A DNA stretch of 64,000 nt from contig CAJNOJ010000013.1 of NCBI GenBank assembly GCA_905250025.1, forward strand, positions 310,001-374,000, given 5' to 3'. This DNA comes from Adineta ricciae (taxonomy: Eukaryota; Rotifera; Eurotatoria; Adinetida; Adinetidae). Every line of letters begins with the position of its first letter. Within the stretch, counting starts at the first letter, position 1. Both the position numbers and the translations under genes were made by a program. Positions 1-64,000 of the stretch are shown here, in pieces. The notes under the pieces were generated by a model, which worked only from the letters and a program-made list of their open reading frames with translations, was not told the DNA's origin and searched no databases.

Positions 1-387
1 TTTTTCGAACAAAAATATTCAAAAGTTGTCAATAATACGAAAGGTGTTTCGAATGAAGTTTATTAATCGCCTCCAAGAATGAAGTCGAGTATTCTCCAGA
101 GTAGAATCTATTTACAGTTGATTGTATTCAACTAACTCAAAGTATTACATGAATAATTAACCTTAATCATGCAAGCGACTTCTTAGATTTCATATGCTAT
201 CTCTCTTATGAACGAATAGAAGACGAAGAAGAATAGATCGGGTTAGTTCTATTCAAGAACGTAAAACACCAATCGTAAAATAAATAAAGATATCCATGAT
301 TCACCGAATATACAACGAGTTGTTCGGTAAAACGTGTCCATTTACAAATTGATTCGACTGCAAGGAACTTTAAAGTCAACTGACAAA
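1..387. other. Upstream region of the fucosyltransferase gene
   Basis: No coding exon is visible. The sequence is AT-rich and presumably holds the promoter and 5' UTR of the downstream plus-strand gene. A GTG at 334 is in frame with that gene, but the ATG at 388, directly before a membrane anchor, is the better start. Confidence 0.4.
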
Positions 388-2184
388 ATGAACTTCCTTC
401 GAAATCTTCATTACTTCATGTCGAAGTGTCTTCTTATATTCCTAACTTTTACCTGTGGAGTGCTCTATTTTACCTCGGTTGCTCTACCAAATAACTCCGG
501 AAATTATGTGAATCATTCAAATGCGGGCTTCAATAATCAATTACTGGCAACTTATCAAATTGAATCGACACATTTCTTTCCTCATCTTCCTATACAAATT
601 TATACGACAAATCGTCAGAAGTTTTTACAATTAAAGAATCCACGGAAACAAATCATTCTACTCGCCAATTCGTTCTTCGGCGATCCCCAATGGGAAATTT
701 CATCACTCAAAAATCGTACTAATTCAGGAAACAGTATGTTACAATGTTCATTACGATGACCTTTTCTTCCCTTCCGTTGAAACTTGTCTAAGCAAATCGA
801 GGTGGAAGAGAAAATGATCAGATAAGTGTACTAGTTTGCTTCAAAACTCAAACAAAAAAGGGCAGATTATCTTAACTATAAGACAAATCTTTGATAAATA
901 CTCGCGCAATCAATCTCCTAAATACAAAAGAATCGTGTGATTAACTAGACGTTTTCTCTTTCATTGTCTAGTGTCGGAAATATTGTGTGCATTTCTAAAC
1001 AATCACTGTGAAATAACCAATGACATGGATCGTTTTCACGAAGCGGATGCTGTCGTTTACCATGCAGCTGATATGATCAATCGGTCAGACGATAAATTGC
1101 GAACTCGACGTCAGTCACAACGATTCGTTTTCGCACTATGGGAATCACCTAAGCATCATCACATATACGATTCCTATAATAATTTTTTCAATTGGTCAAT
1201 GACGTATCGGTTAGATTCACACATAGTCACTCCATACTACACTCAATACGGCTATCGTTCGAAAGACTATCAACTACCGATCGAAGAAAAGTTTGATTCT
1301 CGCCCAAAAAGTGTTCTTTTCAAAAATATAAACCCGACGCAAAAGCTGGGTACAGCTGCTGCATTAATTAGTAATGTAACGATTCTGTTCTCAAAGAATT
1401 TCTTATCTTCCTTCGTTCGAGTGTTTTCTAGTGTGATGTGACTACGAACAAACGTCTGGAATTAATCAAGGATTTAGAGAAGTATATCGATGTGACAATC
1501 TATGGTCGATGCGGCCAGCCATGTCCCAACTCAACAACACATGACAGAAACGCTTGTCGCGCTTATCTGGCTGAACGCTATTATTTTCTATTGGCTTTCG
1601 AAAACAGCGTCTGCGAAGATTACGTCAGTAAGTTTCTACGCGATAGGAAAACAACAGGAATAGAATGCCAGAAAATGTTAAGTTTGCAATAACGATTATC
1701 TGACTTTTGAGGAACTTCGGATGATGGAATTGTTAGACAATAGCTCAGAGATAGAGTTCATTATCAACAGCCTTGAAAGCATTGAAAACTCGTCAACCTC
1801 GGCAGCGAACAACATGTCCGTCATAGTTTGATACATGTTTATGCTTGTTGTCTTTTAGCTGAAAAACTGTTTGCAACACTGCTATTGCCAATCGTGCCTG
1901 TTGTCTATGGTGGAGCTAATTATACACGTTACCTACCAGAGTCAGCGTTCATAGATGCTCGAAAGTTTCCATCAATGAAGGAACTCAGTCAACGATTGAT
2001 TCAAATACGAAACAATGTTACGTTTTATCGAGAATACTTTCGGTGGAAAGAGAATATGATTTGGGATGGCTTTACGAACTTTTTCACACCGTTTTGCGAT
2101 CTATGTCTTCGCTTACATCTGGACAATACATCAAATATTATCGAAAATATCAATCGCTGGTGGACGAAAGATCAATGTATATAA
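388..2184 (+). CDS. Alpha-(1,3)-fucosyltransferase, GT10 family, type II Golgi enzyme
   Basis: Likely transfers fucose from GDP-fucose onto N-acetylglucosamine-containing glycans in the Golgi. Exons are 388-733, 972-1375, 1432-1627 and 1859-2184, giving 423 aa. All three introns are GT-AG and the phases agree. The N-terminus has a short cytoplasmic tail and one hydrophobic anchor (about residues 9-35), as in type II glycosyltransferases. GT10 hallmarks are FFNWSMTYRLDSH in exon 2 and, after splicing at 1627/1859, LAFENSVCEDYVTEKLF followed by PVVYGGANY, the donor-binding core. The C-terminal cysteines (CDLC, DQC) fit the family. Read without splicing, the gene looks broken into four frames, but splicing restores a full-length protein. 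An AATAAA lies near 2286. The family call is secure; acceptor specificity is not. Confidence 0.9.
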
Positions 2185-4057
2185 AACGAGTTTGCTATGT
2201 GACAAATGCAGCGGGAAATTTCCATTGAGTCTCTGTGACTTCAGTTCATATTTAAAGAAATCTTAACGTTTACTTCTTATTTCGAAATAAAAGCTAATAT
2301 TTGGACTTCTTTTCATAAAACAGATAGGAAATAATTCTAGCATAAGATTTTCATTTCGACAATCACCTATTCAAGCGAATAATTACAAAACTGCTCTTTT
2401 ATTAAACAAATTGATGCCACCGAGCATAGATATCAAATGCACTGCCTATGGGATTACGAAGAAAAGATCTTATGAATATAAATTGACGTTCTTTTGTTTG
2501 ATTAAATGGTTGATGCGTATCTTCAACATGTGATTATATGAAAGAAAATACCCACCTACCTCGAAATTCTCTACTCAAATTGGTAGTGTTGGAAGAACTG
2601 AATTGAAAAGCTAGATTATACTCTGTTTCATCTCATTAAGCATGTGTGCGTACGATTGAGCGGAGATATGTAGAGAAAGAGGATTTATGGAAGTCAAGCA
2701 AATAACTATCACGTTAGTTCAGTCATACATACCTTTGTGCTTCGACTAACCTTCTATTAGTTTGCATTCTGTTGAATCTACGCCTATGAAATTCTGCACT
2801 CTCTAACATCAGGTTAGTTCCATTTGCCGAGCACCATTATAATCTCACGCTTATTTTTCCTGAATAATGCACATTCTATAGAAAATAATGCCTTTATAAA
2901 TGAAAGATACATCCGGCTTTATGTATACATAACAAAATCTTGTTATTTTATTTATTCGAACTATCTGTAAATGCGGGTTATAAACTGAATTATTCAGAAG
3001 TTTCTTTTTGAGGGCTTATTCTACACGTTGAACGCTCTTATCTCGTTACCATCTACTGCTGTGAATAATACAAGCGAATCATTTCATCCAACAATCGGAT
3101 TCTGAAATCTCTTCATAATTCTCAAAGCATGATCCATAGTTTTGCTTCCAATCAACAGACTCAAACACTAAAATACGAAATCTGTTGGAAATTATTTGGA
3201 GAAATGAGAAGCGTCGACAATGTGTCTAGATGTGATGAAAACCATTACAAACAAGAATAATATAAAGATCTTGCGGCGAACTAGACAAATGTCGATCGCC
3301 ATTCCCTTCAAGATATCGCAAAGAGAAGTTTTCTAACACTAAGAATAAATCCAATCAGCTTTGTTTCGATGATTAGTTTTCCAGTATATTCGAAAAAAGA
3401 TTATAAGACTAAAATCAATCGGAACCTCGTTCGAGTTCGAAGGTGAGTCAGTTATAAAGAGCAATTGCTGAGTTGATTGTTTTACGTTTTCTGCTACACG
3501 TTTTGCAACAGACATGCCTTTCGAACAAAATCTGAACTTTCCACACTTATTTCTTCGTCAATGCTTCACTCGAACAAGTCATGATAACTGCTCATGCAAG
3601 TCTCTCCCAAGAATTGCTTCGTAATGTTCGAGCATATGATCATCTTATAAAAGCTATTTCCTTGATTGCATATTTGCTGTTTTTCTGCATGATATAGGAG
3701 GAAAAGACGAGGATATCTTCATAGTGCAAACTAATGAATAAACTTTTTTAATTTTCAAATATCTTTCTCTTTCATATTACAGGAATATCTTTGGATGCAA
3801 GCGAAATGATTTGACTATAAAAAAAGGTTAAGATCTATTAGTTCTATGTTGCTGACGACAATTGCTGAAAAAGAAATAGACGAAACAGCAGATGGCAACG
3901 GGAGTACTTTCACTGAATTTTATTTTGAACATTAATTAATAATATTTTGTCCGCAGTGAAGCATTCTTTTCTAAAAACGTTTGTCGTTGTTTGTATTCCA
4001 GCTATTACTGTGTTTTTTTTTTCTTTCAAAAAAGCATAATGCTCGTTTGTTTCAGAT
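2185..4057. other. Intergenic, no gene recognised
   Basis: About 1.9 kb between the fucosyltransferase and the polycystin. It contains the fucosyltransferase poly(A) signal near 2286. I looked for upstream polycystin exons (PLAT or REJ domains, extra membrane segments) and found none. Short reading frames on both strands around 3.9-4.1 kb have no coding character. Confidence 0.4.
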
Positions 4058-6095
4058 ATGTGGGCATATATTGGCAAAATATGTCTCAATATCACGTTCG
4101 TTATTGTTTTATACATAGTCAGTTACACAAATCGGGATTCGAATGCAATACTTCAAGTACAACATCTAAGTAGTTTTTTTTGTAATACACGAAGTTCTTT
4201 AAACAATTTCACAGATGTAAGAGTTTTGTTGAATTACCTTTTTTCCGACGCAATGCCAGAATTCGACTTGGACGAAGAGAAGGACTGAGGTTGCTCTTGG
4301 CATTGCCGTCGTTTCTGTCATTGTTAGACCGAATCATGATAGAATGTTTGTTATATAGATTGTATCCCTTGATGATTACTGGGATTGGTTACAAACAATC
4401 TTTGTCACAAACATTCGTATACGACCATGGTACAATGGAGGTTCCGTGGGCAATATGACAGATTTTCTTAATGACAAATCCACTCGGATTATTGGCTGGT
4501 CACTTATGCGGCAATTACGTTTGAGTATAAGTATGTTCAATCATTTGCATATACTTCTATTCACTTCATTCTATTGTCAATCAGATTCATCTTGTCGAGT
4601 TCCTCCTGCATTTCGAACATTAATTGATTCATGTAAAGATAGTTATAGCTTTTCCAATGAGGAACGACGATCTTATGCACCTGGATGGCTTGCAACAACT
4701 AATATAAATTATACCATATCAATAAGGAATTCATTCGTCTATCGTTCAAGTGACGAACTTGATTCGTATGTTTATTGGGGCAATCATGGAACGTACGGTA
4801 GCGGAGGGTTTGTTTACAAATTTCTCGGAAATTTCGATGAAATTCAAGAAAATCTGACTCTCCTGAGAAATCTAACATGGATCGATGAAAGATCGCGTGC
4901 TGTGATGATTCAGTTGAATTTATACAATCCTAATGTCAAATTGTATACCTCCGTCACACTTTTAATCGAAATACTTAGCACTGGAGAAGTATTTCCATCA
5001 TTTCGGATTGACCCATTCCAAATGTATACAGAATTTCATGACTTTTCCTCAATCTTCTACATGGTTATTGCCATAATTTATATATTATTCATTGCTTATT
5101 TTACATTCGTTGAAATCTACTCAATTTATAAACTAAAAAAGAAATATTTTCGTAAAATGCGCTCTTATATTGAATGGAGCATGATCAACTGTTCATGGGC
5201 TGGCGTCGGTGTCTACATATCGCGTTATAACGAAGCGCAACGAATCGGAAGATATGTAAATTCAACAAATGGGTTTCAATACATCAATTTTCAATTTGCC
5301 ACATATCTTAACGATGTTCTGACATTTTTACTCGGCTTTTGCTGTTTTTCTGGTACGATACGTTTGCTGCAATTGTTCGAAATTTATCCTCGAATCAATA
5401 TTTTCTCTCGGACACTACATCGTGGATTCAAAGACATCGCTGCATTTACAATGATGTATTTCCTATTATTTTCAGCATTTGTTATTTTATTCTATTTACT
5501 ATTTGTCTCGAAGATGATATCATGTTCAAGTATATTACTTACAGCTGGAATGCTATTCGAGATGATTCTATTAAAATTTGATACGACTGATTTACAAGAT
5601 TCTGACCCATTTCTCGGGCCATTCGTATTCACATTATTTATTTACTTTTGCGTATTCGTCTGTTTTACAATGTTTATCGTGATTATTACCGATCATTTTC
5701 GTCATGTCAGACGTGAAATACGCAATAAAGAAACAAATCAACCAGGCATTCTTGCATTTATCATCGGAGACATTTCAAAACGATTGGGTTTGGGAAATGC
5801 AAGTGCGAAAGTTCATCCACAAGAATCGCCTGTTATTGTTATCACACGCTCGGATCCTCCAACACCCATCGAACAATTGCCTGGTAAAGTTGATGAACTT
5901 ATTCTAGCGTTAGATAGAGTAAGAATCTTCCTACGAAAAGATCTTTCTCTTGTGAAAACTTGTGTCTATGTTTAGGTTCACACAGTCTGCAAACGATTGG
6001 ATGAAATGATCGGACTGGAAAGTAATGAGACGTTGGTAGATGCAACTTTTCATCCACAGCAACGACGTCGACGAAAAAAACATGTTGTCTATTGA
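4058..6095 (+). CDS. Polycystin-family cation channel (PKD1/PKD2-like), short form
   Basis: Exons are 4058-4216, 4359-4530, 4585-5918 and 5976-6095, giving 594 aa. The 54-bp intron 4531-4584 is a multiple of three, so the frame stays open through it; removing it gives the conserved MRQLRLSINSSCRVP join. The protein starts in the first channel-module helix (MWAYIGKICLN to SYTNRDSNA). The extracellular TOP domain follows, with DDYWDWL, WYNGG, a YGSGG motif, SRAVMIQLNLYNPNVKL and TGEVFPSF. Five more membrane segments follow, with FEMILLKFD in the pore loop. The last exon adds a short coiled-coil-like segment (DELILALDRVHTVCKRLDEM) and a basic tail. There is no PLAT, REJ or EF-hand. The TOP sequence is closer to PKD1-type than PKD2-type proteins. 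A strong acceptor (TTTGTTTCAG) lies immediately before the ATG, so either the protein is naturally short or upstream exons were missed. AATAAA is at about 6100. Confidence 0.8.
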
Positions 6096-6301
6096 AAAGA
6101 ATAAAAATAATGAATGTTTATCAGCACTATATGCACGAGTCAGATCGATAGATATTTCTACACCATAATGATTGTCAAATTGATAATTAAAAAGAACCAG
6201 ATGATGCGTTTGGATTGAATATATGGTACTCACGGAAAAAGATATATGTGTTTTTCTTTATTTTATTCGTCAGTGAATCGAAAAAATAGAAAAATTGTAG
6301 T

Positions 6302-8295
6302 TTATAATACAGTTGTTGGATATGTGGCAACTCTTAGTTTGATAAATTCATGTGTTTGCGCTATAGGATACCTCAAAGCTTTTGATTTGCGCGTAGATGA
6401 GTCGGAATGTGGCATAAACTGATCATCATAAGTTTTCGGTGGTTTACTGCATTTCTTCCATTGAATGTAACAATAACAAGGTATACGCTTTCGAATTGTA
6501 TTTATCCATGCCTGTAACATGCGTTTTAGTTCATGACGAAAACGTCTCCCAGCGAAACAATGAAGAATAATATTTGATGTTGAGTTAAGAAAATCACAAA
6601 GAAACAGAAACGTTTGAGAACGACGTAAAAAGTCTGGACAATCATCGCCTATAGCTAGCGACCGACGACAATAATTCATAATTAATATACTATCAACAAA
6701 CCAAGAATTAATTACAGCTAATAAACATTCAATGGTTATAATGATGATCACACGACGAGTTTCGTCGGTTCGTCGACGCGATGCACGTGTCTGTTCGACA
6801 ACCGAACTACGAATTGCGATGATACACTGTAAAGATATAGCATTGCCGAGTATAGTCGCAATTGACGGAAAAATACTTCCCATCACTAAAACCAATTTTT
6901 AAATAACACGTAATGAGAAGAAAGTTTAGCTTACCAAGTATAATTGTGTAGCGATTAAAGCCAAATGTACGTGAATACAGGAGATCATAGGTGTCGATAA
7001 ACAATTCCGATTGCATACGGAATGGACACGTGTGATAGTGATACTTGAGACGAAGTTCGTTACGTGCCATTTTTTTGCCGATGGTTGATAATTGATATTT
7101 ATGAATTAGATAAACAATCGGACGTTGGTGCATATCGAAATAATGTCCTTGAAAAAGAAGCACTTATTGAACCCTGACTATTAATAAAGTGCAATCTTAA
7201 TAATACTGTTTGCTAATAAAGAAACTCTTTAATCTAATCTCGATGATTATTAGGCTTCTCTTTCTATACATCTTAGACCTAGATAAATACTTGCAATAAT
7301 TGGCATGTCTTCTTGATTGTTTATCTCAAAGTTCGCCTATCGTTAAGCAAAAAACAACTATTGCATTCATCTCTATACTTAATCCCGCGTCCCCAAGATA
7401 ATACGCAACTCTATACCAACATCCGCATTTTTGTCTTATTTTAGAATCAAGCTACACAATCATATTACTGAATAATTACCATTCCTGTCGTGTTCAGTAA
7501 TAAAATTAATCTACAGCATAATACGTTCTGCTCGCAGGTACTTCTCTCGGTTGGGAATGCGTCAGAATAGGTGAATTTTTCAAAGGCAAACATTGGATTC
7601 TACTTACGAACTGTTTCCATTTGTTGTTCGCGTGAACAATTTGTGTCGTTCTGTAAAAGACAATCGATTTCACTTTGATTTCCAGAATTGTTCTTGATGA
7701 ATACGACTAAATGTTCCATTTCATTGGTGAGATTAGTTCGTATGTAATCGTACCATTGATAGGCTGTTTGAGCACTGAGTTCATTCGAACAAAAAATACT
7801 TAAACCGAAAAATTCGAATGCATATGCGACAATTAACGCAGAAACAATTAACATGTAGGAGAACGTTTGTGTTGCTATACTTTTATGCATAAGACGATAA
7901 GATGAATGAAACATATCGTACGCGCGTTGTACAGCTAGAAAGGACATCAGTATAAGTGAAAACCGTATGTAAAATTCATAATGGCATAACGGCACGAAGA
8001 TTTGTGGAGCATGCCGAGCAAAATAAGCGTAGATTTGTATTAATAAACTTGATGAACATGAGAGCATCGAGAAGAAATTTTGAAACAATGTTTGTTGATA
8101 ATATAACAGTTTGATAACTCGGAATGTCAAATAAATGCAATCAGCAATGAGCAAAGCAACAAAAAAGGGCGTTAACATCGACGAACGAAAACGTTTTCGA
8201 AAAAACACACAAATACATAACCAATTACCAATTGAGCCAATCAAGATAATCCCAAGACCGATCCAAGTGCATGACGAAGTCATCATCATCATCAT
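6302..8295 (-). CDS. Rhodopsin-like seven-transmembrane GPCR
   Basis: Exons on the minus strand are 8295-7608, 7147-6935 and 6885-6302, giving 494 aa. The 460-bp first intron (7607-7148) is long for this window; the second is 49 bp. TM1 begins almost at the N-terminus (GLGIILIGSIGNWLCICVFF, with the class A Gly-Asn). TM2 follows with LLIADCIY. TM3 ends in FLAVQRAYDMF, in the place of the DRY region. A long, glycosylation-rich second extracellular loop spans the intron (NNSG, NDTN, NCS). TM5-TM7 are in the last two exons, with NSTSNIILHCFAG in the NPxxY position. The cytoplasmic tail is long and basic. This resembles the orphan, peptide-receptor-like class A GPCRs common in rotifers. The ligand is unknown. 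It starts at an ATG followed by five Met codons in all. Confidence 0.8.
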
Positions 8296-11251
8296 CTATT
8301 AGAAAGGAAAGAGCAAACTAAGACTTAAAGAGCTCGGGCTTATATTCGATAGTTCTAGGAAAGTAAGAAATGAAAAAGTATTCCTTGTCGATGACGACGT
8401 CCATTTGGGATATAAGTTAGTAATTATAGATATGTGTTCATCAGCGTATTGTTTTTCGACGTCAAATGAATAGTTTATCCTCTTATTGAAATAAAACTCG
8501 TATGACAGATATTCATAGTAAGAAAGAACTTGGCTTTATGAAGAAAACGAGTCGTTTTGCAGAGATGAGAGTTTTGTCAAAATAAAAGAAAGATGTACTT
8601 TTTATGTTTCTTCGGGAGAGAACGGAATTCCTAAAATAAAGTGTTGCTAACTTTGAAGTACGCTTTCCTGTTCCATTGATTCACTGAATTGAATGATGAA
8701 ATCATTATTCATGCTTCATGTTTGCTCAGAAAAGTGCACTGTCAAAAACAAATCTGTATAGTCTATTCTTATTTCTAAAGAACTAAAACAAAATCTCGCG
8801 CACGCAATGAATGCGTCTTTTTCTATTAGGAATATTTTGAAGACTAAGATATATCTCGGAGCAACTATAATTTGAACATATGATCTCATGTGCACTGCAT
8901 GGAATACTTCGATTTAAACTATAAGGAAAAATCTTCTATAAGACATTCATTAGAAAGTCATGGAGTTATATCGTATGTACTAATTCTGCGCATTACGATC
9001 GAACTATAAATTGTGAAGTTGAATGGGATGAGACTTTTAAAAGAGATGCAGCACTCGATAGGCCTATTGCCCGTTTTCGTATTCATGATTGTTAAATCGA
9101 TTCGCAGAACCTTCAAGGTGATAACTTAATGATGAATTCGAAAAGTTTGGTTTACTTTCGAAATTATTTTTTTGAACTTAGCATCCTTTGCGAACCTAAC
9201 TCTATCAGAAGACTTGAAACACAAATTTTGACTAGGCACTCGTTACAGGCTATCACAGATACTTATGTACTTCAACGTTCAAGTGTGCAGCTACCTTTTG
9301 TATTGTCAAATTGCTTTTCATGACCAACAAAAGATGTAACGCGATTTTGCACTGCAAAAAATATTCGAAGACGTCTCTATATGCTATGTGTTGTATGTAA
9401 TACGATTAGTTCGTATATTTTCATTTGATAGAAAGGGAAGACATGTCTGATGAGAAAAGACTTTTGACTAATGAAAGAACCTGCACGTCACTGACTTGTT
9501 AATTATAACATGAATGGTATTTAATGATTTCTTACTTTTAGAAAGATTTGCTAAGGTTTCAGATGAAATCTGATCCCTTGAGATAATCACATGAATATGA
9601 TAGACTATGATCTTGTTTCAGTCATTCACGTAAAGAATGCGCAATACTTAAAATGACATGAATGACATGCCGGAATAGAGAGAGTGATTGATTTGTTAAG
9701 CTACATGAATGGATGCTCCAAAAAAGTGTTTCACTAGTGAATACTTCACAAAGAATATATACACAGAACGGGAATAATATTTCTTTACCTCGATATTGTC
9801 ATTATATTATCAATTTGGCTGATCTGTTTTCTCTTGAGTACTTGTCAAGAATACTAAGCGATAGTACATTTTTACAGAATCATTTTATAGAATTTCCTCT
9901 CTAAGATAGAAAATCTTTCTTTTTTCAAACTCGGAAATTAACAATACCATTAGTAAAGAAGCCTTTTGCACCAATCGTAGAATTTTCGATGAGAAACGAG
10001 CGGTTATTCTCTAGATAAAATACATAATATAGCATCTGTCATGTTTTTCGCTACATAATTATATTGAAAAGTGAAGTGACTTCTTCACTAGTCTATTCTT
10101 TTTGTAAATGAGAGACAAAACAATTGTAAAAGCTAGAAGAAAATGAGATTTTCTCTCGTGCTCTCATCATACTTCTTTTTGCTTGATGATCAGAGGTTGA
10201 AAATACAAAAAAAGCAGCTTTTCTCTTAGAATAATGGGAAATTTTCAATTCTGTCGGAAAAGAGACGAGCCAATCAGCCTTACAAATCACGTTGAAACGA
10301 GTGCTAGTGTCTGTAATGATAAACTCCAAATGTAAATATGCTTAAGCATTTAGAAAAGCATCGTTTTTCGAAAGATGTCTTTACTAATATATATATCGTT
10401 CGAAATATGTGGGACAAGAAGAATATTTATTTATTCATTTCCACCGTGTGTAAATAGTGACTGGTAAAAACAACATAATTATTTCCGATTCACTCCACGA
10501 ATCCGGTTAATTTTGACAATCATGAAAATTTTGTCGTTAATCACAATGATAAATGGTAAAGTTCTTGAAGGGCAAAACGGTCTAAAGTCTATTTGCGGTC
10601 TTTTCGTGAGAAAACGACTTTGCAGAGAATTCTTCCACTAAAAAGGTCCGTTTTTTTCTAAAATTGTTTTGACATAGTTGTTAGGTGAGTGAGTATACGG
10701 TGTTTTTTTCCTCCTCGTATTGATATAGTGGAGAGGATATAAATATTTAGAACACATTCATGTCTAACATAGTTGGAATCCTGAAAGCGTCTCATCCCTG
10801 TGTATATGATTATAATTTTTAATGGATTTGTGTCTTTCTTATTTCTATACTATTCTTTTTTCATTAATTTTCTCTCAATTATGCAACAACGCGGAAAAGT
10901 TCACTTCTGACTACTTGTGAACTAATAAAACAACAAAAGTTCTTTTACTTGCTTCTTGTCTCGCGAAAAACAAACAGCGCAGGTCATCTCCACTTTCAAA
11001 TCATTGTAATAAACTTTCAGAAGTCGTATGTACTAACCGTTTTACACAAATCGTTGCCGATTGGAACAAGCTTGTTAAATTCGAATAGTATTGAATAGGA
11101 ATTCGACGTACGTCATTTCATATCTAAATAGGTAGAATTTTAATAATATATTCACTTTTTATCAACTTATCGGATTAGTTTGTAAGTCGTTTAATGGAAA
11201 GCAAAAATAGAAGAAAGACGCAACAGTAGATACTATTTTATTCGCACAAGT
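8296..11251. other. Intergenic, about 3 kb, nothing recognised
   Basis: The region lies upstream of the GPCR and downstream of the sedolisin gene. A few 60-80 codon frames exist (for example 9129-9323 and 10093-10329 on the minus strand). They have no domain, signal peptide or splice support and look like chance. No repeat or RNA gene was recognised. Confidence 0.4.
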
Positions 11252-14248
11252 TTATGTTATTCTATTCATTTTATCGAGTACCCGTTGCAGTCGAATAAAT
11301 GATAGCGCACCTAGTCCGCTCACCGGGTCCCAACCCGAACTTGCATAAAACCCAGTTGTATTACAGCCCGTGTTATAGCCAGTGGTAATGTCATTGAATA
11401 GGTCAGATGCGTATCGATACAGCAGCGGATTGAGAAAGCCAAGTCTTTTGCGATTATGTCGAAGCTGATAATCATTTATCAAAGCAATCATAGATGCAAA
11501 TACTGGCGCTGCTGCCGAAGTACCCGTCGTAGATTGAATGACACCATTGACAATATTCAAATAGTTTGCTGCATGTAAGGCTACATCTAAAAATTCAATC
11601 AAGAAGGTAACTTATATCAGGTCAAACGTACATTAGTTATATGTTCACGACTTCGACAGGAAAGAAACTTAAAATCTTACTGATGATTTCATGCATACTA
11701 AAATCGTAGGATTGAAAACAATGAAAGATTATGATGCCTTAATACACTTCTTGCCATGCTAATAATAGAACTTCTTTATCTAGAAAGGAACGCTTACATT
11801 AAGACCAATAGAAATATTCATATTAAATTTTTCATCTATGTAGATTTAATGATCATATCTTCGTCGAGAGTGCTCTAATAAAGTGCTCAGAATGAACTTC
11901 AAAGAAATCGAATAATCAAGAAGAAACACATCAAATGAGTGTGAAAGACTATGGCGTTTGAAAGAATCCTCTCTTCGAGATGATCATCGAACATGTTCTC
12001 ACAATCCTCTGAACACATTTTTTGCTATACAAAAGTTAAAATCTATAGAAAGTTCGATATTTTTATGGATTTCTTTGCTTTCTTCATACCTGGTACTGCT
12101 CGTCCGCGACTTTTAAATAGATGAGGTCGCGGTAATACTTGACGGTTACATTTCAGATATTGTGAAACAGCATCAATTTGGTAGGTCGGTTGCGAGTCGA
12201 ACGAACCTAATAAGAGTAATTTGTGTATTGTCATTGATTACCATTGACAGCTCGTTCACCTACTGAAACCGCCGCTTGAAAAGAATGCTGCTTGTTCAAA
12301 ACACCCCATTGTGCCTCCAACCTATATAATAGTATTCGACAAAAACAAGATAAGAACAACTCGACTCACGGCAGTCACCCATGGAGATGAAGCCGGAAAA
12401 TTTATGTGATATGAGCTACAAGCATGAATTGAATCTAAACGAATCAAGGGATAATTAGTTTTTTTTTGCATATCACACTACTTTGTCCCAAAAGACAACT
12501 GTTCCACTTACGAAAGCGCGAAATGTCACAAGAGAAAAATTCTGTGATCCATTCAAGTCTTAATTGCTACGACTGAGTTGAAAACGACAAATGTTTACAG
12601 TAACAAAAATAAGTCATAATTATAGATTACGGTCACGATCGAACTGAGCTATTTTTTACGTGGAGTCGATGCTTTCTCCTTCCATAATTCAGAGCAAAAA
12701 GACAATCAAGCTCGGAAAATCGATTATAGACCTCCCTCCAATGCGTGAATTGTTATGACTATTGCGCACGAAATCTATGAAATATGAATGGATAAACCAA
12801 CAGCGTTCAGAATTTTGATCGATAGATCTTACTGCTGTGTGCTTTGTGTTTGTCAGGCTTATAATAAGCGCACGACTTCTCTGTGCAAACAAACACCTTT
12901 TCAAAACGTTTGGAGAAAATATTTGATGTAAGACACGGAGTGTACAACAAGTCTGATCACGACTAAATCCTCTTTACTATGACATACATCAATCATAAAA
13001 TTTTCACCTTCCCAGGCAATGATTTGATAAGAAGCATAGAGAAAAACAATTAAATCCGATCTCATACGTTAGTGTTCAAGCATTTACCTCGTCCAACACC
13101 GTTATCTCCTGTTGCAGCAATAATACTGACACCTCTCGCAGTTGCCTTCTGTAATTCTAGATTAATTGCTTTTTGAAATGATGAATAGTCGTTAAGTGTC
13201 TCCAAAAATCCGTAAGAAATTGAAATAACATCAGGAGGAGATTGCATATTAGCAAGTTGAAATAGAAAATCGGAAAATGGATCGTTTGTATCAGATATAG
13301 AGCAGAAAACAATTTTGACACCACGTGCTATAGCTAATGCATATTGAACATCAAGAGACGCTTCTCGACCTGGTTTTGATGGGTCGTTATAACCCAGAAT
13401 GTTTACTTTGGGTTTAATCACTTCTTCACTTTCATCGATTGATGTTAAAAAAAGATCGTTATCATCGTCATTGATATATTGGTTTGCTAATCCAATAATA
13501 CTTAATGTGACATTAGTGAATGGATGAGCGCGATACTGATAAATATCGTATTGATTTCGTAAATAACACGGTGAAATGTACTGTTCGCAAGAACAAAACT
13601 GACTTAGTCGTTTCCTTCGAATATGCGTTGATGGTTTTGAACTAGTAAATACTGATAAATCAGGAAATACCGTTGTAGGCGTAATAGCTACGATATGATT
13701 CGAGAGAAACTGTGGTAAGCGAAATGACAGTGTTCGAGTTACATTTATATTCTTGACGGTATGACGATAGTTTTGATAATTTGCAGATAACATTTCATTA
13801 GCTTTAGATAATAAAATTGGACAAACTAGAATTGCTCCATCGTGACTATGACGACATTGATTTAGATTAATCTTATGACTCCAAAGGAAATGATACAAAC
13901 GCTAAAAAAAAGCTCGATCATAGGAAATTACTGCTAAGCTAATTTCAATCATACTTGAATAGAAGTCGAATCGGGTCGAACGATTTCCGTTAGCTGATCA
14001 AGTGTTAACCAAGATGTTCGATGATAAAGACGATGATCAGGATTTCCGCGTATATGAAGGTGATAGTTCAATTGATGATTATTTGATTGCTTGAGATAGA
14101 AGTAAAAATTTTCCTGACGATTTGCATGAGGAACGCTCGCATGTTGTAACCAATGTTTCGGAGGTGGTGATGAGATGATTTCACAATGACTATTTGTTAT
14201 CATAAAGACAAAATGAAGCAACCAAATAATTGAAAACATGTGTTTCAT
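11252..14248 (-). CDS. TPP1: Tripeptidyl-peptidase I-like serine peptidase (sedolisin, S53)
   Basis: Removes tripeptides from protein N-termini, in animals in the lysosome. Exons (minus) are 14248-13955, 13901-13088, 12434-12370, 12321-12264, 12206-12090 and 11586-11252, giving 560 aa, close to human TPP1 (563). It starts with a hydrophobic signal peptide (MKHMFSIIWLLHFVFM), then a pro-kumamolisin activation domain with SWLTLDQLTEIV. The catalytic motifs are all present: REASLDVQYA (Glu and Asp), IIAATGDNGVGR (oxyanion Asp) and TTGTSAAAPVFAS (Ser). FPASSPWVTAVGGT and SGWDPVSGLG (calcium-site region) are in their family positions. Introns of 653 bp (13087-12435) and 503 bp (12089-11587) are unusually long here. 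The ATG at 14248 is chosen because it opens directly into the signal peptide. It looks intact and active. Confidence 0.92.
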
Positions 14249-15952
14249 AGATAGACTGTTTTGATAAATGAAATACCGACCAAGAAAGAACAATGGTATT
14301 TCGACCTGACTTTCCAGCCTAGTTTACTTACCATACTCCTTCCTTGTCAGATTTTCTTCGTAAAATAAGGAACTAATCTTGTCGAAATGACAAGCCTATA
14401 TGGTGGATAGATCCGCAAACTCAAGTACTTTCTCATTCACTGGTCGACAGCAATGCTGCTTCCAGCGTGGGAAAATATATGATTGAGATATATTACAAAA
14501 GTTGTTCTCTTGACAAATCTCGGATTTGTTTCAAGACATTCACGAAATCTTTTATGTTATTCGAAACAGGAAAATTGATGGGCTCAAACGATAGAAATGT
14601 CCGTAAGTATGACATGCAAATAACGACTTACTTTTTTCAATGCTATTGAACCTCATACGAGTACCAAGATTTCATGTTTGTCAGACTCTAAAACAGGAAT
14701 ATTGCAAGCGCTCATTCCACCTTTTTATTTATAATCTATAAGAACACATCTAGATAATGATTATATGATTCATGAAAACCATCATATTGCTATTGAATTC
14801 CCACTGGAAATGAAAGATGTTGGGATCGAATAATGGTATTTATCTAGCAATTGTTCATAAATTGAATTCGTCAGTGATTCATGATGGTATTCAACATAAT
14901 TAACGACGAAAATGTCAATAGACGGTTTAGTTTTTGCTCCGATAGTTAATTTGCAACGAAAGCATCGGAAAAGAACGCATTTTGGTGAAAACTAATAGGC
15001 CTGCTTCGTAAACAACATGCTATACACTTTTTTTTTCGTGATCCTTACATATTTTTCTCTGTTTCTCACCTGAAGATTGGCTATGTAAAATCACGCGAGG
15101 AGTACTTAGTTAAAATCATTCATTTGAATTTTCCTTTTGGCCTAATGATTACTGATATAGGATGGATTTCCATCGGACATATCCTCCCAGCAAAGTCGTG
15201 TAGATATCACACATCAAATTCTCTTTTTGGGAATAATTTCTGTAGTCATGTTTTTCTTTTGCTGAGCAGCATACATCATTTTTTTTGTAATGACATTTTT
15301 GCGTTGTTATATAAATGACTATGGTAAATAAAGTGAATATTACCTTTTAAGGAAATCTAATGTTGTTATTCCAACTTCATTGCGAAGAGTGGCGCCATCT
15401 AGGAGAAGCAAAAACGTGTTTTATATAAATTCGAAAATTTATTTTATTTCAACATTTATTTCAAAATGGAAATATTGATGCGACGTTCGATGAGAAGATT
15501 TGGAATTCTTTCAATAAATTTCAATTGGAACATGAATGAATGCCAGATTAAAATGACTCATATCTTTCCACATCACATCAGCTCATCATCATCTTTCCGT
15601 CAATTACTATTTTTCTTCAGGAACTCGATCGATCAAGTCAGTAAGAAAACAAGAGACATTCAATTAGTTCTGAGTTTAAAACAACTATTCCTAAGCTTTG
15701 TACAATCATGACGAAAAGCAGCAGTAAGAGAGTGAGTGCATGTTTCGTTTTATCTGTTTGTTTGTCTAAACTGCTTTGTCATCAAACAAATAATTTCTTG
15801 TATAGGAACTGCTAAAAACTCAATTATCACTAACTAGGTATTTTCATTTTTTGCATGGCTGCTAGCAAAATCTAATATTTACTTATTTCTGTTTTCTGGT
15901 CGAGTTTTCTCTGTACCTACTGATTTGTTTTCCTTTTTTTTTAACAAACAGA
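14249..15952. other. Divergent intergenic region between the sedolisin and PI4-kinase genes
   Basis: About 1.7 kb, presumably holding both promoters. No convincing coding exon is present; the frames at 14467-14649, 15124-15318 and 15466-15711 have no recognisable features. A GCAG/TAAGAG donor-like site near 15720 and the acceptor just before 15953 would allow a 5' UTR intron of the kinase gene. A CTCF-like string lies at 15384-15410. Confidence 0.35.
15928..15951 (+). promoter_or_regulatory. Splice or trans-splice acceptor immediately 5' of the PI4-kinase start
   Basis: A long pyrimidine run ending in AACAAACAG sits one base before the ATG at 15953. It is either the acceptor of a 5' UTR cis-intron or a spliced-leader acceptor. 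The sequence alone cannot tell these apart. Similar acceptor-like sites lie just before the starts of the polycystin (4044-4055) and calpain (34375-34384) genes. Confidence 0.4.
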
Positions 15953-18186
<2,234 letters not shown>

Positions 18187-18623
18187 TCATGTATATCTAC
18201 AGAAAAAGAAGAGTTCTTCTATTAAACTTATTTTTCATGGGATTTGGTTGGTGAAAACGAATGTATATGCTGTGCGTGTGTGTATTTTAACGATTTATTT
18301 ATTTTCATATGATTACGATTATTTTTCTTGACATGGACATGCTGAAAAAGGATGATTTTTTTGTGATAGAACTTTTGTTTGTTTTCATTTTCATGGAAAA
18401 GCTATTTTATTGAACTGAAAATGAAAGATCGGTCATGAAGGTCAGCAATCTTCAACGAAATCTTTCGTTTTCAATATGTACAATATCACTTTCCGATGTG
18501 AATAAAAGTTATTTCGAGAAAAGCTCTTTTTATCATTTTGAAAACTTGTTAAACAGCAAATAAAATCTCTTTTAGATACATTTTTCCTTCTTGTAGCCAA
18601 AACAATTCATCGAAACCGAAAAT

Positions 18624-20996
18624 ATGAGTTGTACTCTCAGTAAGTCCACATATTGCTTGTTTACCGGAACCAAAATATGTATTTCATGTTGTATTCTTTA
18701 GCATCTATTTATGCGTCGTTACCGCGAACAACCCGTGGTCAACCTATTGTCTTAGGTGCCGATCCAAAAGGCAAAACAATCTTATATACAAATGGCAATA
18801 GTGTTTTCATTCGTAACATTGAGGTAGAGAGCTTTTACTCATTTATAGCGAATTCGGAATTGAAATCTGCTTATTTTCATAGGATCCTTCTCAGTGTGAA
18901 GTCTATACTGAACATTCAACTGCTGTACAATGCGCGAAATATTCACCTAGTGGATCGTATATTGCTTCAGCTGGTATGTTAACACGGTTAGTGGCATATA
19001 AAAGTCGATTCGTTTGATTTTACAGATAACCATGGCAAAGTTCGCATTTGGGGTGCTGATAATAAAGAGCATTTATTAAAAAATGAGTTTCAACCGTTTT
19101 CTGGCTCAATCAAAGATTTAGCTTGGACATCGGATAATCAACGCATCATTGTTGGCGGCGAAGGAAAAGAAAAGTAAATACTTGAAGAAAGAAAATATGC
19201 ATCTGTTTTTACTGTCTTGTATAGATTTGGTCATGTATTTTCTGCTGACGCTGGTAATTCTGTTGGTGAAATATCTGGAATGACGAAAGCAATCAATTCA
19301 GTTGATTTTAAACCTACACGTCCATTCCGTGCTATAACTGGAAGTGAAGACAATGCCGTTTCATTTTTTGAAGGACCGCCATTTAAATGGAAAACTACCA
19401 TGTCCGACCATGAAAAATTCGTGCACGTCGTTCGATACTCTCCTGATGGTGAACGATTCGTATCAGGTGCTGCCGATGGTCGCGTATGTTCGACAAAAAT
19501 CGTATCATTTCGAGTAAATCTAATGTTTTGTACAGGTTTTTCTATATGATGGTAAAACTGGCGAACGTCTATCGGAAATTGGTGCTCCAGCTCATACTGG
19601 CTCAATCTATGGTTTATGCTGGGATTCAACAAGTCACTTTATTTTAACTGCATCAGGCGATAAAACAGCGAAGATTTGGGACGTTACCACAGGTGCCGCT
19701 GTACAGTGAGTAGAAAATGACAAGATAAGTATCGATTTACTTTTTTTTCATCGTCTTAGAACATATTCATTCGGTCAAGACTTAAAAGATCAACAAGTTG
19801 GATGTCTTTGGTCTGGAACTACAATTCTTACTGTTTCACTTTCGGGTCAAATAACATATCTCGATCGTAATAGTCCAACGCCAACTCGCGTTATTCGAGT
19901 AAGTTTTTCTTTCTTCAGGCGAATGCAATGATATATATATATGATTGTCTTCAGGGTCATAACAAAAGCATCACTGCATTAACTGTTGCCCGCGGTGACA
20001 GCCAAGGTGCGAGAATCATCAGCGGTAGTCATGATGGTCTGGTTGTGCGTTGGAGTGTGGATGGACGCGAAATGAATAATATCACTGGTGACAACCATAC
20101 AAATCAAATACAAATGTTAGCTAGTAATTCACGTGGTGTGGTAGCATCGATTGGTCTTGATGATACACTTCGTTTATTAAATTCATCATGGGAGTCATAT
20201 GAGTAAGACAAACTCGCGGCAACCGAGAACTTGAAAAAATCTGCTTTTTTCTTAAACAGTCGAGTAGAAAAATTAGCTGGTCAACCGCGTGATGTTGCCG
20301 TTAGTGATTCAAATATTGTTTTTCTTGTATGTGGCTCATCTGTCTGCATGTATCGAGAACAACAAGGTGTTATGGTGACACATCCATTAGACTTCGAACC
20401 AACTTCGATCGCTGTTTTACCACAAGGCACACAGATTGCCGTCGGTGGAAAAGTAAAATCACAAGAAGTAAATAACAAGAAAAGAATAATGATTTGTTTG
20501 CATCATTTAGGATAATAAAACTCGTATATTTGCTGTTGATGGCACAGCACTGACAGTTCTTCGTATATTAGAACAAAAAGATGCTGTTACACGTGTTGCA
20601 TATTCACCTGATGGACGATTTTTCGCTTCTGCTGATAACATGAAGAACGTTACTTGCTATCAATTACCTAATTTTGATCCAATCAGTCGAGATATGTGGC
20701 GTTATCACGCCGGTTCAATAACTGGTCTTGCATTTAGTCCTGATGGTAAAAAACTAGCGTCCGTTGCTATCGACACACACCTCATGATTTACCAACCGGA
20801 AAATATCACAAAAGTGACACAAGTTAAAGGTAAATGTCACACTGGCTGGGTTGTAACATCCTAACTCTGTATCTATTTTGTGAATTAAGGTGCTCATCCT
20901 CTAAATCCGGCAACATGCTTAGCTTGGCTTGATAATGATACATTACTTACCGGTGGCAATGATTGTTGTCTACGCAAATGGAATGTGAAGTGCTAA
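18624..20996 (+). CDS. WDR1: WDR1 / actin-interacting protein 1 (AIP1)
   Basis: Works with cofilin to disassemble actin filaments. Eleven exons: 18624-18639, 18702-18823, 18883-18973, 19026-19173, 19225-19483, 19536-19705, 19760-19898, 19955-20202, 20260-20452, 20511-20829 and 20890-20996. The product is 603 aa (human 606). The first exon is only 16 nt, and splicing gives [20 protein letters not shown], matching the family N-terminus. Two seven-bladed propellers follow, with repeats such as [81 protein letters not shown] and [16 protein letters not shown] at the end. The donor at 20452 is preferred (AVGGKDNKTRIF); an alternative at 20467 would add five residues. A pyrimidine-rich acceptor (CCTTCTTGTAG) at 18587-18597 may be a spliced-leader or 5' UTR site. 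It converges on the TIR gene at 21234. Confidence 0.95.
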
Positions 20997-21233
20997 TCGT
21001 TAGTAGTCATGTTTTTTATATGAAAATTCGTTATTTGAATGATTTGTTTATTATCGAACAATCCTCGCTTGTTGTCCATCTTGATTGTATGTTTGCTGAC
21101 AAAAATGCTCTGCTCTCGTTTTCACCTTCTTCTTCTACTACTTCCTTTTTATGCTGTATCAAACTCTTTTAATCAAAGAAAAAATTTACATTATAACACT
21201 GATATAGAACATTTTCTCATAAAAAATATATCT

Positions 21234-24200
21234 TTAAAATACATTGGTTAGCCGGCGACGAAGACAATCGAGAATATTCAGCTGAGAACCATATCGGTGA
21301 ACTACTTTCAAGGTTTCGAGAGCTGAGGCGTTCGAAGTCACTAGAAAATCATACGAACTATTCCTATTTGGAGCAGGTATAAACGTCATCGGTGGAGTGA
21401 CGAGTGGATAGTCACTCATTGGAAATGATAGCAATTTTGCTGGTGCTGGTGATGGTAAGCGTGGTGGAGGTGTTATTCTTGTTATTACTGGTATTGTTGA
21501 AGTAGTTGGCAACGATTCAGATGCTTTCATTGCATCTTCAATAACAGTTAATAATCTGGTATAATCGTTGATAGTGATTTGTATTTTATGTTCGCTTTTC
21601 AGTTCATCTTTAATTATAGAATACGCCTGAAGTCGATGAGTGGTGCAGATTTTATGCAATTGAACCAGTTCACGACCATTGATTTCGTTGCATAATGGAA
21701 TGATTTTTTGTAAATGATGCACCAAAAGACAATTCAATACATCCGAGGGTGTCCATGTTTCGATGTGTTTCCGAAGAAAATTAGTGTTTTGTTGAACGGA
21801 TTTGAGTATTGTCGCTAATATATCTTTGTTTGCAGTTGATTGCTCAGAAAGCTTCCTCAATGATGGTTTCTTCTCCTTTTCCAGAGGATTTGTAATCAAA
21901 GCCGTTGCCGCTGTAGGTGACATATGGTCTAGTAGATTAACAGATACATTTGAAGCTGCTTCTCTTCGTTGTAAACTGATTTCCATCATCAGTTTTCCAC
22001 ATGCTGTCTCAAAATCAAATCGACCAAAATCAACATAGATTCGCGATCCAATCAAGAAGCCAAGCCAACCATCCGGTCGATAACCTGGCCTCATGATTAA
22101 TGGAAGCAATCGTCGTTTACAGTTGAAGGCATATTCAGCTTCGGCTTGGCAATATGTGCTTTGTTTATAGGAATCAGACATGCACATGATCACAAATTCA
22201 GAATTTTCCACTGCATAAGCCATCGCATTCATTGCTGAATAGAAATAGAAATGCTAGGTGATCAGTGAGAAATTCCCTTACCAGGTCCATACATATTATC
22301 CAGATCGATCCAGACTTTGAAGCCTTGATCAACAAGAAATTTATAAATCTTATATGTGAGTTCCTTGTCTGTGTGACAATAAGATATCATTATGTCATAT
22401 TGAAATGATCTTTCTCCAGACGAAATATTATCTTCTTTTGTATTAAGCGTTGCCGTTTCGCCATCACTTTCTCTGTCTCGAATTGTACCTTTTGATCTAG
22501 CTGCTTCTTGTGCCTCAACTTCATGGTCTACTACTTTTTGTAAAAAAGCTGATTCTAAAAATATACAGACGCATTGTGACTACATTTCATATACGTAGAA
22601 TTTATACCTTTAAGAAGTTTCCATACAAGGCCATCAACTGCTTTTTTCATCGCTTCGTTACTGTCGCCCTTGGATACATTTTGAATTTTCTCAACAAAAG
22701 CTGAGTTATTACGAAGGGCGCGAGCGATATTATCCGAGAATGTTAAAGACCATAGAATTTCGTAGAGTAATACGAGTGATTTTCCTGTTAGTTCATCTGT
22801 CAAATTGACAAGATACGGGAGGACGTTTCGTTTATTGATTTCATCCTTGACTTGATCATGCTGAACAAGTCCTAGTAGAAAACGGGGCAACAATGACGAC
22901 TGAAACTGAAATATGCTCTCACCTTTCAGAATACTCAGAAGTTGTTTTGTTTGACTTTTCTTATCAGATTTCTCTTTGAGTGTTGACTTGAGCGATTGAA
23001 GAATTTTACCTAGTATCTCATTCAAATTAGGTATTGTCTTGATATCATCCTCGTGAGTTGCATGGGCAAGAAGTGTGTATGCATTCAGCACTATTCCTTC
23101 GTATCGACATGATGTCAAACGAAGAAACGACTCCGTCTTGTGACTTTCTTTCATATGCGCAAGAATATTCGATTCATTCTTCATTATCACCAGAAATCGC
23201 ATGGCACTGTTCAACAGCAGTGTCTCACCGTTCGACAGCGTTTCGCTAATATTCTCGTACAACGACGCTTCGTCCACCAGTCGAAGAACATGATCGATCA
23301 GTGGTAAGTGTTCGCTCACTAGTTTCACATTGTTGTCAAACTCGCCTGTGCCATGGTTGATCATGCTCAGCAACGCGTCGACACACCGAATCATCGACTG
23401 ACTCCAGTGAGAACACGAAGGCATGGCCTTGTCCAACATGGTGACATAGTGTGGCAGCATTGTGGACAAGAGAGTGTGCATGGTCTCTTCGAGTGCCGAG
23501 CCGTGATAGGAGCTGATGAATGCAGGACATTTGAGAAGAAAGAACTTGTGCGATGTTGTGAGTGAGTTGGAGAGAGTAGCGAACGAATGGACGAAATGAG
23601 TGGAAGTGAGACAGAGTTGAACGGGATGAAGGAGCTGGATGAAGGTATCTTTGTTGGAGTGAGGATGTTGACTGAGATGCTGTTGATAGAGAGTATAGGT
23701 GTGTATGAGATGAGTGAAGTGTCTGAAGGGTTGTTTGTTGTTGTCGTCGAGAAACTTGCCCGTGTTGGCTATGTGAGTGAGTGAAGTAGCAATAGTGTCG
23801 AGAAGTGTAGAGTCAGATAACCAAGACGGTATGAGAGTCGTACTAAGAGTCAAAATAGATGCTAATTTAACCGTAGAGGAGAATGTAGAAGTTTGATCAT
23901 CTGTTAGAGAGCCTTTCTGTTGCCATTGCTGCAATATATCAATCAAATATTTTTGACAGATAGAGAAAAAGCTATTCTGTGAAACTGATGATAACATGAC
24001 TGAATTGACATCTAGCAGTGCATTAAGAATATCGATCAAGATTGGTAATTGATGTTGCTGCTGTTCCATATTATTACTATTAAAATTCTTCATAACACTT
24101 GTAATTTTGTTCAGTATACCACCTAACTCTATCTCGGTGATATTTGACGATTGATTCTTCAAAATTTGAGAATAGTTATCTATGGAGTCATCGTTACGCG

Positions 24201-24564
24201 TAGCGTTGTCCGCTCGTGATACCGCCGGTGCTGATGTTTGCATCGGTCGTTTTTTATTACCACGTGAATGACTTTTTCTTTTGTGTAAATTAAATCGATA
24301 CCCTTTCGTTGTTTTATGAACATGGAATGATATCGATGTTTGCTCAGAAGGTTGTTTGATATCATCGAGAATTTTCGATTGATTTCGATCATGACGGTGT
24401 AAATTTACTTTTTGTTCTCTCGATATGACAGACGAACGTTCGAATGACGAAGGTGATTGATATGCTCGCGGAGGATACGAATAATAATAAGGAGTACAGG
24501 CCAGCGGTATATCTGCATATAATGACGATGGATAATAATTGTATGAAGAATTCCAAGATGACAT
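21234..24564 (-). CDS. ARM-like/TIR/SAM protein, copy A
   Basis: Exons (minus) are 24564-22923, 22871-22608, 22554-22282 and 22234-21234, giving 1059 aa. The 51-bp intron 22922-22872 is in frame and would read through; it is supported by the same position in copy B. Order: a Tyr/Ser/Pro-rich N-terminus (1-150); a long all-helical armadillo-like region (about 150-640); a TIR domain (about 688-825) with YDIMISYCHTDKE, FKVWIDLDNMYG, MCMSDSYKQSTYCQAEAEYA and WLGFLIGSRIYVDF; a SAM-like domain (about 885-960) with WTPSDVLNCLL and INGRELVQLHKIC; a Ser/Pro-rich tail. The Cys-x-x-Glu region matches the area holding the NADase glutamate in enzymatic TIRs, so NAD+ cleavage is possible but unproven. SARM1 has the same parts with SAM before TIR. 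It is tandem with copy B and shares a 758-bp block with it. Confidence 0.85.
23066..23823. repeat. 758-bp block identical to 26963-27720 (direct repeat, copy A)
   Basis: By eye no mismatch or gap is seen over the whole block, while sequence on either side diverges abruptly (shared edges near GCAAGAAGTG and AGATAACCA). It lies inside exon 1 of the TIR copy A gene, about residues 247-499. It codes in the same frame in both genes. The coding strand is relatively rich in C; the plus strand is strongly C-poor at 23520-23800. Confidence 0.9.
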
Positions 24565-25214
24565 TGGAAACTTGAATGTTTTAATTTATAGTCAATTACT
24601 TCTATTTACTAGAATCGATGTCTTCCTATTCATTTTATCTATATAATCGAAGATAAAACACAGGATACAGACGATTATACCAAGGAGAGGCTCTTCGAAG
24701 CGAAACGGTGTATTGATGAAGGAAAAGAAAAATAGAAATCAGATAGACAAGTATTCATTTGCTCGTTGTATATTAATTCATTTGACGTAGAAAGAAGCTA
24801 ACCATCGTCATTTAAAAATCATTTCTATTGATGTTTTACGAAGAAAAAAAAACTTCTTCTCAATAACATTGAAAGGAAATATATATGATTCATATAGATA
24901 TTTGGACTAATTCAATCAAGATTTTATTTTAGCCATAGAATAAACGTCATAGCACAAATATAACTGACGTTGTAATAATCATTATCGTGAGTAAAAATCA
25001 AGACGCTTCACGCACTACGACTGTAAAACCACAAATAAAAAAAGCTACCAGCGAAATGTTTGTCATACATTTATAATCGATTACAACTCGCATCACTATG
25101 TACTTTCTACACGTAAGAAAAACACAGTATTTATTATCATTAATTGGATTCTATCGAATACAAAACCAGCAGTAAACGGAAAGTATCATCTGAAGTTGGC
25201 CGAAATGTCAATTA
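24565..25214. other. Spacer between the two TIR genes
   Basis: A 650-bp AT-rich spacer holding the 3' flank of copy B and the presumed promoter of copy A. No coding exon, repeat or RNA gene was recognised. Confidence 0.4.
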
Positions 25215-28200
25215 TCAAGAAAATGCTGTTTTGGCATAGTTTAATCCATAACGTTCTATCGTTCTTAAAATATCCAAAGTGGACGCATTCGAAGTAAGTA
25301 AAAGATCATATTGCGTATCCGGATAGGTATTGTACTCATTTGAAGTGTATTCTTGCGGAATGATATCCGTTGTTGTATCAGAATACTGCCACGAGCTTTG
25401 TGCTAATGACCATGGATCAATATTTAATCGTTGTTCGACAGCGCTTAGAAATACAGAGAAAGTTCGAATAGATAATTTTGTTTTATACGTTGACTTTAAT
25501 TCGTCGTTCAAAATACCGTACATGCAACTATGTTGTGACAGACACATTTTATATAATTGTATAAGTGCTCGACCGTTCATCTCCGTGCATAGTGGCATCA
25601 TGGGTGTTAAACGTTCAGTTGAAAGAAAATCCAACACGTCGGAAGCTGTCCAGTCCTTGATTAATTTCCGATTGAAGTTTGACATTGTCTTTCTCTGTGT
25701 GAAGCTTGAAAGAATGTTGGTGTTATCATCCATTGATGGTTTCTCATGACCACTGATTAATACTGATTTCTTATCGGACTTTTCGTCTCCTTTGACTCGG
25801 TCGGCTTTCGATGGTAATGGCCGTTTACTTTGAAGACTGATTTCAGTCATTAGTTTTCCACATGCCGTCTCAAAATCAAATCGACCAAAATCAACATAGA
25901 TTCGCGATCCAATCAAGAAGCCAAGCCAGCCATCTGGCCGATATTTTGGTCTCATGATCAATGGGATTAGTCGTCGTTTACAATTGAAAGCGTATTCAGC
26001 TTCCGCTTGGCAATATGTGCTTTGTTTATAGGAATCAGACATGCACATGATCACAAACTCAGAGTTCTCCACAGCGTCCGCCATTGCGCTCATTGCTAAA
26101 GAGAAAAGCAAATGTGAAGATCTCCGTTGACGAAAGAAAAGGTTCACTAACCAGGTCCATGCATATTGTCGAGATCGATCCAGACTTTGAAGCCTTGATC
26201 AACAAGAAATTTGTGAATCTTGTAAGTCATTTCTTTGTCTGCATGACAATAAGATATCATAATATCGTACTGGAACATTCGTTCACCGCTAGAATTTATT
26301 GCTGGTTTAATGGTTGTCACCAGTTGTTTTTGACCATCACCTGTAATAACTTCTTCGACGATAGTTTGTGTAACTTTCTGCTGATTATGAACTTCATCTT
26401 CTTCCTGTTTGGCGATCTTTTTAAGAAATGTCGGTTCTAAATCACAAACAAGATGGTACAATTATTATCGCATATCTGCAACGGTGCAACTTCTACTCCA
26501 TATACCTCGGATAAGTTTCCATACAAGACCATCAGCTGCCTTTTTTAGTGCTTCATCGTGGCTTTCTCTCGATATATTTTCAATTGTTTTGAGAAAAGTT
26601 GGATCAGAGCGTAAAATCAACGCACTCTCATCATGAAACGTAAGCGACCATAAGATTTCGACTATTGACACGTGTGCTTTGCCCGTTAATTTATGAACTA
26701 GGCCAAGTAGAAATGAGAGAACGTCTTGTTTACTTATTTCAGCTTTTATTTGTTCATGTTGAATTAGACCTAAATATATCGAATTCACTATGAAACGAAG
26801 TTTGAATATGCATGCCTACCTTTTAATATTTCCAACAACTGTTCTGTTTCATTTTTCTTTTCGAACTTATCATCCACAGTTGTTTTCAAAGATTTAACTA
26901 TTGTATGCAATAATCGATCTGATTCAGGCATTGTTTTTATATCTTCTTCACGTGCTGTGTATGCAAGAAGTGTGTATGCATTCAGCACTATTCCTTCGTA
27001 TCGACATGATGTCAAACGAAGAAACGACTCCGTCTTGTGACTTTCTTTCATATGCGCAAGAATATTCGATTCATTCTTCATTATCACCAGAAATCGCATG
27101 GCACTGTTCAACAGCAGTGTCTCACCGTTCGACAGCGTTTCGCTAATATTCTCGTACAACGACGCTTCGTCCACCAGTCGAAGAACATGATCGATCAGTG
27201 GTAAGTGTTCGCTCACTAGTTTCACATTGTTGTCAAACTCGCCTGTGCCATGGTTGATCATGCTCAGCAACGCGTCGACACACCGAATCATCGACTGACT
27301 CCAGTGAGAACACGAAGGCATGGCCTTGTCCAACATGGTGACATAGTGTGGCAGCATTGTGGACAAGAGAGTGTGCATGGTCTCTTCGAGTGCCGAGCCG
27401 TGATAGGAGCTGATGAATGCAGGACATTTGAGAAGAAAGAACTTGTGCGATGTTGTGAGTGAGTTGGAGAGAGTAGCGAACGAATGGACGAAATGAGTGG
27501 AAGTGAGACAGAGTTGAACGGGATGAAGGAGCTGGATGAAGGTATCTTTGTTGGAGTGAGGATGTTGACTGAGATGCTGTTGATAGAGAGTATAGGTGTG
27601 TATGAGATGAGTGAAGTGTCTGAAGGGTTGTTTGTTGTTGTCGTCGAGAAACTTGCCCGTGTTGGCTATGTGAGTGAGTGAAGTAGCAATAGTGTCGAGA
27701 AGTGTAGAGTCAGATAACCATAATGGTACTAGTGTGATGTCATCGATGACTTTGATTATTCGGTGTAGTACTTTGGTAGTGATATGAAACATTGATGCTT
27801 CATTGTCTGGCAAGTAGGAGAAACGTTCCCATTGTTGAAGGATATCGTTAAGTGTTGTTCGGACCAAGGAAAACTCTTCACTTTGTATAGCTGATGCCAA
27901 TGTTGATCTCGGTGCATAATAAAGTATTCTTAGAAATTCGATCGAAATAGGTAACTGCTGCTGTTGATCTTGATAATGTATTTGTTTGAGTTGACTCATA
28001 TGAGTATTCAATAGATTGATTAATTCAAAGTTGGACAGTGTTTTCAGCTTTCTTTTGACGGTTGGAGTTTGAGAATGCGTAAAATGAGAGGATGTGAATG
28101 TCTGCTGAGGATTGATAAATGGCTGATAAGGTGTAATCGGATGAGATACATACGGTTGATTATACCACGGATAAAAGTGTCGTTGTGGCAGCTGGTATGG

Positions 28201-28215
28201 ATAAAACTGATACAT
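25215..28215 (-). CDS. ARM-like/TIR/SAM protein, copy B
   Basis: Exons (minus) are 28215-26820, 26769-26506, 26436-26152 and 26095-25215, giving 941 aa. Intron positions and phases equal those of copy A, and exon 2 is 264 nt in both, which proves duplication of an intron-bearing gene. The N-terminus is a Tyr/Pro/Gln-rich segment unlike copy A (MYQFYPYQLPQRHFYPWYNQ). An armadillo-like helical region follows. The TIR domain (about 615-745) has YDIMISYCHADKEMTYKI, WIDLDNMHG and SDSYKQSTYCQAEAEYAF. The SAM-like domain (about 805-880) has WTASDVLDFLS and MNGRALIQLYKMC. The tail is short and Tyr/Ser-rich. The linker before the TIR differs greatly from copy A. A nearer acceptor (TTTCATAG) would give a 32-bp first intron; the 50-bp choice matches copy A. 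Function may be innate-immune or NAD+-linked cell-death signalling by analogy with SARM1; this is inference. Confidence 0.85.
26963..27720. repeat. 758-bp block identical to 23066-23823 (direct repeat, copy B)
   Basis: It is the second copy of the block, about residues 165-417 of TIR copy B. Flanking exon sequence aligns only at protein level (for example SILTLSTTLIPSWLSDS in A against KVIDDITLVPLWLSDS in B). The repeat is therefore not the whole duplicated unit but a homogenised part of it. Copies are 3,897 bp apart. Confidence 0.9.
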
Positions 28216-30166
28216 GATTGTTCTCTAGAAATTTCTGTAAAATGATATATCAATAGTTGTCAATTGTATGCTACTGATAGTATACATTCAAGAAATTAAA
28301 GATGCATTACAAAATACAAACATCAATTTGTTACCTCGTTTTATGATAAAATGTTATTATATTGATGCCACAAGGTAATACTTAATGATATATCGACGGT
28401 AAAAATAATGTTTTATATTCCTCAAAAAAAAAACGACAGCAAGTAAGTTACTTTTAAAGAAATAAGTGGCCGATGTATAGTTTTGATGATTGTATTAAGA
28501 TAGTTACGGTATACTGTCAAGGAAGTCACAATATGTTGTTATCGGATCTATCCACGAGCATCTAGGGACATATTTTCATGATCAGTCGCAAATTATTTTG
28601 TAACAGTACTAAAACATCCGCGTGAAGAAGCAAAAGCTTTCGTAGATCTTTATGCCATATAGAAGAAAACAAACAGTTGAAAAAAGATCTATGATAAGAT
28701 TCGTTTAAATCTTTACCTAAAAGCGTTTTATCGCGTTTCGTTTTCAGAATACAAATACATCAGAAAACCTTCGATGTATGACCATGCAGTACAATTTATC
28801 TGAAGAATATATCAGTCACAATAATTTACATCATGCTGTGTGCATTCGAATAACTATGACAAGAAGGAAAAGAACGATAAAAAAGACGGACAAAATTTAA
28901 TGAGGTAAAACTATCAATCGAGATGGTATCATCTAAGGATTTCTTGTTGCTTAAGTTTCGCTTTTATTGATTTATGTTATGTTCGTCAAGTAGCGGAACA
29001 TTGAATACTTGAGGGTTGTGGATTTCGGTCATATCATGTATCATCATATACTCAGAGCAAAAAAGAAACACGTTTCACGCATTATAAATGATCACTATGA
29101 CGATGACGTACGATTCATCATTAATGATTACTGTTGTTTTTCTTCCTTTTTCGTAACAACTGACATTTTTGTCTAAAAGCTATTTTACCAAAGTCAAGTT
29201 GGTTAAAAACATTCCATGAATTATGCCTATCATAGTATTATCATTGGCAAAAATTGACTATAAATAAAATATACGCGAGTTTTTTTCTTAACTTCGAACG
29301 GTTATCACTTCATTTATCTGAAATTTTATAGCGCAATTAACGTTTTACGATAGGTACATATTTCCTAGCTGTTTACTAATTCAAACGAACATATTCATGC
29401 GTGGGCTGCATTCGACACTTGACGAATTACGACACGATTAGCGTACGACAATTGAGTTAGGATCAACGTCAGCTACGATGCAGTCGAGTAACCCGTGGTT
29501 TGTCATCGCATCTATTTTTGTGAAAGTATCAAGGTAATCACGTTGTTTTTGTCGAAACAAAATGTGAAAATAAGTGAACTAACTTGCTATTGATTAAAGT
29601 TTCTGACCAAACGTTTAACGATATGTTCTTTCACTCGTTTTTTCTTTTGAAAAAAAATATCATGCTTCGTTGATTTAGCAGACAACGTATACGTCACAGA
29701 AAATTAGATTTCTTATCGTATACGAAACGACTTATAGGTCACCACTTTTGTTTGTATAGACGAAAGCAGGACAAAAAAAAATAAGACAATTTTGTTGGTT
29801 AAATTCAATATATGTAATCCTTCTCATTTGAACATAAGACAAGTAAATACGAGTCAGTAATGATGAAAACACATTATTTTTCACAGTAATTACAATCAGA
29901 ACATAAAATGTCCTTCGTATAGAATATATATGTTTTCGTTTTAGTTGATTGGCGTGATCACACTAGTGTATACAGGCTTCAGAACAATCATTGCTTTCAG
30001 GTGAATGATAAACAAGCGGGGAAAGTTCGATGAAAAAATATAATAAAAAAAAGGTAAATTATTGGTTAAATGTTGATCATTACTGCAGTTGTCAATCACC
30101 TCGCTAAACGTGGGCTAACCGAAAACAACTGCTTTGCTAGTACTAACTACTTGATCTGTCTCAACG
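28216..30166. other. Divergent intergenic region, TIR copy B and TRPV-like gene
   Basis: About 2 kb upstream of both genes, presumably holding both promoters. It is AT-rich with short A and T runs. No supported coding exon, repeat family or RNA gene was seen. Confidence 0.4.
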
Positions 30167-33100
30167 ATGGCTGAAGAAGAACCGATAAAGAAAACTGCTG
30201 CTGTTAGTAGCATATGGTCGCGTTTAATTTTAAACGTAGCACAAAGTAAAGCTGCCAAAGATGATTCATCAAAGTTATCGGCCGTTGAACAACAAACCGA
30301 AAATTCGCGAAAGGGTGGAACTATTTGGGAAGCTGTTCGAAAAGCTGATGAAGAAGCTATGATACGTCTTGTAACCAAAGATCCCAAAAATGTTGATGCA
30401 CGTGGTCCTGTCGGTGATTGTCCAATACATATGTGCTTCTTATATGGATCTGATACTCATCTTAGTATGGCACGATATCTGATAACTAAATTCCCTCATA
30501 CGATAACGCAAATATACAATGAAGACGTAAGTTGAAAATTGAAATCTTTCCTGATGTATCTATACATATGTTGTTTGCTTGTTTAGGAGTATTATGGTGA
30601 AAATGCTCTTCATATCGCCATCATTAAACGAAATGCAACGATGGTTGAATGGCTGCTTGGGGATGAACAAAATCAACGCTATCAACGAAAACAATTGACA
30701 GCATGTGCTAGTGGCAATTTCTTCAAAGTGTATGTCGCGATTCCGTGAGGAAAACAGATTTTTCTTTTTCAAACGAAATTTATTTCAGTGGTCGACCATG
30801 TTATTATGGTGAAACCCCATTGGCATTTGCTTGCTGCACGAACCAATGGAATATCGCTGAAATCTTACTCAAATACGGTGCAGACATGGATGTTGTTAGT
30901 ATAATCGATTGTTTTTATGTGCCTCTATTGACCCACTCAGTAGTGTATGACCACAGATGACAGAATCGATGCATTCAATCAGTAACCATTTACCGTAGAG
31001 TTACGCGATGCACTTAATCTTTTTTACTCGACTTTTTTTTCTTTTTGAACTACCGCCACAGACTGCCATATATGCAGGCAACTACATCACATGACCTACT
31101 TAGAAAGTCAGATATGAGTGAGGAGGAGGGGCAAGACAAACCGAAAGAATGAGAGAAACTATCTTTATAGCAATCTAGGCGTGGATTGAATATAGAGATT
31201 GAAATTTATCGTCATTCAACTGTCACCGACGAACACATTCGAACAGTACAAGAAGATAACGTGTTAGACAGCATATTTTTGGTATATTTCATGTAATTTC
31301 AACATACATGTATTCTATTACGTCGCTTTTTCAAAAACAAAATATGCGGAAAATAGAGTCTTATCTAGCAATCAGTAGTCATTGCATCAATTTTCTTACT
31401 GAGTCAAAACTGTATATGACATACTGAGAACATGTGCAAAAAAGTTTTTCTCAATTTTACTTGTGTTCCTGCCTTTGACCACTCAGTGACTTCTTCATAA
31501 ATAGACGAAAGTAGTCATTTAACGCGTATGATACGTCTAATTTAGAAAGTTTCTTTCATGCAATCAAACGAATTCGACTAGATAAGTATTCTTTTTTATG
31601 CATAGACGGATTCTAATGGCAATAACATCTTACATTTACTTGTTATTCACAAATTACCAAAAATGTACACGAAAGTTAAACAACGTTGGATAGAGATACA
31701 AGAAGCAGACAAAGACTCCAGTGATGAAGAAGAAAACAAGTCCAGCGCATCAAAGAAAGTCACACCATTATGGAAACGTTTGAATAAAAACGGATTGACG
31801 CCGTTAACATTAGCAGCGAAACTCGGTCATGCGGACATGTTTTCGTTTTTGCTCGAAGAACGTAAAATAACACAATGGAGTTATGGACCCGTTTCATGTG
31901 TGCTTTATCCGTTGGATCAAGTAGATTTAGAATTTCAAAACGATGATGAAGATGATGATGATGACAATGTAGGCGCACAAAAGCTTTTGCAATGATAGCA
32001 ATCTTTGATTGTTTGTACTTTTCCAGGATGATGATTCAAAACCAGTTGGTGCATTAGAAATCATCGTTAAAAATGCGCATGTAGAACTGATTATGCATCC
32101 ACGTTTGATTGATTTAGTTAATAAAAAATGGGAACGTTTCGCGCGCCGAATCTTCTTCCATCGATTTCTTCTTACATTTACGTACTTATCCATTTTTCTC
32201 ATAACAACAATCATGGATCAAGCGCGCATAGAAACGGTAATCAACATTAGAATACGAACGTTGTCTTTTATAATCCAGATGAGCTTTAGGTCGAAGGCGA
32301 AGGTGACGAAGCGGTCATAACTAATATAGAACCACCTGGCATGATACATCAAGGTATATGTGCTGCCGGTCGTCTATTTGTCCTAGCGGGAGCAATATGG
32401 AAAGGAAGATCTGAGTATCACGAAATGACCAGTTTAGGTATTAAAAAATATTTCCAAACAACTGTAAGTAGCTTGTTGCTAAAATTCAATGGCGAATCTA
32501 CAAATTTCTTCTTTTGTGCCAAATAGGGTTCGGGTTTATTGGAAAATTGCTTATCATGTTTATTTTGTTTGTGCATCTATCTGATCAACATAGTTCGTCT
32601 GTTCGAATTTCACGCTGAAAGCGCTCTATTGGCCATTGCAGCGATTGTTGGCTGGGGTTACATGTTGTTCTTCGTCATGGCTTTCCGTTTGACAGGTCCA
32701 TTCGTTGTGATGATTTATGAAATGTTATTCAACGATGTCCTACGATTTTTTATTATCTATATCGTCTTTTTAGCTGGATTTTCACAAGCATTCTTCGTTC
32801 TATTCGATAATAACGGTAAAGTCGAGTCTGATTAACGAACTCATTCGTTCATGAATCGTTTCGCTTAGGTTTCGGCGGTTTTCTCATCAGTGTAAAACAA
32901 AGTTTTCTTGGCATGCTTGGTGACTTTGACCTTGATGCATACTCTGACACATCATTCTACTACATCAGTGTATCTTTACTTGTCATCTATATCATTGTTG
33001 TCACCATTCTATTACTCAATCTATTGATTGCCATGATGGGTGACACGTACGGAAATGTTATCGAAGGTGCAACACAAATCTGGTGAGTTGAAATGTTGAA

Positions 33101-33373
33101 CAAAGACGATCAGAATGATCTTCTTGATTGAATAGGCATTTGGAACGAGCACGTATTGTCTTTGCCATTGAAAGCGAAATGTCTACCGAAGAACGCAATT
33201 TACAAGCGAATAAATATTGGACCAATGTTGACGGTGAACGATATCTGCAAGTTGAAGAAGTTGATGATGAATGTTTCCGTGATGCCGGTGATGAAAATGA
33301 TGCTGGCGAAGATAATAAAGAGGAAGGAGACGGAAAGAAAAATGAAAATGATCGACGTGGAAGTTTAATTTAA
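30167..33373 (+). CDS. TRPV-like cation channel with ankyrin repeats
   Basis: Nine exons: 30167-30526, 30587-30729, 30789-30894, 31606-31968, 32027-32236, 32290-32463, 32527-32815, 32869-33082 and 33136-33373, giving 698 aa. The cytoplasmic N-terminus has ankyrin repeats: DARGPVGDCPIHMCFLYG, YYGENALHIAIIKRNATMVE, YYGETPLAFACCTNQWNIAE, DSNGNNILHLLVIHKLP and NGLTPLTLAAKLGHADMFS. Six membrane segments follow. The pore loop reads SFLGMLGDFDLD and S6 reads LLLNLLIAMMGDTYGNV, the TRPV signature. The W-H-L-E-R-A-R after S6 sits where the TRP helix lies. The C-terminus is acidic (DENDAGEDNKEEGDGKK). Closest in pattern to invertebrate Osm-9/Ocr, Nanchung/Inactive types; subtype not settled. The 711-bp intron 30895-31605 is far longer than the others. 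An AATAAA lies near 33463. Confidence 0.88.
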
Positions 33374-33512
33374 CATCAGCAATCGGGAAGAACTAAGAAC
33401 AGGCTAAATCAAATCATTTTCTATTGTTCTATTCTTAGTGCAATTCGATACAGTTTATTAGAATAAATCTACGTTTCTCAACAGATTCTATTAACAGAGA
33501 AAAAATACAACG

Positions 33513-33797
33513 ATGAAAATTTACTCATCAGTTGGAGTCAATTGCCGTCTAATGATAGTTTTCGTTTGTTTAATGACTTGTTCGCAATCGTATAATAAGA
33601 TGAATTATGTTACATTCACCACCTCTTCAGACATTGACTCTATTCGTTTAATACTGAGAATAAAAATGAGACCAACTTTATCTTTCAACCTTGAACATGG
33701 TAACATGATCATAAAAGTGAAGTATCGCTCATATCAACGAAGACAAATGTCGACCTCAAAATCTATACAGAATCCATTTCCTGAGGATGTGAAATGA
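33513..33797 (+). CDS. Possible small secreted protein, hypothetical
   Basis: A single 94-residue frame. Residues 1-26 look like a signal peptide (MKIYSSVGVNCRLMIVFVCL then MTCSQS). The mature part is basic and has no recognisable domain or peptide-processing sites. It lies in the same direction as the TRPV-like gene, 140 bp after its stop, past a candidate poly(A) signal. It may be chance or an exon of an unseen gene. Confidence 0.22.
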   Translation: MKIYSSVGVNCRLMIVFVCLMTCSQSYNKMNYVTFTTSSDIDSIRLILRIKMRPTLSFNLEHGNMIIKVKYRSYQRRQMSTSKSIQNPFPEDVK

Positions 33798-34394
33798 CAT
33801 TTCATTTCTACGAATACTTTTTAACGTAAGCTTTTATAATCGATTGTACTACTTTACTTAAATCAACAAGGAATTGCACTTTGTTTACCTGTGCAGAAGT
33901 AATTTCTCGTTTAGCCTATACAAAATTTGTAAAAGTATCTGAATTAATGTTTCTTGATTCGATTGATTGTACACATAGAAAAGGAAGTCTTTTTTTTCGT
34001 GTTGAACCAATTCTTGTCGAGTATGAATTTTGAAACTATTTGAACAGGAGAAAAAAAAAGAATGTGACACAACACGATCGGTTCGAAAATATGCTTGATC
34101 ATACTTTGTCGATAATTTAATGTCACCTATTGGTATGGTAACATAATGTGACTTGTATGTAGACTACTCTCCGGTTTTTTTTCTTTTTTTCTTTCTTTCT
34201 TCTCGACACATTTTTAACAAAACAAAAGGGCAAACTGTTAATGACTCATACGATGTTAGTCGACTGCAAGAGGTTACTATTTTCCGATAGGCATATTCAA
34301 CCAACATAAAGAATGAGTAATACGTACTAGTCAGGCATAAATATGATTGTCATTTCCTTTGTCGTAACGACAATTTGCTTTTTAGATAACGAAT
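33798..34394. other. Upstream region of the calpain gene
   Basis: About 600 bp with a T/C-rich stretch near 34175-34205 and a GCTTTTTAG acceptor at 34376-34384, ten bases before the calpain ATG. No gene is seen; minus-strand frames at 33885-34126 have no coding features. Confidence 0.35.
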
Positions 34395-36618
34395 ATGAGG
34401 AGCAATAAGTTTAATGCGCACCCAGATGCGAATCATCGAAGAAAACAAGAACAAAATTTACATTCAAATCAAACTGTAGCACAGCGATCACGTCGCTTTG
34501 AGAATATTTCGTCAACTCATCATCCTCAAACATCTACAGTATGGGACAGATCGGACTTTCGTAGGATGGCTTACTGTTTTCTTTTTTATTTTAGAGAACG
34601 TTGGTGAATACAAAGGCTTCATCGGCGACATCTGAATCATTGGCTGTGCAAGACCGTCAACAGTCCGATGAAGCAAAAGCAGAAAAACTTCAACGTGATA
34701 TAGTCAATTTTTGTCGAAAGGTATAGAATATTCTATACAATTTTTGACTTCTCTCAAAGAAATATTTTGTTTCAGGAGGGAACACACTTTGTTGATGATC
34801 AATTTCCTCCAATTTATCGCTCAATCGGCGAAATTGAGTCACTGAATAGCCATCCACTGACATGGTTGAGAATTGCTCATATAACTCCATTTTTGCAATC
34901 CGATCTTCATTTAAATTGGTCTGTCTATTCATCACCAAAGCCGAGTGATATACAACAGGGTGCTCTTGGTGATTGTTGGCTAATGGCTGCTTTGGCTTTG
35001 ATTACTGAACGACCACAAATGCTCGAACATATTCTATTAACTAAAACTATCAATAATCAAGGCGTTTATCTTGTTCGTCTTTGCCATAACGGGCTTTGGA
35101 AAACTGTCATTGTTGACGATTGCTTTCCTTGTACACAATACAATCAACTTGCATTTACGCAAGCACATCGTCGACAACTATACGTACCATTGATAGAAAA
35201 AGCCTGTGCGAAATTATTTGGTTCGTATGCAGATTTAATCGGCGGGCAAACAGAAGAAGGATTACAATTACTAACTGGTGCTCCATGTGAACACATCGAT
35301 CTGAATCCAACAGCGAACAGTGTTGATGATGAAATCGTTTGGGCAAAACTTTTGTCTGCATGTGAATCATAGTATGTAGAAACAAAACCAGATAATCTAT
35401 CAAATATGATTTCCGTATCTGTTTAGTTTACTGATCAATGCATCCACTGGTCGATTGGACGTTAGTGAAGAAGAATATGCACGTAATAACATTCCTAGTG
35501 GTCATGCATTCTCCGTACTTGCTGCATATTCGAACGCAGCGATATCTGTGCCATTTGTATTAGTTCGCGACCCGCATGCGCGTTCCTACTATCAAGATCA
35601 ATACCTTACTGTGCCCATACTAAATAAGTTGAATTCTCTCGGACGAAATAATCGATCCCCGGGTACATTCTGGATATCATGGCCAAAATTTCTTCACTTT
35701 TTCAACTCAATTACGATATCTTTATATGATAGTGATGATTATGATGTTCGAGAAGTGAATTGTTTCACCCAGTCATCGACACAACTAATGCCAACATTTC
35801 ATTTTCATCTATCGAAGTAAATATAGAAGAAACAAACATGTCTTTTTGTGTACATAAGTCGCTATTTCTAGAGCATCATTGATCAACATTAGCTTGCTAT
35901 ATCATCGTCCGAATCGCCGAGAACGCAACTATCATACACAATCATTCGTTCTATGTAATGTAGAACAAGGAGCATCGAAAGACGTCGGAACCCATCAAGC
36001 CATACTTTGTACAAATCGTGGTGCATTTACACATTGGAGCGGCTCGCTACAACCTGGTTATTATGCACTCATACCGTTCTCCGCTAGTTTCTGGAACGAA
36101 GCTAATGGATCTACGAAAGATTATACTCTAGTCATTCATTCTAAGGTTCAACTAAATGTTCAAGTCACTCATGAAGCTCCAACCTTATTAGCTGATTGTT
36201 TGATTGCAACTGTTCTACGAAATCATAATTATCCACAAAAGGTCTGTTCTGCAATAAAAACCATTTCTTTTATTTATTTATTTCTTAGGCAAAAGATTAC
36301 AACTATTACGTCACAACTAATGAACATAATTTCACAATATTTATTGCAGAAAACTTATCTTTAATAGACTTTCTAAATATCGAAATCGATCTAAACGACA
36401 GTGTGCGTATTCGGAACTCACGAAAATCGTTGTCAACATTCGATTGTATCCCACCTCGGCATCGACAAATTGTATTTCTCGTCGAGTGGACAAACGAGTA
36501 TGGAGAGATAGCTAAAATGGAGTATCTATATCGCACTCACCACACAAGACACCCTACACCCTCAATACCAGAAAATTATCATCTTCAGAATGGATTTCAC
36601 TCATATCGTCCATTTTAG
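34395..36618 (+). CDS. Atypical calpain-family cysteine peptidase (C2)
   Basis: Exons are 34395-34538, 34595-34720, 34776-35371, 35427-35816, 35872-36241 and 36289-36618, giving 651 aa. Residues 1-90 are a polar, probably disordered leader. The CysPc core follows with FVDDQFPPIYRSIG, SDIQQGALGDCWLMAALA (catalytic Cys), WKTVIVDDCFPC, VPLIEKACAKLFGSYADL, LTGAP and SGHAFSVLAAY (catalytic His). Where active calpains have the Asn of an RNPWG motif, this protein reads VLVRDPHARSYY, so the Asn is Asp and the Trp is His. FWISWPKFLHFFNSITI ends the core as in calpain-15/SOL-type enzymes. The C-terminal 280 residues form beta-rich regions of the calpain-15 kind. There is no zinc finger and no penta-EF-hand. 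Cys and His are intact, so activity may be altered rather than lost. A 5' acceptor lies just before the ATG. Confidence 0.85.
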
Positions 36619-36634
36619 TTTCACAGATGAACTC

Positions 36635-36702
36635 GAATTTCATTTGTTGTTTTCATATCGAATTGCATATATTTTTTTCATTTGCAATACATCTTTCACA
36701 TC
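36635..36702. repeat. Diverged duplicate of the 3' end of the WD40 gene
   Basis: This stretch closely matches 36826-36892, which holds the last codons and stop of the minus-strand WD40 gene (shared TTTTCATATCGAATTGCAT and GCAATACATCTTTCACATC). It has a few mismatches and a small length difference. It lies about 190 bp further 3' with respect to that gene, between it and the calpain stop. Confidence 0.7.
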
Positions 36703-36829
36703 CCTGTTAACCCCTAACCTGTGAGTGATTGAAAAACTTTCCAAGCGATAATTTTCTATACAGTAGTGTCAAATTGGAAAATTGAATTCAAATTTCAAGT
36801 TCTACATGTATGCAACTTTCGAACGGATC

Positions 36830-39800
36830 TCATTTCTTGTTTTCATATCGAATTGCATGTTTTTTCATTCGCAATACATCTTTCACATCTTCTGCTAATC
36901 CAGACCAATCAGCATCATCACTGACAATAGATGCACGATCTGAAGTGGTCGTAGCGACTTGTTCGTTATCGGATTGACTACTATCATTGTCGATGACGAC
37001 GAAACGACCTAAATATGACAAATAAAATTTGATAAGCAGAAATGTGCTCTCGTCACCAGCTAGTTGTCGTTCAAATGTTTGTAATCTTTTGTTCGTATGA
37101 TGATGTTTGAGTTTATAATCGAATACGGGCAGTGATTGATAGGGTACTATGAGTGGTTGAAGCACTTCCAAACGATTATCTTCTGCAATGATATCCACGA
37201 TGTTTAGTTGTTTCGTTTTTGATTTATCATTGCCCAAAAGATAATACTCAGGTAAAATTAAATGTAGATTATTTTGGTAGCCAATTACAAGTTCACCGCT
37301 TTGACATAAAAATTCAACAGAATTTAATGTTTGATCAAGATATATTTCACGTAGTAACGTATTGGTGCTGTCCCAAATTTTGATACTACCTTCGGTATCG
37401 GAAGAAGAAAATAATTTTAATTTTGATGTGGCAGATATAGCTAGAAGATATATCAATAATTTAATGTGGAGAAAGGAAAGCTTGTGGTACCTTGTATTTG
37501 ACCACGATGGTGACTTCCCTTTGTCGGATGCTCAACTATGCCCCATCGATCTTGCTCATTTGTTTGTATTGATATATTTAACAGTTGCCAAATGTGTAGA
37601 AACTTTTGATCGGAATAAGTTGCAACAAGAAAATTATCAATCATGGAGAGAAATCGTATGGTTTCTTGTGAAATGTTTTTTTCTTGTTCGACAGTTAGAA
37701 TATGAACCAATTGGATTAATTCATCGTTCTTATTGATACTGAAATCCCATAAATGGATTCTACGATCTGCACTACATGAGAGAAGAATCTCGCTATTCAT
37801 AAACGAAATTTGTGTCGTTTCCATGCTGGCTTGTGATGATTCCAGACATACGAGCGAACTTCGATGAGCTAAGAGAGGTTCCATAATTAATGAGTCGCCT
37901 AGAGATAGATACCGAGAATAAGTCAATGAGAACAGATCACAGATATTTAACCTTGGAAGAGTGTGATATAACCATTAGCATGTCCGAAAAAGATCGCCTG
38001 TTTTGCGAGAGATTTTTCCGTAGATATTTGCATCGTACCAAGCGTAAATAGATGTGTACGCATTGGATTGATAAGTGCCATGCAGGTAATGGCAGATTGT
38101 TCAGATTTACTTCGTATTTTATATTCAGCAACACATGGATCATTGTGTGCACGATAAAGAACTATCTCACCATCGAAATCAAGAGCGTAAATACTTGATC
38201 TAACGCAAATTTCGTCAATTGTAGTATCAATATTGAGACTTCAGTTTCATTCTCTTACCTACTGATGTCATGTAAGACTTGTTTGATGTCTTTTTTTGCA
38301 ACATTTGGCATACGTGTTAGACAGCAACCGCTGACCGGTGAAATAAGTACACATGAGTAATCGTCTAGCATTGCTAGCAGACGTGAAGTTCGCTGCGTAT
38401 CTTTGAATACTTTTAATGTTCGCACATTTGTTTTCAGTATGGAAAATACTAAAGTATGCAACTTTAGTTGAAATAGAACAAGTTGCTGTGAAGTTCGGTA
38501 ATAAAACAAATTTTCATGTAGAATATCAATTTGATAAACTTCTTCGTAAGCATCATATTGATAGATATGTTGTAGAGTTTCTAAAATTTCCAACGAAAGT
38601 CAATGATATTTCTTTTCTAGACTGAAATACAAACCTAAACTATAAACATTAAGTCGTCGATCTAATGATGACGAAAGAAGGAGATTTGTCGTAGCTTTGA
38701 GATCTGTGATAGTTTTCCAGTGACACTGATAGCGACGAATCTGTCTCATTTGATTCAATTGATAGATGAACATCGTTCCATCGATCAAAGCGAATATTAA
38801 ATAATCATATTTCGACTGATAATGACAACGATTCCAACCATACTGGAATGGATTACAAAATTTCAATGATAATTGTTCGTTTGGACCATATCGATAGAGT
38901 AAGAAATATTGATCGGATAGAAAGCCAACTGATTGATGTGTTCGTACATCGCACATATGTATTATGGGCTCGTGCGACTGAAGTGATAATTGTGATAGTT
39001 CAGAAATCAACAGAGGTGAAGAAGTAAATTGAAGTGGTTGCGTGTTGTATTGCAATACACGACCCAAACAACCTGAAAAGATAGAGGTCATTGAAAATAG
39101 AAGGCTGATTACATTCACAATGACATACCAATAAAAAGTAAAGAAGCTTCGTGTATGTATAGAACGCTGGAAATGCGTTCGGGGATTTCCTGCTTTGATA
39201 GGAACATACCTTTACGAGAAACATCACCGATTAGAATCATGAGTGTTTTGTGAGATTTCAAGTTCATAAAGCCGAGTATGAGACGAAAAATAGGTATGCA
39301 AATCATAAAATCAAACTGAAAGGAGCAGTCAAACTGAACTGATTGAATGTCATTCGAAGAATGTCGGCTCATCGCGTATGCGTAAAGTTTGCTGGGTTTT
39401 TTTTCACTAGGAACAATATTCCGCGAAATTTGTGTTGTATCAGATTTGAAATTGTTGACATTTATTACGTTCGATACAATGATATATCCTTGTTCGACAT
39501 CGTAGAAATCAACATTGTGGTACTGTTGAGAAGAATCCAATAAAAATCGAGTGAAGATTGTTAAACCAAAATTAATCTTTCGATCTTCTGCATGTTCTAT
39601 TTCTTCATAGTGATCTATGTCATCAATCGTTTTGCTTACTGATGACTGCATTTTAGTTAACATAGGAAATGTATTGTCCGTTGAATTAGGTATCCTGTTT
39701 TGTTTCTACACATCGAAAATCAATCAAGGTAAGCAAAAAAGGAATCGATCATGAAATTGAATATCACAATACTTGATAGAGATGTATGGCAATAAGTATA

Positions 39801-40479
39801 CGTGCACGTTGCCAAAGTTCAATCGGTGACCGAGTAACAGCGATCGCTAGCTCACTAGAATGCAATGTGGATATCCGTTGGTTACGTCGAATTATTGTAC
39901 TATCAAGTTCTTCATCGAAATCATTCAATAACTCTTCTTCTAAATCTTCATCAAGATTAACAAAACCACCTGGAATATATTCATCTTCAACAAGCTTCAA
40001 ACAACGGCCAATGTTGAAAACAGTTATGGAATGACGACGCGACTTACGAGATTATCCGTATCCTGTACGAAAGAATTCGTCTGATCGGATTCAACAGGAA
40101 TATTCGATAGATGTGATGAAGAATTTCTCTCTTTCTGTTGTCCGTTAGAAATTGAATCACGACGAGTTGAAGAAAGGAAACTTTGATGATAATCATCGTC
40201 AAACGTTACTGTACGACGTGTATGTTGTTCCACGGTTGAGGTATTAGCCATTTCTTCGGACGATGGAAATGGTGATTGTTGTGGTTGTTCTTCTTCTTTC
40301 TTAAGCAAATTTTCATGCGTTGTTTCAATAAGAGCGTCGACTCGTTTCATATCATCGTCTTTCGCAATCGATGACCTTGGTGGAAAAGAGTTTTCTTCAA
40401 GAAGAAAATATGGCTCATCGTTTTCCGTCGATGCATCGATACTGTTGCGTGCAATGACAATTTTATTGTTACTACTCAT
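36830..40479 (-). CDS. Large WD40-repeat protein, WDR87/WDR97-like (tentative)
   Basis: Exons (minus) are 40479-40048, 39994-39773, 39705-39129, 39072-38635, 38580-38259, 38199-37952, 37898-37491 and 37440-36830, giving 1085 aa. Every intron is 50-67 bp and every phase agrees. The first 145 residues are polar and Ser/Glu-rich. An acidic stretch follows (LDEDLEEELLNDFDEELD). Then comes a long series of degenerate WD repeats: ITDLKATTNLLLSSSLDRRL, SEILLSCSADRRIHLWDFS, LFSSSDTEGSIKIWDS and LVIGYQNNLHLILPEYYLLG. The last pattern resembles the second propeller of WDR87/WDR97, axoneme-linked proteins, but I recall this from family patterns and cannot test it. The C-terminus is Ser/Asp-rich then basic. 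It converges on the calpain gene. Confidence 0.7.
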
Positions 40480-41211
40480 TTCATGAATCGATCATTGAAA
40501 ATGATTCATCTAATTAGCAAAACAGCAAGCATTTCATTTTCATGTGACGCACAGTAGACGTACCAAAAGGATAGTTTCCTACGTCAAATTCAATGGAGCT
40601 ATTCTCGAAGACATTAAAATAGGCGAAATTAAATCTGCCAACGTCGACATTGTTTCACAACCAACAAACTATCTATGAAGATAAAAGAGGTGTCAGCTGG
40701 TATGAATAGCATATATTTCTATACAATCGGCATCGTTTCTTCTACATAAGTACATAGTATATTTCCTATGAGGACAAATGGTTATCTGAATACAAACAGA
40801 GAACTTGCATTAGAAATCAATTTCTCATTAGATCGTCTATAAGAATAATCGATGGTGTAGTGAATGGAGGATTAAAAGAGAAACAATACGGGCTTGATGT
40901 CTCTAAGAAAATGAATAATCGCTGAATTGCACTTTAGTATGTAGATGAAACAGCTGTAACATTGTTCTCAATTGAATAGGTTTTTTTAACTTTCACAGAC
41001 GTATATCACGCTGTCACAGAATGGAACATTCATGATCAATCGTGTGGCTCAGTGATATACCTCCTTCGTTTTTAAATTCAAGTTGGGACTGACAGGGTTT
41101 GTTGTACCCATGTAGTTCACAGTAAATTTTCTCCTTTCTCAAACCGAGTGATTCATCGTTATATCTCTTATATAAATACGAACGACAAAGCTGATATTCA
41201 TTTCCGAGACC
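40480..41211. other. Divergent promoter region, WD40 and tryptophan hydroxylase genes
   Basis: A 730-bp AT-rich spacer upstream of both genes. A minus-strand frame at 41014-41220 has no domain and overlaps the hydroxylase start. No RNA gene or repeat was recognised. Confidence 0.4.
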
Positions 41212-43773
41212 ATGTTTCAAAAATCTCCAATGAATATTTCGTTACTATCATCCGCACAGATCCAAAATGCGTTAAGTCATCAGTTATACATTTCATTAAC
41301 AGATGACTCCTCATTATCTGTTTTATGCTACGACACTGTTCTATGTTATCTAGTCAATGTCATTGGTCATGGATCGCTGAATGAAATTGAAGACAATTTG
41401 AAACGTTATTTTACCTATAAACAATTGGAAGAAGCATATTCAAATCTACAAAATGTTCTTCATTATTCGTTATCAATTCTGAATCCTGACCAAGATCATC
41501 ATACACAAGAAATTCTTCAACAATGTCTAGATGATCTACATGATTCTTCATGTTTGCTGGCACTTATTCAGTTGATTCATACCAATCGACTGTTTTCCTA
41601 TTTACCAGTCTTTGTCAGCAACGATTGGATCAGTATGATACGTAATGTTCAAGATTTGGAGAAAATCGATGCGCCATCTTCATCGACGATGGAGAACTTA
41701 GAAAATCAAATGATTAACTTGAAAGAAAATCTTTTCTCGTTAAATCAACTCGTTGACAATCTGAAAAATGTTCCATCAATAGTCTCACCCAACATTGACT
41801 CAACTTCACTTACAGATCAATGTTGTCTACGCACATATTGCCAACATGCATTAAATTCACGCATAGCATCGATCATTGATTCTCCGTCATCATCGTGGTC
41901 ATCACTTGATAATGAAAAGCCAGCATTGACATCATACAATCGGACGATTCCTGGCTTTATTCGTAATCCAGTTTCGAGTTTTCTCATGCCAACTGCACCA
42001 TCTACAAATGAACAAACAGGTCCAATGTTCTCACTCGATGATAACATGAGTAGCGACGAGGAACTCTCGATGAATTCGAAGACAGGCTCGATCGTGGTCA
42101 TTCGAGATGATGATCTCTGGATATATCCGGCTGGTGTGGATCTTCAAAAACCGAAAGCGAAGTTTCCAGAATACAACAGATCTCACTCACTATTCGACAC
42201 AGTTCTCGAGCGCAAACAATCCTTTGCGCGACGTGTAAGCTTCGACGACAATGATTTCGTTTCGAGAAAGACTTTTGAGAAGATGCCAACGCAGGTAAAA
42301 AAGCAAAAGAAAGGAAAAGGTATGAAACTATTTTCTGAAGAAGTTTCATGTCTGTTTCTTTTGTCATTTAGCTGCAACGGACGAAACACCTTGGTTTCCA
42401 CAACGAATTACTGATTTAGATCAATGCTCAGTTAAAGTTCTTCTGTACGGAGCTGATCTTGATGCTGATCATCCAGTAGGGTTGATTTCATTAGGAAAGC
42501 AAACTTTGTTTCGATACCATTCAATTTCTAGGGTTTTACCGATCAAGTCTATCGAGCTCGTCGGATGTATTTTCATGATCTAGCTATCGCATACAAACAG
42601 TAAGTTATTCAAATTGTGACTGAAATAGATTGTTGATCGCTTTTCATCTCATTCAGTGGTGATCCTATTCCACGTGTCGAATATACTCGGAAAGAAACGG
42701 AAACATGGGGTGTTGTTTTTCGAAAATTGAACAAATTATATCCAACACATGCTTGTAATGAATACCTGGCTAACTGGCCATTATTACGAGAGAAATGTGG
42801 ATTTAGGTAGGAAGGAAAATGATTATTTTACACGTTGACACGTCGTCTGTTTTTTCTTTTAAATCAGAGAAGATAACATACCGCAATTAGAAGACATATC
42901 ATGCTTTTTACGTGAACGAACAGGATTTACTTTGCGACCTGTCGCCGGTTACTTATCACCACGCGACTTCTTGTACGGACTGGCATTTCGTGTGTTTCAC
43001 TGCACACAATATATACGGCATTCATCCGATCCGTCGTATACACCTGAACCGTGAGTTAAAGTTATGTGATATCAATGAAGGATCAATATTTTTCGCTTTA
43101 CTTTGAAGAGATTGTTGTCATGAATTACTCGGTCATATTCCACTACTTGCTGATCCAACTTTCGCTCAATTTTCTCATGAGATAGGTCTGGCTGCTATTG
43201 GCGCATCGGAAGACGACATTAATCGATTAGCAACAGTAAGTGGAATCTCATGCTATTGGCGAGATTAGTTCAAGCTCTTGTTTCAGTGCTACTTTTTTAC
43301 TATTGAATTCGGTCTCTGTCGTCAAAATGAGGGTCTTCGGGCGTATGGCGCTGGCTTACTATCGTCTTGCGCTGAGTTGGAACATGCGTTAAGCGATAAG
43401 GCGAAAAAGTTGCCATTCGATCCCGACGTTGTTTGTAAACAAACATGTTTGATAACAACGTATCAAGATCAATACTTCGTCTCGGCAAGTTTTATTGAAG
43501 CGAAAGAAAGGATGAGGTAACTATGTCGATGAAACTTTAGCTTGTATTCAAAATATCTTTGCTATGTCATTGTTCTTTAGGGAATTTGCTTTATCAATCA
43601 AACGGCCATTTACTATTCGATATAATCCTTATAATCAAAGCATCAACGTTGTATCGAATACGCAACATGTTGAACAAATCATTTCTGATCTTAAAGGTGA
43701 CATTTGTATTATATTTGATGCATTAAAAAAGTTCCAAACGAGTATTTCAAATGACTTGAACAATTTCAAATGA
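41212..43773 (+). CDS. TPH: Tryptophan 5-hydroxylase with a novel N-terminal region
   Basis: The first and rate-limiting enzyme of serotonin synthesis; needs iron, oxygen and tetrahydrobiopterin. Exons are 41212-42319, 42372-42475, 42532-42599, 42657-42806, 42868-43050, 43109-43235, 43287-43516 and 43581-43773, giving 720 aa (human TPH1 444). The catalytic domain starts at about residue 374: [80 protein letters not shown] (two iron His), [11 protein letters not shown] (iron Glu), [21 protein letters not shown]. The CysCys before [16 protein letters not shown] and [12 protein letters not shown] favour TPH over phenylalanine or tyrosine hydroxylase. A helical tail follows. The first 370 residues hold no visible ACT domain. 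They begin with a helical module ([20 protein letters not shown], then [17 protein letters not shown]), then Ser-rich sequence and basic phosphosite-like RRVSFDD. Confidence 0.93.
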
Positions 43774-43855
43774 ACATCTAGGAAGTTGCAGAAAACTCCA
43801 TGTGTCGTTGTCTTCTTTATTTATTTATTCATCGAGGAAAAATAAATGTTGTCTT

Positions 43856-45356
43856 TTAAACATCAAATGTGATATGTTCATCATTTTGAGTAATATAGTT
43901 CATTGGACGAGAGAACGGACTTAACCATTGTAGTCCAACACGTGATCCGAAAACGGTTTTCAACGCACAGAGAAAAGACATTGATGATCGAGAAGATCTT
44001 CGTTTTCCTTTAAAGAATTCGATTCCCTAAAACAGTTCCGTATTAAAAATCGCATGAAAATATAGTTTCAAAAAGAATGCGTACAGTCGTATCAGTATAT
44101 ATACAATAGAATTGTATCGTAGTCATAACAGCAGTAAATATAAAAAAACCGAATGATTCCAAACCAAGAAGTATAACAAACACAAATGTCATCGGCGGTG
44201 ACCAAGCAGGACAGGCTAGAAAATGAATGCATAATCGATTTATTTCGAATGTTTTCCTTAACTTACCTGTCCAATTCGTTGCTACACAATTAGTTAAATG
44301 ATAATACAGGATAATCAACGTATACATCGATATAATACATGTATAAGACTACAACATAAGATGAATTACCTTCATTACGCTACTTATGTGAATCTCCGTG
44401 TCTAGTCAACCCATATTAGGTGAAAGTACTAATTTCAATTCTCATCTTGAAAACACAGTATGCATCTAAGGAAATGAACTTGCCAACGAGTTTTTTTTAT
44501 GAGACAAGGTCACGACGATAGTGCATAGATCGAATGTTGTTAATAAAACATGTTCTCACCGTGAATAATATGAAATACTTCTGGTTATTTTGTCCGACAC
44601 AATTGTTGACGAACATGCAATGATGATCCATTCGTTTGATGCATCGTTGGCAAATTCTAGGCAGAGAAAAGAACAAAAAAAAACTAGATGGAGAACAGCA
44701 TCTCTTGTTTTTTTAGTATGACAACCGGAACGAATAGGGGTGAGCTGAGTGCATTAACACGGAGTCAACGATGTTCTCGATTAAAGCTTTTACGTGATAG
44801 TATCGAATAATGAGAACAAATAACAATACCTACAATGGTGTGCTCGGGGTGGCTTGACACTTTGACATTCTGTACACCGATAAACAGTTGTGCCATGACT
44901 GTAACTACGCAATTTTTCCGGGGTGGCATCATTCAATGGCACAGCACCCTAGTTACTTGAAGTAAGCGAAGAACATGATTTCTATACAAGGTTACATACG
45001 GGATTAGTAAACATTGTCCGGTAATACGATGAGAGAGCAAGAAATTCCAGACAATGAAGTAAGACAAAATGAATATAGTTCGCCAATGAATAGTTATTTG
45101 GTATTAAAACAACGAAAATCATCACAAATTGTCCGTAGAGAAATAGACAACATGTTGTAAAATTACATGAGATTCCAAGCGCATCTTTGATACACCATTC
45201 GAACAGAGTTGGACAAGCCGAACAAGTACACGAGCAAATACATTCGTTCCCTCCATCGCCAATTTTTGAGTGCGGAATCACATCCTCTACGATTACCTCT
45301 CCTTCTACGAATGAGTTTATTTCATCCGACCGTGATAATAACCTAGTCGATGGCAT
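43856..45356 (-). CDS. DHHC palmitoyltransferase, ZDHHC3/7 (GODZ)-like
   Basis: Attaches palmitate to cysteines of Golgi-passing membrane proteins. Exons (minus) are 45356-45000, 44948-44830, 44656-44560, 44348-44267, 44215-44085 and 44026-43856, giving 318 aa. It has four membrane segments. The TM1-TM2 part is in exon 1. The zinc-binding cysteine-rich domain is split over exons 2 and 3: [62 protein letters not shown]. The catalytic motif is D-H-H-C; the usual following Pro-Trp is Met-Phe. The T-x-x-x-E-like segment is [14 protein letters not shown] and the C-terminal VGLQWLSPF matches ZDHHC3/7. The ATG at 45356 is the first in frame. Exon 2 uses GTATTG, not the earlier GTAGGT, because only that restores HHCRICQRC. 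It ends 82 bp from the tryptophan hydroxylase stop. Confidence 0.88.
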
Positions 45357-46488
45357 TGAAAGAAGATTGTGTATGCATGCAGTTCTTTTCTGTTCTATCA
45401 AACGTATTCTTTACCTTCACAACAACATTCATAGTGACATCGCTCATATTTACATGTGTTCTTTAAATGAAGTTTTCACTTCCAATCATATTGAAGGTGG
45501 GTCACTTGGTAACGCTCAAGCTTATGGTTGGCTGGAAAATGACTCATCGGTAACTATCTCTCAACTAGATGACATCTTGGCTAATATATGTTTTATTTAA
45601 TGAAGACAACACGGAGATTTTTATCCTTTTTTCTTAGAATTTGCGAATATCCCATCTATTTTTTAACCTGATTGTTTGTCTGCTTCCATTGATGGAATTT
45701 CTACGGATTTTTCTTCTTCTTTTTTTACGTCTCCTTTTTTTCTCTTCTTTGATTAATTCTCTTCTTTTATAGTATTATATATTTTCTCTTCCAGATGGTT
45801 AATGAAAAAAAAAAACGCTGAGAGAAAAAAAGGAGTGTTAGTAGTCGTAGTAGAAAAGAAAAAGTTGGAGAAAGACAGAGAACATCGTTTTCCATTCTAT
45901 CTTCTCATATCGTCTGTCAGTGACAAGAACACTTGTAGAAACACAAAAAATGAGAGAAAAAACAACAGATAGAAGATGAAATAAATCGAATGACTTTCGT
46001 AGAAAACTTAATTACTAGGTTCACTTTTGTTTGTACACTCAGTCTAACATTATTAGTTTTATCGAATCAAACCGGCCATGTTCTTTTTTTCTCTTCTGTC
46101 AAGCGGTTCTAATGATCACTGTTGTTTCCTAAATCATTGTAATCTTTTTTATTCGATTCGCTTCGTCGTCGTCGTTGTCGTCGTCTCGCTTTTTTCTTTC
46201 ATGTATCAATGTTTTGATTGGAAATATTATCATAACTCGTTGGCACCGGCAACGAAGCGAAAAACAAACCTTGCGATAAGAAGCAAGATGCATCACTTAT
46301 TTCTTCATCTTTGATATGACTACTATCTTCTTTTTGACACATACTTAACTTAAGAAGTTAAATATTACAATCGTGATATAACAAGCGATGTTACTTCTGT
46401 TTGTGTGGATGTGATAAAAGTCATCGAATGTTTTGTTTCTAGATGATGTTATAGAAGAAAAACCTATTCAAATTCTTTAACGACAACG
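45357..46488. other. Divergent region, DHHC and TULP genes
   Basis: About 1.1 kb with T-rich stretches (45700-45790), A-rich runs (45806-45835) and a CGT-type microsatellite. Plus-strand frames at 45187-45600 and 46078-46314 are an antisense shadow of DHHC exon 1 and low-complexity sequence. A TTTGTTTCTAG acceptor-like site at 46432-46442 lies upstream of the TULP start. Confidence 0.4.
46163..46186. repeat. Short CGT-type trinucleotide microsatellite
   Basis: A run of TCG/CGT triplets with one interruption, in noncoding DNA upstream of the TULP gene. Confidence 0.7.
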
Positions 46489-49400
46489 ATGAAGAGTTCA
46501 TATGCATCAGGACAGTAAGTCGAATATGAAAATCAAATGAAAGAAATCTTATGCGTTTTTCTTTTGTAGATTATCAGATGATGATGATCAAAACTCGTTA
46601 ACATCTTATCAAAAGTTTGACAAAACTCGTATTCATCAAAAAGTAGTCATCTCTACAATTTCGATTGTCAAACCTTGATTTCCGTTGGTTTGTTTCCTTT
46701 CTAGCAAGAAGCAATAAAACGTGCTGGAGATTTACGTACTCGTCGTACACCTCATCGAACAGATTCCTCTGGGCTGGATGACATAAAAGGTAAGATAAAT
46801 TGCTGACAAGTGCTTTCCTCTCTAATTCATCGAGAGAACATCATCAACAATCGCATATGAGAATTATAGGCTGAGAAAAAAAACCCCGGAGAAGCCCGTT
46901 TTTCTTTGTTAAAAAGAGAAGTTATTAAACGTGCTATTTTTCTATTATTTCAGACTAGTTAGAGCGGAAGGTAAACGAAGCTCATCATCTATCCCGTTTT
47001 CCTTCTATTTTTTCATTAATTATCTAGTCCGTTCTTTTTTCTTCTTCTCCTTTTCATACAGCACGATAAACATTATTTTTTTGAGCTTGTTAATTGCTTG
47101 GGAGAGAAAAGATTTAATAAGTTTTTCAGATCCGTTCCCTATCAGCTTTGTTTAGTTCTTGTCTTATTTCATGATACCTTATTCTCGACTGATAGGATTT
47201 GATAATAATTCATTTCATCCTGATGACGGGGAGCCAACAACATACAATGGCAACAGTCGTGCTACAGCATTTCCAACGACGGAGCCATTGCGTACTATTC
47301 GTATCACATCCAATGAAAAAGTAACAAGCGTAAGATTTGATACATCCAATCGAATTTTATCGACACACGCCTTCCATGCTCCTTTTTCTTTGCCCTTGTA
47401 GAGATATAGTCCTAATATTTCACGCTCATCGACTGCAACTTCAACCCATTCAGCATCAGCCAATCGATTAGGCAAACCATTGCAAACAATATCCGGTGTA
47501 ACAACGACAGTTAGTGTTGATGACGAGCCGGATGATGGAGAAGAAATAAGACTAAACGGTATGTTGATAGGAGAAACGCGGCTCACCATCTGCTTACAGT
47601 AATTAATACGTTTCGTATCTTCTTTTTTTGTATCCATGCATGAATATTACATGAAAAAGAATGGATCAATATATTCTCTTTCGTCTCTGGATGAGTTTTT
47701 ATAGAAACGCACTTTGATATTCTGCTAGACAATTGACGAGAGTAGTGTGATACTTTCGTTGAGTTGATGAACACGATGAGATTGTCATACGGGACGGATA
47801 GTATAATGCTTCATTCTAATTCGTGCAATTCAATATTCGTCCTCTTTACTTCGTTGTTGTTTTGTTTGACATCTATGTTGTACACTTGATATGTTAGAAG
47901 ATCACAAACGCACTAACAAAAAGCACGCTAATGATCAGTTGCACTCTACTAAAGCATCACGTCGTCATCGTCGTCGTCAACATGATCGACAATCTGCTTT
48001 GACAGCACCATCATCATCACTAAATGGAAAGCACTCAAATGAGAAAATATCTTCTAAATGTGTTGTAACTTCTACTGAGAATACCGAAAATACATGTTCT
48101 CTTCGTCGTCATTCAGATTCCGATGGTGAAAGTGAACGTGTACTCGTCAAACCATGGTCACCGACTCCAAATACCTTCAACAATTCATCAGCATTGCAAC
48201 CGAATAATAACAATAATACGAATAATAGTAACGATAGTACCAATTCAGATTCTCCGACTGCAACGAACGAGCAACTTACCTTTGCCTTACGATCTTTGTT
48301 TGAAATGATTACGGAAGATTTAGATAAGTTTGTTTATACACCTGCGCCGAACGGACTCGGAGACATTCAATGCCGAATTACACGTGATAAACGCGGAATG
48401 GAAAAAGGTCTGTTCCCGACGTACTATATGCACGTGGAAAGGCCGGGTGATGGAAAAAAAGTAAAATGAATTCAGCAGACATTATTCATCAATCAATAAA
48501 TATTGTCTATTCTAGTTTTTCATTCTTGCTGGACGAAAACGTCGACGTAGTGCTACATCGAATTATTTGATTTCCACAGATGCCACAGATTTGTCACGTG
48601 ACGGAGAAAGATTTATTGGAAAATTGAGGTAATCGACAGTCTGCTGTTTCAACTTGTGTAATCAGCTATTTTGATCATCCTAGAGCGAATATGCTGGGAA
48701 CACATTTTACTGTATACGATCAAGGTTCAAATCCAAAACGAAATATGTATGTTGCCTTCTCTCGATGATGAGAAGATGCAATTCATTTGCTTTTTCCTCT
48801 TTTTAGTCCAGTGGAAGAACATCGTCGAGAAGTAGCTGCAATCGTCTATGTATGTACAAGTCTATTCATCACATATTTTTACAAAATCGTCGTGTATTTC
48901 TGTTAGGAAACCAATATACTGGGTTTCAAAGGCCCACGTAAAATGACGATTATTATCCCGGGTATGAGCAGTGATCATCATCGTGTGGAAGTTCGGCCGA
49001 AAAATGTAAGAAACGCGCATTTGACATGTTTAATATGATTGTTGGTTATTTCAAAGGAATCCGAAAGTTTGGTCGAACGCTGGAAACGCAATAATATGGA
49101 AAATCTACTCGAATTACACAATAAAACCCCTGTTTGGAACGAGGGTAAAGATCATACCTTTTGTACACACGAATATATTTATTCATATAGAAACTCAATC
49201 GTATGTTCTTAATTTTCACGGGCGTGTCACACAAGCATCAGTGAAAAATTTCCAAGTTGTGCATGATGACGATCGTAAGTTAAAGGAGAGGGTCTACTCT
49301 GTACTTTAATTGTTTTTTTTTCTACCTCATTAAAAACAAAATTTTTGTTATATATTCCTATACAAAGGATTCGTTTGTTTGTTTTGTAGAAGACTATGTA

Positions 49401-49682
49401 TGTATGCAATTCGGTCGGGTCAGTGATGGTAAGTGTATAGAAAATTTCTTCTTTGTATTACTATGCTTTCGATGGCGTGATCAAGATTAAACGAAAAAAG
49501 TAGCTCAATCTTTTTCGCCCGTACATTGCAGTTTTAAAAGCTACGAGATGAAATCTTATCTTTTTCTGATCATTGTATTCGATTTAGATGTGTTCACATG
49601 CGATTACAAATATCCACTATGTGCTGTTCAAGCATTCGGTATAGCGTTGTCTTCATTTGATGGTAAACTCGCTTGTGAATGA
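46489..49682 (+). CDS. Tubby-like protein (TULP)
   Basis: Binds PI(4,5)P2 and, in animals, carries membrane receptors into cilia. Fourteen exons: 46489-46514, 46570-46642, 46705-46789, 47196-47329, 47402-47558, 47898-48460, 48516-48628, 48684-48746, 48807-48849, 48907-49005, 49057-49144, 49191-49274, 49390-49428 and 49588-49682, giving 553 aa. The N-terminus has a short helical segment ([20 protein letters not shown]) in the place of the IFT-A-binding helix of TULP3/Tubby. A Ser/Asn-rich linker follows. The tubby barrel is the last 260 residues: [112 protein letters not shown], and the family-ending [23 protein letters not shown]2-contacting basic residues KRRR and the K in GPRKM are present. 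Intron 46790-47195 is 406 bp and could hide an extra exon. Confidence 0.92.
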
Positions 49683-50229
49683 ATTTACTTCTATATCATT
49701 TTCCTGCCGTCCTTTTGTTTCGGATTTTTCTCCATGCGTATGCATTGTTTGTGTTTATTTATTTTGTCTCTATTGATTAGAACTTCATCTGTGTTTTTTT
49801 TCTTCTTCTCTCTTTCAATAATCTATGTATGTTCATAAAAGTATACATGTTAACGTGTGTGTATTTATGAGATTGAAAATATAAAAGTCTATGATATAAG
49901 TATAGCGATGGAATTATATAGAAACTAAAAGTAAATGTTGACCGAGCCTGAAAGACCAAATGTTACTGTTCTTTAGCCTTTTATGATAAAAGCCTTACTT
50001 TTTCTTCTCAAAGTGCCGACCTACGCTGACATTTATGAAGCAACGACAAGTGCTTATCAGTGTATACTGCTATGTAATCATTTACATTGTTCTGTTCTCT
50101 CAGTGGATTACTCATTCCCTTCTGACTAATTTAAACCTGAAAAAGAACATAAAAACATAGTATTCCTGGCAAACCGATAGCAGTCACTTGAATTGCATCT
50201 ACCTCAATAAGTACACTGAGAATTTATCG
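49683..50229. other. Spacer between TULP and PMP3 genes
   Basis: About 550 bp holding the TULP 3' flank and presumably the PMP3 promoter. T-rich near 49780-49820. No gene was recognised. Confidence 0.4.
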
Positions 50230-50487
50230 ATGGCTGGAACGTGCACGAAAATCTTATTGATATTCCTTAGTTTGATCATTCCACCACTTGCTGTATGGAT
50301 TGCAAGAGATAAAGTATGCAGTGGAACTGTTTCTATTAATATTCTCTTAACGTTACTTGGAATTGTAAGAATTCTCGGTTTTATTCTTATTGTATAAATG
50401 AATCATTTCTGTTTTTCTTTGTGTTCGAAGGTTCCTGGCACGATACATGCATGGATTGTCATTTGTTGCTGTAACAATCTTGGATGA
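50230..50487 (+). CDS. PMP3: PMP3/UPF0057 family small membrane proteolipid
   Basis: Two exons, 50230-50364 and 50431-50487, giving 63 aa. Two hydrophobic hairpin segments: ILLIFLSLIIPPLAVWIARD, with the family-defining Pro-Pro, and INILLTLLGIVPGTIHAWIV, where the conserved Pro-Gly-x-x-His-Ala is created by splicing. It ends in a Cys-rich CCCNNLG. Members in yeast, plants and invertebrates sit in the plasma membrane and affect membrane potential and salt tolerance. Without splicing, exon 1 reads on into a different C-terminus and the match is lost. The first in-frame ATG before the hydrophobic part is at 50230. Confidence 0.85.
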
Positions 50488-50709
50488 TTCTTTCGAAATG
50501 AAATATTCACGAAGTTCTTCGTTGAAAACACACAATAAATACTCTTTTTTTAATTATCATAGATCATTTTTTATTCATTAACGAAAGAGATGAAAGGAGC
50601 TTTGCCGATACGAGGCTTTTATTAGAACTCTATCGTTATATACATGCATATGTATGATCATTGAAGGATAATGCGAGAATATGTGAAATTAGCGGTGATA
50701 TACATCAAG

Positions 50710-53707
50710 TTAGCCATCTAGTTTTCCTTTCGAACGACTTCGTGATCGATGTAATGGACCCAAGAGCATGAGTTGACGTATGGACTTCTCGTTCGCATTT
50801 GCTTGTCGGTGGTCTTGTCGAATTTTCGTGAAATCAGCAATAATCTGTTTACATACAACAACAGAAAAACCAGATGTTTCTGCCGCTTTTTCTTCAAGAG
50901 ATTTGTTTGCTGTTGACTCTGTGGGTGGTTTCGCTTTCGATAAGATTGAACGTTGAGTCTTCTCGGTCGCTCGTGGACGATTATTATTTGTTTGTGGTTT
51001 CGTTACTTTTTTATCTGCAAAACGAACAGTAGGAGATGCGCCAAGATTGCTCACACTATGTGGACGATTGCGAGTGGACGGTTTTCCCACAGCAGCAGTA
51101 CTAGCACCATAATGAACACTGCGTTTATCATTCTTATCTGTTGACGATGACGTCGCCTCTTTTTCTTTCAGTTGAACTTCTGCTTTACCGTACAGAGATA
51201 TCTCATCTTTAAATGGCTGCCCTACAGAAATCATATCAAGTTTACCATTATTTTGTGGATCATTAGATGATCTTCTCGCAGCTGAACTTGAACTTCTCGA
51301 TCGTTTCAAGCGATGCATCGAATCTGTAATTTTCGAAACTGCACGTTTAACACTCCGAGTAAATGCTTGGAAATGACCACTGGGCGTTAGTGTCAACCAA
51401 GTATAAGTTGAATTCGACGATAATTGCGATTCCTCAATTAGACCAGCAGTAACAAGAACTTGAGCAACAGGACGCGATATTTGTAAGTCGTACTCATTCA
51501 AACGAAAACATGCAGCATATGACGGCTCCAGATCACTACGCATTTTACTCAGTGGAAGATGTGCATGGAAAGATCGAACAGCAACTTCACAGCCGTTTTC
51601 ACGTTGAAAATTAGCGCTTATTTTCTGAGCAGCCTCTTGTACTGCCGGATCATGTACGAATTTGAAGGAATCAGCTAACTGTTTGGCGGTGACGGTTTTA
51701 CCAGGCGCTGGTACAGGCCCTGCACCACTTTTACTGACCATATTTCCCCAGAAGAACTGATCACCAAAGAAGGGAACAATGATCGTTGGTTTTCCGGCGC
51801 GTAGACCAGCTGCAGTTGTACCTGCACCGCCATGATGACAAACAGCTGATACTAAAGAAAAAGTAGAGAGAGAGAGGAAGGAATGAGATGTCGAATGATC
51901 AAGTGCGTTTACCATGCTGAAACAACCAATCATGTGGACAATTGTCAATTTTCAAGATATTATCGGATAATTTATTTTTATCGACATCGAAGCCAGATAA
52001 TAGAGCTCGGTATCCCGTTTGTTCCAAGGCATCCAATACAACATGCAAAATTCGAGCTGAATCATGACCAGTAATAGAGCCAAAACCAATATAGATCGGC
52101 GGTGGATCTTTTTTCAGGAAACGCAGCAAATCGTCAGGCGGTTTATAATTTGTCGCAAGATTGAGAAAGAAAAATCCGGATACATCGATATGTGTGGGCC
52201 AATCCGAAGGTTTGGGGACAAGTGAAGGTGACCAACAGTAAGTGTGTGGAACATGCTCATCCATCATGATTCCAACAGCTTGGCGTGTATGCAAAAGAGG
52301 TAAACCAAGTGTGTCCTCACGGAACTCGTTGATAATGTTACGCATACAAGACCATGTCTAAACACAAAAGCGATTGTTTCAAAAGCGTATATCAATGCAC
52401 GGGTGACTCACCAATACTTCTACTAGATCGTATGATAACATATTGATTCTATCTATCGGCGCTCGATTGTAATCAACTTTAATGAACGGATGTGGAAATT
52501 GAATTGTCGGCGACCAAGGCATAGTGAATACGATGTGTAGTGGGATTTGCAACTTCTGTGCACAGTGTATATGACCGTACGATGGTGGATTTGCAATGAT
52601 TGCTTCAGCAACGAATGGTACACCTGTTTCATCGTCGTCTTCAATACATGCTTTCCATGTTGACGCAAGTATCTCACCGATTACGCGACGACTTTTCCCA
52701 ATATCACCAGCCACAATACTACTCACTGATGGAACAATTCCAGCGTTCTTCACCATGAACGACATCAGATCAGCAGGATCGCCCGCCAATGGATAGAACT
52801 CGATTCCGTTCTCTCGCACGAATTTCCTGAATGTTTCATGTGTAGCGAGACGAACTCGATGTCCACAAGCGAGCAATGCTTTGGCAAGAGCGATGAATGG
52901 TTGAACATCACCACGCGTACCAACGATCAGTATAACGATAGCCAGACGTGGTATAGGTCCATGGATCTCAGTTTTAACTTCAACAATCTTATCATGTTCG
53001 ATATTTTTTAAATGTTCTTTATCGTCATCGGGTGCCTGATCGTGATGATCATCATAGTCGATGCCATTCTTTTTCGCATGCTTTTTTAGTGCGTGAATAA
53101 AGAGTGCAATGAGTCCATCGGAATCGTCGAAGCTCGCAGCGTAATCAAGACGGTTGCCACGTAACTTTCTGGCTGAGTTTTCATGCAGATCATCGAGATC
53201 GATTTGACCGGCTAAACGTGATGGTAGAAGTAATCGAGCATGCAACCGAAGTCGATATCCTTGTTTCGAATAGATGACCAGCAGGTTATTGGAATCGCGG
53301 TTCAAATGTTGTGTCAAACAAATTGGTTGTGGGAGAGTACTCGAGAAGATTTCTTTTTCATTCAACCATACGATCACTGCAGGTATTTTGACACTGGACT
53401 CCTCGTCATTGTCTCTCTGATTGGTCGAAACGTATTCGAAATGCAGGTAAAATTGTTGATGAGAATCGTACTTTTTTCCTAAGTCAAACCTTTTCCTATA
53501 CCAATACGAAACACATGTGGAAGTAAATTTTTGTTGTAGCTTTTTATCATCGTGATGTGGCAATTGAATCTGTGTCCAATCTCGATCATCATATGATAGA
53601 GATATGAAATCCGGCTCGTAAGAAGATGTATTAGGTACGCGAGTATACCGCCAATCACTGTCAAGATTAATCGCTGTTGTTGTATCTGTATTATCGTGAT
53701 TCACCAT
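50710..53707 (-). CDS. Sterol-glucosyltransferase-like GT1/GT28 enzyme, copy 1
   Basis: Exons (minus) are 53707-52412, 52357-51913 and 51851-50710, giving 960 aa. Residues 1-180 resemble a GH2-type jelly-roll sugar-binding fold (DSDWRYTRV, DDRDWTQIQLPHHD, CVSYWYRKRFDLG, VIVWLNEKEIFSS, NNLLVIYSKQGYRL). The glycosyltransferase follows: IPRLAIVILIVGTRGDVQPF, the signature of UDP-glucose:sterol glucosyltransferases (fungal Atg26/UGT51, plant UGT80). Then come HRVRLATHETFRKFV, YCWSPSLVPKPSDWP, PIYIGFGSITG and the donor-binding VSAVCHHGGAGTTAAGL with PFFGDQFFWG. The C-terminus (about residues 700-960) is a long Ser/Lys/Arg-rich tail lacking the membrane-targeting-like segment of copy 2. It is a likely cytosolic enzyme acting on membrane sterols; substrate unproven. 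Tandem with copy 2, with strongly uneven similarity. Confidence 0.88.
52553..52921. repeat. 369-bp tract about 99% identical to 56224-56592 (copy 1)
   Basis: By eye only four substitutions, all apparently synonymous, and no gaps. It covers the start of the glycosyltransferase domain in exon 1. Adjoining sequence of the two genes diverges much more. Copies are 3,671 bp apart in direct orientation. Confidence 0.85.
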
Positions 53708-54214
53708 TTCTTTCGTTGTCTAATGTAAAAAGAAAAGAAAAGTTCCCGACTACTTTCTACTATATATACAAAAACATTCGAGAAAGAATGATTCCAATGT
53801 AAATAATACGATTCACGCTTTCTGCTCCATAGATCTGTGAGAAAAAAAGACATTTGATTGTAAAGTAAATGTTAAGTTCTCTTTCTTTTGTTGATTCTCG
53901 TAACGTTGCTATACACATGCGCACACGCTTGGTGATCAAGCAACGAACTATTAAGAGGTTATAAAAGATCAAAATGCAAATGTATTTAAAGAATAAATTT
54001 TAAAGTCACAATTCAGGTTGTTCATCGTTATTGGATGATGAATATTCTAAGAGCTTCCGGTAATTATTATTGTATATAGAACTGTATTTTTAATTTTCAA
54101 AATTGAAATTGTGTTTATCTGCACATTAATTTAGGAGAAACAAGAAGCACAAAACAAAACAACGATTATAAAATAGGCTCTATCAGAATCTACAGGAAAG
54201 GAGAGAAAAGAAAA
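53708..54214. other. Spacer between the two glucosyltransferase genes
   Basis: About 500 bp with the promoter side of copy 1 and the 3' flank of copy 2. No coding exon, repeat or RNA gene was seen. Confidence 0.4.
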
Positions 54215-57200
54215 CTAATGAGGTGCCGCAGAATGGCTACGTTGTCGTTGAAAAAGATGTTTCTTTAATTTGTGACTCTTCTTCGTTTCCTTCGAATTTT
54301 CATGTTCGTTGATTGATGACGAGGATGATCGCGTGCTGTGGTCATATTTAATACGTTCAAATTCTGTGAGAATTTGTTTACACACTTCGATTTGTAAGCC
54401 AGATAGTAATGACGCTTGACCTTCAGGCGAACTTTCTTTGGTAGTCATCGATGAACCTGACGATGATCGTCGATGTCCCGGAGTGAATACGGACAATCGA
54501 CCATCTGAATTGGAACTTCTATGGTGTGATAAGTGTTTGGCTTCAGCATAAATACCTCGACCAAGCCAAGTTAATGAGGCGAGTGTACCGACAACTGGTT
54601 TAATAACAACATTTGGTATAGCAATAGCAGCACCTGCTGCTCCACCTAACACACCGTGCCTTTCGTAACCTGTTCGGGGTTTATTGACAAGTCCTGTTAC
54701 ACCGTCTTTAAATCCATGCCATATAGAATGTTCAGCTGCTCGAGCACCAGAATTAAAGTCTTCGACCTGTGGTCGTTTGCGTTTATCTGAATCTGAATAC
54801 GGATCATATAACTTTGGTAAGCGTTCCAGTGCATCCGTGATTTCGCCATAAAATGAAAGACAACCGATATATACGTGTCCAATGCTTTTTCCTACACCCC
54901 TCACAATACTTTCTGCACCGTCTAATGTACCTGTTGTTAAACTGTTCGAGCCAGCTGCTCGTCTTAGACCTTGTGCTGTATCGATAAATAAACTTGTTAA
55001 TGCTTTATGACCATGTTTCATAAAACCGTGTATGGGTAAATGTGGTCGACCATCATATGTTGCTGCATACCAATCACGAGTTGCTAATGGTGTTAAATCA
55101 GATTCTTTGATTGCCCCTGCGGAAATCAGTACTTGAGCAACAGGACGCGATATTTGTAAGTCGTACTCATTCAAACGAAAACATGCAGCAAATGACGATT
55201 CCAGATCACTGCGCATTTTGCTCAGTGGAAGATGTGCATGGAAAGATTGAACAGCTGCCGCACAGCCATTCTCATTTTGGAAAGCAACTCGTAATTCATT
55301 TGCAGCGGTACGCGTACCTGGTTCGTGCGCTATTTTGAATGCTTCAATTAAGTCCTTCGAATTCAAACGCTTGCCAGGAATTGGCTGTGGCCCAGCATTA
55401 CTTTTATTAATCATATTTCCCCAGAAGAACTGATCACCAAAGAAGGGAACAATGATCGTTGGTTTTCCGGCGCGTAGACCAGCTGCAGTTGTACCTGCAC
55501 CGCCATGATGACAAACAGCTGATACTAAAGAAAAAATAGAGCGAGAGGAAGGAATGAGATGTCGAATGATCAAGTGCGTTTACCATGCTGAAACAACCAA
55601 TCATGTGGACAGTTACCAATGACGAACACATTCTCGCGTAATTTTTCGCCCTCATTTGCTAAACCAGATATTATTGCTCGATATCCTGTAGCATCCAGTG
55701 CTTCTAATATTATTTTTAAGATACGTCGAGGATCATGGCCAGTAATGGAACCAAAACCAATGTAGATAGGAGGATCACCTTTTTCTAAAAACTCCATCAG
55801 ATCCTCCGGTGGCTTGTAATTTGTTGCTAAATCAAGAAAGAAAAATCCTGATATATCAATGTAGTCAGGCCAATCGACTGGTTTGGGAACAAGTGAAGGT
55901 GACCAACAATATGTAAAAGGAACGTGTTCATCAATCAGTAAACGAACAGCTTGTCGTGTATGTAATGGAGACAAACCGAGAACATCTTTACGAAATTCGT
56001 TAATCAGATCACGCATACCTGTCCATGTCTAAATACGGATACGACAGAACAAGTGTTAACAGCAATTATCTGTGATACTTACTAACATTTCAAGAATATC
56101 GTATGATAATACATTGATCGTATCTTTAGGACTGAATTCATAATCAACTTTAACAAATGGATGAGGAAATTGTGTTGTTGGCGACCATGGCATGGTAAAG
56201 ATCATATGCAATGGTATTTGCAGCTTCTGTGCACAGTGTATATGACCGTACGATGGTGGATTTGCAATGATTGCTTCAGCAACGAATGGTACACCTGTTT
56301 CATCGTCGTCTTCAATACATGCTTTCCATGTTGACGCAAGTATCTCGCCGATTACGCGACGACTTTTCCCAACATCACCAGCCACAATACTACTCACTGA
56401 TGGAACAATTCCAGCGTTCTTCACCATGAACGACATCAGATCAGCAGGATCACCCGCCAATGGATAGAACTCGATTCCGTTTTCTCGCACGAATTTCCTG
56501 AATGTTTCATGTGTAGCGAGACGAACTCGATGTCCACAAGCGAGCAATGCTTTGGCAAGAGCGATGAATGGTTGAACATCACCACGCGTACCGACGATAA
56601 GCATTAGAATGGCTACACGTGGTACTGGACCTGTTTCTAATATCGTTTCCATAGTAGATTGTCCAGTACCAGTCGCATGTTCACATACACTATCCTCATT
56701 TGCATGGAATGTGCTTTTCAAAATATCTTTATTTTTATGTCGAAACGAGTCAATGAAGACATTGATTAGTCCGTCAGCATCATTGAAACTGGCTGTGTAA
56801 TCCAATAACTGTCGTCGGCTTCTCGGTGTGGACTGATTAACATCATCGTAGTTGACTTGACCAACACATACGCGTGGCATACATATTCGAGCATTCAATG
56901 AAAGTGTATGACCTTCTGTTAAATAAATAACGAGAAAATTATCTGCATCGATTTGTAAATCATTCGTTAACTCGATCGGCTTTGACAAAGTACCCGAATA
57001 GCTTTTCTTTTCATTTAACCAAACCGTAGCTGAAGGTATTTTGTTGTCTTCACTTTCGTCGTCGTTTCCGGTTTCGATCGGATTGAAATGCAAATAAATA
57101 TGTTGTTGATGATCAGGTTTGTTTCTCCACTCGAATTTTTTACGATAACAGACAGGACATGATAGCTTGACAGTATCTTGATGTGGTAAATCGATCGATT

Positions 57201-57339
57201 CCCACGATTGATCATTGTAATTCTTTGAAATAAATTCTTCATTCGTTTGAGCCTTCGTTAAACGAAGAAACTTCCAATCGCGATCAAAATGTACAACAAG
57301 CGTTGATTCTTTATCATCATTACTACTAATCGTTGTCAT
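54215..57339 (-). CDS. Sterol-glucosyltransferase-like GT1/GT28 enzyme, copy 2
   Basis: Exons (minus) are 57339-56083, 56028-55584 and 55524-54215, giving 1003 aa. Both intron positions and phases match copy 1, and exon 2 is 445 nt in both. The same N-terminal jelly-roll-like domain is present (FDRDWKFLRL, NDQSWESIDLPHQD, ATVWLNEKKSYSG, DNFLVIYLTEGHTL). The transferase domain has VPRVAILMLIVGTRGDVQPF, YCWSPSLVPKPVDWP, PIYIGFGSITGHD, CHHGGAGTTAAGLRAGKP and FFGDQFFWGN. The C-terminal region (about 720-920) adds GFKDGVTGLVNKPRTGYERH and AGAAIAIPNVVIKPVVGTLA. This is a Gly/Ala-rich pattern like that of VPS13/ATG2 C-termini and of fungal sterol glucosyltransferases, suggesting membrane association. 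A basic Ser-rich tail follows. The catalytic His in CHHGGAG is intact in both copies. Confidence 0.9.
56224..56592. repeat. 369-bp tract about 99% identical to 52553-52921 (copy 2)
   Basis: Second copy of the tract, in exon 1 of glucosyltransferase copy 2. A separate tract spanning exon 3, intron 2 and exon 2 (55412-55611 against 51739-51940) is also nearly identical, intron included. Confidence 0.85.
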
Positions 57340-57730
57340 GTTATTGTCGAAATAAATAACGAAAATGAAATTTTTACATCGACAGGAAAAAAAGCACGAT
57401 ATCTGCCGGTAGATGATGAGTAATCAGAAAAATGTGTCGCCAGAAAGAAAATTGTTGCCGAACTGATAGAGAAAAAAAACATGCTTTTCATCTTAGTCAC
57501 ATTGGATCATAAACGCATTTTTCTTCTCTTTTCCCCTCCCATCAGTCTGCCAAAGCGGCTCTTTTTTTCTTTCCTTTCTTTCTTTTCTCTCGAATATGTC
57601 GACAATACTAGAACTAAATTTATTCATCCGAGAAGCGTACGACAGAAGAAAAAGACGGATGAAGAGAACGAACTAATGTCTGTGTACTATCGCAGATCAA
57701 TGAACAACTACTTTCATGATGCTTTTTGTT
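57340..57730. other. Spacer between glucosyltransferase copy 2 and the K2P gene
   Basis: About 390 bp, including a T/C-rich stretch at 57560-57590. A plus-strand frame at 57481-57768 overlaps the K2P 3' end and has no features; it is taken as chance. Confidence 0.4.
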
Positions 57731-58957
57731 CTATGTCTTTGTTGTTGATGGTAAAGACAGATGAATAATACCAAGACGTTGCAAAAGTTTCCTCTTCATT
57801 CGATCGATATCTTCCTGAATTAATCGGAAACTCATCGCTGTCAGCAAGACTCCAAACAATAAATATACAGCACAAAGAATCGATCTTCCACTACGATGAC
57901 TAATTGTACTTTCCCCAGGAACGAAATCTCCGAAGCCAATGGTTGTAAACGTAATAAATGAAAAATAAGCACCATCGATATACGACCATCCTTCCCATGT
58001 CGCGAAAAGAATCGAGCCGGCCAAAAGATAAAGAATTAATAATGCAATTGGCACGTAGAATGGAACTTTCTTTCGTCCATAATCCTATAAAGATATTCTA
58101 TTCGCTTAAATACTGACACACTTGTTTTAGGAACATTCAACCCACTTTTCTGCCCAACGGGAGTCTTTTACTTTTCATATGTCGGAAACATTGTTTCAGC
58201 CGGCGATAATATTTCGTTACAATCGATGCTAACGATTCGCCAACTAATTTTATCCATGAGACGACTAATAATATACCTATCAGTGCATCTAAGAAACAAA
58301 CGCGATAGACAGAAGAATCCGGTGAAGATCATCCTTACATATAACAGTAAATATTTTTCCCCATGCTGTTTTGGGCGAAATGTTTCCATAGCCAATTGTC
58401 GTAACAAGAGTTGCAGCATAAAGTATAGCCGTGGAATAGGTCCATTTATAGACAAACTTATCAACAGATACATGTTGGGCAGTTAAACGTAAAGTCATCT
58501 GTTCGATTTCGAATGCCGTTCGATTGTCAAGTAGACTAGCTGCGTGATCATTTAAATAAATGTAATTGGTCGAGTTTTTGTTATCCCATCGCCATTGACG
58601 ATAAGCCTCTTCGAAATTCTCTTTCAATTGCTGATTTAACAAATCCACAGCATAGACACGAATATCCTCATAAGTTTTGTGAATAATTTCTTTTCGCTCA
58701 TCGTCTTTCTTCAAATAATACTGTGATTCGATGTAGGCAAAAAAGACACCACCTAATATGACATAAATAACAACGGATAGTAATAAACTTAATTGATGCA
58801 ATATATATCGAAGGAATAAACATTGACATTGATTACAGGTACCTGAAATAGTTGCGCCGTGCAAACAAGAGATGAATCCACAATTTATACCTGGCTGAAT
58901 GAGATGAATATCTCCATCTTTATCGAATCCAAGTAGTGGTGTTCTTCGAATATACAT
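57731..58957 (-). CDS. Two-pore-domain potassium channel (K2P/TWIK-TASK type)
   Basis: Sets background potassium conductance. Exons (minus) are 58957-58339, 58288-58146 and 58084-57731, giving 371 aa. M1 is LSLLLSVVIYVILGGVFFAY. The long M1-P1 extracellular cap contains NKNSTNYI and LLDNRTAF with N-glycosylation sites. The first pore helix and filter read AATLVTTIGYGNISPKT. The splice at 58339/58288 gives KIFTVIYALIGILLVV (M2), the classical K2P join. The second pore reads YFSFITFTTIGFGDFVPG, and M4 is ILCAVYLLFGVLLTAM. Both filters are intact. The ATG at 58957 is the first in frame after an upstream stop; an earlier noncanonical start or upstream exon cannot be excluded. The 3' splice site at 58085 follows a GTGGGT donor, which is weak but required by the reading frame. 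Confidence 0.9.
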
Positions 58958-61137
58958 TAGTATACGTCGTGTTCGATTATTAATCAAGAACAATGATCAT
59001 TCCATGGCACCTTTGATCATATAGACGATCATTGTCTTCCTAATTATCTACTGTTTGTGATCAGTGAAGATTGTAAGTCAACCATCTGTTCCATATTTTT
59101 CCCTTCAAGATAAACTTGTATTGAATGTGATTGATAGACATCGAACATTGAAACGACCAACAATTGATTTTACTCAGCATTATTTGATATACGGTACGTT
59201 TTTACATCAGAGAGGATTATGCGTTATTATTCATAGTATGATCTCATGCATGAAATATAATTTGGATGAAAAATCATCACATTAGATCGCCTACGACAAT
59301 GGCATTTGTTGTTGTTGATAAATGAAAGTGTTCAGCCTAGTCATCAGTAATTGTGAATGAGTTGAAGTGTATAGCTGACAGAAATGTTGTTTAATAGGCT
59401 TGCCATTTTGATGAAAATCGCACATCAACAAAGTAAATGTCACGTGAAATAATTTCTTTTCAAATTTAGTTATCATTCAAAGTAAATAAAACTATTTGAT
59501 ATATTTCGATGTCAAACCTTGTGAAAGAAAAATTGGATACATATTGTTAATCTTTAAGGAATTTCTCGCCGAAAGCTTAATATATTCCGTGAACCAATTG
59601 TACTTTATATTATTGCGTTATAAATAAACTTATGTTTCCTACATCTCCTTTATTCTCGTTATTAACACACCTTTCTGAGGATCACCATCAGTTGCCCCCA
59701 GATTTTCAATCGAACGCTTTCATCGGGACATCGACTTGTGATTAAGTGCATGAATCGATATAAATGATTATCTTTTGTCAAAAACTGACAAGCAAGAACA
59801 TGTACAAGGCGTTAATAGAAGTGATTGTCACGCACACGACACGTCAACAAAACTCTCAGTTAATCCAGATTGCATGTATGTAATCTAATTGGAGTGTAGC
59901 AAGAGTAGAGGAAATCAGCGGAAGTAGTCTTGGTGAAATTTAGTGATGAACGGAATCTACTTGGCAAAATTAGGTACCATATGTTCGAAAGGTGATTTTT
60001 AACACTCACTGCTCTCAATCTGAACTGTGAATCGTGAGTAGATTTCATAGAACTCCTCCCTTATAACTCTAATACTCTCGGCCTGTACTTTTTGACTTGT
60101 GCAAACTCATCGTCGTACAGAGCAAGAATACAGTTTGAGGATAGTGTTTTCGGCATTAATGAAGTGTGCGAGAAGACATATCCGATCAAATAAATTCGTG
60201 TGTACTCTTATCTTATTTGACAATTACGAAAACATTTGTTCGAGTATAGAATATCACATTCTGACACATACCTGCCATCAACAGCAAAATTAAACATTCA
60301 CGTATATATTTCCATGATGGCAAAGGCGGTGCTTTAGGTACATCCAACACATGAGATCATTCTATTCTCCACGAAACTAACCGTTCCGTCTCAAAATACA
60401 CATTTCTGTGATCTGTTATGACAGCATCAGAATGAAGTTGACAAAACCTATTAGATCGCTTGATTATATTATTCATTAATTAAGTCAAGCGTAATACTAT
60501 CTGCGAAATCACTGACTCTTTAGCTGGCAAAACCAGATACGAAAGCTTTGAGTACTTTTATTCAGTTTTTCCTTGATATACCTCTCAACTGACTGTGCGT
60601 CTCGATAGATCTGATTATGTATTCATAAGTTTTGAAACGAGTTCTTGCGAGCCGTCGTCTATCCTAGATCAAAAGAACATTTCCATAGTGACCTACATGA
60701 CTTTTTTAGCTTTCGTTTGTTCGCCTTTGTCAAATATGCCAGGCCAAGTGTAACACAAAAAGAAACATCGTATTGTAAGAACGTTTTTTAATTAATATTT
60801 TATCGTCTACTTTATGTGTAAAGAGTCGCTGATATACATCGACTTTGATTTCAATCATTTAATATTGATATGCGCCGTGTAAAAATGGAATTTTTTTATT
60901 GTAGACATTGTTACTCGATACACGGATTTTCATTATTATATCTGTTATCTCTCCAAGATGGAAGCAGTTGCATTACATAACAAATATTGGATGTTCTTTA
61001 CCTTGATATGTCTTTTACATTTAAATTCCTGAAAGAATATTTTTCGTGAGAAGAATCGAATACCATATTCAGGTTATTTTAGTTGCTTTTTAAGACAAAT
61101 CCTTATCAACACATAAAAAATGGTAGAACCTTTATCT
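58958..61137. other. Intergenic, about 2.2 kb, nothing recognised
   Basis: Upstream of the K2P gene and downstream of the small membrane-protein gene. Frames at 59064-59285, 59860-60048 and 60099-60293 lack domains or splice support. No repeat family or RNA gene was recognised. Confidence 0.4.
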
Positions 61138-61536
61138 CTACGACGGTTCGAGTTGATCGACTAGCTCTTGGCCATACGTTTCGTCAGTGTCTCTATTGAT
61201 TGTATCAAGCCGTATAACAATTTCTTTGTCTACCGGTAGTACATTTTCGCTAATATCAGCCACTGCTATTTGAATAGAATCGTTATTACGAATATTCGTG
61301 TTTATATAAAACATCGTTTGTCCATATTTATTAGTATAAGACTCTGCGTGATAATCGTCTGCCGTATTGAGTTGAACAGAAACATTTGCCAGTGCATTCC
61401 AACGATAATCCACAATGGTGACTAGGAATGTCCGTCGTCGAACACTCACTAACTGGTCGTAGAAGATGCCAAAGAAAAGTATTACGATTAATATAATGAT
61501 GATAGTAATTTTTAATTGTCGATAGACTTTATACAT
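61138..61536 (-). CDS. Small single-pass membrane protein, hypothetical
   Basis: Single exon, 132 aa from the ATG at 61536 (a TTG three codons upstream is less likely). The N-terminus is a short basic stretch (MYKVYRQLK) and one strong hydrophobic segment (ITIIIILIVILFFGIFY), giving a type II orientation. About 75 extracytoplasmic residues follow that look like a beta-sandwich: TFLVTIVDYRWNALANVSV, then YTNKYGQTMFYIN. This is the V-D-x-x-x-x-x-L-x-x-V-x-V then T-x-x-x-G pattern of carboxypeptidase-regulatory or bacterial Ig-like domains. The C-terminus is acidic. The strongest evidence for a real gene is this ordered layout. No function is proposed. Confidence 0.5.
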   Translation of the reverse strand: MYKVYRQLKITIIIILIVILFFGIFYDQLVSVRRRTFLVTIVDYRWNALANVSVQLNTADDYHAESYTNKYGQTMFYINTNIRNNDSIQIAVADISENVLPVDKEIVIRLDTINRDTDETYGQELVDQLEPS

Positions 61537-63418
61537 GAATGTCAAAGAGTAGATTAGACAGCGAAATATGAGTCGTGAATTTCGGAAGAAAATATGTTTT
61601 TGTTAGTGATTGTGATTTACTATGTCTTGCACGTGAAGAATTGACATGAATTGCATTTGATAAATGTTCTCACAGGATGAAAAAAGTGATCGGTATGTCA
61701 ACATAAGTAAAAACCAACGGTAGCAGTCTGCAAATATAATTACTGTTTTGAATACAAGAGTTATTTAAGATTGATTTACATGTGTCTCAAGTAGCTATTA
61801 TCGGAATTATGCTCTAGGATCAGACATTGACTTTACCTATTCAACGTGTGCAAGAAAATGAATCGACGAAGATTTTGGTAGACCCAAGAGTAATGTCAGA
61901 GTTAGGTATAGGTGGAGTCGTCATCTAGGATATTCACTCGATTACCACCTGACGATCCAAGCCAGTGTTTCAAACAGTCTAGCAGCGAACGAAACTCATA
62001 GGAGTCAATTTTAACCATTCATGATATGACTAGGAAAAATAATCCGCCATCTGATAGTAATTGTCTCACATCCTGCTCTGTGAATCCTGAAAATATAATC
62101 TGAAGGAATGAATCGTTTCACGTACATCAGAGTTCATCTACTCAGTTTAGTTCAAATAAGTAACAAGATAACTGTAGGAATATCACAACCAAGGGTTCGA
62201 AGTCTCTCTTCCGCGTAAATTGAACTAGTTTTTCTTCTCCTCCTACGTTGCCGACGTTAATCAAGAAGAAACAAGAGATGCTTTCGTCATTCTCTCGTAC
62301 AATAGAAGCATAGTGGAATACACATTTGACAGATCGCTTCTCATCGATATAGTTTCATTAATTGTAAATTAATTCTAAGAAAAACACAATCAATTTGAAA
62401 GCATTTCATAACTGTACGTTCAAATAATTGGTTTAGCTTAATAAAATATTTACATCGGAAAAAGAAAATGTCAGGTTCACTTATCTGAATTCCAAAACAT
62501 ATTGCTCACTGATGCCGTAGAATTGAATTTCTTATTCACACGACTTTTCACGCCTGCATTTTGCTATGTGAGCACTCGTCGTGGACTTTCTTATTGGATT
62601 AATTCTTTCATATTTAGTTCGTATCAATACACATTGTATTCACTTCTATCATAACATGCTTGTCATCAAGTACAATCTTTTTCGACATACACGCAGATAT
62701 GAAAGCAATGACTATCACATCAATTCGCTGACGGAAATGTCAATTCCTTTTTCTTACTTAGTTTTTTTTATTAAGATTTGTAAAAGAAGAACCTAGAGTG
62801 CTCAGAAATAAAGTTAGATGCGTATTTTCATTCCAAACAAAAGATCGACTAAATGCATGCTTACAAAAGCACCCAGACGAGGAAGAAAATATGCATTCTT
62901 CTCCGTAAAAAAGACCTTGTTCACGTAAGATTAACCTGGTAATTTACGTAGCTCGACTTTTCGTATGCAACACACTCTTTGTCATTCTATCGATCGGCAT
63001 TTTTCTCGTTAAAAATTTTCCCGATAGGTGTATATGACACGATCGTCTCAATTCATTTCCTTTTTGCACAGTTTTAACAGTAACTCGATCTAATGAACAG
63101 CTGAGATGCGTATTTATTAGCATCCGACATCATGCGATAGAACCGAGATATCAGTCGATTATTCTTTTAATTTCAACTAAGCATCTCGTGAATGGAAACT
63201 TTGTCACTTGACTGACAGGAATCGGGGAGAGAAAATCTTTTCTCTCTTTCTCTCTCTCTCTATTCTGTCGTCTTTATTTTTTCCGGTATTGTAAGAATAC
63301 TATATATTCTGTGTTTCTTTCTCTTTTATCTTTCTCGCTGGGAAACCCACTTTCCTTCTTTCTGTCGATGTAACGCTTGTTTTATAATTCAATACTTAGA
63401 TCATTTGATGACCATTAG
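61537..63418. other. Intergenic, about 1.9 kb, nothing recognised
   Basis: Upstream of the divergent GPCR and membrane-protein genes. It contains a short TC microsatellite at 63241-63261 followed by pyrimidine-rich sequence. The plus-strand frame 62581-62796 is hydrophobic at its start but has no further support. Confidence 0.4.
63241..63261. repeat. Short TC dinucleotide microsatellite
   Basis: A TC run with one TTT interruption, about 160 bp upstream of the GPCR start. Confidence 0.7.
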
Positions 63419-64000
63419 ATGGCTCTTGCTATCACAACAACTGATTCGATTTGTGTGATCTTATTCATTCTCGGTTTCATTGGCAATATTCTCGGACTTG
63501 TCGTATTTTCTTCTCGGCGCTTTCGTTGCTGTTCAACTTACGCGATTCTGTCATTAACTTCATTTTCTATTAATATCTTGTTTATTATACGTTACTCACT
63601 ACTGCTCCATTCGACTACACGACGATGGTTGTCGGAACATCTGGTTAGTTCGCATTGGTTGCCATGTAAAATCTTTCGTTTATCGTCGTCATTCCGAGTG
63701 ATTTCAGCATGGGTGACAGTCTTTTGGGTGATTGAACGATTTGTCTATGTCACGTCACGTTTAAACCTGATTGATCGTCATGTGAAATGTCATTTAATTA
63801 AAAAATATAAATTTTTATGGATGATTATTGTCATTTTAATTATGGTTATTATTGTAACTGGCCCAACTGTGATCTTTTTTTCACTAAATTTAACAAAGTA
63901 CAGCAGACCTATTTTTCATCCTCTATTTCATGTTCTTTCATCATTTGCTTTTAGGTTCAATGGAACACACACGACAATACAATGTACATTTGATGCGCAA
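63419..64000 (+). CDS. Rhodopsin-like GPCR, 5' part, cut by the window end
   Basis: Exon 1 is 63419-63897 and exon 2 begins at 63955; the gene runs past 64000. TM1 is ICVILFILGFIGNILGLVVF with the class A Gly-Asn. TM2 follows (YAILSLTSFSINILFIIRYS). A Cys (LPCKIF) precedes TM3, which ends WVIERFVYVTSR, with Glu-Arg-Phe in the DRY position. TM4 is WMIIVILIMVIIVTGPTVIF. An N-glycosylated second extracellular loop (KFNGTHTTIQCTFDA) with its disulphide Cys starts after the 57-bp intron. It resembles peptide-type orphan receptors and shares a general plan with the GPCR at 6302-8295. It is not close enough by eye to be a recent copy. Confidence 0.82.
   Translation, partial: MALAITTTDSICVILFILGFIGNILGLVVFSSRRFRCCSTYAILSLTSFSINILFIIRYSLLLHSTTRRWLSEHLVSSHWLPCKIFRLSSSFRVISAWVTVFWVIERFVYVTSRLNLIDRHVKCHLIKKYKFLWMIIVILIMVIIVTGPTVIFFSLNLTKYSRPIFHPLFHVLSSFAFRFNGTHTTIQCTFDAQ

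Follow-up and report, generated by a model that had tools for sequence, protein, structure and literature searches.

Two tandem genes from a multigene family with armadillo-like, TIR, and SAM-like domains in Adineta ricciae

The window analyzed here, a 64,000-nt stretch of the Adineta ricciae genome, carries a tandem pair of genes belonging to a large family, in which an armadillo-like region (ARM) is followed by a TIR domain and a C-terminal SAM-like domain. The two genes, A and B, have four exons each in the spliced models, lie on the minus strand, and fill positions 21,234–28,215. The order of the three domains had been read from both proteins in a preliminary description of the window; that reading was right, and the order was kept family-wide. 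The function that we infer as the best reading is that of an autoinhibited TIR enzyme clustered by its SAM domain (probability about 0.5), which may have a role in immunity or cell death.

Gene models and divergence of the two genes

The start codon of gene B was placed at position 28,215 and the stop codon of gene A ends at 21,234, both on the minus strand (Table 1). Three short GT-AG introns interrupt each gene (51, 53, and 47 bp in A; 50, 69, and 56 bp in B), and all three intron positions match between A and B. The long open reading frame of gene A was rejected as a single exon, since the first intron (51 bp) runs in frame and 17 codons of the raw reading frame are therefore spurious. The third intron lies inside the TIR domain in both genes, after the D-N-M motif. 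Its removal gave a gap-free alignment at this place with paralogues that lack an intron there and read through, which supports the gene model. The two proteins are probably cytosolic.

Table 1. Coordinates of the two genes and their features in the window
Feature	Position	Strand	Details and basis
Gene A	21234..24564	minus	1059 aa; exons 24564-22923, 22871-22608, 22554-22282, 22234-21234 (incl. stop); open spliced model, GT-AG introns
A, armadillo-like region	22609..24078	minus	two exons; protein search with B ARM region, pieces of 80% and 51% identity; fold by homology to modelled B
A, 758-bp tract	23066..23823	minus	identical to 26963-27720 in B; pairwise alignment
A, TIR	21978..22405	minus	split by intron 22235-22281; Pfam TIR_2 5e-21; also found in genome search
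A, C-terminal SAM-like domain	21528..21785	minus	match to B domain, 42% identity, E 4.4e-18; fold by homology to B
Gene B	25215..28215	minus	941 aa; exons 28215-26820, 26769-26506, 26436-26152, 26095-25215 (incl. stop); open spliced model, GT-AG introns
B, armadillo-like region	26507..27999	minus	two exons; AF2 model of exon-1 part; Foldseek top match beta-catenin ARM
B, 758-bp tract	26963..27720	minus	identical to 23066-23823 in A; pairwise alignment
B, TIR	25839..26275	minus	split by intron 26096-26151; Pfam TIR_2 1.2e-22; also found in genome search
B, C-terminal SAM-like domain	25416..25694	minus	AF2 model pLDDT 89.9, pTM 0.79; Foldseek SAM entries at ranks 1-12 of 67, best E 0.34

When the DNA of the two genes was compared in 100-column windows, likeness was mostly 40–62% and reached 75–93% in the TIR domain. 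Exon 1 contains the identical tract, with zero substitutions over the 251 codons compared. Identity drops to 45% and 61% in the windows that adjoin the tract on either side, and silent sites in the flanking ARM codons are nearly saturated with differences (pS 0.79 and 0.77). Judged from this pattern, the tract probably arose by recent gene conversion in the ARM exon; an assembly error may also account for it. The tract homogenises part of the presumed sensor, which speaks against a simple account of diversification.

The TIR domains of A and B are 93.5% identical (dN 0.035, dS 0.75), and protein identity is 26–51% in the linkers, the SAM-like domain, and the ARM region outside the tract. By these substitution rates, the TIR domain is under strong constraint; the inference of selection is confined to this domain, since silent sites elsewhere are mostly saturated. 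Silent divergence in the TIR domain is below that of the flanks, so it has perhaps undergone an older conversion as well.

Domains and their order across the genome

The N-terminal region had been described as helical and armadillo-like, and this agrees with the fold predicted for B, to which A is homologous. Against Pfam, the ARM region of B matched no family at E ≤ 0.1, searches with the whole A and B proteins returned no family for the ARM region, and the other 15 ARM fragments gave only weak matches in single members. Three PDB matches of the ARM profile are designed helical proteins. The AF2 model of the exon-1 part of B (405 residues), made from an alignment of 16 exon fragments, some of which had been cut at a stop, was all helical (pLDDT 88.5, pTM 0.85). 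The top Foldseek match among 975 was the armadillo domain of beta-catenin (E 3.1e-4, probability 1.00, TM 0.49 by query, rmsd 7.9), and eight matches were better than E 0.001. The best 50 were mostly beta-catenin, with some designed armadillo proteins and no SARM1 chain. On this model, the N-terminus of B is an armadillo-like superhelix, loosely matched (TM about 0.5, rmsd 7–9), and that of A is presumably one by homology.

The TIR domain is internal in both proteins, and its identification by profile search was straightforward, with Pfam TIR_2 above the cut-off at residues 690–804 of A and 612–726 of B; NCBIfam and PADLOC gave weak TIR matches only. The motif SDSYKQSTYCQAE, previously noted in the TIR domain of both proteins, is present in A and B. 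For the family alignment, 15 rows were drawn from 32 TIR places, and partial, split, and near-identical places were left out, as was the Gln-bearing one mentioned below. The mean column identity was 58%, and D4, S8, Y9, D34, S53, C70, E73, and W98 were among the invariant residues. In A and B, E73, the putative catalytic glutamate, is matched to residue 81 in the SARM1 query, which is E642. It was found in 31 of the 32 TIR places examined (among at least 132 found), the remaining one being the paralogue C325:52235 with Gln. The earlier suggestion that the Cys-x-x-Glu region fits the glutamate area of NADases is thus supported by both paralogue conservation and the alignment with SARM1. Such conservation is the pattern expected of a catalytic residue rather than a proof of catalysis; these TIR domains may cleave NAD+.

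The TIR profile was also compared with the PDB. The top match was the CRISPR-associated TIR filament protein Cat1 (9mud, 1.7e-11); in this comparison, which covered the TIR domain, its residue aligned to the family glutamate is also Glu. Cat1 is a bacterial, NAD+-cleaving enzyme. TLR and MyD88 chains came next (2.8e-8 to 1e-7), followed by plant TIRs (2e-6 at best), AbTIR (0.0013 and 0.003), C. elegans TIR-1 (0.0015), and TIR-1 in a chimera with human SARM1 (0.0044). The family profile is thus much closer to the scaffold TIRs of TLR and MyD88 than to those of the NAD+ hydrolases AbTIR and TIR-1. The aligned residue is Glu also in a TLR-type TIR (7ylf) and Gln in MyD88. Among the 37 PDB rows at E ≤ 0.01, the TIR of human SARM1 itself was absent. 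In a scan of prokaryote genomes with a paralogue TIR, 31 pattern matches were obtained and none was confirmed.

The C-terminal domain had been called SAM-like, and the fold predicted for B was indeed so, with all sequence matches below threshold. The genome search with the B domain found at least 34 places. The alignment contained 23 of 30 regions (seven near-identical copies dropped, four further places outside), across which W, G, and L were invariant. No sequence exceeded the curated Pfam threshold for a SAM family: SAM_PNT was the commonest sub-threshold family, matched at E ≤ 1 by 6 of the 23 members (best E 0.0073, 16.7 bits vs. a cut-off of 24). No other animal SAM family was among the 19 Pfam families listed for these regions, and the SAM_2 matches of the genome overlapped none of the 34 places; both results, like the SAM_PNT scores below cut-off, would suit some other small helical bundle, an alternative that we consider improbable. 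The same holds for the first of seven weak PDB rows obtained with the C-terminal profile, a fusion with S100-A4 and annexin (0.095) with no SAM, but four of the seven are SAM or Pointed domains (liprin-beta-1, SMS1, and FLI1 twice; E 0.1–0.85), and SAM_PNT leads the sub-threshold families.

The structural comparison argues further against another type of bundle. The AF2 model of the B domain has five main helices, and ranks 1–12 of its 67 Foldseek matches are SAM entries from seven proteins: DGK-delta, Hyphen/Aveugle, Shank2, Shank3, Scm, bifunctional apoptosis regulator, and SMS1 (TM up to 0.74 by target, probability up to 0.99). SARM1 SAM chains are present lower in the list. None of the 67 matches was under E 0.001, the best value of 0.34 being compatible with a non-SAM fold, and the superposition is poor for two of the leading 12 (rmsd 8.1 and 11.2). 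The model thus suggests a divergent SAM domain by rank and TM-score rather than by E-value. With such a domain under the Pfam cut-off, routine annotation may record proteins of this type as ARM-TIR or plain TIR. The SAM domains of DGK-delta, Scm, and Shank polymerise, and matches to them are compatible with clustering of the A and B proteins rather than a demonstration of it.

In the genome, the TIR search gave at least 132 places, or 114 loci when matches less than 400 bp apart were merged; the loci are uncurated as genes, and the counts of TIR, ARM, and C-terminal places are lower bounds. The C-terminal domain was found 3' of a same-strand TIR at 32 of its 34 places (31 within 400 bp, one at 2.9 kb), and ARM was 5' of a TIR within 3.5 kb at all 44 places. 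Both partners were present at 23 of the 114 TIR loci, the C-terminal domain only at nine, and ARM only at four. By arithmetic from the counts and the genome size, about 0.2% of places would be expected within 3.5 kb 3' of a TIR by chance, so the association of the C-terminal domain with TIR is beyond chance. A same-strand TIR also lies within 6 kb downstream of five of the 34 C-terminal places, as expected of tandem clusters, and tandem copies were observed at C1, C13, C127, C225, and C483, as in expanding immune families. The two C-terminal places without a preceding TIR are on C39 and C234. On C39, a long open frame is followed by a weakly TIR-like stretch (hhalign E 0.021, probability 2.3%) lacking the Cys-x-x-Glu motif, and then by a clear C-terminal domain (3.4e-15).

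Relation to SARM1 and possible function

The domain order had been called reversed relative to SARM1. The order does differ, but the term is loose, since the domains are permuted, a single SAM-like domain following the TIR where SARM1 has two preceding it. SARM1, an enzyme of nerve death, and TIR-1 are animal NAD+ hydrolases, and both resemble the A and B proteins in having an armadillo N-terminus, a TIR with Glu at the E642 position, and SAM in the same chain. In SARM1, however, two SAM domains lie between ARM and a C-terminal TIR, whereas A and B have the order ARM-TIR-SAM with an internal TIR and a single, divergent SAM. Their TIR domains are 19–20% identical to that of human SARM1, and they belong to a multigene family. 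Domain order and TIR identity both speak against orthology, and on these grounds A and B are probably no SARM1 orthologues. That they represent a rearranged SARM1 orthologue with its neuronal or stress role is very improbable: the three kinds of domains are the same and the glutamate aligns with E642, but the TIR identity is low, the SAM domains differ in number and place, and 23 TIR loci have both partners, while SARM1-like proteins typically occur once per genome (PMC7075850, as far as the source describes them). A genome search with the human SARM1 TIR, run with no positive control, likewise came back empty at E ≤ 0.1, a result that is uninformative on its own. In a TIR atlas (2026), the clade of SARM1 is kept separate from the remaining animal TIRs, according to the part of the source consulted (PMC13142454). 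Contig C186 was considered as a SARM1 candidate, as its SAM and TIR matches are close, and was discarded: within the 5-kb stretch read there, SAM-like exons and a further long region accompany a divergent TIR, with no ARM seen.

In SARM1, the ARM-TIR contact is inhibitory and SAM rings cluster the TIR domains, as outlined in PMC8635717. In an autoinhibited, SAM-clustered enzyme of the A/B type, the armadillo region would keep the TIR inactive and bind a trigger (metabolite, peptide, or partner), while the C-terminal SAM would render the protein oligomeric. Release of the ARM would then bring the clustered TIRs into an active assembly that cleaves NAD+, with a signal or cell death as the output. 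Being located after the TIR rather than before it, the SAM would tether and seed TIR assemblies from the C-terminal side. Fast-diverging ARM and SAM domains beside a near-fixed TIR would fit varied inputs or partners with one common output.

The proteins could instead be scaffold adaptors, acting by TIR-TIR contact in an innate pathway, with ARM and SAM recruiting partners and with no NAD+ cleavage; we regard this as possible but rather unlikely. In the profile search, TIRs of TLR and MyD88 scored 3e-8 to 1e-7, one member has Gln, and the C39 copy, with its decayed TIR-like stretch, keeps the C-terminal domain, all of which an adaptor would explain. Against an adaptor stand the glutamate in 31 of the 32 places examined (among at least 132), its invariance in an alignment with a mean column identity of 58%, and Cat1 as the top PDB match. 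Observations that count against an enzyme are the Gln paralogue C325:52235, the missing Cys-x-x-Glu in the C39 stretch, the glutamate shared with the TLR-type TIR 7ylf, the higher rank of TLR and MyD88 over AbTIR and TIR-1 in the profile search, and the absence of the human SARM1 TIR from its rows at E ≤ 0.01. The autoinhibited, SAM-clustered reading is further weakened by the non-significant SAM E-values, the loose ARM match with no SARM1 chain among the best 50, and the homogenised ARM tract. The autoinhibited enzyme can be extended to a more speculative scheme, which we find doubtful as a whole. In it, the expanded family would serve as TLR-independent intracellular sensors, with diversified ARM regions for detection, C-terminal SAM polymers seeding TIR filaments, NAD+ cleavage as the output, exchange of ARM segments among tandem copies by gene conversion, and members with a decayed TIR acting as regulators.

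Related systems and significance

The ecTIR-DC families were reportedly defined by Gerdol et al. in 2017. They resemble the present family as invertebrate TIR proteins absent from vertebrates, and their family 6 has ARM-like repeats; by description, however, family 6 has a Death domain and two TIRs (PMC6321704, PMC6836662, and PMC5549309, in the parts consulted). The A/B family has an ARM fold followed by TIR, as do invertebrate ARM-TIR proteins, genes for which are recorded in oyster (PMC4346834) and Aplysia (PMC9334734). These combine an armadillo-type fold with TIR, have several gene copies in each genome (11 are tabulated for Aplysia), and have an unknown function; by their description in the parts of these sources consulted, with which the comparison was made, they differ in that no C-terminal SAM is mentioned. 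An amphioxus gene model backed by cDNA predicts a protein that contains both TIR and SAM, and differs in that no ARM is mentioned in the consulted description, again the sole basis of comparison (PMC2575513). In a literature search mostly at title and abstract level, with few subscription papers, no description of ARM-TIR with a C-terminal SAM was recognised. The ARM-TIR core is thus already known, while the ARM-TIR-SAM arrangement is apparently new, its architecture being well supported and its function inferred.

The pair had been proposed as the best candidate in the window for a little-described signalling or immune system. The candidacy is reasonable, in that the genes may belong to such a system, but they are members of a multigene family and no special pair. 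As ARM-TIR is on record in molluscs, the label "little-described" is apt for the function and for the C-terminal SAM-like domain but not for the ARM-TIR core. According to the part of the TIR atlas consulted (PMC13142454), a number of TIR clades that are widespread in non-model animals await characterisation. A search for TLRs came up empty in two bdelloids, Adineta vaga and Rotaria tardigrada, and the same source calls the response of TLR-less animals unknown (PMC8609888, in part). The whole words TIR, Toll, SARM, and armadillo were absent in a term search of the available text of a study on the bdelloid response to fungus (PMC11258130). The repeat TGTGGG, taken as a marker of a rotifer host, did not discriminate, since the reversed control pattern was equally frequent (14 and 30 against 12 and 26). 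If the genome belongs to bdelloids, the ARM-TIR-SAM family is an obvious candidate for the TLR-less response. If its members are enzymatic, they would represent a second animal solution for combining ARM, SAM, and TIR in a regulated NAD+ hydrolase, one in which SAM lies on the opposite side of TIR, and the rules of SAM-driven TIR activation would become testable against SARM1.

Tandem genes A and B and their neighbours

The ARM-like/TIR/SAM-like paralogues A and B were identical over 758 bp in pairwise alignment, and the sequence flanking this tract was only about half identical between them. Judged from sequence, the identity, located in an ARM-coding exon, probably reflects recent gene conversion. 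Beyond the SAM-like domain, a short C-terminal motif starting near Tyr-Asp-Phe/Ile recurred in the A/B subfamily. Elsewhere in the window, an ORF was matched to a polycystin channel (Pfam, 4e-37), and ORFs with glycosyltransferase family matches were apparently duplicated; among those scanned, two had an EryCIII-like C-terminal match and one a family 28 N-terminal match.

Coordinates of features in the window and in the searched genome (G000)
Feature	Location	Strand
Polycystin channel ORF	window 4359-5972	
Short C-terminal tail motif	window 21234-21400; also paralogue tails at C1 and C6	
Identical A/B tract	window 23066-23823 and 26963-27720	
Glycosyltransferase-matching ORFs	window 50713-57423	-
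TIR cluster	G000:C19:328077-359591	
Paralogue L070	G000:C39:80500-83500	
L069	G000:C186:60500-65500	
L059	G000:C225:32296-32889	

Related loci in the genome

At least seven TIR places were clustered on contig C19, three of them with ARM matches 5' of the TIR, and the genome search for the C-terminal domain gave no match in this cluster, which may hold ARM-TIR genes without SAM. The architecture of L069 differed from that of A and B: a divergent TIR lay close to the end of the stretch and SAM-like exons close to its start. The open frame L059 contained a tandem duplicate of part of the TIR, followed by the C-terminal domain; the junction of the duplicated parts carried an undetermined residue, and the duplication may be an assembly join. 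L070, a paralogue, combined a clear C-terminal domain with a decayed TIR-like stretch from which the Cys-x-x-Glu motif was absent, and its sequence is compatible with a catalytically dead regulator.
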